From IMG/VR virus record IMGVR_UViG_3300010430_000264, positions 1 through 35,639 of that record: a stretch of 35,639 nucleotides of DNA; one strand, written 5' to 3'. Source of the DNA: a virus. Shown piece by piece: positions 1-35,639 of this stretch. Numbering within the stretch: the stretch's first letter is position 1; the number at the start of each line of letters is the position of its first letter. The notes beneath the pieces are model-generated. The model saw only the letters and a list, made by a program, of their open reading frames with translations, did not search any database and was not told the origin of the DNA. A program made the position numbers and the translations under genes.

Positions 1-90
1 CCCTGTTCGCCCGCGAGAACTTTTTCGGAGGGTCCGTGCGGTCGGTGCGGGCGGGCGGGTCGTTCTCCTTGGGGACGCGTAAGAACAGGG
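1..90. repeat. Nested inverted repeats at left edge
   Basis: CCCTGTTC (1-8) is the exact inverse of GAACAGGG (83-90), and inside it GAGAAC (15-20) is the inverse of GTTCTC (62-67). The stretch 1-210 contains no gene I can support; it holds these repeats, the poly-G tract and the 3' flank of the spike gene. The repeats could form a cruciform or a transcript stem-loop, but no U-tract makes it a convincing terminator. Function unknown. Confidence 0.45.
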
Positions 91-104
91 AGGAGCCCTT
101 TCGT

Positions 105-144
105 GGGGGGGGGGCGGGGGAGGGGGGGGGGGGGGGGGGGGGGG
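105..144. repeat. Long homopolymeric G tract
   Basis: Ten G, one C, five G, one A and then 23 consecutive G. It lies about 65 bases beyond the spike stop codon in the direction of transcription (poly-C on the coding strand). The paralogous flank at the right end of the window has only short runs of six G at the same place, so the tract looks like a slippage expansion. Such tracts drive phase variation in some bacteria and phages, but the exact length may also be a sequencing or assembly artefact. Confidence 0.75.
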
Positions 145-193
145 TAGGACGGCCCAGGCGCTGCCTCGCGGAGCCGGGCGCGGCCTGGGCCCG

Positions 194-210
194 CCTGGGC
201 ATCGCCCAGG
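194..210 (-). terminator. Stem-loop directly after the spike stop codon
   Basis: CCTGGGC, a three-base loop and GCCCAGG form a perfect 7-bp stem touching the TAG stop of the spike gene. No U-rich tail follows on the minus strand, so it may protect the mRNA 3' end or be a weak terminator rather than an intrinsic one. Confidence 0.35.
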
Positions 211-2223
211 CTAGGCGCCGTCGTAGTAGAGCCGCACGTCGCTGAACAGGGCCTCGCTCGTGCCGTCCTTCGCGAACCTGAACTGGGCCTGGTAGACCCA
301 CGGGCCCAGGGCGGTCAGGCGCTCGGCCCGGTTGTATCCGTGGGCCGGCAAGGGTACGGCAACGTAGAGGTCGCCGGTCGTGATGGTCTGTCCGGCGCCG
401 GTGTTGTTCGTGACGGTGACGGTGACCTCGTCCTCGCCGGTGATCTCACCGCTGATCGTGCAGCCCTTCAGATCCTCTTCGTAGCGGCAGATGATGGACT
501 GGCCCAGGCCGCTGCTCGCCCCGGTCACGGCGACCACTTGCGTGTCGCTGGCCCCGTTGGCCAGGGTGCCCATAGCCCAGGACGCTACCTTGCCCGTAAG
601 CTCGGCCAGCGCCTCCTTCGGCAGATAGAAGGGGAACTCGAACGTGCCGGGCTTCCCATCCTGCGGGTTGGACTGCACCCCGTCGAAGTGCGCGAACGGG
701 GTCTGGTTCTGGTAGACGTGGCCCTGCACTCCCGTCTGCAGGTTCAGAAAGTCATGCACGTCGAGCGCGTACCGCTCGCCCACGGCCATCATCTTCGCCA
801 AGCGCAGGGCGCCGTCCTCGTGGTTCAGGTCGAACACGAGCCGGTAGTGCCCGTGCGGAAGGCCACAGAACCCCATGTACGTTTCCAGGTACTGGTCGTT
901 GCTGACGCCGGTGCGCATCCCCCAGCCGCCGGTCTTGCCGCGCACCCCGGTCACGCCTGGGCCCAGGCTGTCGGCCACGGGGGTCGGGGTGGTGATGATG
1001 CCGTTCGCATCGTCGGCGGTGTGCCGAATGAAGATCGTGGAGCCCAGCGTCCGGGCGTTCTGGCCAGCGATCGCGCTGGTCATGCCGGCCGGATAGGGAA
1101 GGTCGCCCACGGCCATGTCGTTGATCTCGCGGTGCGGGATCTTGGTCTGCGGGTTCTGCAGAAGCTCAGTCCCCGGGGCATAGTCGCTGTAGAGGTGCTG
1201 TCCCAGCTCAGAGCCCAGGCACAGCTTGATGAAGCCGGCGTCCTCGAGCGCCCGCAGCGTCGCCAGGACGTGGCGCACGGAGAAGTGGTCAGGGTACTTC
1301 TTCGTGCCGCTGGTGGTCAGCGTCACGTTCTGGTCATTGGTCCTGCGCTCGCCGTGCATCGCGACCATGCCGGACAGGCCCATCGCGAGCATTCTCATGT
1401 AGCGCCAGGTCCAGGTGCGGTCCACGTCGGCGTCGAAGTCACCGTCAGCACTCCCCAGGCCGTTGTCCAGACCCAGGTGCCAGGGCTCGGCCCCGCTCAG
1501 CGGGTCCACGGCGGTCGGATCGGTGCGGTCGCCCCTGGTGACCACCACAGAGCCCAGGTCGATGGTGTACGCATCGCCGAAGGCGTGCGGGTCATTGCAG
1601 AGCCCAGGCCGCTGGCCGAAGCCGTTCTGAAACACCACGCCGTCGCTGTTCTCGGTGGCCCACATCAGGTTCAGCGCCTCGGTGGTCGCGTTGACGATCC
1701 CGTTGGCGCCCAGGGTGCGGTCGGCAGAAGCAGGCACCAGGCCGAAGGCGTACTGGATGCCGTGCTCGCGCAGGGCCTTGACGATCTGCTCGCGGTTGGC
1801 CTTGCACCAGTCGTTCACGCCCGCATCACCGGGCTGAACGTAGGTCGGGCACTCCACGTCCAGGTAGGCCATCATTTCCGTGGGATCGACCTCGTCGAGG
1901 ATCTCCTGGTAGGTCATGGCGTCGCCGTAGCCGGTCCAGTTGCTATTGGAGTGCTGCGCGGCCTCGATGGGGATGCCCAGGGCCTTGTGCTGCCGGACCG
2001 CGTCACGGACTTGCGTGCGCAGCATCCGGTTCGTGTACGCCACCTTCGACGGGTGCGCCTCGCCCGAAGTGCGCAGGCTGTTGAAGTTGAGCACCATCGT
2101 GCAGGGGATTCGGTAGTGCCTGAACCACTTCAGGTCTGACACCTGGTCGATGCTGCCGTCATCCAGGCGCACCGCGATGTGGGGACGGGGGTCGGTGACT
2201 ACGCCTCTGGTCGCGAGCGACAT
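211..2223 (-). CDS. Tail spike / receptor-binding protein with polysaccharide-deacetylase-like N-terminus
   Basis: 670 residues. The first ~110 residues resemble the NodB polysaccharide deacetylase fold: AVRLDDG with D21-D22 in the position of the catalytic/metal aspartates, a following 'YRIPCTMVLNF' strand, and an HSNSN motif at about residue 91 where the family has HSxxH. The second histidine is replaced (N or W), so activity is uncertain. The rest is beta-rich and unrecognised, ending in EALFSDVRLYYDGA, which recurs in the partial gene at the right end of the window. The start is the ATG at 2223, preceded by AGGAGG with good spacing. A capsule- or LPS-binding spike or depolymerase is the likely role; the fold assignment is inference from motifs. 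It lies away from the other tail genes, behind two helix-turn-helix genes. Confidence 0.6.
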   Translation of the reverse strand: MSLATRGVVTDPRPHIAVRLDDGSIDQVSDLKWFRHYRIPCTMVLNFNSLRTSGEAHPSKVAYTNRMLRTQVRDAVRQHKALGIPIEAAQHSNSNWTGYGDAMTYQEILDEVDPTEMMAYLDVECPTYVQPGDAGVNDWCKANREQIVKALREHGIQYAFGLVPASADRTLGANGIVNATTEALNLMWATENSDGVVFQNGFGQRPGLCNDPHAFGDAYTIDLGSVVVTRGDRTDPTAVDPLSGAEPWHLGLDNGLGSADGDFDADVDRTWTWRYMRMLAMGLSGMVAMHGERRTNDQNVTLTTSGTKKYPDHFSVRHVLATLRALEDAGFIKLCLGSELGQHLYSDYAPGTELLQNPQTKIPHREINDMAVGDLPYPAGMTSAIAGQNARTLGSTIFIRHTADDANGIITTPTPVADSLGPGVTGVRGKTGGWGMRTGVSNDQYLETYMGFCGLPHGHYRLVFDLNHEDGALRLAKMMAVGERYALDVHDFLNLQTGVQGHVYQNQTPFAHFDGVQSNPQDGKPGTFEFPFYLPKEALAELTGKVASWAMGTLANGASDTQVVAVTGASSGLGQSIICRYEEDLKGCTISGEITGEDEVTVTVTNNTGAGQTITTGDLYVAVPLPAHGYNRAERLTALGPWVYQAQFRFAKDGTSEALFSDVRLYYDGA

Positions 2224-2283
2224 TCGGATTTCCTCCTGGATGGACCTGCTCCTGATACGGCGGCAGGGTGCGCTCGCGGGCCG

Positions 2284-2610
2284 CTACTGTCGCGGGGATT
2301 CTTCCCCTATCGGCGCACGGGGCAGGACCACTGACAGGCCCCGGATGAACGAGCCGAACGGCAAGCCCAGGCGGGCCATCATGCGGTGATACACCTGGAG
2401 CGTGACCCCGTGGTCCTCGTTGCGAAGGCCCCGGTAGGTCTTGGCGGCGATGCCCAGGATGCGGGCGTGCTCTGTGAGGGATCTTCCGTAGTTCGATTCC
2501 ATGTGTCTGCCCAGGGCGCCGCCGTCGAGCGGGCCGTCCTGGGGCCCCAGTTCCTCAACAGTCACCAGCTCCAGGCGCAGGTCTACGCGAACAGTTCCAG
2601 GGCCAGCCAT
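2284..2610 (-). CDS. Helix-turn-helix (XRE-like) regulator
   Basis: 108 residues. Residues about 37-92 look like a Cro/CI-type helix-turn-helix: SLTEHARILGIAAKTYRGLRN is followed by a helix ending LGLPFGSFIRGL. The N-terminal ~35 residues are unassigned. ATG at 2610 has GGAGG four bases upstream. It is the last gene of the unit started by the promoter near 4.8 kb and follows another small helix-turn-helix gene, so the pair may form a regulatory switch. Its 3' end carries one copy of a 22-bp sequence that recurs at 30688-30709. Target unknown. Confidence 0.6.
   Translation of the reverse strand: MAGPGTVRVDLRLELVTVEELGPQDGPLDGGALGRHMESNYGRSLTEHARILGIAAKTYRGLRNEDHGVTLQVYHRMMARLGLPFGSFIRGLSVVLPRAPIGEESPRQ
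2289..2310. repeat. 22-bp direct repeat, copy A
   Basis: Identical over 22 bases to 30688-30709. It contains GGGGATTCTTCCCC, which can fold as a 5-bp stem with a four-base loop. This copy lies about 65 bases upstream of the spike start codon, within the 3' end of the helix-turn-helix gene. The other copy lies about 50 bases upstream of the 190-residue head gene. Both therefore precede a late structural gene, which suggests a shared regulatory or RNA-processing element. Confidence 0.75.
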
Positions 2611-2631
2611 CAGTCCTCCGGGGACGGGGAA

Positions 2632-2659
2632 GGGGGCCGGGCTATGCTGCCCGACCCCC
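2632..2659 (-). other. Intercistronic stem-loop
   Basis: GGGGG, a mispair, CGGGC, a six-base loop, GCCCG, a mispair and CCCCC form an 11-position stem in the gap between the two helix-turn-helix genes. On the transcribed strand the mispair is a U-G wobble. No U-tract follows, so an attenuator or mRNA stability element fits better than a full terminator. Confidence 0.5.
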
Positions 2660-2695
2660 GACTCTGCGACTGCTCGGCAAGCAAGCGCCAGCAGC

Positions 2696-2914
2696 CTAAC
2701 CTTCCAGCAGGATGTCGTCCACCTTGACCTTCAGCACCCTGGCCCAGCGCCGGGCCCGGTCACGCGACCAGCCTGGAGCTCTCATCGCGTTGGTCACGCT
2801 CGAGCGGCCGGCAAGGCCCAGGCGGCGGGCCAGTTCGGTCGGCCCGATGTCCAGGTCGATCATCGCCTGGTGGATGACCACCAGGTTGGGGCGCTTGCCC
2901 TTCGTGTTCGCCAT
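2696..2914 (-). CDS. Small helix-turn-helix (Cro/CI-like) DNA-binding protein
   Basis: 72 residues, essentially one helix-turn-helix domain: NLVVIHQAMIDLDIGPTELARRLGL is followed by the recognition helix region SSVTNAMRAP and a helix ending LKVKVDDILLEG, the typical end of XRE-type phage repressors and Cro proteins. The start ATG overlaps the TGA of the preceding gene (TGATG), so translation is coupled. It could bind the inverted repeat inside the two early promoters at 4.8 and 6.55 kb or the palindrome at 13.94 kb; that link is inference. Confidence 0.7.
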   Translation of the reverse strand: MANTKGKRPNLVVIHQAMIDLDIGPTELARRLGLAGRSSVTNAMRAPGWSRDRARRWARVLKVKVDDILLEG

Positions 2915-3561
2915 CAGTTTGCCTCCCGGATCACGGTGATGCGGCCCGGCCAGTCCCGCACGATGGTGCCGGGCAGGTGGATGACATACTGCACGCCCAC
3001 TCGCGGGCTCAGCGGGCGCTCCTCGCCTTCCCAGCAGTCCAGGTCACAGAGCACGGTCATGGTATTGGCCTCGCCGTGCAGGGCCAGTACGGTGCCCTCG
3101 ATCCAGCAGTCAGGGCGGCCGGTGCCGACGCGGTCGAAGTCCTGGCACCGTACCGTCATGCCCTCGCGGATCTCCGGCGGTGTGGCGGGGGTGTCGGCTC
3201 GCTGCCCTGCGCCGGCCTGGTAGGCCCGCTCCCGGGCTTCGGCCTGCTTCGCCCTGGCCTTGCCGGGCGTCTCCTGGGCGGGCACCAGGGCGGCGATGGT
3301 GCGCTCAGCGATGGACAGGCACTTGGAGCAGGTGACCTGCTCGCGGATGTCGCCCAGGTGCGTGCCGCCGATCCACGTCCCCATCCGGATCGCCCAGTCC
3401 GCGCGGTCGCCGGCCGTGCGGGTGATCGTGCCGCATCCACTGCGGCGCAGCTTGGTCCGCATCCACTGCTGGTCCAGCTTCCTGGGGACCATCCAGTGCG
3501 TGAACTTCCCGCCCACTGTCTTGTCCTTGCGTCCGCCGGTGCCGTTGCTCTTGCTCGTCAT
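2914..3561 (-). CDS. Hypothetical protein with a CxxC pair
   Basis: 215 residues, not recognised. It is basic at the N-terminus, has VTCSKCL near residue 77 (a half zinc-binding site) and a helical, Ala/Arg/Glu-rich middle. The C-terminal ~80 residues (REGMTVRCQDF...TVLALHGEANTMTVLCDLDCWEG) look like a small beta-barrel such as an SH3- or KOW-like module. The start at 3561 follows the CACAGGAGACGAGACC ribosome site shared by several genes here and the hairpin at 3587-3611. Middle gene of the 4758-2284 unit. Confidence 0.7.
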   Translation of the reverse strand: MTSKSNGTGGRKDKTVGGKFTHWMVPRKLDQQWMRTKLRRSGCGTITRTAGDRADWAIRMGTWIGGTHLGDIREQVTCSKCLSIAERTIAALVPAQETPGKARAKQAEARERAYQAGAGQRADTPATPPEIREGMTVRCQDFDRVGTGRPDCWIEGTVLALHGEANTMTVLCDLDCWEGEERPLSPRVGVQYVIHLPGTIVRDWPGRITVIREAN

Positions 3562-3586
3562 GGTCTCGTCTCCTGTGCAGGTGGTC

Positions 3587-3611
3587 GGCCCGGGGGCGAA
3601 TCCCCCGGGCC
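3587..3611 (-). promoter_or_regulatory. Repeated intergenic hairpin + leader, copy 1
   Basis: GGCCCGGGGG and CCCCCGGGCC form a perfect 10-bp stem with a five-base loop. On the minus strand it is followed by a conserved ~25-base leader containing CACAGGAGACGAGACC and then the ATG at 3561. Nearly identical hairpin-leader units precede the genes starting at 4136 and 5391. Likely a processing, stability or translation-control element. Confidence 0.7.
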
Positions 3612-3623
3612 ATCGTGGGGCGG

Positions 3624-4136
3624 TCAGGCGCTGACGTGGGCCAGCTGGTGCAGCAGCCCGTCAACGTCGTGCGAGTCGCGGACGTGGTTGTCCGCTTCCG
3701 TGGTCGCCATGTACTGGCGGGACCGTCCATCCCAGCCGGCGAACAGGCCCTTGATGCTGGTGCCCTCAACCGGGCGCATCGCGTCGTCGCCAGCCTCGCG
3801 GCTCTTCGCGATGGCCGACTCCACCGGGGCCCGCAGGCGCTCGCGGCGGGTGTCCAGGGCGTCCATCGAGTAGTGCGCGTTGATGAACAGGTTACCGCCG
3901 CTCAGGATGTCGTGCGTGATCTCACACCGGCGCACCTGCTGCTGCCCTTCCGCGATCTCGCGGATCGGTGCCAGGTCCAGGTCGGGATCCTTCACGGTCA
4001 CGTTGATGCTGCTCCCCATCGAGTAGCGGTGGATGCGCACGCTCACCTGGCGCGGCTTGATGTCGAAGCGGGCCCGCAGCTGGTCGCGGATCGTCTCGGC
4101 GGCAACGGCGGTGCGGTCATTGATCTTGCTGGTCAT
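3624..4136 (-). CDS. Hypothetical protein, possible LPD29-like domain
   Basis: 170 residues. The first ~100 residues (IRDQLRARF, then VSVRIHRYSMGSSINVTVKDP and IREIAEGQQ) resemble the small alpha/beta 'large polyvalent protein associated' domain LPD29, which is common in phages and mobile elements and has no established biochemical role. The C-terminal part contains SIKGLFAGWDGRSRQYMATTEADNHVRD and is unassigned. It is preceded by the conserved hairpin-leader module and a strong ribosome site. The domain match is from memory and moderate. Confidence 0.65.
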   Translation of the reverse strand: MTSKINDRTAVAAETIRDQLRARFDIKPRQVSVRIHRYSMGSSINVTVKDPDLDLAPIREIAEGQQQVRRCEITHDILSGGNLFINAHYSMDALDTRRERLRAPVESAIAKSREAGDDAMRPVEGTSIKGLFAGWDGRSRQYMATTEADNHVRDSHDVDGLLHQLAHVSA

Positions 4137-4161
4137 GGTCTCGTCTCCTGTGCAGGTGGTC

Positions 4162-4186
4162 GGCCCGGGAGCGAATCCCCCGGGCC
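4162..4186 (-). promoter_or_regulatory. Repeated intergenic hairpin + leader, copy 2
   Basis: Same element as at 3587-3611 with a single A-C mispair in the 10-bp stem; the loop CGAAT is identical. It precedes the gene starting at 4136 and follows the stop of the 185-residue gene by about 15 bases. Confidence 0.7.
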
Positions 4187-4200
4187 TGTCGGTCGTCGGC

Positions 4201-4758
4201 CTAGAGTTCGGTCAGCAGGTCGCGCTGGCTCCGGAAGATGTTGATGTACTCGATCATGTCGCTGGCGTGCTTCCCGTAGATCCGGGCGTCCTGCTGGGTC
4301 ACGCCGTAGTCCGCATCCAGGACGCTCTCGCGCAACTCGTCGGCGTGGTCGGCCATGATCGTGAGCAGCTTCTCAAGCTGGGCCAGCTGGTGCGCCGCCT
4401 GGTCACGGATCCCGTCTTCGGCGGTGGGCTTCGGGTCGGTGGCCAGCTGGCCACGGGCGGCCAGGCGCAGCTGAGTGTAGTCCACGCTATCGTAGTCGTT
4501 CTGCGGCATGGAGTAGAAGGTGGTCGGCGTGCCGTTGATCTCGGTGTGCTCGACGCGGACCAGGCCATCCTCGCGCAGCCGGGCGATGCAGCCGCCCAGG
4601 CTGGTAGGGCCGCCGGCCGCGCCGTACAGGTCGGTGTCGCCCACGTCGGTGAAGTGCGGCTCGTAGAGTCCGTCAGCGATGGCGGCGAGCACGGCGGCGC
4701 TCTTGGCGGGCAGGTTCTTGGCGGCTTCGTTCAGGCTGGTCAGGTTCGCGGTGGTCAT
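4201..4758 (-). CDS. Hypothetical early protein with winged-helix-like N-terminus
   Basis: 185 residues. The start is the ATG at 4758, because the repeated CAGGAGACGAGACA ribosome site lies directly upstream; an in-frame GTG at 4821 has no such site and would lie in the promoter leader. Residues about 1-80 (LPAKSAAVLAAIADGLYEP, then TSLGGCIARLREDGLVRVEH and a short beta hairpin) have the layout of a winged helix that tests for a rule such as 'L..LxxxGLV'. The remainder is helical. First gene of the unit driven by the promoter at 4813-4840. Role unknown; an early regulator is possible. Confidence 0.7.
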   Translation of the reverse strand: MTTANLTSLNEAAKNLPAKSAAVLAAIADGLYEPHFTDVGDTDLYGAAGGPTSLGGCIARLREDGLVRVEHTEINGTPTTFYSMPQNDYDSVDYTQLRLAARGQLATDPKPTAEDGIRDQAAHQLAQLEKLLTIMADHADELRESVLDADYGVTQQDARIYGKHASDMIEYINIFRSQRDLLTEL

Positions 4759-4812
4759 TGTCTCGTCTCCTGTGCTGGTGTCGGCCTGGGGCCCTTCCCC
4801 TGGCGCCCCGTA

Positions 4813-4840
4813 AACGTACACTAATATGGTACGCGCACAA
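4813..4840 (-). promoter_or_regulatory. Early promoter P1 with embedded inverted repeat
   Basis: On the minus strand TTGTGC (4835-4840) and TACGTT (4813-4818) are separated by 16 bases and fit -35 and -10 boxes loosely. Between and overlapping them, CGTAC (4815-4819) and GTACG (4829-4833) form an inverted repeat spaced by nine bases, which is operator-like. It sits just after a terminator and before the gene starting at 4758, and is almost identical to 6534-6561. The promoter call rests on position, duplication and boxes, not on a known consensus for this host. Confidence 0.55.
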
Positions 4841-4852
4841 CCCTCCGGGACG

Positions 4853-4896
4853 AGAAAACCTGAAGAAAACGAAGGGGGCCCCGAAAGGCCCCCTTC
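4853..4896 (-). terminator. Rho-independent terminator after the 5391-4984 gene
   Basis: GAAGGGGGCC (4871-4880), a six-base loop and GGCCCCCTTC (4887-4896) make a perfect 10-bp stem. On the minus strand it is followed by GTTTTCTTCAGGTTTTC. It ends the 6481-4984 unit. Confidence 0.8.
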
Positions 4897-4939
4897 CTGC
4901 CCGGTTCGGCTACTCTCCGGGGCAGTGCGTTGTCGGCCT

Positions 4940-4970
4940 GGGCGGGGGCCCCAGCACAGAACCCCCGCCC
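4940..4970 (-). other. Stem-loop in the 3' region of the 5391-4984 gene unit
   Basis: GGGCGGGGG and CCCCCGCCC form a perfect 9-bp stem with a 13-base loop, between the stop codon at 4984 and the terminator. A hairpin occupies the equivalent place at 6632-6664, and the two neighbourhoods share a 20-base identical stretch (4964-4983 and 6655-6674). Confidence 0.6.
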
Positions 4971-4983
4971 GGCCGGGCCCGGG

Positions 4984-5391
4984 CTACCCCCGGAAGCTCG
5001 CGACGGTGCACAGCTGGCAAGGCTGGGGGTCGTGGTCCAGGTGCGCGGTGTCCCAGTGAATCGCCCCGTCGAGCCCGCTGACCCAGCAGCCCAGGACGTC
5101 AGGGTCGGACGGCAGCGGGACGGCGTGGATGTGCACGTCCAGGTGGTCCAGGCAAGCGGCGACCGAAGGCCGCTTCTGGCCGCTGACGCTGGGGCTCCAG
5201 TTCGCCCTCATGTTCCGGATCGCCTCCTGGCGGGTCTTGCCACGTCCCCAGCAGAGCGGGCCCACGGCGATGAACTCGTGGTCGATGATGACCTGGCGCA
5301 GCTGGTCCTGGATCACGGCGGCCGGTGTGGCCTCCTGCTGCTCGAGCTGGTGCGCCCTGGCGCTCATGCTCATGCGGTCTTGGTCTGCCAT
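4984..5391 (-). CDS. Hypothetical early protein
   Basis: 135 residues, not recognised. It starts with a helical, Gln/Glu-rich segment, then contains a region (VIIDHEFIAVGPLCWGRGKTRQEAIRNMRANW) that could be an alpha/beta fold of the HicB-like or dsRNA-binding-like type. It ends CQLCTVASF, with a CxxC. The ATG at 5391 follows TCCTGTGCAGG-type leader and the conserved hairpin. Last gene of its unit, closed by the terminator at 4853-4896. Confidence 0.65.
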   Translation of the reverse strand: MADQDRMSMSARAHQLEQQEATPAAVIQDQLRQVIIDHEFIAVGPLCWGRGKTRQEAIRNMRANWSPSVSGQKRPSVAACLDHLDVHIHAVPLPSDPDVLGCWVSGLDGAIHWDTAHLDHDPQPCQLCTVASFRG

Positions 5392-5417
5392 TGTCTTGTC
5401 CTCCTGTGCAGGCGGTC

Positions 5418-5442
5418 GGCCCGGGAGCGAATCCCCCGGGCC
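5418..5442 (-). promoter_or_regulatory. Repeated intergenic hairpin + leader, copy 3
   Basis: Same stem-loop as at 4162-4186 including the A-C mispair and CGAAT loop. It lies between the stop at 5455 and the start at 5391. The three copies show that the element belongs to the gap between genes and not to a particular gene family. Confidence 0.7.
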
Positions 5443-5454
5443 CTGATCGGCTGT

Positions 5455-6255
5455 CTAGTCCCGGCCGCTGGCGGGAACCTCGTCATAGGCGCACCGCTCG
5501 ATGGCGACGCGGAGCGCGGCATAGAGAGCGCAGTGCACGGTCACGCGGCTGGTCCCCTGGACGTGCCCCTCGACCGCGCGGTCACTGAGCGAGCGGTGCA
5601 GGCGGATCTCGTCCACCAGCTGGTCGCGAGTCTGAAGGCTGCGGCTGAACTTCATCCGGCGCGTGAGGTGCGACTTCAGCAGGGCCGGGCTCCAGTTGTC
5701 GGCCTGGGCAGAGTTCTCCAGGCGGCCGGCGATGCGGCAGCACTCGCGGACCAGGGCGTGGCCGGTGAGCGGACCCAGGTCGCTGACATCCACAACCGTG
5801 TCCGTGCGAGCGGTGCGGCGCGAAAGCTCCAGCACCAGGACGGCCTTCCGATCCAGGGCGTCGGCCCGGCGCTCTTCGGCGGCGGCCAGATAGTAGTGGT
5901 CGGTGGTCTGGTCGATGATCCAGTTCAGGTGCTCAAGCTCGTCGCTGATGTCGCCCGCGTTCATGCTCGCGGGGTCGGGGGTGTCGCCATCGGCCAGGCG
6001 CTTGATGTCGATCTGCACCGGCGCGTCCTGGAGGTCGTGGATCGCGTACACCTCGTTCAGAACATCCCGGCCGCGCTCGGTGCAGTCGGTCGAGAAGCTG
6101 GAGTAGCGAGCGCCCAGGCCGTCGCCGGTCGCGCAGACCGTGCCCAGCACAGCCTGGGCCACGTCGCCGGCAGCCTTGAAGCGGTAACCGTTGGTCGCGA
6201 TGGTGACGGTGATCGTGTTGCTCGGGTCGTTGCTGTTGATGATGGCGGTGGTCAT
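5455..6255 (-). CDS. Hypothetical early protein
   Basis: 266 residues, not recognised. The N-terminus (TAIINSNDPSNTITVTIATNGYRF) looks beta-stranded; the remainder is mostly helical, with HLNWIIDQTTDHYYLAAAEERRADALDRKAVLVLEL as a probable long helix. It has two cysteines together (VRECCR) but no metal site I can assign. ATG at 6255 has CAGGAGACGAAACA upstream. Second gene of the P2 unit. Confidence 0.7.
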   Translation of the reverse strand: MTTAIINSNDPSNTITVTIATNGYRFKAAGDVAQAVLGTVCATGDGLGARYSSFSTDCTERGRDVLNEVYAIHDLQDAPVQIDIKRLADGDTPDPASMNAGDISDELEHLNWIIDQTTDHYYLAAAEERRADALDRKAVLVLELSRRTARTDTVVDVSDLGPLTGHALVRECCRIAGRLENSAQADNWSPALLKSHLTRRMKFSRSLQTRDQLVDEIRLHRSLSDRAVEGHVQGTSRVTVHCALYAALRVAIERCAYDEVPASGRD

Positions 6256-6277
6256 TGTTTCGTCTCCTGTGCTGGGT

Positions 6278-6481
6278 CTAGCGGTTGGTCGCGGCGGCGC
6301 GGGCGAGCTTGTAGGAAGTCACGGACTTGCTGACGATAGTCGCGCTGTGGCTCACGGCGGGCAGCTTGCACAGCTGGGCCAGGGCCAGGTCGGCGTCATG
6401 CAGGTCGCAGCGGTTGCCAGCCTTCAGGCTCTTGGTCGTGCTGCGAAGGATCGTGATGGCTTCGGCGGTCGTCCAGTTCAT
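6278..6481 (-). CDS. Small hypothetical early protein
   Basis: 67 residues, mostly helical and basic, not recognised. It is the first gene behind promoter P2 and has a good ribosome site (CGGGAGAGAGACG) before the ATG at 6481. Position and codon pattern support a real gene; function unknown. Confidence 0.65.
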   Translation of the reverse strand: MNWTTAEAITILRSTTKSLKAGNRCDLHDADLALAQLCKLPAVSHSATIVSKSVTSYKLARAAATNR

Positions 6482-6533
6482 CGTCTCTCTCCCGTGCTGG
6501 TGTTGCCTGGGGCCCTTCCCCTGGCGCCCCCCT

Positions 6534-6561
6534 AACGTACACTAATACGGTACGCGCACAA
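6534..6561 (-). promoter_or_regulatory. Early promoter P2 with embedded inverted repeat
   Basis: Near-identical to P1: TTGTGC (6556-6561), 16-base spacer, TACGTT (6534-6539), with CGTAC (6536-6540) and GTACG (6550-6554) as an inverted repeat. The only change inside the element is one base in the centre of the repeat. It follows the terminator of the IbrB-like gene and precedes the gene starting at 6481. Confidence 0.55.
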
Positions 6562-6571
6562 CCCCCGAACA

Positions 6572-6605
6572 TGAAGAAAAGCGGGGCCCCCCGGAAGGGG
6601 CCCCG
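6572..6605 (-). terminator. Rho-independent terminator after the ParB/IbrAB operon
   Basis: CGGGGCCCC (6582-6590), a six-base loop and GGGGCCCCG (6597-6605) form a perfect 9-bp stem, followed on the minus strand by CTTTTCTTC. It closes the long operon that starts at 13885. Confidence 0.75.
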
Positions 6606-6631
6606 AATCGGTGGGTTCGCGGTAGGTTGAT

Positions 6632-6664
6632 GCCGGGCGGGCTACCATGCCCCACCCGCCCGGC
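6632..6664 (-). other. Stem-loop downstream of the IbrB-like gene
   Basis: GCCGGGCGGG and CCCGCCCGGC form a perfect 10-bp stem with a 13-base loop, in the 110-base gap between the IbrB-like stop codon and the terminator. It may protect the operon mRNA 3' end. Confidence 0.55.
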
Positions 6665-6715
6665 CGGGCCCGGGGGAGTACCCGCACCCCCGGAGCCCAT
6701 CCTGGACGGCGCGAC

Positions 6716-7222
6716 TCAGTCGCCGTCAGGAACCCATCCCTTGCCGAACTCGCCGGCGGTGTTCGTGTCGGTGCTGGGGCGATGCGCGTGCAGCAGTCGG
6801 TCGATCTCTTCCTGTTCCATGCCCAGGCGCTTGCCCAGTTCTTCGTGGTCCAGGGTGTCGGCCAACTCGATCACCAGTGAAGCCATCCGCATGATCGCGT
6901 GCTGACCCCGGGCGCGGTTGTGTCGAACGGTAGACATGATGCGTTCATCGCGGTCCTTGCTCACGAATACCACAGGGACACAGCCGTCGCCCAGGGCCCT
7001 CACTTCATCATCATTGCTCGCCAGTGTCCAGCGATGGAAGCCGTCCACGATCACGTTGTCCATCGTCGCGACGATTGGCTGGGTCCACCCGTCCTCGAGC
7101 AAAGACAGGCGCAGCAGATCCAGCTCCGGTTTGAATACCTGGTTCGGGTTGTAATCGTTCGCGGTCAGCAGGGCGGGATCGACCCAGTGCACGGCGGCGA
7201 GTGGTTGGTCGGTGCGCGGCAT
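6716..7222 (-). CDS. IbrB-like ParB/Srx-fold protein
   Basis: 168 residues with one ParB/sulfiredoxin-type domain: ANDYNPNQV (22-29), DGWTQPIV (44-51), DGFHRW (60-65, in place of the ParB GERR box) and HNRARGQH (101-108), followed by a helical segment and an acidic end. These motifs are those of IbrB, the partner of IbrA in pathogenic E. coli, where the pair influences expression of immunoglobulin-binding (Eib) surface proteins. There is no ParB helix-turn-helix, so it should not bind parS itself. Its ATG overlaps the stop of the IbrA-like gene (TGATG), giving coupled synthesis and a likely one-to-one complex. The biochemical activity of IbrB is not established. Confidence 0.8.
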   Translation of the reverse strand: MPRTDQPLAAVHWVDPALLTANDYNPNQVFKPELDLLRLSLLEDGWTQPIVATMDNVIVDGFHRWTLASNDDEVRALGDGCVPVVFVSKDRDERIMSTVRHNRARGQHAIMRMASLVIELADTLDHEELGKRLGMEQEEIDRLLHAHRPSTDTNTAGEFGKGWVPDGD

Positions 7223-8352
7223 CAGTACCGTCCTTTGTCCTGGGCATCGCGATTGTAGGTTGGCGTCCGGCGGCCCTTCATGTCCCCACGGAGGCAGAGC
7301 TTGTAGAGGTACTTCCAGGTCACGCCGGTGGCGCCCGGCTTCTCCATCGGGATCTTCTCGCCGCTCTTGCTGTAGTGGTTTCCGATCTCGGTCTTGATGC
7401 GGTCCCGCAGTCCGGCCTGTTGATCCTCTGGCCAGAGCGCGATGGCGTCCTGGATCTGCTGGTGCGGATCGCGGTCGGGATCCCAGCCGGCAAGGTTGAG
7501 GCCGAACCCGTATAGCTCGCTGGTCGAGTACCTGGCGGCGGTGGCCGCGCCGGGCACCCGCTGGACCATGCGATCCCAGAGGTCAGGCCAGCAGACAGCG
7601 TACTGCCACAGACCTCGCAGCGGCTCCTCGCCATACGGCGGACAGACCCGCTGGTCTGCCACGTCGATCCCGGCGGCCCGCATCACGTCATAAGCGCGAT
7701 TGTAGTCCCAGCCGAACAGCTGGGGCGCGGTCCAGATGTCCGCGTCGGTCCAGTCGTAGATCGGCTTCACCAGGTTGACGTGCCGGGCGTGAGCGTCCCG
7801 GCCGATGAAGTTGTCTTCGATCTTGCCGGCGACCGCTCGGTATCGGTTCAGGGACTCGCTGGCCCTGAGCCCCAGCATCACGCCCACGGTGCCCAGGTCA
7901 CGGGGCAGGGCGTAGCCGTTGCACTCCGGGGCAGGCTGGCGAGCGAAGCCCGCACCGGGCAGCTGAGTCAGCGCCTCGGGCGGCAGCGGCCTGCACCACT
8001 TGGCCTCGTCCTCCGGGGCCCAGGGGTGCCACCAGGGCGACGTGCGGGAGCAGGCGTTCCGATGCTTGATCGGGACGCAATACCAGTCCAGGCGCACGCG
8101 GGGATCCTGGGCGACCCGGGTCATGTACTCGATGGTCTCGGGGTGGATCGCCTCTTCATCCCAGAAGAAGGCGTGCACCGGCAGGGCGTCCCGCAGCTCG
8201 GCGACCTCCAGCACCAGGTTCAGCAGGGCGGTACTGTCCTTGCCCCCGCTGAAGGCCACGGCGATGTGGTCGTGCAGATCGTAGGCCCGATCTATGCGCT
8301 CGCGGGCCAGCTCCAGGACGTCGGCGTCGATCACTTTCTTACGGTAGACCAC
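7222..8352 (-). CDS. IbrA-like PAPS-reductase/ATP-pyrophosphatase family protein
   Basis: 376 residues from a GTG at 8352, chosen because AGGGGG lies five bases upstream and it overlaps the preceding gene only slightly. It has the N-type ATP-pyrophosphatase loop SGGKDS (35-40), then FFWDEEAIHP. The C-terminal part has YDWTDADIWTAPQLFGWDYNRAYDVM, DQRVCPPYGEEPLRGL and PDLWDRMVQRVPGA, the layout of the IbrA/DUF3440 group. The family activates a substrate by adenylation; true PAPS reductases reduce PAPS, but the substrate of IbrA-type proteins is unknown. Several cysteines lie after the core, so a metal or sulfur site is possible. It pairs with the downstream IbrB-like gene. Confidence 0.8.
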   Translation of the reverse strand: MVYRKKVIDADVLELARERIDRAYDLHDHIAVAFSGGKDSTALLNLVLEVAELRDALPVHAFFWDEEAIHPETIEYMTRVAQDPRVRLDWYCVPIKHRNACSRTSPWWHPWAPEDEAKWCRPLPPEALTQLPGAGFARQPAPECNGYALPRDLGTVGVMLGLRASESLNRYRAVAGKIEDNFIGRDAHARHVNLVKPIYDWTDADIWTAPQLFGWDYNRAYDVMRAAGIDVADQRVCPPYGEEPLRGLWQYAVCWPDLWDRMVQRVPGAATAARYSTSELYGFGLNLAGWDPDRDPHQQIQDAIALWPEDQQAGLRDRIKTEIGNHYSKSGEKIPMEKPGATGVTWKYLYKLCLRGDMKGRRTPTYNRDAQDKGRY

Positions 8353-9127
8353 GGCGCCCCCTGGCCTCGAGCGCCCACTTGTGCGTCTCCAGGATTTCGG
8401 GTTCCCGCTCGCGGATCTGCTGCACGCTCGTCCTGGCCCACGGCCTGGGGCCGGTGTTGAAGCCTGCATGGTAGCCGTAGCTCGGGTGCCAGGGCAGACC
8501 CTCGCGGGCGCAGAGCGCGATGACCGCCTCGTGCGGCCAGTCGTGCAGCGGGTTCAGGATCATCATGCGGTCTCGCCTGGTGGACTTCGGCCCGGCCGGT
8601 GCGTTGTTACCGTCGATGGTGCGCCGGCCGAAGATCATCAGCTTGCACCCGCTGTTCAGGTAGGCCCGCTCCTGCGGCTTCCAGTTCAGCCAAGTATTCC
8701 AGAGCTGATTGGAGTAACGCCGCACGTCTGCAGGGCAGTCGTCGTCCTCCGGGAACAGCATCCCCGGGCGCTCGGCCAGGTACACCGCATCGATCAGGCT
8801 GCGCTCCACGAACACATCACGGGGGCGCACCTGGTCATACCAGCGCAGGGACTCCGCGAACTCCAGGGAGTCGCTGGTCATGCACTGGACTCCGGCGGTG
8901 ACGTCGGCCTGCTGCGCGATCCAGTAGGCCGCGATGCTGTCCTTGCCGCCGGACCAGGCCACCAGCACGTCGGCCGGTGTGATCTTCAGGAAGTAGATCG
9001 CAGCGCGAACCCGGTGCACCGCCTGGATGATGTGTTGATCCAGGACGTGCGACGGCAGAAGGGCGGCCCCGGTTTCCAGGGCCTCCCTCCAATCGTCATC
9101 GGTGACGCTGTGCTTCGTCCCCAGCAA
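8339..9127 (-). CDS. Second PAPS-reductase/ATP-pyrophosphatase-like protein
   Basis: 262 residues. SGGKDS at 59-64 in the context VLVAWSGGKDSIAAYWIAQQ marks an adenine-nucleotide alpha-hydrolase of the PAPS reductase superfamily. FGRRTIDGNNAP and LNPLHDWPHEAVIALC fit the later part of the fold (a WxxxDV-like segment). It is shorter than, and clearly different from, the IbrA-like neighbour, so the operon carries two non-identical enzymes of the superfamily. The start is a TTG at 9127, two bases after the cupin stop, with AGGGGG upstream. Its stop overlaps the next gene by 14 bases. Substrate unknown. Confidence 0.75.
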   Translation of the reverse strand: MLGTKHSVTDDDWREALETGAALLPSHVLDQHIIQAVHRVRAAIYFLKITPADVLVAWSGGKDSIAAYWIAQQADVTAGVQCMTSDSLEFAESLRWYDQVRPRDVFVERSLIDAVYLAERPGMLFPEDDDCPADVRRYSNQLWNTWLNWKPQERAYLNSGCKLMIFGRRTIDGNNAPAGPKSTRRDRMMILNPLHDWPHEAVIALCAREGLPWHPSYGYHAGFNTGPRPWARTSVQQIREREPEILETHKWALEARGRRGLP

Positions 9128-9128
9128 A

Positions 9129-9860
9129 TCAGGCCCCCTGATTCATCAGGTAGGTGCCGTTGAACATGGGGTGATTGAACTCAGCCGCGCCGCTGCTGCT
9201 GAAGACGTGGAACGGGATGCAGACCAGCGGCTGGTTCTGCCCGATGGTGTCGAAGTGGTGCGGGCACATCGGCTCCAGGATCAGCGTCGTTCCAGGCACC
9301 AGCCGCACGGCGACCTGGTTCCCTTCCATGCCCACGATGCAGGTGCCGTGCCCCTCCAGGATGTGGACCACGCGCACGGTGCTGTGGATGTGATGCGCCT
9401 GCTCCTCGCTGCCCGCAGGAATCCGCAGGTACTGGAGCGTCGGGTCGCCCAGGCGCACCGGCGGGAACAGCTGCTGAGTTGAACAGCCGTTGACGTAGGG
9501 CAGGGTCGTGCCCTGGCCTGCGATCTGCACCGCTCGCGATGGCGGGCGGTAGCCTTCCATCAGGACGCCGAACCGCTGGGTCCGCCGCTTGCCCGGACCA
9601 CTGTGCCAGTTGGCCCACTCGCCGGCCTCGTCCAGGACGCAGAGCGACTGCCAGGTGGAGAGCTCCAGGGTGTGATTCCCGTGATAGGCCGTGAACTGGT
9701 AGAGGTTGTCGGGGTCGGCGTCGTAGATCGCCTTCTCGCCAGGCGGGAAGAACTTGGCGCCGAAGTTGTCCAGGATGCGCTGGGCCGGTTCAACAAAGCC
9801 CAGGGCGGGGTCGAGTTCCACGCGGCCCTCGGCCGGCGCAGGAGTGTGAAGCAGGGTCAT
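9129..9860 (-). CDS. Cupin-fold protein in the ParB/PAPS cassette
   Basis: 243 residues. The C-terminal half is a cupin: AHHIHSTVRVVHILEGHG (residues 155-172, with His157/159 and Glu169 as likely metal ligands) and a second motif with PHHFDT (200-205). The N-terminal ~110 residues (KAIYDADPDNLYQFTAYHGNH) are unassigned and may be another beta domain. Cupins include metal-dependent oxygenases, isomerases and ligand-binding regulators; which applies is unknown. The ATG overlaps the TGA of the ParB-like gene (ATGA), and the PAPS-like gene follows two bases after its stop, so it is an integral part of the cassette. Confidence 0.7.
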   Translation of the reverse strand: MTLLHTPAPAEGRVELDPALGFVEPAQRILDNFGAKFFPPGEKAIYDADPDNLYQFTAYHGNHTLELSTWQSLCVLDEAGEWANWHSGPGKRRTQRFGVLMEGYRPPSRAVQIAGQGTTLPYVNGCSTQQLFPPVRLGDPTLQYLRIPAGSEEQAHHIHSTVRVVHILEGHGTCIVGMEGNQVAVRLVPGTTLILEPMCPHHFDTIGQNQPLVCIPFHVFSSSGAAEFNHPMFNGTYLMNQGA

Positions 9861-10549
9861 GCCTGGTTCCTTTCCATGAACTGTTCGCAGAGCAGGGCGA
9901 CGGCGGTGCCTTGAGAGTCAGCGCCATCGACCATCTCGATTTTGCGGGCCAGCTGCACCGCGTTCAGCACCGCCTGGCGCTCGTCGCGGCTCATCGTCAG
10001 CACGAGGGTGACCAGCTCCGATGTCGCACCCGGCCCGCCGCCGGTGCCCTGGTCCCCGTCCTCGCCGCCTGAGCCCGCCCCGGAGCCGTTGCCGTCTCCC
10101 AGGAAGGCCAAGTCCCCGGCGGCCGTGACAAGGCCGCCCAGAGCTTCTTCCGTGAAGCCCAGTGCCGTGATGTCGATGTCCGGCAGCTGGGCCAGCTCGC
10201 CGACCTCGATGGCCAGTAGCTCGTGATCCCAGCTGCCCCGCCTGGCCAGCTCGTTGTCGGCCAGCAGGTAGGCCCGCCGCTCGTTCGCGCTCAGGTGTTC
10301 CAGCACGATGACCGGAACCTTCTCCATTTCCAGCTGCTGCGCGGCCATCAGCCGGCCGTGGCCCGCGATTATGGAGCCGTCTTCGCCCACTAGGATCGGG
10401 TTATTGAATCCCCACTTCTCGATGCTGCGGGCGATGTCTGCCACCTGGTCGTCAGGGTGCTGCATCGGGTTGCGGTCGTAGGGTTGGAGCTTGTCCAGCG
10501 TCCACATCTGGATCTTCCGCGCCAGGCGGCGTTTCACGTCAGCGCCCAC
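9857..10549 (-). CDS. ParB-like (ParB/Srx domain) protein, no methylase domain
   Basis: 230 residues. Residues about 14-135 form a ParB N-terminal domain: LQPYDRNPMQHPDDQV, RSIEKWGFNNPILV, GSIIAGHGRLMAAQQL (GHGR at 63-66 in the place of the ParB CTP/catalytic box) and DNELA. It resembles the ParB-like domain often fused to phage adenine methylases, but here it is followed by a glycine/acid-rich linker (about 152-180) and a short helical end, so the methylase is absent. The GTG at 10549 follows GGGG and overlaps the previous gene by 11 bases. Likely nucleotide- or DNA-binding; first gene of the cupin-IbrAB block. Confidence 0.78.
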   Translation of the reverse strand: MGADVKRRLARKIQMWTLDKLQPYDRNPMQHPDDQVADIARSIEKWGFNNPILVGEDGSIIAGHGRLMAAQQLEMEKVPVIVLEHLSANERRAYLLADNELARRGSWDHELLAIEVGELAQLPDIDITALGFTEEALGGLVTAAGDLAFLGDGNGSGAGSGGEDGDQGTGGGPGATSELVTLVLTMSRDERQAVLNAVQLARKIEMVDGADSQGTAVALLCEQFMERNQA

Positions 10550-10739
10550 GGTTGTCCCCTTCCACGTCCTGGATCAGCTGGTCCAGTTCCTCGCTCACCG
10601 TGCGGGCGGGCTGGATCATCCGGTGGAAGAACTCGCCCAGTTCCTTGAACGTCCTGGCGCCAGCTTCCGCCAGCTGCGCAGCGACCTCCAGCGAGCTGGG
10701 GTCGTGGTGCCCTTTCCTGGGCGGTAGTCGGTGGCCCAT
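10539..10739 (-). CDS. Small hypothetical protein
   Basis: 66 residues, helical and charged (LEVAAQLAEAGARTFKELGEFFHRMIQPARTVSEELDQL), not recognised. Its ATG overlaps the stop of the preceding gene (TGATG), and its own end overlaps the ParB-like start, so it is translationally coupled on both sides. No domain assigned. Confidence 0.6.
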   Translation of the reverse strand: MGHRLPPRKGHHDPSSLEVAAQLAEAGARTFKELGEFFHRMIQPARTVSEELDQLIQDVEGDNRGR

Positions 10740-11020
10740 CAGCGTCGCTCCCGCTTCGAATCCTGGTAGATCCGGCGCCAGTGTCCGGCCGGATAGCGCA
10801 GCGTCTCCACGTCCATGCTCTTCGCTTCGACCTTCTCGCCCTTCCTGCGCAGCCGGACACCTTCGTGCAGGCTGACCCGGCGGCGCGACAGGAAGCTGCC
10901 GGTTCGATGGTAGTACACGGGCACCCGGTAGAGGATCCGGTGGACCCCCTTCTCGATCAGGGACGGATCACAGGCCAGGCGGGCGGCGGCCCGCAGCTGC
11001 TTCGCTTTTCTGCCGTTCAT
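10739..11020 (-). CDS. Small basic hypothetical protein, probably nucleic-acid binding
   Basis: 93 residues, very rich in Lys and Arg, beginning MNGRKAKQLRAAARLACDPS. Phages often have a small protein starting with GRKAKxLRxxA; its role is not established. The start is the ATG at 11020, inside the TAATG overlap with the zinc-ribbon gene; longer in-frame starts would lie inside that gene. Basic character suggests DNA or RNA binding. Confidence 0.65.
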   Translation of the reverse strand: MNGRKAKQLRAAARLACDPSLIEKGVHRILYRVPVYYHRTGSFLSRRRVSLHEGVRLRRKGEKVEAKSMDVETLRYPAGHWRRIYQDSKRERR

Positions 11021-11379
11021 TATCGCCGCTTTCTGGTTCGGCAGGACGCGAAGTGCGACCCGCCCTCGAGGTCTACGGGGTGAGATTTGCCACCAGGGGT
11101 ATGTCGCCAGATGATCGGCTGGCGACAGCGGCGGCAATTGGAAGTCTGTTCTCCTGGCACCAGGGCCTCCAGGTAGGCCGGCAGGTCACACCGCCTGTCC
11201 GCGCCCCGCTGCTGCTCGTGACAGCTGGGGCAGTAGTATCGGCGGCCGTTGGTCAGGTGCAGCGGCACGATCCGTTCGCACTCCGGACAGCGCGGGATGT
11301 GCATCCCCTGCCCTGCGAAGCACCGGCCGCACTTCTGCGCATCGGCCTGGTGGGGCGTGAAGGTAGGGCCACGGCTCAC
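11020..11379 (-). CDS. Zinc-finger / zinc-ribbon protein
   Basis: 119 residues from a GTG at 11379 that overlaps the RusA-like stop (GTGA) and has GGGGGA upstream. It carries CGRC (near 17-20), CPEC (near 31-34), CPSC (near 50-53), and CRRC (near 82-85) with a late His/Cys (SHPVD...HFASC). This is enough for two zinc sites. Likely a small nucleic-acid-binding or HNH-related early protein; I do not see a complete nuclease motif. Confidence 0.65.
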   Translation of the reverse strand: MSRGPTFTPHQADAQKCGRCFAGQGMHIPRCPECERIVPLHLTNGRRYYCPSCHEQQRGADRRCDLPAYLEALVPGEQTSNCRRCRQPIIWRHTPGGKSHPVDLEGGSHFASCRTRKRR

Positions 11380-11945
11380 GGGTCGATCCCCCAGGTGCTC
11401 GGGTACATCGCGATGCGCACGGTGTCGCCCTCGGGCGCGGCCTCGGGGGGATAGTACCCCTTCGAAATGCGGGTGTCGCAAATCTGCTCATCGCGGTCGA
11501 GCAGTACGGGCTGCAATGCGTCGAGCACGGACTTGATGCTGTCCACGCCAAAGGATTCGCACCGCCGCTCTGATGTCTGGACCACTGGGCCACCGCGCCT
11601 CTTGGATGTCGCCCTGCGCGTGCTGGTCCGCTTGCCGAAGATGAGGTCAACCTTGCACCAGTAGGCCACGTCACGGCGCCAGCGTTCGCCGCCGGCAACG
11701 TGATGCGCGGCCAGGGCTCGCTCGGCCGCGATGGCGATGGACATTTCAAACGCCTGGATTCTCTGCCACTCCTTCGATCCCCGCCGGAAGCGGGCGCGGT
11801 TGCTGACGTTGGCCTTGTTCGCGATGTACAGCGGTTCCGGTGTCAGGAACCAGCGCGAGGCCCGCGCCTTCTTGGCGGCCTTGTCTGCCACGATCATCAG
11901 GTGCGGGGCGCTGTAGTCGGTCACCAGGTGAATCTCTGCGGTCAT
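11376..11945 (-). CDS. rusA: RusA-like Holliday-junction resolvase
   Basis: 189 residues from the ATG at 11945, which overlaps the upstream stop (ATGA). The C-terminal half contains SIKSVLDALQPVLLDRDEQI (136-155), the hallmark of RusA endonucleases, which cut four-way DNA junctions during recombination or before packaging. The match is not perfect: RusA has D-x-D-N-x-x-K ahead of xLDAL, whereas here the stretch reads E-S-F-G-V-D-S-I-K, so one or both of the upstream catalytic aspartates appear displaced, while Lys138 and the later Asp150/152 are present. It is also longer than the usual ~120-130 residues, with an N-terminal extension. Activity cannot be assumed. Confidence 0.65.
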   Translation of the reverse strand: MTAEIHLVTDYSAPHLMIVADKAAKKARASRWFLTPEPLYIANKANVSNRARFRRGSKEWQRIQAFEMSIAIAAERALAAHHVAGGERWRRDVAYWCKVDLIFGKRTSTRRATSKRRGGPVVQTSERRCESFGVDSIKSVLDALQPVLLDRDEQICDTRISKGYYPPEAAPEGDTVRIAMYPSTWGIDP

Positions 11946-12133
11946 GGTCTGAAGCCTTCCCCGGGCTGCGGTGCGTCCGTCTCGCCGGAACGTATCACGC
12001 GCAGCTGCGCCTGGAGAGTCCCAACCTCGACGCGCCGCCGCGACTCCTCCCACTTCAGGCCGATCCAGAACCAGCCGGCAAGCGCCCACCCGATCACGGT
12101 CAGAATCACCAGGCCCCAGAACGTCAAATCCAC
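11942..12133 (-). CDS. Small single-span membrane protein
   Basis: 63 residues. Residues about 5-25 (FWGLVILTVIGWALAGWFWIG) form one transmembrane helix, followed by a basic, helical cytoplasmic tail. Starts at a GTG (12133) with GGGAG upstream and overlaps the RusA-like start by four bases. Not recognised; small membrane proteins at this place in phages are often of unknown function. Confidence 0.6.
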   Translation of the reverse strand: MDLTFWGLVILTVIGWALAGWFWIGLKWEESRRRVEVGTLQAQLRVIRSGETDAPQPGEGFRP

Positions 12134-12360
12134 AGCTGCTCTCCCTCTTCTTCTGGATTTAAGTTTAACTCTAGCAGTAGTAGAGGCGTACCTGTGATGG
12201 GGACAACCTCCGCATCTTCATGGCACCGCAAGCGGTTACGCCAGATTCGGGCTGTGGACAACGTGGGGAAGGCCGGGGAAAGCTGGGGACAGACAGGACT
12301 CCCATTCAGCCTTATCCCCTGCAATCCCCGGCCTATCCCCAACCCGTGTTCATAACTCAC
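12124..12360 (-). CDS. Doubtful small ORF across the origin-like region
   Basis: 78 residues starting with a GTG five bases after the upstream stop and ending with a 10-base overlap into the next gene; this tiling favours a real gene. Against it: I see no ribosome site, the sequence (Pro-, Leu-, Arg-rich with an ELNLNPEEEGEQ end) matches nothing I know, and the DNA carries DnaA-box-like repeats and an AT-rich patch that would explain its conservation otherwise. Confidence 0.3.
   Translation of the reverse strand: MSYEHGLGIGRGLQGIRLNGSPVCPQLSPAFPTLSTARIWRNRLRCHEDAEVVPITGTPLLLLELNLNPEEEGEQLWI
12150..12341. other. Candidate replication origin: DnaA-box-like cluster and AT-rich patch
   Basis: TTGTCCACA, the DnaA box usual in GC-rich bacteria, lies at 12253-12261 (minus strand). 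Near matches are TTGTCCCCA (12198-12206, minus), CTGTCCCCA (12284-12292, minus), TTATCCCCT (12312-12320, plus) and CTATCCCCA (12333-12341, plus). They are flanked by the most AT-rich patch of the early region (about 12152-12172, GGATTTAAGTTTAACTC). Four of the five sites deviate from the consensus, and no initiator or helicase loader gene is visible in the window, so this is a hypothesis. Confidence 0.4.
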
Positions 12361-12364
12361 GAAA

Positions 12365-12787
12365 TCACGCGCCGTTCCTGAGCTTGCGGGTTTCCATGAC
12401 CCCTTCCAGCTGGGGCCGGTCGGCCAGGAGCTTCCGGGCGTAATACGGGACGTAGTGATCGTTCATCTTCCACTTGTCCTCGCCCTTAGTGACGAAAACG
12501 TGCATCCAGCGCAGGCGCTCCCAGACCATGCGCAGGCCGAACCGCTGCACCCCGATGTCCAGGAGCCCGTCCACCAGCTGGAGGATCAGGGTGTACACCT
12601 GCGGGTTGCGTCGGTCGAACTCGGCGAACCGCTCGGCGTGGGTCATGGTCTTGCGCATTCCGCCGGTGTCCAGGCGGGACAGGTCGAACAGCTGGAGCTG
12701 CGAGCGGCAGCGTTCGCAGTCGCACCAGGGGATCGGCCCGCCGGCGCGTTCGTGGTCCAGGGCGGTGGCGGTCAGGATCGCTTCCAT
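12365..12787 (-). CDS. Conserved-type phage hypothetical protein
   Basis: 140 residues from the ATG at 12787, with GGAGG nine bases upstream; earlier in-frame starts would lie inside the previous gene. The N-terminus has CDCERC (a possible zinc site). The C-terminal ~95 residues (FAEFDRRNPQVYTLILQLVDGLLDIGVQRFGLRMVWERLRWMHVFVTKGEDKWKMNDHYVPYYARKLL) follow a pattern I have seen in phage and prophage proteins of unknown function, probably a winged-helix-like fold. Overlaps the preceding short gene by 16 bases. Confidence 0.7.
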   Translation of the reverse strand: MEAILTATALDHERAGGPIPWCDCERCRSQLQLFDLSRLDTGGMRKTMTHAERFAEFDRRNPQVYTLILQLVDGLLDIGVQRFGLRMVWERLRWMHVFVTKGEDKWKMNDHYVPYYARKLLADRPQLEGVMETRKLRNGA

Positions 12788-12939
12788 GCGATGCACCTCC
12801 AGGCCCTGCGCACCAGGGCCATGATCGGGGACGGGGTAGCGTTCGCCTGGGCGCGGCGGTACAGGGCCCACAACTCCACGCGGTAGCGGTACTGCTCTGC
12901 GGTTTCGTTGTCATCGATGGGGTCCGGCAGGTCGATCAG
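12772..12939 (-). CDS. Short hypothetical protein with a probable non-ATG start
   Basis: 55 residues if it begins at the CTG that overlaps the stop of the preceding short gene (CTGA). The sequence IDLPDPIDDNETAEQYRYRVELWALYRRAQANATP looks like genuine acidic-helical coding sequence, while the same frame further upstream reads as low-quality Pro/Arg/Gly-rich shadow of the 53-residue gene. No ATG is available before residue ~40; a GTG at about 13071 is the alternative. Function unknown. Confidence 0.4.
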   Translation of the reverse strand: MIDLPDPIDDNETAEQYRYRVELWALYRRAQANATPSPIMALVRRAWRCIAWKRS

Positions 12940-13097
12940 CTGCGCTTCCGCCAGGCTGACAGCACCGGCGCGATGCCGAACTTGAGCAGGCCAGTGGTCA
13001 CCACCGCCGCCCCCACGATCTTGCCCCCCACGGCCAGGCTGTTCAGGGCGTTGATGATGTCCAGCGGGGTCCACCCGGGACAGTCGAAGTTGGGCAT
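12936..13097 (-). CDS. Very short membrane protein
   Basis: 53 residues starting MPNFDCPGWTPLDIIN with one hydrophobic helix (about 20-45, VGGKIVGAAVVTTGLLKFG) and a basic end. GGAGA lies six bases before the ATG at 13097. It explains a stretch that would otherwise be a gap between the genes at 13143 and 12939. Role unknown; small single-span proteins of this type occur in phage early and lysis regions. Confidence 0.55.
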   Translation of the reverse strand: MPNFDCPGWTPLDIINALNSLAVGGKIVGAAVVTTGLLKFGIAPVLSAWRKRS

Positions 13098-13142
13098 AGC
13101 GTCTCCAGGGACTCGGGCAGCGCGGGGCTTGTGGCGTGCGCA

Positions 13143-13613
13143 TCATGCCTCACCGTCCAGGCACTGGCGACAGATGTCATGCCCCACGGCGGCCTTCCTG
13201 GCGCCGCAGTCCGGGCATAGCGGGCGCCGGTCGTGGCGGCCGTTCGGCAGGTCGCGGAAGCGGGCGGCCGATTCCCGCAGCCGCTCGTCTGCGCTTTCCA
13301 GATCGACCACGTCGCCCCAGAGATCGCGGCTGTGCCGCTCGCCCTCGACGGCCAGCGGCCGGGCCGGGACGCTATCGCTGTGCCTGACCAACTTGTGCGT
13401 GAAGAACGACAGTTGCGCGTGATCCTCGGCATGGACCCAGCGGTCTGCTCGGGTGGGGCACATCGGCCCGTGCGCGTCCGATTTGTTCACCAGCAGCCAC
13501 AACTCGCCGCGCCGCCTGAAGGCGAACACGACCTCGGCAAAGATCGGCGCCGGGGCCTTGTCCTTGTGGTTGTGATACTGGACCCGATCCCCGGGGCTGA
13601 AGGGGCGCTTCAT
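13143..13613 (-). CDS. Hypothetical protein with C-terminal zinc ribbon
   Basis: 156 residues. The N-terminal ~60 residues (FSPGDRVQYHNHKD...FAEVVFAFRRRGELWLLV) look like a small beta-barrel of the SH3/KOW type. The end has CPDCGARKAAVGHDICRQCL, a four-cysteine zinc ribbon. ATG at 13613 overlaps the upstream stop (ATGA). Probably nucleic-acid associated; not otherwise recognised. Confidence 0.65.
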   Translation of the reverse strand: MKRPFSPGDRVQYHNHKDKAPAPIFAEVVFAFRRRGELWLLVNKSDAHGPMCPTRADRWVHAEDHAQLSFFTHKLVRHSDSVPARPLAVEGERHSRDLWGDVVDLESADERLRESAARFRDLPNGRHDRRPLCPDCGARKAAVGHDICRQCLDGEA

Positions 13614-13885
13614 GAGTCAGCCCCCAGCCGGTCGTGGAATCGCTGGCCGCAGGTTCCGCAGAGCCGCAGCTGGCGAGTGACGGTCTTCCGGTCACTCCCG
13701 ATTCTGGCCTGGTAGTCCAGGCTGGCGAACCACTTGGTCCGGCCCGGCCTGATGCCGTTGAACTCCAGGCACCGGCGGCCGTGATTGCAGAAGGCGACAT
13801 CATGCGGCACTCCAGGTTCCTCGAGCGCGTCGGCCTGCGCCCGGGTCAGCCTGGTGATCCCGTGATTGTGAGCGGTTGTGGTCAT
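13610..13885 (-). CDS. Hypothetical protein with Cys/His zinc sites; first gene of its operon
   Basis: 91 residues. CNHGRRC (33-39) and CGTCGQRFHDR (near 76-86) supply four cysteines and two histidines, consistent with a zinc-stabilised fold. A strong GGGAGGA ribosome site precedes the ATG at 13885. It is the first gene after the late terminator and the operator-like palindrome at 13941, so it may be an early regulator of the operon that ends with the IbrB-like gene. Confidence 0.65.
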   Translation of the reverse strand: MTTTAHNHGITRLTRAQADALEEPGVPHDVAFCNHGRRCLEFNGIRPGRTKWFASLDYQARIGSDRKTVTRQLRLCGTCGQRFHDRLGADS

Positions 13886-13940
13886 TGGCGTCCTCCCGTG
13901 CGGTGGGGTCGCCCTGGGCCTCGTGCCCAGGTGACGCCCG

Positions 13941-13959
13941 TAGCGTAGCCGCTACGCTA
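13941..13959. promoter_or_regulatory. Perfect 19-bp operator-like palindrome
   Basis: TAGCGTAGC, one central base, GCTACGCTA. It lies 56 bases upstream of the operon start codon and just beyond the late terminator. I cannot place convincing -35/-10 boxes (TACGCT inside the palindrome could serve as a -10). It is most likely the binding site of a dimeric regulator, for example one of the two helix-turn-helix proteins of this phage. Confidence 0.6.
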
Positions 13960-13975
13960 GGGGGTGGCCAGCACG

Positions 13976-14007
13976 AAAACAGCCCCGGAGGCGGACCCCC
14001 GGGGCTG
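13976..14007 (-). terminator. Rho-independent terminator of the late operon
   Basis: On the minus strand CAGCCCCGG, a ten-base loop and CCGGGGCTG (plus strand 13980-13988 and 13999-14007) form a 9-bp stem followed by TTTT. It lies about 50 bases after the last lysis-region gene and separates it from the operon beginning at 13885. Confidence 0.75.
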
Positions 14008-14059
14008 CTGCACAGGAAGACGGGCGCAAGCGCCTATCCACTCCCGGAAGGGTACTCGG

Positions 14060-14419
14060 TCACCCTCGCTGGGGCAAGACGGACTTCGCGGTACGCTGGG
14101 CACCCGATGCCAGCAGAACGTCCGTCAGCAGGCCCAGGCCCAGGCCCAGGGCGCCCGACACCTCGCCCTGCGCCACCAGGGTAGTCCCGGCCGTGGGCAT
14201 CCCGGACAGGGCCGCACCGGCGGCGACAGCGGCGCTGGAGAGCGGGCTGGCCTTCCGGTAGGCCGTGGACCCCCGGACCTTGCTCTCGGCCTTGACAGCG
14301 CCGGCCACGAGGTTCTGGAGCCCCAGCGTCACCAGGGGCCCCGCGCCGGTGGCCATGCCGATCACGGCCATGCCCGCGCCGGACGCCATCGACTTCCAGC
14401 CGCGCTTAAGGAACCCCAT
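14060..14419 (-). CDS. Hydrophobic, possibly membrane-associated protein (holin candidate)
   Basis: 119 residues from the ATG at 14419, one base after the preceding stop. It is rich in Gly, Ala and Leu with two to three stretches that could span or bind a membrane (about 15-42, 58-80 and 85-105), preceded by a basic N-terminus. Its place two genes after the endolysin makes a holin or antiholin possible, but Gly/Ala-rich segments of this kind also occur in virion proteins. Not recognised by family. Confidence 0.55.
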   Translation of the reverse strand: MGFLKRGWKSMASGAGMAVIGMATGAGPLVTLGLQNLVAGAVKAESKVRGSTAYRKASPLSSAAVAAGAALSGMPTAGTTLVAQGEVSGALGLGLGLLTDVLLASGAQRTAKSVLPQRG

Positions 14420-14420
14420 G

Positions 14421-14723
14421 CTATTCGCCCGCCTGGGGGCCCGCGTCCTTGATCTTGGCCAGGGCGCCAGGCACGTCGTCCGCCTGGTCGATGATGCCGC
14501 CCTCGCCGAAGATTTCATCCCAGGACAGGCGGCCGTCCGACACCGCATCGGCAGCGGTGTAGAACACTTCCTGGATCTCGCCGGCCGCGTCGCCTGCGGC
14601 CCGCAGCTTCGGCTCGCCCTGCTCGGTCAGCAGGTCGCTCAGCTTCTCACCCGTCAGGGCGTTGATGAGGCTCTGGCCCGTCTCCAGGGCGATGGCCCCG
14701 GTCGTGGAGTTGAATCCGCTCAC
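14421..14723 (-). CDS. Hypothetical protein of the lysis region
   Basis: 100 residues, acidic and helical, starting MSGFNSTTGAIALETGQSLINALTG. It contains DAVSDGRLSWDEIFGEGG, which resembles an EF-hand-like calcium loop, but a second hand is not visible. The GTG start overlaps the endolysin stop (GTGA), so it is coupled to it. Function unknown. Confidence 0.6.
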   Translation of the reverse strand: MSGFNSTTGAIALETGQSLINALTGEKLSDLLTEQGEPKLRAAGDAAGEIQEVFYTAADAVSDGRLSWDEIFGEGGIIDQADDVPGALAKIKDAGPQAGE

Positions 14724-15268
14724 TGGTCTGCCTTTCGCAGAAGGTATTCACGCGCCACCTGCCGGAGCTCTTCCATCGGAAATTGCCGGCCGGGGCAGGT
14801 CTTGTGCGGTGCGATCGCACTGTGCGGGATCAGCTTGTCCGGAGCAAGATTGAACTGCTCCAGCACCGGGCCGATCCAGCCGCGCACCGCCGCCCGGATC
14901 ATCTCCGGGGTGGGGCGCCGCTCGTCGTAGTCGCCCACGAACAGGAACCCCAGGGTGCGATAGTTCTGGGGGGCGGCATGAGCGCCGCTGCGCGAGACGG
15001 GGCGGCCCTGGAGCACGACGTACTTGCCGAAGGCCCGCTCGATCCCGCCGTGATACGCAATGGCATCCCAGGGCGGGGTCAGCCTGGACCCGTGGCCCTG
15101 CTCGAGCAACCGCCGGGCCTCGGCCGGGGTGATGATCCTGGAGCCCCGGCGCCAGGAGGTATGGAATCGCTCGATGGCAACCCAGTCCAGGGACTTGCCA
15201 TCCCGCACCGCGCTGTGATGGATGACCACAGCCGCGACCCGCTTGAGTTCTCGCCCTGGTAGTTTCAC
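14720..15268 (-). CDS. Endolysin: N-acetylmuramoyl-L-alanine amidase (Amidase_2/PGRP fold)
   Basis: 182 residues, normal length for a single-domain T7-lysozyme-like amidase that cuts the bond between muramic acid and the peptide stem. VVIHHSA (14-20) gives the first zinc histidine; YHGGIE, GFLFVGDYD and HSAIAPHKTCPG (149-160, with H149, K156 and C158) give the other zinc ligands and the catalytic Lys. There is no signal peptide or binding domain, so it depends on a holin. The GTG at 15268 has AGGAGG nine bases upstream; the start codon lies inside a parS-like palindrome. Confidence 0.92.
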   Translation of the reverse strand: MKLPGRELKRVAAVVIHHSAVRDGKSLDWVAIERFHTSWRRGSRIITPAEARRLLEQGHGSRLTPPWDAIAYHGGIERAFGKYVVLQGRPVSRSGAHAAPQNYRTLGFLFVGDYDERRPTPEMIRAAVRGWIGPVLEQFNLAPDKLIPHSAIAPHKTCPGRQFPMEELRQVAREYLLRKADQ

Positions 15269-15275
15269 GTGAAAC
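15262..15275. promoter_or_regulatory. parS-like palindrome on the endolysin start codon
   Basis: GTTTCACGTGAAAC is identical to the central 14 bases of the 16-bp parS site to which chromosomal ParB binds in most bacteria; the outer base on each side differs from the usual T...A. It includes the GTG start codon. I noticed no second copy in the window. The phage's own ParB-like proteins lack the ParB helix-turn-helix that reads parS, so a host ParB would be the partner. The site could also act in the mRNA as a hairpin between the ribosome site and the start. Confidence 0.6.
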
Positions 15276-15280
15276 GCCTC

Positions 15281-15514
15281 CTAGCTTGCGTTCAGGATCA
15301 GGCCGCCGATGACGGTGACCACGATGGACACCAGGCCGCCGTAGATCAGGCCCTGGGTCCGCCCAGCCGCTTCCGCGTCCCGCCGGTCGGCCTCGCGGTG
15401 CGCTTCAAACTCGGCCCGCATGGTCGCCATGTCAGCGGCGGCGCCTTCGGCGTGCTCGCGCTGGCGCTTGTCCAGTTCGCGTATTGCGACCCGGAACTCC
15501 TCCAGCGTGCGCAT
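15281..15514 (-). CDS. Coiled-coil / C-terminal membrane-anchor protein (holin or spanin-like candidate)
   Basis: 77 residues from the ATG at 15514 (AGGGGTGGGA upstream); a GTG at 15544 would add ten residues and overlap the PAS gene. Residues 1-50 are a charged coiled coil (EEFRVAIRELDKRQREHAEG...EAHREADRRDAEAAG) and 53-76 a transmembrane helix (LIYGGLVSIVVTVIGGLILNAS). This coiled-coil plus tail-anchor layout is common for small phage lysis proteins of the haemolysin XhlA type. It precedes the endolysin by 12 bases. Confidence 0.7.
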   Translation of the reverse strand: MRTLEEFRVAIRELDKRQREHAEGAAADMATMRAEFEAHREADRRDAEAAGRTQGLIYGGLVSIVVTVIGGLILNAS

Positions 15515-15536
15515 GAGAAGATCCCACCCCTGCCCA

Positions 15537-15965
15537 CTATCCACACCCGGACCCGCTCTCTACCGGGAAGAAAACGCCGTAGCTGGTAGAGGTAGCTTCG
15601 TCGTTTCGCCAGCTGGCGAGAAGCTCGACCCGGTGCCCGCTCTTGGTGTTGTATCCGATGGGGTGCATCTGGCCACCCTGGCCGCCGGCCTGGCGCCACT
15701 TCTCGGCCTGCTCATCGTGGGGTGGCGGCACGGCCACGAGGTCGGTCCAGTGTTTCCCCACCACGTCCTGCGGCTTCCAGCCCAGGATGGCGGTGAAGGC
15801 TGGATTCACGAAGGCCACGAACCCGTCCCGGTAGATCATGCAGGGCGCGTTCAGCAGTTCGAAGAAGTGCCGGAAGTGGCGGTCCTGTTCCAGCTCCTGC
15901 CCCAGCTGGCGCAGGGCGGTGAGGTTGGGTAGCGGCAACGGGTCGGGGATCGGGCGTCCTGTCAT
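15537..15965 (-). CDS. Free-standing PAS-domain protein
   Basis: 142 residues, almost all one PAS fold: residues 33-135, with FFELLNAPCMIYRDGFVAFVNPAF (53-57 is the VNPAF strand-turn), ILGWKPQDVVGKHWTDLV and a beta sheet ending VELLASWR...TSYGVFFPVE. PAS domains bind small ligands, haem or flavin and normally sit on kinases, cyclases or regulators; here no output domain is attached. The ATG overlaps the stop of the tail hub gene (TAATG) and lysis genes follow, so it is made with the late proteins. It may be a virion-associated sensor or a competitor of host PAS signalling. Ligand and role are unknown. Confidence 0.78.
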   Translation of the reverse strand: MTGRPIPDPLPLPNLTALRQLGQELEQDRHFRHFFELLNAPCMIYRDGFVAFVNPAFTAILGWKPQDVVGKHWTDLVAVPPPHDEQAEKWRQAGGQGGQMHPIGYNTKSGHRVELLASWRNDEATSTSYGVFFPVESGSGCG

Positions 15966-17977
15966 TACAGCCCTTCCCCCGGCCACCGCTCGCGGATGCC
16001 CTGGTGCAGCTGCCGAATCTGGTGCGGCCTCAGAACAGCGTTGTACACCTGGATCTCGGCGATGCGTCCCTCCAGGCTTTCCGCGTCGTCGTAGTGCGAA
16101 TACCCGATGCCGTATGCCTGGTGATCCTGGTCGCCAGTGGGGCCCGGGTCGGTTTTCGGCAGCCCCCTGGCGTCGGTGCCGGCCATGATGTCGATGGCGG
16201 CCTGGCCCTCGAGGAAGTTGTTCGACTGCCAGACGAAGGTCAGGATGTGCCACTCGTCCATGAGCGGCGCCTGGTCCACGTCGGTGCTGGACCACCAGCT
16301 GGTGTTCTGATACTCCAGCCCCAGCTCGGGGTCGCTGCCCAGGTTGCGGACGCCAACGGCCCAGGCGTCACCGAAGTCACGGTCCGCGCTGAACACCCAA
16401 CCCGTGGCCGGGTCGCTGCCGTCGATCCGGACCACCGCGATGATGGTCGTCCCGCCGTAGACCTCAGACGCCAGGGTGCCGGACACCTTCATGCCCACGA
16501 CCCCGGCCTGGTTGAAGTCGGGAATCTGGTAGCCGGCCAGGCCGTTGCCCACGGTGGAGAGTAGCGGGCCGGTCGCAGGCGCCCGCAGATCCGCGTCGTT
16601 GCCGTTGCCGCTCTGGTCTGCCCAGTCGGTGACCTCGCTTCCGCTGGTCGTGATCCCGGTCTGCGCGTGGAGCCAGAGCGTGCAGAAGTCGTTCAGGTTC
16701 GCGGCCGTGGGATCGATGGCCGCAGGCTCGTCAATCTGGAGCACCTGGACCAGGGCGTGCAGGGTGGTCCAGTTGATGGTCTTGCTGGTGACCAGCAGCC
16801 GCTCGGTCCCGTCCATGCCGTGACGCGCAGCGGCCAGGTGGATGATGTCGCCCACGTCGAAGTCCCAGTGCGCGGGCCCCATCGGGATGCTGATGTCGCG
16901 GCGCAGACCCAGCCAACGGGACGGCATGATGTTGTCCGCGCTTTCCAGATCCTGGATTTCGGTCTGCTGGCGCTCCAGGCTGCGGCTGCCCTTCGCGTCT
17001 TCGCTGGCGGTGTCTACGTCGATGTGCTGGTTCGCGGGGCCTTCCATGAAGGTGTCAAGGTACGGCGCGACCACCTGCTCCCGGAGCGCCACGGGGTACT
17101 CGGGGGTGCCGTTATCGACCCAGCCGTATCCCCAGGACGAGACCACGCGGTTGAGGATGAACTGGTCGGTCCACCGCACGGTCGGCGCTGCCGTCAGGAA
17201 AGTGCTCTCCCCGTAGTCGCCATCAATCACCGTTGACAGCTCGCGCAGCACGTCCCAGTCGAGCACGCCCAGGCCCAGCTGCTGCACGGTGTCGTCGCCG
17301 TCCTGGTATCCGCCGTAGCGGAGCATCGCCCCGGCCTGGCCGGTCAGGCGCTTTAAGTGCTGCATCAGGGATTCGCCGGCCACGCGATGGGTCTGGATGC
17401 GCCGCCGCCGCAGGTACGACCATACGCCGATGCTGTAGTTGAAGGCGGCTTCCCGATCCAGGTAGTCCTTCGCGGTGGCCGCGCCGGCAGAGTAGAAGCG
17501 GGCGAACGCGAACAGCAGCTTGGCCACGTCCATGCCCCGCCAGTGCAGCGGGATCCGCGCCTGCATCAAGAAGCCGTCCGCGCCGTTGTAATCGGTGAGG
17601 TCGAAAGATCCCATCTCGCCCAGGCTGACCGTGTTCGATGCCTGTGACTCGCGGAGCCAGGGCGGCTTCGCGGTGTGCAGGAAATACCAGTACCGGCAGA
17701 AGTCGGCGGTGGGGTTTACGAACCCGAACTCTACGCTGTACGTCGTGGGCTTCCGGTCCCCCGATGCGTTGTCCTGGTAGAAGTCCAGGGTCTCCGGGCT
17801 CTGCGGGATCGCGGGGATACCGTGGAAGTCGGAATCGGATTGTAGCAGGTCCACGGTCAGCACGCTGCCCAGGGCGCTGGTGGACTGCACCTTCGGCGGG
17901 TTGGCGACCCACGGGTCACTGCTCGCCGAATCCCAGTCGGCGGCGAGGAGAGGCTTGTAGAATCGGTGCCCAGCCAT
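15965..17977 (-). CDS. Tail hub/tip protein with C-terminal LamG-like (concanavalin-like) domain
   Basis: 670 residues. The N-terminal ~430 residues contain tail-hub-type text: HWDFDVGDIIHLAAARHGMDG...LLVTSKTINWTTLHALVQVLQI (about 370-415), the 'level then conversion table' strand pattern of baseplate hub proteins. From about 435, LHAQTGITTSGSEVTDWADQSGNGNDADLRAP...TIIAVVRIDG...WHILTFVW...LEGRIAEIQVYN is a laminin-G/concanavalin-like lectin domain that probably binds a host surface glycan. The fusion suggests it sits at the tail tip and makes first contact. ATG at 17977 directly follows the previous stop. Confidence 0.7.
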   Translation of the reverse strand: MAGHRFYKPLLAADWDSASSDPWVANPPKVQSTSALGSVLTVDLLQSDSDFHGIPAIPQSPETLDFYQDNASGDRKPTTYSVEFGFVNPTADFCRYWYFLHTAKPPWLRESQASNTVSLGEMGSFDLTDYNGADGFLMQARIPLHWRGMDVAKLLFAFARFYSAGAATAKDYLDREAAFNYSIGVWSYLRRRRIQTHRVAGESLMQHLKRLTGQAGAMLRYGGYQDGDDTVQQLGLGVLDWDVLRELSTVIDGDYGESTFLTAAPTVRWTDQFILNRVVSSWGYGWVDNGTPEYPVALREQVVAPYLDTFMEGPANQHIDVDTASEDAKGSRSLERQQTEIQDLESADNIMPSRWLGLRRDISIPMGPAHWDFDVGDIIHLAAARHGMDGTERLLVTSKTINWTTLHALVQVLQIDEPAAIDPTAANLNDFCTLWLHAQTGITTSGSEVTDWADQSGNGNDADLRAPATGPLLSTVGNGLAGYQIPDFNQAGVVGMKVSGTLASEVYGGTTIIAVVRIDGSDPATGWVFSADRDFGDAWAVGVRNLGSDPELGLEYQNTSWWSSTDVDQAPLMDEWHILTFVWQSNNFLEGQAAIDIMAGTDARGLPKTDPGPTGDQDHQAYGIGYSHYDDAESLEGRIAEIQVYNAVLRPHQIRQLHQGIRERWPGEGL

Positions 17978-18532
17978 CTAGTGCCCCGCTCCGTTCCAGT
18001 CCAGGGTGAGCTCGTCGGTCGTTTCCCAGGTGCGGGCGAGCCAGCCCCCGATGGGGTGGCGGCCCAGCAGCCCCGTGATGGGCGTCTCGCTCTCCTGCAC
18101 GGGCTCTACTTCCACCAGGGCGAACCGCTGTTCGAAGATGATGTCACCGCCGGTGGTGTCCGTGATGTACTCCTGCACCCGCACGCGGATCTTCCAGCCG
18201 GTGTAGTCGCCGTCAGGCCACAGACTGTCAGGGTGGCCGGGCGTGAAGTTGAAGTCCTCGTCCAGCACCGCGATGGGGAACACGGGGTCTTCCAGCTCGG
18301 CCGCGTCGTTGGGGTGCATCCCGAACAGCTGGAGCACCGTTTCCCCCAGCTCCTTCAGCCGGTCGCCCGTCAGCTCGTAGCTGCTCAGTTCGGCCGCATC
18401 GAGAGCGTGCACCACCAGGCGCAGGGCGCCGGCGTCATACTCGCCGCCCTCGAGCGCGGCCCGCACGGTCTCCGGCAGCTTGCCGCCGCTGGTGGAACCG
18501 GGCCCGGTCGTTGTGGTGATGATCGAGGACAC
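17978..18532 (-). CDS. Tail-tip-region hypothetical protein
   Basis: 184 residues, acidic, not recognised. It begins with a Thr/Gly-rich stretch and a helical segment (LVVHALDAAELSSYELTGDRLKELGETVLQLFG), followed by a beta-rich C-terminal half (GWKIRVRVQEYITDTTGGDIIFEQRFALVEVE). The GTG at 18532 has AAGGGG upstream. Between two large tail-tip genes it is likely a small structural or assembly protein of the tip. Confidence 0.65.
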   Translation of the reverse strand: MSSIITTTTGPGSTSGGKLPETVRAALEGGEYDAGALRLVVHALDAAELSSYELTGDRLKELGETVLQLFGMHPNDAAELEDPVFPIAVLDEDFNFTPGHPDSLWPDGDYTGWKIRVRVQEYITDTTGGDIIFEQRFALVEVEPVQESETPITGLLGRHPIGGWLARTWETTDELTLDWNGAGH

Positions 18533-18541
18533 GGGAGCCCC

Positions 18542-20194
18542 TTACGTGACGACGGCCAACTCAGAATCCACGGCCCGCTCCTGGGCCGGAAGGGTGAGCT
18601 TATGGTACTGCGTCCCCTTCAGCGGCTCCAGATCCGGATCGCCCAGGACGAACTTGCGTCCCTGGGTCAACCGGAACACATCGCGGAAGCCGGCCTCCAG
18701 GAGACAGCGTTCCCAGGTTTCAAGCTGGCGATCGGTCCACTCGGCGCCGTCGTAGCGGAGCCAGGACAGACCGCGCATCCCCGGTTCGTTCGTGCCGAAG
18801 CTGCCCAGGGTGAACGCCGTGGCCGGGGCCCAGTCGGCCAGGTCGCTGTCGTTCAGCTCTGCGGTCCAGCGCAGAACAGGCCCACCGTCTTCCAGGGTGT
18901 ACGCGACTTGCAAGCGGGTGCGGTATTTCTGGCCGTCCTCTTCCAGGCCCTGGCGCACGGTGATGACGCACGGGCGGCCCTCGGCGGCCCGCAGGTCGAT
19001 GATGCTGGGCTCCAGCTCCAGGGTCTCCAGGCCGATCAGCGCCCGGAACTTGTTGTCCAGGAACTCGACCGTGCCGCTGTCACCGCCGCCGCCGGACAGG
19101 AACCACCAGCGGCAGCGCGAGTTCTCCAGCGGGATCGTGGAGCAGACCGTGATCGTGGTCGCGCCGGGGCGGCTGGTCGGCGGCGCGATGTTGACCGTGT
19201 CCTTGACGTAGTTGCTGAACACCGGGCCCACGGGCTGCTGCCGCTCGTTGTCATCAGCGTAGCTGCGGCAGAAGTGGCTTCCGATCCAGATGGTGCGGTC
19301 TTGCCCGTCGTCCAGGAGCGTGATCGTGTACGTCGCGGCGGTGGCCGTGCCGGTGCGGTTTCGGGTGATGTCGATGCGGGTCCATTCCGTGGGCGAAAGC
19401 TGGATGCCGGTCGAGCTTGAGGCGTCGTCAGCGGTGGCCCAGGACACAATCACCCGGGCGTTGCCCTTGAGGTAGACAGCGTAGTCGGTGCGGTCGGTCG
19501 CCAGGGCGGAAATGGTCCCGGACGTGGTCACCGTGGCGATGCCCCCGCCGGGAGCCCGCACGCGCAGGGTGCCGCCGGGGTCGGTGTCCGGGCTGTACAC
19601 TCCGGAGTCCCATTCCACGGTCGGCGATCCGGTGCCGGCCGACCATCCAGGCGTGCCGCTGGTGGGGTGTGAGATGTTGCACTCATTGGTCACGGCCGGA
19701 TTGACGAGAAGGGCCCGACCCATAGGGCCAGGCATGAACCGGGGCTCGCCCCCGGCCACGTCGATGAACCGGCCCTGAGAATCGAGCCCCCAGACCGCGC
19801 TCGAGCGGGTCAGCGACAGGTTGGCCTCCACCAGCGTCTCGGTCGCCGGGTCATGCTTCCAGCCCTTCAAGCTGTCCTGGAGCGGGAAGCTCAGGATCGT
19901 GCTGGCATCGAAGGGCGGGAACAGGTAGGCCGATGCGCGGGGGTCACCCTCGGGCGACAGATTGCAGACCCGGTGCACGGCCTCCGCCTGGGCCGCGTCA
20001 ATGGCCACCGCCTCCAGCTGGGCATCCACCCGCCGCGCTCGGTAGGCCACGTTGAAGCCGCCGTCAGGCCGCTCATATCGAAGATCCCGGGTCTGCGGCT
20101 GGGCCACCGGCGACAGCACCAGGCCGCCGGCGGCTTCGGTGAGGTCCACTTCCCGGATCGGATACTTGGTCGGGTCGGTGACGATCTTCAGCAT
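18542..20194 (-). CDS. Large tail-tip structural protein with carbohydrate-binding-like insertion
   Basis: 550 residues. It follows the tape measure gene, where siphophages place the distal tail protein. The middle (about 150-330: FMPGPMGRALLVNPAVTNECNIS...WSAGTGSPTVEWDSGVY...YAVYLKGNARVIVSWATADD...TIWIGSHFCRS) has the layout of a jelly-roll carbohydrate-binding module (CBM4/9-like) of the kind found in phage fibres. The flanking parts (VAYRARRVDAQLEAVAI and the end with GLSWLRYDGAEWTDRQLETWERCLLEAGFRDVFRLTQGRKF) are unassigned. ATG at 20194. Confidence 0.62.
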   Translation of the reverse strand: MLKIVTDPTKYPIREVDLTEAAGGLVLSPVAQPQTRDLRYERPDGGFNVAYRARRVDAQLEAVAIDAAQAEAVHRVCNLSPEGDPRASAYLFPPFDASTILSFPLQDSLKGWKHDPATETLVEANLSLTRSSAVWGLDSQGRFIDVAGGEPRFMPGPMGRALLVNPAVTNECNISHPTSGTPGWSAGTGSPTVEWDSGVYSPDTDPGGTLRVRAPGGGIATVTTSGTISALATDRTDYAVYLKGNARVIVSWATADDASSSTGIQLSPTEWTRIDITRNRTGTATAATYTITLLDDGQDRTIWIGSHFCRSYADDNERQQPVGPVFSNYVKDTVNIAPPTSRPGATTITVCSTIPLENSRCRWWFLSGGGGDSGTVEFLDNKFRALIGLETLELEPSIIDLRAAEGRPCVITVRQGLEEDGQKYRTRLQVAYTLEDGGPVLRWTAELNDSDLADWAPATAFTLGSFGTNEPGMRGLSWLRYDGAEWTDRQLETWERCLLEAGFRDVFRLTQGRKFVLGDPDLEPLKGTQYHKLTLPAQERAVDSELAVVT

Positions 20195-20197
20195 GGA

Positions 20198-22723
20198 TTA
20201 CCCCGCTCCCAGGACGAACCGGTCATACTGCACGCCCACCTGATTGACAGTGCGCCCAGCCCGGGCCCGCTCGACGGTCGTCCTGGGCAGGAAGCTCTGC
20301 TCATTGATGATGATCTGCTGGCCGATGGTCTGGCCCCCAGGAGTCTGCCCAGGCGGCTGCACGGTGGCGCCCAGGGTCAAGCTGCTGTCCCCGCCGCCCA
20401 GTGCGCCGGGCGCCCCCAGGGCGCTGGCCACGACGTTCAGCGCCAGCCGCTTGAAGATCTCGCGGGTGATGGCCGCACCGATCTGGGCCAGGGCGGACAG
20501 GAACGCGGTCTTGATCGCCTCGGCGGCATTGCGGCCCTTCGTGATCGCGGCATTGAACCCGGCCGTGACCACGCGGTTGAACGTGCTGTTCACCGTGTCG
20601 CCCACCTGGTTCCAGATCCGATAGAATCCGGACAGCTGCGACGGCTCCGGCAGGGGGAAGTCCACGGTGTCGGGCAGCGCCTCGTAAATCTCGGTCGCGG
20701 CCAGGCCGGCAGCCTCCAGGCCGTCCGGCTTCACCCGCTCGAGCGCGGCGGCCAGGGCGGCAGCGAAGCCCAGGGCATCTTCCGACGAGCGGCCGGCGGC
20801 GTCGATCTCCTCGCGCCAGTTGCCGATGTTGTCGGTCATCTCCTCAATCGCCACACCGGCCACGCGGATGTCCACGGCCAGGCCCCGCATCGACTTGGCG
20901 GCAGCGGCAGCAGCAGACCCGATCCCGAACGGCAGCCCCTCGATCTTCTCCAGCAGGCCGGCGATCCCGTCGATGATGCCAGCGGCCAGGTCCAGGAAGA
21001 ACTTCCGCACTTCGCCCAGGGCGTTGATGAGGAACCCGGCGGCCCTGGGGATCCACTTGCCCAGGAAGTCCGCGATGGCCTCCAGCACCGGACCCAGGAT
21101 CGTGGAGAAGATGCTGGAGAGACCCTTCCAGGCGAGAGACAGGTCCACCAGGAACACCTGCACCAGCGCCGTCGCGACGTTGATGATGGTCCCGATGATT
21201 GTCTTCAGCACGTCGAACACCGGCAGCAGGACGCGACCGATGTTCTTGGCCACGGCCCCGAAGTTCTCCACGATCACGCGGCGCCAGGTTTCCGATCCCG
21301 TGCGCCAGGCGTTCACCAGGAGCGCAGCCCCGGCGATCACGGCGGCCAGGGGACCGGAGAAAGCCAGCAGGCTGGCCTTCGCTGCCGCCGCGCCGCCGGC
21401 GAGGGTGAGGAACGTCTGCGCCAGGGACACCAGCGCGGCAGCCCCCTGGGCCAGCAGGCCGAAGGCGAAGATCGCGGGGCCGATTGCAGCGGCTATGCCG
21501 GCCACGATTGTGACCATGCGCAGCAGCTTCGGATTCGTCTCGGCCAGGCGCTGGGCCAGGCCGGTCGCTTTCTCGGCCAGGCGGGTCACCGCCTGAAGCA
21601 GCCCGCTCTGGGCAATCGCGATCAGCAGACCCTCGGCCGCAGACTTGAGCTTGATAAGCTGGCCGTTCAGGCCCTCCAGCTGCTTCTCTGCGACCCGCTT
21701 GGCCTCGCCGCCCACGTCGCCCAGGCCCTTCGTGAAGTCGCGCAGGGCCTGTCCGCCGGCCAGCTGGAGCGCGACGATAGCCTTGCCCGCGCGGTCGCCG
21801 AAGATCCCGATGGCCTCGCCGGCGTCTACGCCCTTCGCGTTCAACTCGTCGATGATGTCGGCCAGCGGCTTGACGTTGCCTTCAGCGTCCCGGGCGCTGA
21901 TGCCCAGCTTGGTCAGGCCCTTGTTCGCCGTGCTCGAGGGATCGGCCAGGCGAGACAGTGCGCGGGCCAGGGCGGTGCCGCCCAGGCTGCCCTTCAGACC
22001 ACGATCCGCCAGGAGGCTGATCGCGGCGGTGGTCTCCTCGATGGGGCGCCCCAGGCTGGCGGCAGTACCGGCCGCGAACTTCATGGCCTCGCCGATGTCC
22101 AGGACCGTCTGGTTCGCCCTGGTGCTCGCGGCGGCCAGCAGGTCCGCGATGTGCGGAGCCTGCGCGGCGTCCTTGTTGTAACCGCGCAGCACGTCGGCCG
22201 TGATGCTGGTCGCCTCTGCCAGCTCCAGCTGCCCCGCTGCGGCCAGGTCGAGGGTAGCGGGCAGGGCGGCCACGATCTCGTCCTGGGCGAAGCCGGCCTG
22301 GGCCAGCAGCCCCTGAGCGCCGGCGGCCTGGGTCGCGCTGAACGCGGTGGTCCGACCCAGGTCCAGGGCCTGCTGCTTCAGCTTCTCCAGCTGCGAGCCG
22401 GTGGCCTTCGTCAGCGCCTCGACCCGTTTCATCCCGGCTTCAAAGTTGCCGGCGGCCCGCAGGCTGGCCACGCCGATCCCCACGATGGGGAGCGTCAGGC
22501 TGGTGCTCATGTTCCGGCCGATGCTCTTGGAGCGACTGGAGAGTTTGTTCATCCCCGTTTCCACGCGCCGCAGATGCTTCCGCATTGCCGCCGTGGTCTT
22601 GTCGCTTTTCTGGCGCATCGAGTCGTAGGATTTGTTCACACCCTTGACGGAGTTCTTCACGGACGTGAATGCCCGCTTGGTGCGATCCACCGCCTCAAAT
22701 GTAAACTTCGCCCTGGCTCCCAT
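20198..22723 (-). CDS. Tail tape measure protein
   Basis: 841 residues. Residues ~60-400 match the TP901-type tape measure core: SLTLPIVGIGVASLRAAGNFEAGMKRVEALT, GRTTAFSATQAAGAQGLLAQAGF and DLLAAASTRANQTVLDIGEAMKFAAGTAASLG. Hydrophobic segments at about 390-480 fit the membrane-active part that passes DNA at injection. By the usual rule of ~1.5 angstrom per residue a tail of roughly 120-130 nm is expected. It lies after the G/GT chaperone pair, as in lambda, and ATG at 22723 starts three bases after the GT stop. Confidence 0.92.
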   Translation of the reverse strand: MGARAKFTFEAVDRTKRAFTSVKNSVKGVNKSYDSMRQKSDKTTAAMRKHLRRVETGMNKLSSRSKSIGRNMSTSLTLPIVGIGVASLRAAGNFEAGMKRVEALTKATGSQLEKLKQQALDLGRTTAFSATQAAGAQGLLAQAGFAQDEIVAALPATLDLAAAGQLELAEATSITADVLRGYNKDAAQAPHIADLLAAASTRANQTVLDIGEAMKFAAGTAASLGRPIEETTAAISLLADRGLKGSLGGTALARALSRLADPSSTANKGLTKLGISARDAEGNVKPLADIIDELNAKGVDAGEAIGIFGDRAGKAIVALQLAGGQALRDFTKGLGDVGGEAKRVAEKQLEGLNGQLIKLKSAAEGLLIAIAQSGLLQAVTRLAEKATGLAQRLAETNPKLLRMVTIVAGIAAAIGPAIFAFGLLAQGAAALVSLAQTFLTLAGGAAAAKASLLAFSGPLAAVIAGAALLVNAWRTGSETWRRVIVENFGAVAKNIGRVLLPVFDVLKTIIGTIINVATALVQVFLVDLSLAWKGLSSIFSTILGPVLEAIADFLGKWIPRAAGFLINALGEVRKFFLDLAAGIIDGIAGLLEKIEGLPFGIGSAAAAAAKSMRGLAVDIRVAGVAIEEMTDNIGNWREEIDAAGRSSEDALGFAAALAAALERVKPDGLEAAGLAATEIYEALPDTVDFPLPEPSQLSGFYRIWNQVGDTVNSTFNRVVTAGFNAAITKGRNAAEAIKTAFLSALAQIGAAITREIFKRLALNVVASALGAPGALGGGDSSLTLGATVQPPGQTPGGQTIGQQIIINEQSFLPRTTVERARAGRTVNQVGVQYDRFVLGAG

Positions 22724-22726
22724 GAC

Positions 22727-23328
22727 CTACCAGCCTCCGCCCAGCTCTTTCATCAGCGCGAGTTCCTGCCCGAACTCTGGATCACGCTGTCGGTAGTAGC
22801 GCAGCCATCGCAGTGTTTTCTCCAGCGACCAGCTGCCGATTTCGTCCTCATCAACCCCCCGCCTGTCCGCCAACTCCATGACGACTTCCAGCAGGGGGTT
22901 CTTTAGTTTTTTGCCGCCTCCTCGTCGGCCGTGCCCACGGCCTCCATCGCGAGTTCGCCCAGCCAAGTGCCAAGCTCCATCAGGATCGCCGGGCGCGTGC
23001 TGCGGCGGAGCCACACCTTGTCAGCACCGGACAGCATCGGCTCGCCATTCTCGTCGGCCGACAACAGCACCACCACGTCCACCATGTTCTCGATCACCTG
23101 GTCAGTGGAAAGCTCTTCCTTGCCTTCCTCGGGCGTCAGCAGGCGCACCGCATCGCGCAGCTGATCCATGCTCACTTCGGCCAGGTAGACGGTCCAGGTC
23201 ACGCCGGTGCGCAGTTCGATGTCCAGGTGCGGCATTGCCTCGGCGCTGGACTGAAAATCCTCGGCCAGCAGCTGCTTCAGCTGATCGTTCCGCTGGCGGG
23301 AGTGGCGTTCCTTCAGGCTCTTGCTCAT
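22727..23328 (-). CDS. Tail assembly chaperone GT fusion made by -1 frameshifting
   Basis: If the ribosome slips at A-AAA-AAC (22906-22912), the G reading frame joins a 59-residue frame starting LKNPLLEVVMELADRRGVDEDEIGSW and ending at 22727, giving about 200 residues. The extension has the look of lambda gpT (SLEKTLRWLRYYRQRDPEFGQELALMKEL). In lambda G:GT are made in an unequal ratio and both load onto the tape measure. There is no ribosome site or suitable start for the T frame alone, so the shifted product is the expected way to express it. Confidence 0.8.
22903..23328 (-). CDS. Tail assembly chaperone, gpG-like
   Basis: 141 residues from the ATG at 23328, with CAGGAGAAACGACC as ribosome site; the upstream in-frame extension lies in the terminator region. 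DIELRTGVTWTVYLAEVSMDQLRDAVRLLTPEEG...MVDVVVLLSADENG fits a short tail chaperone upstream of the tape measure. The frame ends GCA-AAA-AAC-TAA: the last two sense codons are part of the slippery heptamer, so termination competes with the -1 shift into the gpT-like frame. Confidence 0.85.
   Translation of the reverse strand: MSKSLKERHSRQRNDQLKQLLAEDFQSSAEAMPHLDIELRTGVTWTVYLAEVSMDQLRDAVRLLTPEEGKEELSTDQVIENMVDVVVLLSADENGEPMLSGADKVWLRRSTRPAILMELGTWLGELAMEAVGTADEEAAKN
22906..22912 (-). promoter_or_regulatory. -1 programmed frameshift site A-AAA-AAC
   Basis: On the minus strand the heptamer AAAAAAC is in the zero-frame register A AAA AAC and touches the G stop codon TAA. A shift of -1 joins G to the 59-residue T-like frame without a gap. 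A,AAA,AAC is one of the most efficient bacterial slippery sequences. The TAA directly after it is a further known stimulator. Confidence 0.82.
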
Positions 23329-23355
23329 GGTCGTTTCTCCTGCTGGTGGGGTCGC

Positions 23356-23374
23356 CGCCGGCGGAGTGCCGGCG
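23356..23374 (-). other. Stem-loop in the leader of the gpG-like gene
   Basis: CGCCGGC, a five-base loop and GCCGGCG form a perfect 7-bp stem about 28 bases ahead of the chaperone start codon, after the tail-tube terminator. Possibly an mRNA 5'-end stabiliser for read-through or processed transcripts. Confidence 0.45.
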
Positions 23375-23393
23375 AGCGTGGTGGGGTGATGTA

Positions 23394-23435
23394 GAAAGCG
23401 CGGTCCGGGCAAGCCCCACCTCCCCCGAACCGCGC
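23394..23435 (-). terminator. Terminator after the major tail protein gene
   Basis: GCGCGGTTCGGG and CCCGGACCGCGC pair over 12 positions with one G-U wobble and a 14-base loop, followed on the minus strand by TTTC. It lies in a 131-base gap after the tail-tube gene. A partial terminator here would raise tail-tube mRNA relative to the chaperone and tape measure genes. Confidence 0.65.
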
Positions 23436-23459
23436 CAGGCCCGCTCTCGCGGACGCCGC

Positions 23460-23882
23460 TTACGCCTGAGTGTCCTTCAGCAGCCGGTTCCGGAAGTTGA
23501 AGGTGCGGGTCACCGCGCTGCTGGCGTCGCCGCTGTACTCGATGCTCGTGATGCGGACCTTGCCGCTGGCGTCGTTGCCGACGCTGGTCAGCTCGGGCAA
23601 GCCCGTGCCCACGCCACGCGGATACAGGTGCAGCTCGACATCGTCGCCGATGTCCAGGGCCTCCTGCTCGCCATCCGCGTCATCGAAGTAAACCGCGAAG
23701 TTGCCGCCGGCGCTGACGAGCCCGGTCAGGAATCGTTTCTCGGTGTCGCCCAGGGCGGAGAGCTCCAGCTCCTCGCCTTCTTCGTTGTACTGCCAGCCCG
23801 TGACTTCCCCTACCTGAGCAGAGGTCGAAGGCGTTTCGGCGTCCGTATAAACAGCGCCCTCACGCCCGTGGTGTGCAGCCAT
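23460..23882 (-). CDS. Major tail (tube) protein, gpV-like
   Basis: 140 residues, beta-rich, acidic, with the features of siphophage tube proteins: a start GREGAVYTDAETPSTSAQVGEVTGWQYNEEGEELELSALGD, a GNFAVYFDD strand, and an end SSAVTRTFNFRNRL. It lies between the U-like gene and the G chaperone, the lambda position of V. The following terminator and its own leader fit high-level expression. Confidence 0.85.
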   Translation of the reverse strand: MAAHHGREGAVYTDAETPSTSAQVGEVTGWQYNEEGEELELSALGDTEKRFLTGLVSAGGNFAVYFDDADGEQEALDIGDDVELHLYPRGVGTGLPELTSVGNDASGKVRITSIEYSGDASSAVTRTFNFRNRLLKDTQA

Positions 23883-23887
23883 TACAG

Positions 23888-24442
23888 CTACCTCCTTACG
23901 CTTGGATCGTTCGGGTCCACGCGGTAGATGACCGCCCAGACCATCGTGAGGAGCGCCAGCGGTTTGCCGCCGCCCGCCTCCATGTCGAGAGACGATTCAG
24001 TGCTCGCCATCTCGATGTGATGCACCAGGGCGCGAAGGCCGCCGCTAGTGCTGAGTGTCTGCTCGGCCGTGAGCGCCAGGGCATCCAGCTGGTCGTCCGG
24101 GATCGGGGTGGCGTCCTGCGGCGCCTTGACCCTGATCTCTAGCATCAGTTCTACCTGACGGAAGTGGGCCCCGGAAGTGGGGATTCCCCCGGAGTAATTG
24201 CCCATCACGGCCTGGTCTTCGACCACAACCTCGCGGCGCGTGAATACGCGGCCGGCGGGCAGTTCGGCGTTCTTGTACGGCCACACTCGCCCGGCCCGCA
24301 CTTCCTCGAGGTCGGCGGGGACCATAGCCGTCTGCAGTTCGGACGTGGCCACGTCGCGGATCTGCTTTCTCAGGTGATCGGCCAATGTCTCCTCCGTGAT
24401 CTTGATCCGGAAGTCGTGCAGCCTGAATACATCGCCGGCCAT
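23888..24442 (-). CDS. Tail terminator-like protein (gpU-like position)
   Basis: 184 residues. The N-terminus is helical (ITEETLADHLRKQIRDVATSELQTAMVPADLEEV), followed by beta strands (VELMLEIRVKAPQD) and the end LALLTMVWAVIYRVDPNDPS, the 'strand-helix-strand' layout of tail terminators that stop tube growth. It lies immediately before the tube gene, where lambda has U. The ATG directly follows the upstream stop. Sequence match to gpU is weak, so the call depends on fold pattern and position. Confidence 0.65.
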   Translation of the reverse strand: MAGDVFRLHDFRIKITEETLADHLRKQIRDVATSELQTAMVPADLEEVRAGRVWPYKNAELPAGRVFTRREVVVEDQAVMGNYSGGIPTSGAHFRQVELMLEIRVKAPQDATPIPDDQLDALALTAEQTLSTSGGLRALVHHIEMASTESSLDMEAGGGKPLALLTMVWAVIYRVDPNDPSVRR

Positions 24443-24904
24443 CTATGAACCGCCCGGGGTGGGCTTGTCCGGATCGGCCGGGGAGTTGGCGAACTGCACC
24501 TGAAACTCCCAGTCGGTGTTCGGGAATGCGTCCATCAAATCGGTGATGTCCACCAGGCGCGTGCTCAAGCCGTCGAACAGGTTGCGGGGCTGCACGGACA
24601 TGACGACATCCCACTCGTCCGTGCCCTGCGGCCTGGCGAAGATGTACAGCCGATCCAGCCCGTCCGGGACGCTGGTATGCCAGTCGCCCACGATCTCGAT
24701 GATGACGCTGCCGCGAAAGTTCGCGGGGATCGCGCTCGCCGGCAGGGCGGTCATCCGGATCGCGGTGGCCTCGCCGCCGTCCGGTGTAAAGAGACGGCAG
24801 AAGGTGGCCTCATCCGTGTCATAGCCCAGGGTCGGATCGTTCACCTGGCCGCCGGGCGACGGGAACGACTGGTGCGCGGTGGGGCGAAGGGTCTCCTGCA
24901 TCAT
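24443..24904 (-). CDS. Head-tail/tail completion hypothetical protein
   Basis: 153 residues from the ATG at 24904 inside an ATGA overlap; a second ATG follows directly. The text VIIEIVGDWHTSVPDGLDRLYIFARPQGTDEWDVVMSVQPRNL suggests a beta-sandwich. It is inserted between the Z-like and U-like genes, a place not occupied in lambda. Not recognised; a structural accessory protein is likely. Confidence 0.65.
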   Translation of the reverse strand: MMQETLRPTAHQSFPSPGGQVNDPTLGYDTDEATFCRLFTPDGGEATAIRMTALPASAIPANFRGSVIIEIVGDWHTSVPDGLDRLYIFARPQGTDEWDVVMSVQPRNLFDGLSTRLVDITDLMDAFPNTDWEFQVQFANSPADPDKPTPGGS

Positions 24905-25524
24905 TCCTCGATGCCCTCCCGCACGAAGCTGGCGGAGCGGTAGCTGCCCCGCTGCTCGAGCGCGGTGGCCAGCTTGCGCAGGAAGAACTGGGGCCACTCC
25001 CGTTGTTTCTTCCTGAAGATCGGCGGCGTCATCACGGACGCGGTCTTGTTCAGCGGCACGGCCATCGTGGCCACCGGCGTCCGGTTCTTGCCCTTGCGCC
25101 GCACGATGATGTTATCGACCCCGGCCTTGCTGATCGGGAACGCGCCTATCGCGGTCTGACCGATCTTCCTGGCGGTGACACCGCCGGCCGGTGCTGTGCG
25201 TTGGCCCTTCCTGGCGCCAGGCGGACGCCCAGGCTTCCGGCCCTGCTGCACGGGGTTCAGATTCTTCCAGCCGATGTTCCGCTTGTAGACGTAGACCGTG
25301 GCCCGGTAGGTCGTCCGGTTTGCCCTGGTGAGTTTGATGCGCCGGCGGATCACAGCCGTGGGCACGCCCAGGGTTGTGGACAGGGCTTCCATCGCTTCGT
25401 TGCGGCCTTCGCGGGCCTTTGTGTTGAGCGTGCTGGTAGCTACGCTCGGCACGCGGTTGCGCTCGGTGTCTTCCAGGTACTGCTGGATGTCGCTGAAGTC
25501 AGCCTTGAGTGAAACCTGCGGCAT
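24901..25524 (-). CDS. Minor tail protein Z-like
   Basis: 207 residues, basic, starting MPQVSLKADFSDIQQYLEDTERNRVPSVATSTLNTKAREGRNEAME, the opening seen in lambda minor tail protein Z relatives (a completion protein at the tail end that joins the head). Longer starts would lie in the upstream gene; the ATG at 25524 follows the previous stop by one base. The middle has a Lys/Arg/Gly-rich low-complexity part (QQGRKPGRPPGARKGQ). Confidence 0.75.
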   Translation of the reverse strand: MPQVSLKADFSDIQQYLEDTERNRVPSVATSTLNTKAREGRNEAMEALSTTLGVPTAVIRRRIKLTRANRTTYRATVYVYKRNIGWKNLNPVQQGRKPGRPPGARKGQRTAPAGGVTARKIGQTAIGAFPISKAGVDNIIVRRKGKNRTPVATMAVPLNKTASVMTPPIFRKKQREWPQFFLRKLATALEQRGSYRSASFVREGIEE

Positions 25525-25525
25525 C

Positions 25526-25801
25526 TCACTGGGCCTCCAGGCGCACGGTATACCAGCCGGTCCCGTCATCGATCACCTGGAACACCGTGAACGTGGACCC
25601 GCTGCCCTTCGGCCACTCCACCGTGACGCCCTTGTCCACGGTGCCGGGGAAGTCAGCGGCGGGCGCAGTAACCTGGTAGCGGAAGCCTTCCACTTCATCC
25701 GTGTCGATCCACGCCTTGTCACCGATGACGGTGACGTCCTGGCCATCTACGACGGCCACGCTTGACGCGATCCCCAGGATTGCTTCGGCCCGCTCGGTCA
25801 C
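25526..25801 (-). CDS. Head-tail joining protein, gpFII-like
   Basis: 91 residues, a small beta-barrel pattern (VAVVDGQDVTVIGDKAWI...YQVTAPAADFPGTVDKGVTVEW...STFTVFQVIDDGTGWYTVRLE) as in lambda gpFII, which sits at the neck and forms the site for tail attachment. The start GTG has GGAGGGG upstream. It lies just before the Z-like gene, as in lambda. Confidence 0.72.
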   Translation of the reverse strand: MTERAEAILGIASSVAVVDGQDVTVIGDKAWIDTDEVEGFRYQVTAPAADFPGTVDKGVTVEWPKGSGSTFTVFQVIDDGTGWYTVRLEAQ

Positions 25802-25816
25802 TGCGCCCCTCCGCGA

Positions 25817-26257
25817 TCAGGCTTCGGTGGTTTCGGTCTCGGTCTCGTCCTCGACCTCTTCGCCGCCGCCGTTGGTCGTGATGTAGGTCTCCAGCTGATT
25901 CATCAGCCGATCCCGCTTCTGGCCCTTCTGCTCCAGGAGCAGGGCGAACTTGAAGGCGTCCACCGGCATCTTGCGGGCCTTCATGTGTCGAAGGATCACG
26001 CCCCAGCGGGCCTGGAGAACTTCGGCGACCTCGTCCTTGATGTCCTTCTTCAGCCCCTTCGGGGCCGTGACCTTCGGCCGCTTCTCCTCGTCCAGCGTCG
26101 GCACGATGCGGCCGATGTCCACCAGGCGCTGCGCCTGCGCATCGCCGTCCTGGAACTCGAGGAGGTCGCCGGGAACGACGGTCTTGGCGCGGCCCAGGCC
26201 AAACTGCTGGACTGCGCGGTACTTGATAAGCTCGTGGCGTCCGTGTCTGCGGTTCAT
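25817..26257 (-). CDS. Head completion-region hypothetical protein
   Basis: 146 residues from the ATG at 26257, with GAGGAACC as ribosome site; the longer in-frame start lies in the intergenic hairpin. The N-terminal part (ELIKYRAVQQFGLGRAKTVVPGDLLEFQDGDAQAQRLVDIGRIVPTL) is a small domain common behind capsid genes; the end is a coiled helix plus an acid-rich tail (GGGEEVEDETETETTEA). Position suggests head completion or connector. Family not identified. Confidence 0.65.
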   Translation of the reverse strand: MNRRHGRHELIKYRAVQQFGLGRAKTVVPGDLLEFQDGDAQAQRLVDIGRIVPTLDEEKRPKVTAPKGLKKDIKDEVAEVLQARWGVILRHMKARKMPVDAFKFALLLEQKGQKRDRLMNQLETYITTNGGGEEVEDETETETTEA

Positions 26258-26277
26258 GGTTCCTCTCTTGGGGTCTT

Positions 26278-26303
26278 GGCCCGGGCCCACCAGGGCCCGG
26301 GCC
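26278..26303 (-). other. Very stable hairpin after the capsid gene
   Basis: GGCCCGGGCCC, loop ACCA, GGGCCCGGGCC: a perfect 11-bp stem without a U-tract on the minus strand. It lies between the capsid stop codon and the next gene and probably protects the abundant capsid mRNA or slows read-through. Confidence 0.65.
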
Positions 26304-26329
26304 GTCAGGGATGACAGCACCGGATCAGA

Positions 26330-28447
26330 TCAGGTGATGTCCTGGATCGCGCTGACCGCGGACTCCTGCCGGAGCGCCACGTCCATCGTCTGCATCGCGG
26401 TGATGATGACGTTGCCGCTCTTGCTCACGCGCTCCACGAAGATGTCCAGCGTGCCCCAGAAGGCGAGCAGGATCTGCGCGAAGTCGAGGAAGGCGACGGT
26501 GTCGGTCGGCACCTGGTTGTCGAGGATGATGCGGTTGCCCAGCATCTGGGTCGTGGAGTCGGCCAGGTACTGCGGGAACCCGGTCTCCTTCGGCGTGGTC
26601 AGCAGGGTGCCGATGTTCACGGCCGGCGCGTGGAACGCCATGCGCGAACCCAGGGCGTTCGCCCCGGCCACGTCGGTCCACAGCTCCACGATGTCCGCCC
26701 AGTCCGGGGCGCCACCGCTGGTCACATCGCCGATGCCGGCGGTGTTGAGGTAGCCGGTCGGAGCGCCGGATGCGCCCGTGCCCTGGATCGCGCCGAAGGC
26801 GGCCTTGATGCCGATGCCCAGGGCGAGATCCTGCCGAAGGAAGTTCTCCAGGGCGATGCTGCTCTGGAGGAACAGCCGGCGGCTGGACTGGATCCAGGCG
26901 CCCACGTCGTTCGGGCGCAGCTGCACCGTGTCGAACGCGCCATCACTCTCGGTGGTGTCGGCGCCTTCGGTGGCAACCCAGTCCGGGTCACTGGCCGCGC
27001 TGCGGCGCGGGATGTCGATGTCGCCCTGGAGATTGTCCAGGACCGTGGCCTCGTTCAGCAGCGGAGTCGCCGCCCGCAGGGCGTCGATGAAGCTGCCGGA
27101 CAGAAGCTCGGTCGGCACGACAGCGCTGGCGTCGGTGCCCGCACCCGCACCCGTGTCCAGGGCCCGGCCCATCATGGCGTCGGCCTGCCGCTGGGCGGCC
27201 AGCTGCTGCGCCACGATGCCGAAGTGCTTCATCTTCGGGAACAGCCGGGGGTCCACCGCGTTCCGGTTTTCCATGACCTGGATCTCGCGGGGCACGAAGG
27301 CACCCTTCGGATCCACGCCCATCTTGTCGGCCAGGAAGTCGCTCGCCTCCAGCTCCAGGGCCGCCCGCTCGCGGGCCTTCTTGTCGCTGGGGTCGCTCAG
27401 GTAGTTGAGCAGCTTGAAGAAGCTGTACTCCTCAACCTCGCTGCGGCTCAGGCCGACCTCGCCGCCGCCCTGGCTCAGCGCCTGGCCGGGGGTCTGCGCG
27501 GAGAGCATGGCATCCAGGTAGCCCTCGGGCGACTTGTCGCTGTCGATGGCGTCCTTGATGTCCGTGATACTCTGGTTGAAACGCTCGCCGATCTTCATGA
27601 TCCGGGCGGCGCGATCCTTCTGCACCTGGCCCGCTTCGGCCACGGCCGCGTCGCGGTCCTGGACGGAAACGGTGTGCACGGTCGGCTCCTGGGGATCCCC
27701 GGACGCCGGCGTGTTGCGGTCCTTCATCTCGCTCCTGTCTTGGTGAATCTCGACTTCCTCGACTTCACCGGGTTCGGCAGTGGTGTCTTCCACCGCCATG
27801 TCGTATTCGGCCGCGTCGCTGCGCGAGATGCCCACGGTCACATCGGCAGGGTCGTCCACGAACGCGATGTGGTAGGGCTCCCAATCGACAGCCCGAACCT
27901 TCGTCACGCGCCCGCCGGCGTCCCGCTCTTCGATCATGACCTTGTGCACCTTGTAGCGTGCGCTCACGTTCTGGCGGATGCCTTCCGAAATCAGCGCCAG
28001 CTCCTCCTGGCCGGCAGCCGTGCGGGTGCTGATCTGCACGTCGGCGTGCGACTTGCGATCCTGCAACCACGCCCGGTCCACCTTGCCCACCAGCTTGCCC
28101 GCATGGGTCTCGCCGGCAGAGATGACGCTTCCTCCGGTGTTCAGCCTGTCCAGGCGCACCGAACCATCGCTATGGTCCAGCACCTCCTCCACGAAGCCGA
28201 ACTCGGGGTAATACTGGTTCGCTGGCGCTTCGCTCGCGAAGGACAGCGGCAGCTTCCCCGTCTCCTCCAGCTCGGCGCGTTCAAACGTCGCGGCCCGCTG
28301 GAATACCCCCGCACGCAAAGTGCGGGGCACGCCGTCGTCCCCTGACCCCCGGTTCCCGCCGGGAGCGGTTCTGACGTTCTCGCCCGCAGGTGCGCCGGTT
28401 CCAGCCGGCTCCTGGTGGGCAGAGGTCTTGCTAGTCTTCTTGGTCAT
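26330..28447 (-). CDS. Fused prohead protease and major capsid protein
   Basis: 705 residues. Residues ~45-215 are an HK97-type prohead protease (S78): LPLSFASE...EVLDHSDGSVRLDRLNTGG, H115 in the SAGETHAGKLVG segment, S162 in QNVSARYKV, and WEPYHIAFVDDPADVTVGISRS. A helical delta-like linker (~230-400) leads to the HK97 capsid fold: VVPTELLSGSFIDALRAATPLLNEATVLDN...IDIPRRSAASDPDWVATEGADTTES...QLRPNDVGAWIQSSRRLFLQSS. Some phages encode protease and capsid as one chain; self-cleavage then releases the shell protein. ATG at 28447 overlaps the portal gene by 17 bases. Confidence 0.9.
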   Translation of the reverse strand: MTKKTSKTSAHQEPAGTGAPAGENVRTAPGGNRGSGDDGVPRTLRAGVFQRAATFERAELEETGKLPLSFASEAPANQYYPEFGFVEEVLDHSDGSVRLDRLNTGGSVISAGETHAGKLVGKVDRAWLQDRKSHADVQISTRTAAGQEELALISEGIRQNVSARYKVHKVMIEERDAGGRVTKVRAVDWEPYHIAFVDDPADVTVGISRSDAAEYDMAVEDTTAEPGEVEEVEIHQDRSEMKDRNTPASGDPQEPTVHTVSVQDRDAAVAEAGQVQKDRAARIMKIGERFNQSITDIKDAIDSDKSPEGYLDAMLSAQTPGQALSQGGGEVGLSRSEVEEYSFFKLLNYLSDPSDKKARERAALELEASDFLADKMGVDPKGAFVPREIQVMENRNAVDPRLFPKMKHFGIVAQQLAAQRQADAMMGRALDTGAGAGTDASAVVPTELLSGSFIDALRAATPLLNEATVLDNLQGDIDIPRRSAASDPDWVATEGADTTESDGAFDTVQLRPNDVGAWIQSSRRLFLQSSIALENFLRQDLALGIGIKAAFGAIQGTGASGAPTGYLNTAGIGDVTSGGAPDWADIVELWTDVAGANALGSRMAFHAPAVNIGTLLTTPKETGFPQYLADSTTQMLGNRIILDNQVPTDTVAFLDFAQILLAFWGTLDIFVERVSKSGNVIITAMQTMDVALRQESAVSAIQDIT

Positions 28448-30059
28448 CGTTGTCCTCCAGGCTGGTGCCAGGCGGTGCGGCGGGCGGGGCCTGGGGCACG
28501 ATGCCCCGGTTGTCCTGCTCGCGCTGGTCGCGCTGGATCTCGTCCCAGGTACTGCCCGGGTCTGCGCCCAGGTCGCGGATGATCTGCGAATCGGAGCGCC
28601 AGCGATTCTCTCGCATCAGCTCCATAGCCTGGGCGTCCTTGAGCGGATCGACCCAGGTCCAACGGCGAGCGAACCAGCCCGCCCGCTCGTACTTGTCGAT
28701 GCGGTCGAACGGCAGCGGCTGGCCGGTGCGGGGGTGCCTGATCTGGCGATTGGCCAGGGCCTGCCGAAGCCAGTTCTTGAAGATCGGTCGGTGCAGCCCG
28801 TTGATGACCCATGCCTGGACGCCCTTGTAGAACTCGCGCTCCTCGAGGATCGCCTGGCGGCTGCCCGCGAAGTTCGTGTCCCCGCTGTCCTGGGCCAGCT
28901 GGATGTATGCCGGGCCCAGGCCCGCGCTGATGCGGCGCAGGCACAAGGTCACGAAGGGGTTGAACTCGCTGGCGGGGTACTGCGGGGTGTGGCTCTTGAT
29001 GTCCACGCCCGGGGGAAGCTCGTTCCACTCGCCCGGGGAAAGCTCCACGACGATGTTCCCGCTGCCGTCCTGCTTCGTGCCGGTGAACCCGTCCATCCCT
29101 GGGGTGCGCGTGAAGAAGCCCAGTTGATTCGCGCCCACCCGGGCGTGCGTCACGGCGGCTTCGAAGTAAGCATCCAGCTCGGCGGCAGCGTTCAGGCTCG
29201 TGGCGCCCCAGGGCACGCCCCGGACCTGGCCGACGAACTCGGTCATAAACAGGTGCACGAGGTCGGTGGCCGGGACGCGGATGTGCCCGCGCTCGACCTG
29301 GTAGCCCATCTTCGGGCCCCGGGGGAAGTCCTTGAACCAGTACGCCATCGGCCGGCGCCACTCGTTGACCTCGACCCCCTGGATGATGCTATGCGTCGGC
29401 TCCAGCTGGAACTTCCCGACCTTCTGCCCAGGGTATCGCTCCAGCTTCACGTCCATCAGGTCCGGGTCGTGCGCGTGCAGGGCGAAGCCGAAGCTATTGG
29501 CCTGGCGCCCCATCACCATCTGGACCGGGATCTCGCCGTCGCCCACCACGGTGCGCATCGCGAGCTTCTCGTACTCGGTCCAGTGCAGGCGCCCGCCCAT
29601 GTCGCACTCGTCGCTCCAGCGTTTCCAGGCGTCCTCGATGGCGGCGCAGGCCACCTGATCCTGCTCGGGGATCGCCAGCTGGTCCTGCTGGCCACGCGGG
29701 GCCGGCGGGGTGTCCTCGAGCACGGCCGACTGGAAGCCGATTCCGTGCGGCCCGATGACGTTGCTGACCATGAGCTGGTCGAATCTGCGGAAGTACGGAT
29801 TGTTCCGCACCTGCTCCCGCATCCTGGCCCGCAGGGTGGTGAGCCGGTCGCGGGTTGCTTCCTCGCCGGAGATCGGAACGCGGGTCCAGCTGCTCATCAG
29901 GCGGCTGACTTCGGCGGCGACGTAGTTCCGCACCTTCACGCCCATCGCCGGTTCACGGGCCGGCGGGGTGTCCACCGGGACGTTTGCCGCGCTCGGCCCG
30001 TCCCCGGCCGGGGTTCCTTCCCCGAACGACAGTCGCACGTTTGTTCCAGGAATCCGCAC
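28431..30059 (-). CDS. Portal protein (lambda gpB family)
   Basis: 542 residues, the usual length. It shows the lambda-portal pattern: RDRLTTLRARMREQVRNNPYFRRFDQLMVSNVIGPHGIGFQS, LHAHDPDLMDV, GVEVNEWRRPMAYWFKDFP, HLFMTEFVGQVRGVPWGATSLNAAAELDAYFEAAVTHARVGANQLGFF. The portal is the dodecameric DNA gate at one capsid vertex that docks the terminase and later the neck proteins. GTG at 30059 has AGGGGG as ribosome site. Confidence 0.93.
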   Translation of the reverse strand: MRIPGTNVRLSFGEGTPAGDGPSAANVPVDTPPAREPAMGVKVRNYVAAEVSRLMSSWTRVPISGEEATRDRLTTLRARMREQVRNNPYFRRFDQLMVSNVIGPHGIGFQSAVLEDTPPAPRGQQDQLAIPEQDQVACAAIEDAWKRWSDECDMGGRLHWTEYEKLAMRTVVGDGEIPVQMVMGRQANSFGFALHAHDPDLMDVKLERYPGQKVGKFQLEPTHSIIQGVEVNEWRRPMAYWFKDFPRGPKMGYQVERGHIRVPATDLVHLFMTEFVGQVRGVPWGATSLNAAAELDAYFEAAVTHARVGANQLGFFTRTPGMDGFTGTKQDGSGNIVVELSPGEWNELPPGVDIKSHTPQYPASEFNPFVTLCLRRISAGLGPAYIQLAQDSGDTNFAGSRQAILEEREFYKGVQAWVINGLHRPIFKNWLRQALANRQIRHPRTGQPLPFDRIDKYERAGWFARRWTWVDPLKDAQAMELMRENRWRSDSQIIRDLGADPGSTWDEIQRDQREQDNRGIVPQAPPAAPPGTSLEDNDDQED

Positions 30060-30068
30060 TCGCGCCCC

Positions 30069-30641
30069 CTACATCTGGACGTAGATCCGCTTCGCGCTCT
30101 TGCCCTGCGCGAGCTCGTCAGCCTGAAGCAGCTGGCGCAGTTCTTCCTTGAAGCCGTCGCGGGCCTGGATCAGCTCCTGCATCGTGAGCATGGACACGGT
30201 GCGGGATACGCCACCAGGCGGTGCCACGGACACCGACAGTTCGGCGTCCACGGCGCGGCCCTCGATGTGTGCTTCCAGGGCGGCGATGACTCGCTCCAGC
30301 CACTGCTGGCGGTCTTCCGCACTGGTCAGCGGGTCGGCCACGGTGAGGCGGCCGGTGCCCAGGGTAGTGATCTCGGGGGTGGCGGCATCGTCGTCAGCGA
30401 AGCGGCGCCACAGATAGACGCCTTCGACCCAGCCGGCCCACTCGTCGGAGGCGATCAGCAGTGTATGTGTACTGCCGTCGCCGGTGCAGGAGACGGTAAC
30501 CTGATGACCACCGGCCAGGGCCGCGAAGGTGTACTTCACGAGGTAGCCGGGCGCCGGATAGTCGCTCTCGCTGACTTCCCAGGTGACTGTGTCGCCCAGG
30601 TGGATCTTGTCCGGCTCGCCGGTCGGTACGGTGCTGGTCAT
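30069..30641 (-). CDS. Small head/neck protein between terminase and portal
   Basis: 190 residues from the ATG at 30641, with AGGAGG upstream. N-terminal ~110 residues: a beta-sandwich-like part beginning GDTVTWEVSESDYPAPGYLVKYTF and containing WVEGVYLW; the C-terminal part (LERVIAALEAHIEGRAVDAEL...SMLTMQELIQARDGFKEEL) resembles the phage gpW-like/short adaptor helical region. Proteins with this layout are common at this position in lambda-like phages, but the function is not proven. A copy of the 22-bp repeat lies in its leader. Confidence 0.68.
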   Translation of the reverse strand: MTSTVPTGEPDKIHLGDTVTWEVSESDYPAPGYLVKYTFAALAGGHQVTVSCTGDGSTHTLLIASDEWAGWVEGVYLWRRFADDDAATPEITTLGTGRLTVADPLTSAEDRQQWLERVIAALEAHIEGRAVDAELSVSVAPPGGVSRTVSMLTMQELIQARDGFKEELRQLLQADELAQGKSAKRIYVQM

Positions 30642-30687
30642 GCGGTGGCATCCTCCTGGCGGCAGTCTCGCCTCGGGGGGGCACACC

Positions 30688-30709
30688 GTCGCGGGGATTC
30701 TTCCCCTAT
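30688..30709. repeat. 22-bp direct repeat, copy B
   Basis: Identical to 2289-2310 (see there). It spans the stop codon of the large terminase gene and lies about 50 bases upstream of the 190-residue head gene, so it cannot be explained by protein similarity: it is read in different frames of unrelated proteins at its two sites. Confidence 0.75.
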
Positions 30710-32619
30710 GACTTCTTCCGCTTCCAGTCGTTGATCCAGTTCGTCGGCCGGCGGCGGACAGCCGATTGGAAGCCAGGGCTCAGGCGGGGGCCCTTCTCCG
30801 GTTCCTGCGGGGTAGGCTCGTCGTGATAGGTCTCGGCCAGCGCATCCCAGACCGGGCTCAAGATGTACAGCGCGGCCAGGGCGTACTGGAAACAGTCAAG
30901 GCCCTCGACGCGCGCCCGGGTCGGCTTCCACACCCGGCGCAGTCTGCCCTGGTGGATGTGCGGTTCGCAGACCTCGCCGCAGACCTGCTGCGCCCACTCC
31001 TCATCAAATCCGGGCCGGACCGGGACGTGGATGTACCCGGGGCCCTTCTCGGTCAGGTTGAGCCGGGCATAGATCAGGCCCTTGCAAGTATCCGATCCGA
31101 CGATGAACAGCGGGACCACAACCGCCTCAACGCCCGGAGCGCCCGCCCGCTTCCTGGTAACCGGCGCGGCCACCAGGGGGCGCCCCTCGCCGCCGCGCCC
31201 CTGGATGGCCCAGACCCGGCGGTGTGATCGGGCAGAGACCCAGCGGTACACGGTATCGGTCTTGTAGTTCGCATCGACGCAGCAGCCCGTGATCTCCATC
31301 GGCTGGCCGCTCTCGTGCTGATAGCTGGAGCCCAGCCAATCGTCCAGCTGCTCCCAGGGGGCGCTGGTGTCCGGATCGCCGAAGAACACCCGGGTCTCAA
31401 TCGCCCAGGATTCTTCACCCCGGCCGAAGGCCCAGGCGGTCGCCTCCAGGCGGTCGTCCTGCACATCCACTCCGGCCAGGATGACCAGGGCCTTCATCGG
31501 CACGTCCGTGGGGAACTGCTCGCGGCGGGCGAACAGCTTCTCCCAGTCCGCGCCGGTGCCCTCTTCCTTCCACACTTCGCCCAGCACGAGGTTCGTCCAC
31601 GTCTTCAGCTTGCGCCGGCGGTCGGCGTGCTCGTTGGCCTCCAGGAACTGCCGCACCTGGGCCTCCCAGGTGCGCATCCCCAGCGGCGCGTAAAGCTGGG
31701 GCAGGTGGTATCCGCGCACGTCGGGCGGGCACCCTTCCTTCGTCTGGCGCCACTCTGCATTTCCGATGCGCAGCAGCTCGGGCTTGTCGCGCTCGGTGTG
31801 GCCGTGCTCACACTTCAGGCATACCAGGCGCACGGTCTCGGGCTTGCCCTTCTCCCACTTCAGGCGCTTCCAGCTGATGATGTCATAGTCGCCGCAGCGC
31901 AGGCACGGCACGAAGTAGCGGCGCTGATCGGTGTTCTTGAACAGGCCCTGGATTCGGCTGGCGCCGTCGATGGTCGGGGTGCACGGAACGAACATCTTGG
32001 ACTGCGCAGCGTAGGCGCTGGCGCGGCCCTCGATCAGATCCATCGGATCGCCCTCGCCGTCCACGTCCTCGGGGTAGCGGTCGGGCTCGTCCGGGAACAG
32101 GTAGCGGGCGCTGAACTGCGACAGGCCCGCGCTGCTGTTCGCGCCGGCCATGCCCAGGATGCCGTCCGATCCGAACTCGGTCAGGGCCTGAGTGTTGCCA
32201 CCGTCGCGAGACTTCTTCGGCGCGATCCACCTGGCGACGCACGGCAGTTTCATCATCGGTTCCAGGCGCTGCCGCCTGGTGCGCCTGGCCATCTGGTCGG
32301 TCGGCAGCACCATCAGGATCGGGCCGTGCGCGGCGGGCTCGGCCATGAGGTAGCCGACCCAGTTGTTCCCGATCTCGCTGCCGCCGATCTGGCCGCCCTT
32401 CATGAAGATCACCACGCGGATCGGGCTGTCCATCGACAGGCAATCCATCGGCTCCACAAGGAAGGGGGTGCGGTCGTTGTTCCAGGCACCAGGGAATGGC
32501 GATTCCTTCCGGGTCAGAACGCGGTTCGCTTCCGCCCACTCAGACACCTGCGGCCTATCCGGCGGCATGAACCCTTCGCCGAAATAGACCAGCAGATCCT
32601 CTGCCCGGATCGCGCTCAA
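30706..32619 (-). CDS. Terminase large subunit (GpA family)
   Basis: 637 residues from a TTG at 32619 that overlaps the upstream stop; a GTG at 32658 is an alternative adding 13 residues. The ATPase has Walker A KGGQIGGSE (around 74-82) and Walker B region LFPDEPDRYPEDVDGEGDP. Two CxxC pairs (CLRCGDYD and CLKCEHGH) form a zinc site as in GpA. The C-terminal nuclease domain has AGVDVQDDRLE and CVDANYKTDTVYRW with metal-binding aspartates. The enzyme cuts concatemers and drives DNA into the prohead; a GpA-type enzyme usually makes cos ends. Confidence 0.95.
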   Translation of the reverse strand: MSAIRAEDLLVYFGEGFMPPDRPQVSEWAEANRVLTRKESPFPGAWNNDRTPFLVEPMDCLSMDSPIRVVIFMKGGQIGGSEIGNNWVGYLMAEPAAHGPILMVLPTDQMARRTRRQRLEPMMKLPCVARWIAPKKSRDGGNTQALTEFGSDGILGMAGANSSAGLSQFSARYLFPDEPDRYPEDVDGEGDPMDLIEGRASAYAAQSKMFVPCTPTIDGASRIQGLFKNTDQRRYFVPCLRCGDYDIISWKRLKWEKGKPETVRLVCLKCEHGHTERDKPELLRIGNAEWRQTKEGCPPDVRGYHLPQLYAPLGMRTWEAQVRQFLEANEHADRRRKLKTWTNLVLGEVWKEEGTGADWEKLFARREQFPTDVPMKALVILAGVDVQDDRLEATAWAFGRGEESWAIETRVFFGDPDTSAPWEQLDDWLGSSYQHESGQPMEITGCCVDANYKTDTVYRWVSARSHRRVWAIQGRGGEGRPLVAAPVTRKRAGAPGVEAVVVPLFIVGSDTCKGLIYARLNLTEKGPGYIHVPVRPGFDEEWAQQVCGEVCEPHIHQGRLRRVWKPTRARVEGLDCFQYALAALYILSPVWDALAETYHDEPTPQEPEKGPRLSPGFQSAVRRRPTNWINDWKRKKS

Positions 32620-33347
32620 ATCTCGTCGGGCTCCGGCAGGGCACCGGCCGGCGGGCACTCGGGAAGCAGGATCTCGAGCGGGCCCACCAGGTCACCCTTC
32701 AGCCCCAGGGAATCGACCATGCCGCCCCACACCCGATAGTTGCCGGGCTCCAGTCCCCAGTTGCTGTGCAGCTTGGTGGTCACGAAGTCGTCCAGGACGA
32801 AGTTCCCGTCGAAGTCTTCGATCAGGAAGTAGTATTCCGTCAGCGGCAGCCCCGGGTCCGGGCGGTCGGGGATAACCGTCTCGGGGTCCGGGTCGCAATC
32901 ATCGAAGATGAGGAACAGTTCACCGCTCTGGCCCCAGAGGCTGTCCTGCACTGAGATGCGCAGTTCGAACGGCGGGGTGAGCCAGGCCCGCACGGCCGTG
33001 GACGTGGCGCCCACTTCTATGCCCTGCTCCTGATACCATTGCCCCGCGTTCAACTCGCCAGGGGTCTGGGTCGCGCCGAAGGCCCAGGGCACACCGTTGG
33101 TCCAGATCACACCGGGCACGTCGCCCTGCTCGGGCGGCAGCTGGCGGACCCACATCCCAGCGTCGCCGTCGCCCTGGTCGAACACGAAGAACATCTGGCC
33201 GTTGATCGTCTGCTGGTAGCCGCCCACGTTGTTCGCGGTGTCCTGGCCGAACCTGGAGAACAGACCCAGCAGGCCGATGTCCACGTAGATCAGTCCGGCG
33301 CCGGCGGTGATCGCCAGGGCAGCCGCTATCACGGTCATCCGTCTCAC
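32616..33347 (-). CDS. Membrane-anchored or secreted protein inserted between the terminase genes
   Basis: 243 residues from a GTG at 33347 overlapping the small terminase stop (GTGA), with AAGGGGA as ribosome site; an ATG at 33338 would be too far from it. The N-terminus MRRMTVIAAALAITAGAGLIYV is a signal-anchor; the rest is beta-rich, acidic, with a Pro/Asp-rich linker (DDCDPDPETVIPDRPDPG) between two similar-sized halves. Both neighbours are packaging genes, so a membrane protein here is a likely cargo gene (host-surface change or superinfection exclusion). No family recognised. Confidence 0.7.
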   Translation of the reverse strand: MRRMTVIAAALAITAGAGLIYVDIGLLGLFSRFGQDTANNVGGYQQTINGQMFFVFDQGDGDAGMWVRQLPPEQGDVPGVIWTNGVPWAFGATQTPGELNAGQWYQEQGIEVGATSTAVRAWLTPPFELRISVQDSLWGQSGELFLIFDDCDPDPETVIPDRPDPGLPLTEYYFLIEDFDGNFVLDDFVTTKLHSNWGLEPGNYRVWGGMVDSLGLKGDLVGPLEILLPECPPAGALPEPDEI

Positions 33348-34018
33348 GATTTCTTCCCCTTGTCTTGCCCGCGCACCAGGCCCGCCGGGTCGGCGGCCAG
33401 GCTGCGCAGAGCTGATTCCACGTCCTCGCGGAGCATGGTACGGCACTTGGCCACGTCATCAACCGGGGCGACCATCGGCCCCAGGCGGTCGGGCAGGGTG
33501 AGCAGCAGGTCGCGGACGTTGCCGGCCACCGCCCTGAAGGCGGCCTCGACGGCGGCCAGCGGGACCATCTGCCCCGACTTCTCCAGGTACTCCATCTGCT
33601 TCAGCCGGGCGTTGAACGCCTCGGTCATGGCCCTGGATTGGTAGTAGTCGGGCACCCCTGCGCCGTCCTCGCCCCCTCCGTCTCCGGCCTGGCCCTGGGG
33701 CCCGGAATCCTCCGGCGGCCCGGAGGCGGGCGCCTGGGCGGCTCTCTCCCGGCGTTTGGCGTGCCTCTTGGTCTGGTGGGCCCGCCCCTTCTCTGCGGCG
33801 TGCTCGCTTCGGCGGTTCGGTGCGGTGCGGTCGGACCACGACTTGTCAGCGGCGGCAGGGTCGATCCCGTTGCGGCTGCTGCCCTCGACGTACTGGATGC
33901 GCCCGTCCCGGAGCGCCTTCTGCACGGCGGAAGGGCTCCCGCCCAGGAGCCCTTCCTTCTTCCGGTGTGCAGCATAGGCCCGGATCGAGAGGCCCTTCCG
34001 GGGCTTCGGTCCGGGCAC
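33344..34018 (-). CDS. Terminase small subunit (Nu1-like)
   Basis: 224 residues. The opening KGLSIRAYAAHRKKEGLLGGSPSAVQKALRDGRIQYVEGSSRNGIDPAAADKSWSDRT is the winged-helix DNA-recognition region of Nu1-type small terminases, followed by a Pro/Gly-rich linker and a helical part (EAFNARLKQMEYLEKSGQMVPLAAVEAAFRAVAGNVRDLLLTLPDRL) for binding the large subunit. It recognises the packaging site. The start is a GTG at 34018 with only a weak ribosome site. Confidence 0.85.
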   Translation of the reverse strand: MPGPKPRKGLSIRAYAAHRKKEGLLGGSPSAVQKALRDGRIQYVEGSSRNGIDPAAADKSWSDRTAPNRRSEHAAEKGRAHQTKRHAKRRERAAQAPASGPPEDSGPQGQAGDGGGEDGAGVPDYYQSRAMTEAFNARLKQMEYLEKSGQMVPLAAVEAAFRAVAGNVRDLLLTLPDRLGPMVAPVDDVAKCRTMLREDVESALRSLAADPAGLVRGQDKGKKS

Positions 34019-34020
34019 GC

Positions 34021-34479
34021 TCAGCCTACCGTGGTCAGCGCGAGACGTTCGCGCAGTTGCGGGTGGCCGCCCAGCAGTGAGGTCTCGGCATCATCCCAGG
34101 TGCGCGGCGAATCAGCGAAGCTGCCGAACGCCTGCGCCTGGATGAATAGCTCGAGGAGGTCCGGCGGGCTGGCTCCGATCTCGATGCGCGTCACCTGGTA
34201 TGCCAGGCTCCGGTTCTGCATCGCCCTCTGCGCCCGCATGAACAGTTCCTGGAGCAGCCGCTTCCCGTCCTGGCCGGTGGCCACCAGCTGGATCTGCACG
34301 TCCAACTCGGTCGGGCCCGTGACGACCATCTCGGGCAGCGCGGCGCCGAAGCTGTAGAGGGGCATCGTGTCGCGGCTGATTGTGGCCTTCCAGTTCCGGA
34401 CCCAGCAGTCACCATCAGCGCCCTGGACGCGGTGCGCCTCCAGCAGCCCCGTGGGCCTTCCGATCACCGGGCTACCCAC
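34021..34479 (-). CDS. Hypothetical protein upstream of the terminase genes
   Basis: 152 residues, not recognised. The text TGPTELDVQIQLVATGQDGKRLLQELFMRAQRAMQNRSLAYQVTRIEIGASPPDLLELFIQAQAFG shows alternating strands and helices; composition is normal for a virion protein. GTG at 34479 overlaps the preceding stop by eight bases, so it is co-translated with the first gene of the late operon. Confidence 0.65.
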   Translation of the reverse strand: MGSPVIGRPTGLLEAHRVQGADGDCWVRNWKATISRDTMPLYSFGAALPEMVVTGPTELDVQIQLVATGQDGKRLLQELFMRAQRAMQNRSLAYQVTRIEIGASPPDLLELFIQAQAFGSFADSPRTWDDAETSLLGGHPQLRERLALTTVG

Positions 34480-35026
34480 GATCCATCACCGCCCGGGCGT
34501 CCTCGTGCTGCCGCACCAGGATGCCCCGCAACTCTTCAGACACCGGCTCGCCCTGGACGACTTCCAGCGCGGCGAACAGGGCGGCGGCGATCAGCTCGCG
34601 GGTGTCGTCCTGGTGTTCGCAGCTGGGGCACGCAACGTCCGGAGCCAGGCCCTCGTGCCTGGGGTCCGCCTGGACCAGCCATCGCGTGATCGTGGCGGCC
34701 GTCTCTTCGGGGTCTTTGCCGGCGGCGGTCTGCAGTTCGAAGGCGACGGTGTACAGCTGGTGATCGTCGTCCTCCTGGATCTGGTGGACCCGGGGGAACA
34801 GCACCAGGCCCAGGTGCTTCCCGCCCTCGGCCGGGCGCGGATGCTCGCCCAGGTAGACCCGGGTCTTGAAGCCCAGGCCGTGCAGCCTGGTGCCGGCGAC
34901 CTCCAGCTGCTCGTGGAGCTCGCGGAGCAGGCGGCGGCCCAGGACGACGTTCTGCGCTCCGGCCTGGTCGTCGGGGTCTAGCTGGGGGGCGGTGAACTGG
35001 GCACTGACGTGCAGCTGGTCGGTCAT
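34472..35026 (-). CDS. Hypothetical protein, first gene of the late operon
   Basis: 184 residues, not recognised. It has an alpha/beta layout with CPSCEHQDDTRELIAAALFAALEVVQGEPVSEEL near the end. A strong CACAGGAGGATCACG ribosome site precedes the ATG at 35026. Its mid part (YTVAFELQTAAGKDPEETAATITRWLVQADPR) resembles small phage neck or tail proteins, but its position before the terminase genes is unusual for these. Confidence 0.65.
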   Translation of the reverse strand: MTDQLHVSAQFTAPQLDPDDQAGAQNVVLGRRLLRELHEQLEVAGTRLHGLGFKTRVYLGEHPRPAEGGKHLGLVLFPRVHQIQEDDDHQLYTVAFELQTAAGKDPEETAATITRWLVQADPRHEGLAPDVACPSCEHQDDTRELIAAALFAALEVVQGEPVSEELRGILVRQHEDARAVMDRG

Positions 35027-35115
35027 CGTGATCCTCCTGTGACGGGATGCGCCCGGGAATGGGGCCCCGGACGGCTACCCCGGACTGTACAACCCCCCCA
35101 CGAGCACAGTCACTG

Positions 35116-35132
35116 GAAAAAGCCGGCGGCTT
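35116..35132 (-). terminator. Short terminator before the late operon
   Basis: On the minus strand AAGCC, a three-base loop and GGCTT form a 5-bp stem followed by further T residues (five in all). It lies about 95 bases upstream of the first late gene. The rest of 35027-35318 holds no gene I can support; a late promoter must be near, but I could not recognise its boxes. Confidence 0.4.
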
Positions 35133-35318
35133 GCCTCACCCGTATAGGCCCACCCCCGCCGGAGTACCTTGAGCCTGCCAGGGGGCCCTGTTCCCTGTAT
35201 TCGGGCCCTCAAAAGCTGTCGAGGGGTAGCGGGTACAGTTCCGTGCCTCGGCCGGTGCTCTGGTCGCTCGCCCCAGGAGTTCACGTCCTGGGCGGGCCTG
35301 TCAGCGCGGCCAGGGCAG

Positions 35319-35639
35319 TCAGCCTGCCCCCGGGGGGGCAACGGCTCGGCATCGCCGCGTCGTCCCTGTCAGGCCGCCCAGGGGGGCCGGGATGACAGCG
35401 ATGCCCAGGAGTGTCCGGGCATCGTGGGGCTCGGCTGTCATCGGGGTCGGAGAGCGCCAGAGGCCCAGGGCGGGGGGCACTCGTGACCATCCGGTGCGGG
35501 GGGTGGGGGGTTGGACGGCCCAGGCGAAGCCTCGCTGAGCCGCGCGCGGCCTGCGACCGCCCGCCCAAATCCCAAGGTAGACGTCGTCGTAGAAGATCCG
35601 AACGTCGCTGAACAGGGCCTCGATCGTGCTGTTCGTGGC
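35319..35639 (-). CDS. Partial tail-spike paralogue, C-terminal end, stop codon lost
   Basis: The gene enters from the right edge. Its in-frame end EALFSDVRIFYDD matches EALFSDVRLYYDGA, the C-terminus of the spike at 211-2223. Where that spike has TAG, this copy has TAC, so the frame runs on for about 80 low-quality codons to a TGA at 35319. The flanking bases after the stop are also alike in both copies (about 146-210 and 35510-35576). Either the run-on is real, or a stop was lost by mutation or sequencing error. Start and length are unknown. Confidence 0.55.
   Translation of the reverse strand, partial: ATNSTIEALFSDVRIFYDDVYLGIWAGGRRPRAAQRGFAWAVQPPTPRTGWSRVPPALGLWRSPTPMTAEPHDARTLLGIAVIPAPLGGLTGTTRRCRAVAPPGAG
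35391..35442. repeat. Nested inverted repeats upstream of the packaging genes
   Basis: GATGACAGC (35391-35399) is inverse to GCTGTCATC (35434-35442); inside it CGATGCCC (35399-35406) is inverse to GGGCATCG (35417-35424). The structure lies in the run-on part of the spike paralogue and about 1.4 kb upstream of the small terminase gene. It could be a terminator-like stem without a U-tract or a protein-binding site such as a packaging site. Confidence 0.55.

Follow-up and report, generated by a model that had tools for sequence, protein, structure and literature searches.

Five consecutive genes in the window, by which we mean the whole stretch of DNA analysed here (a single 35,639-base virus record from IMG/VR), form a conserved phage cassette and are not chance neighbours. 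Its core consists of the IbrA-like, IbrB-like and ParB1 genes, which are retained while the genes that would supply a substrate are exchanged. IbrA-like and ParB-like genes are frequent in phage records but are not tied to any known biochemistry; in this case they are the core of a multi-gene unit, and the contents of its exchangeable slot lead to concrete hypotheses about the chemistry involved. A census with Pfam and PHROGs identified a lambda-type structural set in the window, comprising a GpA terminase, portal, capsid, tape measure and amidase. The 35,639-base record has no exact terminal repeat and may therefore be incomplete.

Gene coupling and protein families at the locus

Open frames were called mechanically and assigned to families using Pfam, PHROGs and NCBIfam. 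A preliminary description of this DNA had proposed five coupled genes at positions 6716-10549, and all five are present there on the minus strand, in the transcription order ParB1, cupin, PAPS1, IbrA-like and IbrB-like, with ends that touch or overlap and junctions that range from a 1-nt gap to an overlap of about 14 nt. ParB1 (9857-10549) has a ParB_N fold of the phrog_620 lineage with the motif IIAGHGR (Pfam ParB_N, 1.2e-7; phrog_620, 2.5e-45) and overlaps the cupin gene (9129-9860) by 4 nt (ATGA). The cupin stop codon is followed after 1 nt by the TTG start of PAPS1 (8339-9127), where a G-rich Shine-Dalgarno-like stretch is present. The start of the IbrA-like gene (7222-8352, in an open frame that extends to 8469) is most likely the GTG at 8352, which has AGGGGG upstream, as the ATG at 8469 would make the protein too long; with this start, PAPS1 and IbrA overlap by about 14 nt. 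IbrA and IbrB (6716-7222) share a single nucleotide (TGATG). A further gene may precede ParB1 in the coupled run: a minus-strand frame of 66 amino acids (10539-10739), which matches no known family in Pfam or PHROGs, has an 11-nt overlap with the start of ParB1.

Both PP-loop proteins have the PAPS-reductase fold and an intact loop. For PAPS1 (PAPS_reduct, 4.5e-5), a structural model with a pLDDT of 92.8 matches 7rge in Foldseek (4.4e-7), and its invariant residues include the AWSGGKDS loop region and a GxR..DGN element (G167, R169, D172, G173 and N174); across 31-32 relatives, not one cysteine is invariant. IbrA scores above the cut-off for both PAPS_reduct (1.8e-12) and DUF3440 (9.8e-7), belongs to phrog_2302 (3.6e-81) and has one conserved cysteine. 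The nearest PDB relatives of its profile are FAD synthase (1.2e-8) and CysD (2.8e-8), both of which transfer AMP to an oxyanion. Since its closest solved relatives are AMP-transferring enzymes, the comparison favors adenylation over sulfur transfer as the probable IbrA reaction. Sulfur chemistry appears unlikely for either PP-loop protein because both lack the DndC and PAPS-reductase cysteines.

The ParB1 family profile matches Spo0J (1.3e-6). IbrB is likewise ParB-like and belongs to phrog_2159 (3.8e-57), with a ParB_N score of 0.024 that lies below the cut-off; its DGFHR and HNRARG motifs contain the invariant residues D60, G61, H63 and R64 (DGxHR) and N102, R103, A104 and G106 (HNRA-G), and its profile is nearest to ParB/Noc proteins (Noc/Spo0J, about 7e-6), with a weaker match to free serine kinase. 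The preliminary description had read a symmetry into the presence of two ParB-type and two PAPS-type genes. Profile-profile comparison detects only remote kinship within the PAPS-type and ParB-type pairs, at 14% and 23% identity, and we rejected recent duplication.

The remaining protein is a two-barrel bicupin (Cupin_2, 1.2e-6) whose model (pLDDT 84.8) resembles DUF861, oxalate decarboxylase and BacB in Foldseek. Its conserved histidines (H156, H157, H159, H201, H202 and H218) suggest a metal site and would fit a metal enzyme. The family has no match in 50,697 named phage records. Its relatives in bacterial genomes have AMP-ligase, ATP-grasp-like and NeuD-type genes as neighbors, in clusters of small-molecule or glycan type, a setting that counts against the DNA-directed pathway proposed below. 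The cupin is also frequently found away from the cassette, either in such bacterial clusters or beside an asparagine-synthetase-like PP-loop gene; the latter gene, a candidate partner when the cupin alone served as anchor, proved to be unrelated and to reflect a separate association.

Recurrence of the cassette and its exchangeable slot

PAPS1 is the rarest of the families. A single-sequence scan of viral contigs returned no match to it, and relatives emerged once a distant phage sequence was added. That family has one match in the 50,697 named phage records, a gut phage in which a symporter-like gene, PAPS1, ParB1, IbrA and IbrB lie consecutively. With the resulting two-sequence profile, viral contigs gave 101 relatives; we retrieved the 80 best and labelled their genes by sequence similarity to the window proteins and not by position. 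Among these best 80 contigs, IbrA occurs in every one and IbrB in 79, the exception being truncated by the contig end. The order SSF-PAPS1-ParB1-IbrA-IbrB is found in 62 of these 80 best loci, a different membrane-like gene replaces SSF in seven, and the final two genes are swapped in three. The symporter is a clear SSF member (PF00474, 2.7e-23), and its gene usually shares about 4 nt with PAPS1. At 60% identity the 80 PAPS1 proteins fall into 12 clusters, so the count does not reflect copies of one phage; the loci are the best 80 per search, are thus biased toward the query, and come mostly from metagenomic contigs. Given that PAPS1 and the cupin are nearly absent from the 50,697 named phage records yet present in many viral contigs, the system has so far been overlooked, and a search of freely available journal articles returned no description of the cassette.

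An IbrA-anchored search added 80 further loci (again the best 80), and the IbrA tree resolves three supported groups: a gut type with SSF, bare IbrA-IbrB pairs, and the clade of the window. IbrA and IbrB are adjacent in 165 of the 169 pooled IbrA loci, taken as the best loci per search. Within the window's clade the commonest order is ParB1-cupin-IbrA-IbrB (13 loci). The exact five-gene order of the window occurs in two loci (L178 and L189) and, with an added glutamine amidotransferase (glutaminase), in a third (L200); the PAPS1 of L178 scores weakly against the PAPS1 profile, yet is a PAPS_reduct protein (4.9e-17). In other loci the slot that separates ParB1 from IbrA is filled by an SSF symporter (L167 and L180; SSF, 2.2e-19), a TctC-type solute-binding receptor (L168 and L169; TctC, 1.7e-38), an aldehyde dehydrogenase (4.8e-104) together with a small cupin (L185) or, also within the clade, PAPS1 with a class-II glutamine amidotransferase. 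ParB1, a small cupin, PAPS1, a glutaminase, IbrA, IbrB and an aldehyde dehydrogenase occur together in two loci (L028 and L047), the former with IbrA in triplicate. On the IbrA tree, gene labels change at least five times for the cupin, eight times for PAPS1, three times for SSF and four times for the glutaminase. Actinobacterial-type loci were considered as possible non-phage elements, an identity that is countered for four of them (L032, L046, L047 and L179) by the large terminase gene (TerL) that they carry, while three (L028, L048 and L081) may be such elements.

These data bear out the view that the five genes make up one cassette, as its order recurs in other viral contigs, and that the adjacent IbrA/IbrB pair was rightly named from its family matches. 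In a check of family co-occurrence, the loci did not show unrelated neighbours in most genomes. The cupin likewise belongs to the cassette, but the idea that it forms the fixed center of a pathway did not hold: it is one of several interchangeable slot genes. As for what the slot contains, the class-II glutaminase present in several cassettes suggests amide formation, and the usual habits of the SSF, TctC and aldehyde dehydrogenase families would point to an acid as the substrate.

Extended cassettes also differ from bare pairs in their genomic position. Of 103 testable extended cassettes, 94 are followed on the same strand by TerL at a distance of no more than 3 kb, compared to 2 of 35 bare IbrA-IbrB pairs; the 94 comprise 65 of the 69 gut-type cassettes, 25 of the 29 from the window's clade and 4 of the 5 others. 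The adjoining terminases include GpA, Terminase_6 and Terminase_3 types. Unlike most of its relatives, the window has its own TerL, a GpA-type enzyme of the same phage (30706-32658, minus strand; GpA_ATPase and GpA_nuclease; phrog_15, 3.9e-203), about 20 kb from the cassette on the linear record and not beside it. Because extended cassettes adjoin TerL and bare pairs mostly do not, the pattern argues for a role tied to phage DNA or to the packaging stage, and it makes the link to phage DNA proposed in the preliminary description plausible. The adjacency could instead mark a common cargo or insertion site.

A proposed pathway and its rivals

The cassette looks like a multi-step, ATP-dependent pathway, in keeping with the initial proposal. 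In the reading that we give about an even chance of being correct, this pathway is modular: a small, perhaps acidic, molecule would be made or imported, activated with ATP and attached to phage DNA before packaging. The cassette of the window would then be one version of a phage pathway with IbrA, IbrB and ParB1 at its core, its supply genes being the cupin and PAPS1 here and, among relatives, the SSF symporter, TctC receptor, aldehyde dehydrogenase or class-II glutamine amidotransferase. A small acid or amide delivered by these supply genes, or else its acceptor, would be activated through adenylation by IbrA together with PAPS1, with IbrA expected to convert ATP to AMP and PPi. The ParB-fold proteins would bring in DNA or a nucleotide, and the group would end up on phage DNA shortly before packaging, where it would shield the DNA from host nucleases. 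We infer the acidic substrate, the adenylation reaction, the DNA acceptor and the protective benefit, and likewise infer DNA or nucleotide modification, and anti-restriction, as functions of the cassette. Neither a DNA methyltransferase nor any other enzyme that would make a handle appeared in the Pfam census of the window, which counts against this pathway. More tentatively, and with some doubt, the cassette might represent an undescribed class of phage DNA hypermodification, in which PAPS-reductase-fold adenylating enzymes, ParB-fold proteins and a supply gene that varies (for an importer, an aldehyde dehydrogenase, a glutaminase or a cupin) would put an imported or synthesised small acid on phage DNA or the DNA backbone immediately ahead of packaging, with a group that differs among phages.

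The main rival, which we consider rather unlikely, is that the cassette alters host physiology or gene expression and leaves phage DNA alone, by making an adenylated small metabolite or modifying a host macromolecule. It draws on the listing of IbrA/IbrB as coactivators of prophage gene expression, on the metabolic character of the transporters, cupins and aldehyde dehydrogenase, and on the AMP-ligase, ATP-grasp-like and NeuD-type neighbors of bacterial cupin relatives. A host-directed role sits less easily with the proximity of extended cassettes, and not of bare pairs, to several terminase types, and two ParB-fold proteins are a better match for a DNA or nucleotide target. An improbable alternative is a counter-defence module that acts on nucleotides or defence signals through ParB-fold NTPases and PP-loop partners and does not mark DNA; ParB/Srx proteins can be NTPases or nucleases (discussed in PMC12839542) and PP-loop proteins occur in defence systems, as the weak profile match of IbrA to Cap9 illustrates, yet such a module leaves the symporter, solute-receptor, aldehyde dehydrogenase and glutaminase partners unexplained.

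DNA sulfur modification of a phosphorothioate-like kind, in which the PAPS-type proteins would take the role of DndC or SspD and the ParB-type proteins that of DndB, is very improbable. IbrA has partial PADLOC matches to DndC (9.7e-8 over 56 residues) and BrxP, IbrB carries the DGxHR motif, and DndB is counted within the ParB superfamily. Against this, PAPS1 has no invariant cysteine and IbrA has one, unlike DndC with its distinct cysteine dyad (PMC10853773); the NCBIfam DndC model (TIGR03183) gives 21.8 bits against a cut-off of 290.4; and the census of the window holds no further Dnd family. We rejected sulfur modification on these cysteines, cut-offs and absent partner genes, and the likeness to sulfur-modification genes raised in the preliminary description is accordingly weak. 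That the genes are unrelated cargo brought together by chance is almost certainly wrong: the cupin does often lie away from the cassette, with its asparagine-synthetase-like partner or in bacterial clusters, but the repetition of gene order in strongly diverged contigs, the overlapping gene ends and the exchange of genes within one slot already contradict it.

Comparison with known systems

The IbrA/IbrB pair, which occurs in E. coli and in many prophages, shares with the cassette an IbrA-like protein with PAPS_reduct and DUF3440 domains directly adjoining an IbrB-like protein of phrog_2159. It is known as a bare pair, whereas here ParB1, PAPS1 and a supply gene are joined to it and it serves as the cassette core. 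PAPS1 and IbrA have the fold and PP-loop of CysH-type PAPS reductases, FAD synthase and CysD; PAPS1 differs from the CysH enzymes in being without the invariant cysteine required for reductase chemistry.

Like the cassette, the Dnd and Ssp phosphorothioate systems pair a PAPS-reductase-fold ATP pyrophosphatase with a partner of the ParB superfamily. The cassette is set apart from them by its missing set of conserved cysteines, by a score far under the DndC cut-off and by DndA, DndD and DndE, none of which appears in the Pfam census of this possibly incomplete record. In the Dpd system, which places 7-deazaguanine in DNA, a base-modifying enzyme is aided by DpdB, an ATPase of ParB-like type (PMC12839542), and a ParB-like protein is what the two have in common; the census of the window contained no TGT (DpdA) or DpdC family.

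The CmoA-CmoX-CmoY system of Synechococcus phage S-B43 (PMC12783734) employs, as is proposed for the cassette, a phage ATP-dependent PP-loop enzyme on phage DNA, in its case a ligase, and some of its ligases carry a glutaminase domain. CmoY is asparagine-synthetase-like and acts on a carboxymethyl handle from CmoA and CmoX, whereas the PP-loop proteins here are of the PAPS-reductase/CysD type. Neither CmoA, the cytosine carboxymethyltransferase CmoX nor any methyltransferase was seen in the window, whose record may be incomplete, or in the scanned neighbors, and for this reason we do not file the cassette as a CmoX/CmoY member. By analogy, this DNA-amidation system would nonetheless be the closest proven precedent, in that CmoY ligates glycine to a modified cytosine, carboxymethylcytosine, in phage DNA and its neighborhoods often include ParBc proteins (PMC12783734).

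Repeats and a PAS-domain frame in the window

Downstream of the five-gene minus-strand cassette (ParB1, cupin, PAPS1, IbrA-like and IbrB-like), several successive small minus-strand genes are immediately preceded by a leader-like repeat, copies of which lie at window positions 3545-3611, 4120-4186, 4742-4808, 5376-5442 and 6232-6275. A second repeat of 60 nt occurs at 4784-4843 and 6505-6564 with 93% identity. The window repeats may represent shared promoters or ribosome-binding leaders. Elsewhere in the window, a frame at 15537-16295, represented by one scanned member, encodes a PAS domain (4.9e-8); it is surrounded by tail and lysis genes and is atypical in a phage of such type.

ParB1 and transport genes in related cassettes

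A zinc-ribbon-like CPKCGE motif is kept at the C-terminus of most ParB1 proteins from gut-type cassettes, in which the usual order is symporter-PAPS1-ParB1-IbrA-IbrB (for example L021:6774-7379 and L040:8882-9538), whereas window ParB1 lacks it. In one fetched locus, a GP88-family protein is encoded immediately upstream of ParB1 (L028:5733-6542).

Among the PAPS1-anchored viral loci L027-L106, 62 carry a sodium:solute symporter gene that typically overlaps PAPS1 (for example L052:6592-7995); it is a common gene in these phage contigs and a surprising one for a phage to encode. In another phage cassette, a TctC-type tricarboxylate receptor (L168:2756-3598) occupies the cupin slot between ParB1 and IbrA.

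Cupin relatives outside the cassette

The closest bacterial cupins (loci L149, L151 and L152) neighbour AMP-ligase, ATP-grasp-like or NeuD-type acetyltransferase genes. Flagellin is close by in one case.

In many other viral contigs (L001, L003, L006, L010, L016, L018 and L110-L144), a cupin relative adjoins an asparagine-synthetase-like PP-loop gene, with the pair in several cases found directly upstream of genes resembling neck and terminase genes. The pairing of cupin with an asparagine-synthetase-like gene is a second cupin/ligase association, separate from the cassette.

Follow-up and report, generated by a model that had tools for sequence, protein, structure and literature searches.

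Is the 14-base palindrome on the start codon of a phage endolysin gene a chromosomal-type parS site, read by the ParB protein of the host, or does the sequence match parS there by accident? The palindrome lies in an IMG/VR virus record of 35,639 bases and 67.5% GC, which was analysed over its whole length and is called the window below. The minus-strand genes of the window include those for a terminase (gpA type), portal, capsid and tape-measure protein.

Position and rarity of the palindrome

At 15262-15275 the window carries GTTTCACGTGAAAC, the exact 14-base palindromic core of chromosomal parS. A preliminary description of this DNA had reported the same core, and its letters and coordinates proved exact. 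In a scan of the whole window this was the sole match within 3 mismatches. The features around the site are as follows.

15262..15275, no strand: predicted host ParB loading site, parS-type palindrome GTTTCACGTGAAAC (sequence; enrichment in viral contigs against two matched palindromes)
15266..15268, minus strand: GTG start codon of the endolysin gene, within the palindrome (ORF list and sequence; the gene caller picked the same start)
15277..15282, minus strand: Shine-Dalgarno-like AGGAGG, overlapping the stop codon of the preceding gene (sequence)
14720..15268, minus strand: endolysin, N-acetylmuramoyl-L-alanine amidase (Amidase_2), 182 aa (Pfam E 3e-11; PHROG lysis families)
15281..15544, minus strand: small protein with a hydrophobic C-terminal stretch, directly before the endolysin (ORF)

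The minus-strand context reads AGGAGG-C-GTTTCAC-GTG-AAA-CTA-CCA. Seven bases of the palindrome are intergenic and seven open the endolysin gene; the context joins the stop codon of the small gene at 15281-15544 to the endolysin GTG. Its first arm forms most of the spacer between AGGAGG and GTG, and its second arm is the start codon plus four bases. That the palindrome sits on the endolysin start, as had been described, was borne out by the start at 15268-15266, the reading frame running to 14720 and the Amidase_2 product. The small protein had no match in Pfam or PHROG; it could conceivably be a holin or spanin. Between the tail gene and the lysis genes, at 15537-15965 on the minus strand, there is a 142-aa PAS-domain protein, which is unusual in a phage.

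Perfect 14-base palindromes are ordinary in the window, with a count of six, including one that lies inside a 16-base palindrome. The unusual feature of this one is its identity to parS, not its palindromy as such. The expected chance count of the 14-mer per window ranged from 2.4e-5 (base composition) to 4.8e-5 (third-order Markov). The earlier estimate of ~1 in 10,000 was right in calling the match rare, but the true figure is somewhat rarer.

This low expectation is the first argument against an accidental match, in which GTG-AAA-C would be ordinary coding sequence of the endolysin, completed to a palindrome by the seven preceding bases. Such an accident is favoured by the presence of a single site, and by the choice of the window by a reader seeking anything odd. 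Relatives gave no evidence of conservation at this locus: the 14-mer was found in 0 of the 25 terminase relatives examined (80 were fetched), many of which were fragments and all of which, bar one short identical contig, had 28-40% identity. Among all terminase relatives there was this one identical contig of 7.6 kb, and the others were distant, at about 27-40% identity. The contig (IMGVR_UViG_3300005589_000327) ends short of the endolysin; since its terminase is identical to that of the window, the window phage or a close relative has been assembled a second time. For the endolysin, tblastn gave no relatives in named phages, none were confirmed in viral contigs, and genome contigs gave one weak partial match of 38 residues. 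A search with the neighbouring tail-region gene gave no relatives.

Several repeats were seen elsewhere in the window. A gene-junction module recurs at 3545-3611, 4120-4186, 4742-4808, 5376-5442 and 6232-6275; it consists of a GC-rich inverted repeat followed by AGGAG and ATG on the minus strand, and precedes a row of small genes without assigned function. A 60-base repeat (4784-4843 and 6505-6564, 93% identical) has a near-palindromic CGTACACTAATATGGTACG core and is possibly an early-region promoter or operator. Near both record ends lies a 147-base imperfect direct repeat (127-273 and 35493-35639, 81%).

The 14-mer in viral DNA

The parS 14-mer was commoner in viral records than two matched palindromes. 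It occurred in at least 120 stretches of IMG/VR, whereas the whole collection held 64 stretches with the control CTTTGACGTCAAAG, which equals parS in base composition and almost so in dinucleotides, and 26 with the control GTTTGACGTCAAAC. The number of parS loci in the scanned parts was estimated in two ways. The pattern GGAGN{1,4}GTTTCACGTGAAAC, present in at least 119 stretches of IMG/VR, gave about 4,760 loci (95% CI 1,629-23,082), and a pattern with non-canonical ends gave 1,800 (95% CI 914-4,169); these estimates rest on 3 and 8, respectively, of the 120 first-scan loci. A combination of Shine-Dalgarno sequence and parS was considered as a special signal and discarded: 3 of 120 is about what chance gives for four spacings and two strands, so the enrichment belongs to parS itself.

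The viral sites also differed from the controls in their setting. They were intergenic in 92 of 148 cases (controls 14/90), as judged by a home-made gene caller that sometimes takes the antisense strand. Several sites per locus were found in 17 of 120 viral loci and in 0 of 90 controls. Both outer bases were canonical, giving the 16-mer TGTTTCACGTGAAACA, in 94/148 viral and 11/90 control sites. In these three comparisons the viral loci were the first returned by the scan, in unknown order, and both they and the control sites were counted without dereplication; the non-canonical-ends and terminase-linked sets described below were dereplicated. Host contamination was rejected as the whole explanation, because few of the records had an HTH_ParB domain and cultured phages have conserved sites.

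TGTTTCACGTGAAACA is the chromosomal parS consensus as used in PMC10197239. The window 16-mer is AGTTTCACGTGAAACG, with outer bases A...G in place of the T...A that is usual, though not required, in the chromosomal site. These ends put the window site in a minority class and therefore count against a genuine parS: both outer bases were non-canonical in only 8/148 first-scan viral sites, as against 23/64 and 18/26 control sites, a distribution that favours chance. The class itself is nevertheless enriched in viral DNA, with at least 120 parS stretches against 23 and 18 control records. At a GC content of 0.64 or more there were at least 28 parS loci against 1 and 2 controls, which speaks against chance; the chance share among these GC-rich loci would be roughly 5%, and with numbers this small it could reach about 25%. 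After dereplication, 59/128 sites of the class were intergenic, compared with 3/41 control sites. With the points on both sides weighed, we regard an accidental match as fairly unlikely, without its being negligible.

Genes for the large terminase subunit (TerL) were over-represented just downstream of viral parS (10/82, against 3/228 random genes; p 1.5e-4, with related phages uncorrected, as in all our Fisher tests). In ten loci (L014, L033, L044, L046, L070, L074, L099, L109, L116 and L465) parS lies 25-143 bases upstream of related TerL genes, at varying distance. As a conserved arrangement, the TerL-linked parS was rejected, because it was absent (within 2 mismatches, near the gene) from the regions of 5/5 named relatives. 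The relative Arthrobacter phage Mendel, which has a phi29-type polymerase, likewise had no site within 2 mismatches.

parS on start codons and the lysis genes

Most viral copies of the 14-mer lie away from start codons, and only 2 of the 148 unbiased first-scan sites overlapped a called start. The arrangement seen in the window nevertheless occurs in other phages and is conserved in one cultured genus. Among 55 dereplicated listed cases, a set biased to sites preceded by GGAG, the called gene start fell exactly at the GTG inside parS in 18, the window included.

The conserved case is the RuvC-like gene of cultured Arthrobacter phages (Korravirus), for which tblastn found relatives in 138 phage records. 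Ten of these were fetched, namely eight Korravirus phages and two distant relatives. The exact 14-mer was present at the GTG start of the gene in all eight Korravirus phages (L491-L497, L500). In their alignment (n = 8) the site was in register and invariant in 14/14 columns, compared with 32/147 upstream columns and 19/49 downstream third codon positions. Streptomyces phage Bogota and Micrococcus phage Olihed, at about 40% identity, had no site within 2 mismatches in the stretch fetched (2/2). A second parS, intergenic, stands ahead of purA in all three whole Korravirus genomes (L491-L493).

The Korravirus site resembles that of the window in the 14-mer and in its register on the GTG start (GTTTCAC-GTG-AAA-C). 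It differs in the gene served (RuvC-like), the phage group and the presence of the second, intergenic site. The base before the Korravirus start-codon sites is not T in 5/8 phages and the base after is T, not A, in 8/8, so that non-canonical ends are compatible with long conservation.

A start codon can accommodate parS because GTGAAAC can be read as the start followed by a lysine codon, and the first arm will do as a spacer between Shine-Dalgarno sequence and start. With such dual-use arms, parS can cost a compact genome almost no additional DNA.

Does the site then act on the gene that begins in it? The preliminary description had suggested that ParB spreading from the site might repress late lysis transcription. 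ParB seated on the start codon and spreading from it would block transcription through the endolysin gene, or its onset, until ParB was displaced or depleted late in infection. The position on the endolysin start speaks for such a silencing switch, and parallels exist. The closest is L459, in which an unrelated gene for an M15-type endolysin starts inside parS. In L085 an amidase-type endolysin gene has two parS sites directly ahead of it, and phi29, B103 and Goe1 have one site each inside gene 15 or the peptidoglycan hydrolase gene. In addition, PMC7022226 describes repression by P. aeruginosa ParB through a parS placed upstream of a promoter.

Lysis genes are, however, not a theme of viral parS. 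Endolysins showed no clear enrichment just downstream of viral parS, with 2/82 cases against 1/228 random genes (Fisher p 0.17, window excluded), a comparison made with a lysis panel of six cell-wall hydrolases and one holin, of which both counted endolysins are themselves members. It is TerL genes that were over-represented instead, and where Korravirus and L289 have parS on a start codon, the genes are those of a resolvase, a DNA polymerase and a packaging ATPase. Moreover, according to PMC7022226, B. subtilis genes next to parS were unaltered on loss of Spo0J. As a specific claim, lysis repression thus found no support, and we consider a dedicated silencing switch quite improbable.

L289 and L085 are small phages with terminal-protein-type DNA polymerase genes and three parS sites each. 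Those of L289 (1781, 4618 and 6456) lie on two start codons, of the genes for the polymerase and for the packaging ATPase, and within a lysozyme-like gene, which we read as GH25. Those of L085 (9084, 9113 and 13976) are the two just upstream of the endolysin gene and one just upstream of the gene before the polymerase.

The palindrome might also act as RNA, in which a hairpin would conceal the GTG start and so adjust translation of the endolysin. A 5-pair hairpin does fold, with GTG in and beside its loop. Its folding was no better than that of shuffled sequences (z 0.39 for 66 nt, -0.40 for 36 nt), Korravirus keeps the exact letters with no compensatory change seen, and start codons are not where most viral copies of the 14-mer lie. 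These results make a hairpin function extremely unlikely.

Host ParB as the predicted reader

Two ParB-like proteins are encoded in the window:

9857..10549, minus strand: ParB_N-domain protein (Pfam ParB_N E 1.2e-7)
6716..7222, minus strand: second ParB-like protein, 168 aa, adjoining a PAPS-reductase-like gene (PHROG 2159 'ParB-like partition protein' E 3.8e-57)

For the latter, Pfam gave nothing at 0.001. Searched in six frames, the window record showed neither HTH_ParB nor the ParA-type domain AAA_31. The observation, made from the start, that the phage's own ParB-like proteins lack the helix-turn-helix that reads parS was upheld, as they matched only ParB_N or ParB-like profiles. Since no HTH_ParB was found, the protein at 9857..10549 is not expected to read parS. 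Both proteins belong to a minus-strand cluster (6716-10549) of two ParB-fold, two PAPS-reductase-like and one cupin protein, which is possibly concerned with DNA modification or signalling rather than partition.

The window therefore does not hold a self-contained phage parABS system, with its own ParA and an HTH-bearing ParB; in lacking a parS-reading ParB of the phage, it agrees with what a phage-borne host parS would require. Because neither HTH_ParB nor a ParA-type ATPase is encoded, the natural reader would be host ParB. The host would then need a ParB with specificity for this site. The same lack is common among parS-bearing viral records: HTH_ParB exceeded the cut-off in 1 of 100 records and was found in 3 of 100 at E 0.001 (50 of the 120 first-scan loci and 50 hand-chosen from the remaining loci of three scans).

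The same palindrome could be read by another regulator of phage or host, as an operator, or serve as a decoy that draws ParB off the chromosome to disturb division. By sequence alone a single site is indistinguishable from an operator, and a decoy needs only binding. The extended consensus of the viral copies, on the other hand, equals the chromosomal parS 16-mer and so points to ParB, and a decoy with one site per genome would be weak, short of phage replication to high copy number. Operator and decoy together are very unlikely in our judgement.

Use of host ParB by a phage is already known from phi29, whose chromosome is entrapped in spores by host Spo0J, according to PMC9437464, which cites Meijer et al. 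2005. The phi29 record has four one-mismatch sites (TGTTTCACGTGGAACA) and one two-mismatch site; B103 and Goe1 have one exact and one one-mismatch site each. For Goe1 and B103 the comparison with permuted palindromes gave 1 of 60; as the permutations include the true motif, that one may be the motif. The phi29 family thus offers a virulent phage with parS-type sites and with DNA reported as trapped in spores by host ParB. Its sites are several, have canonical 16-base ends and lie mostly in coding sequence, whereas the window has one, non-canonical, on a start codon, in a phage of another kind, with gpA-type terminase and tape measure protein.

Two other systems bear comparison. With chromosomal ParABS the window shares the identity to the 14-base core of the 16-mer consensus; it has no parA or HTH-bearing parB beside the site and no chromosomal origin nearby. 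In the phage-plasmids P1 and N15 and the parABS mycobacteriophages, ParA, ParB and the site are all the phage's own. Use of ParB and parS by phage DNA, predicted for the window, is common to both, but the window encodes neither its own ParA nor an HTH-bearing ParB.

We think it probable that the window site is a true host-type parS and, like those of phi29, serves to load host ParB onto the phage genome. The enrichment of the 14-mer in viral contigs and its conservation at a start codon in cultured phages strengthen the initial view of it as a chromosomal-type parS core. That the palindrome is a working chromosomal-type parS, carried for host ParB and linking the phage genome to host segregation or positioning, is on balance the likeliest account of it, with a somewhat better than even chance of being right. 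Against it count the two non-canonical outer bases, the single site, the want of any relative in which this site is conserved (no relative of the endolysin, and the 14-mer in 0/25 terminase relatives examined) and the absence of the TerL-linked sites from the regions of 5/5 named relatives.

From the sequence we infer ParB binding at the window site, and with it all of its consequences. Host ParB would nucleate on the palindrome, close as a CTP clamp and slide out over the phage DNA; spreading of ParB as CTP clamps is a known mechanism (PMC12704722). ParA, SMC or both could then attach the phage genome to the segregation and positioning machinery of the host. By such attachment, known for phi29 with Spo0J, phage DNA might for instance be kept or positioned in a cell whose lysis is not immediate. 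While ParB is bound, endolysin expression might be somewhat damped as a side effect. The window record, which may be a fragment, gave no match to PF00589 (tyrosine integrase, the one integrase type covered), so integration is less plausible than a carrier state, deferred lysis or simple positioning of the replicating DNA.

A wider reading is that many unrelated phages without ParB have independently acquired host parS, in some cases placing it on start codons, and that ParB occupancy both ties their DNA to segregation and gates the gene beneath, here the endolysin. In this full form we consider it decidedly unlikely; were the gating true, lysis would be sensitive to the state of host segregation.

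In the literature searched we found no report that phages lacking ParB widely carry chromosomal-type parS, a point on which Livny et al. 2007 and Meijer et al. 2005 may say more. Nor did we find a report of parS built into start codons, or a printed description of the Korravirus site. Korravirus lends itself well to laboratory study of how phages use host ParB, and if the account given here is true, it provides cultured test cases from which the site can be deleted. With parS on a start codon, a compact genome would hold a centromere at almost no cost. Capture of the host segregation protein would then be a common phage trait, readable from a 14-base word and not confined to phi29 and spores. 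Carrier states and the positioning of phage DNA would become directly accessible to study, and host ParB would be a factor in the infection of many bacteria.
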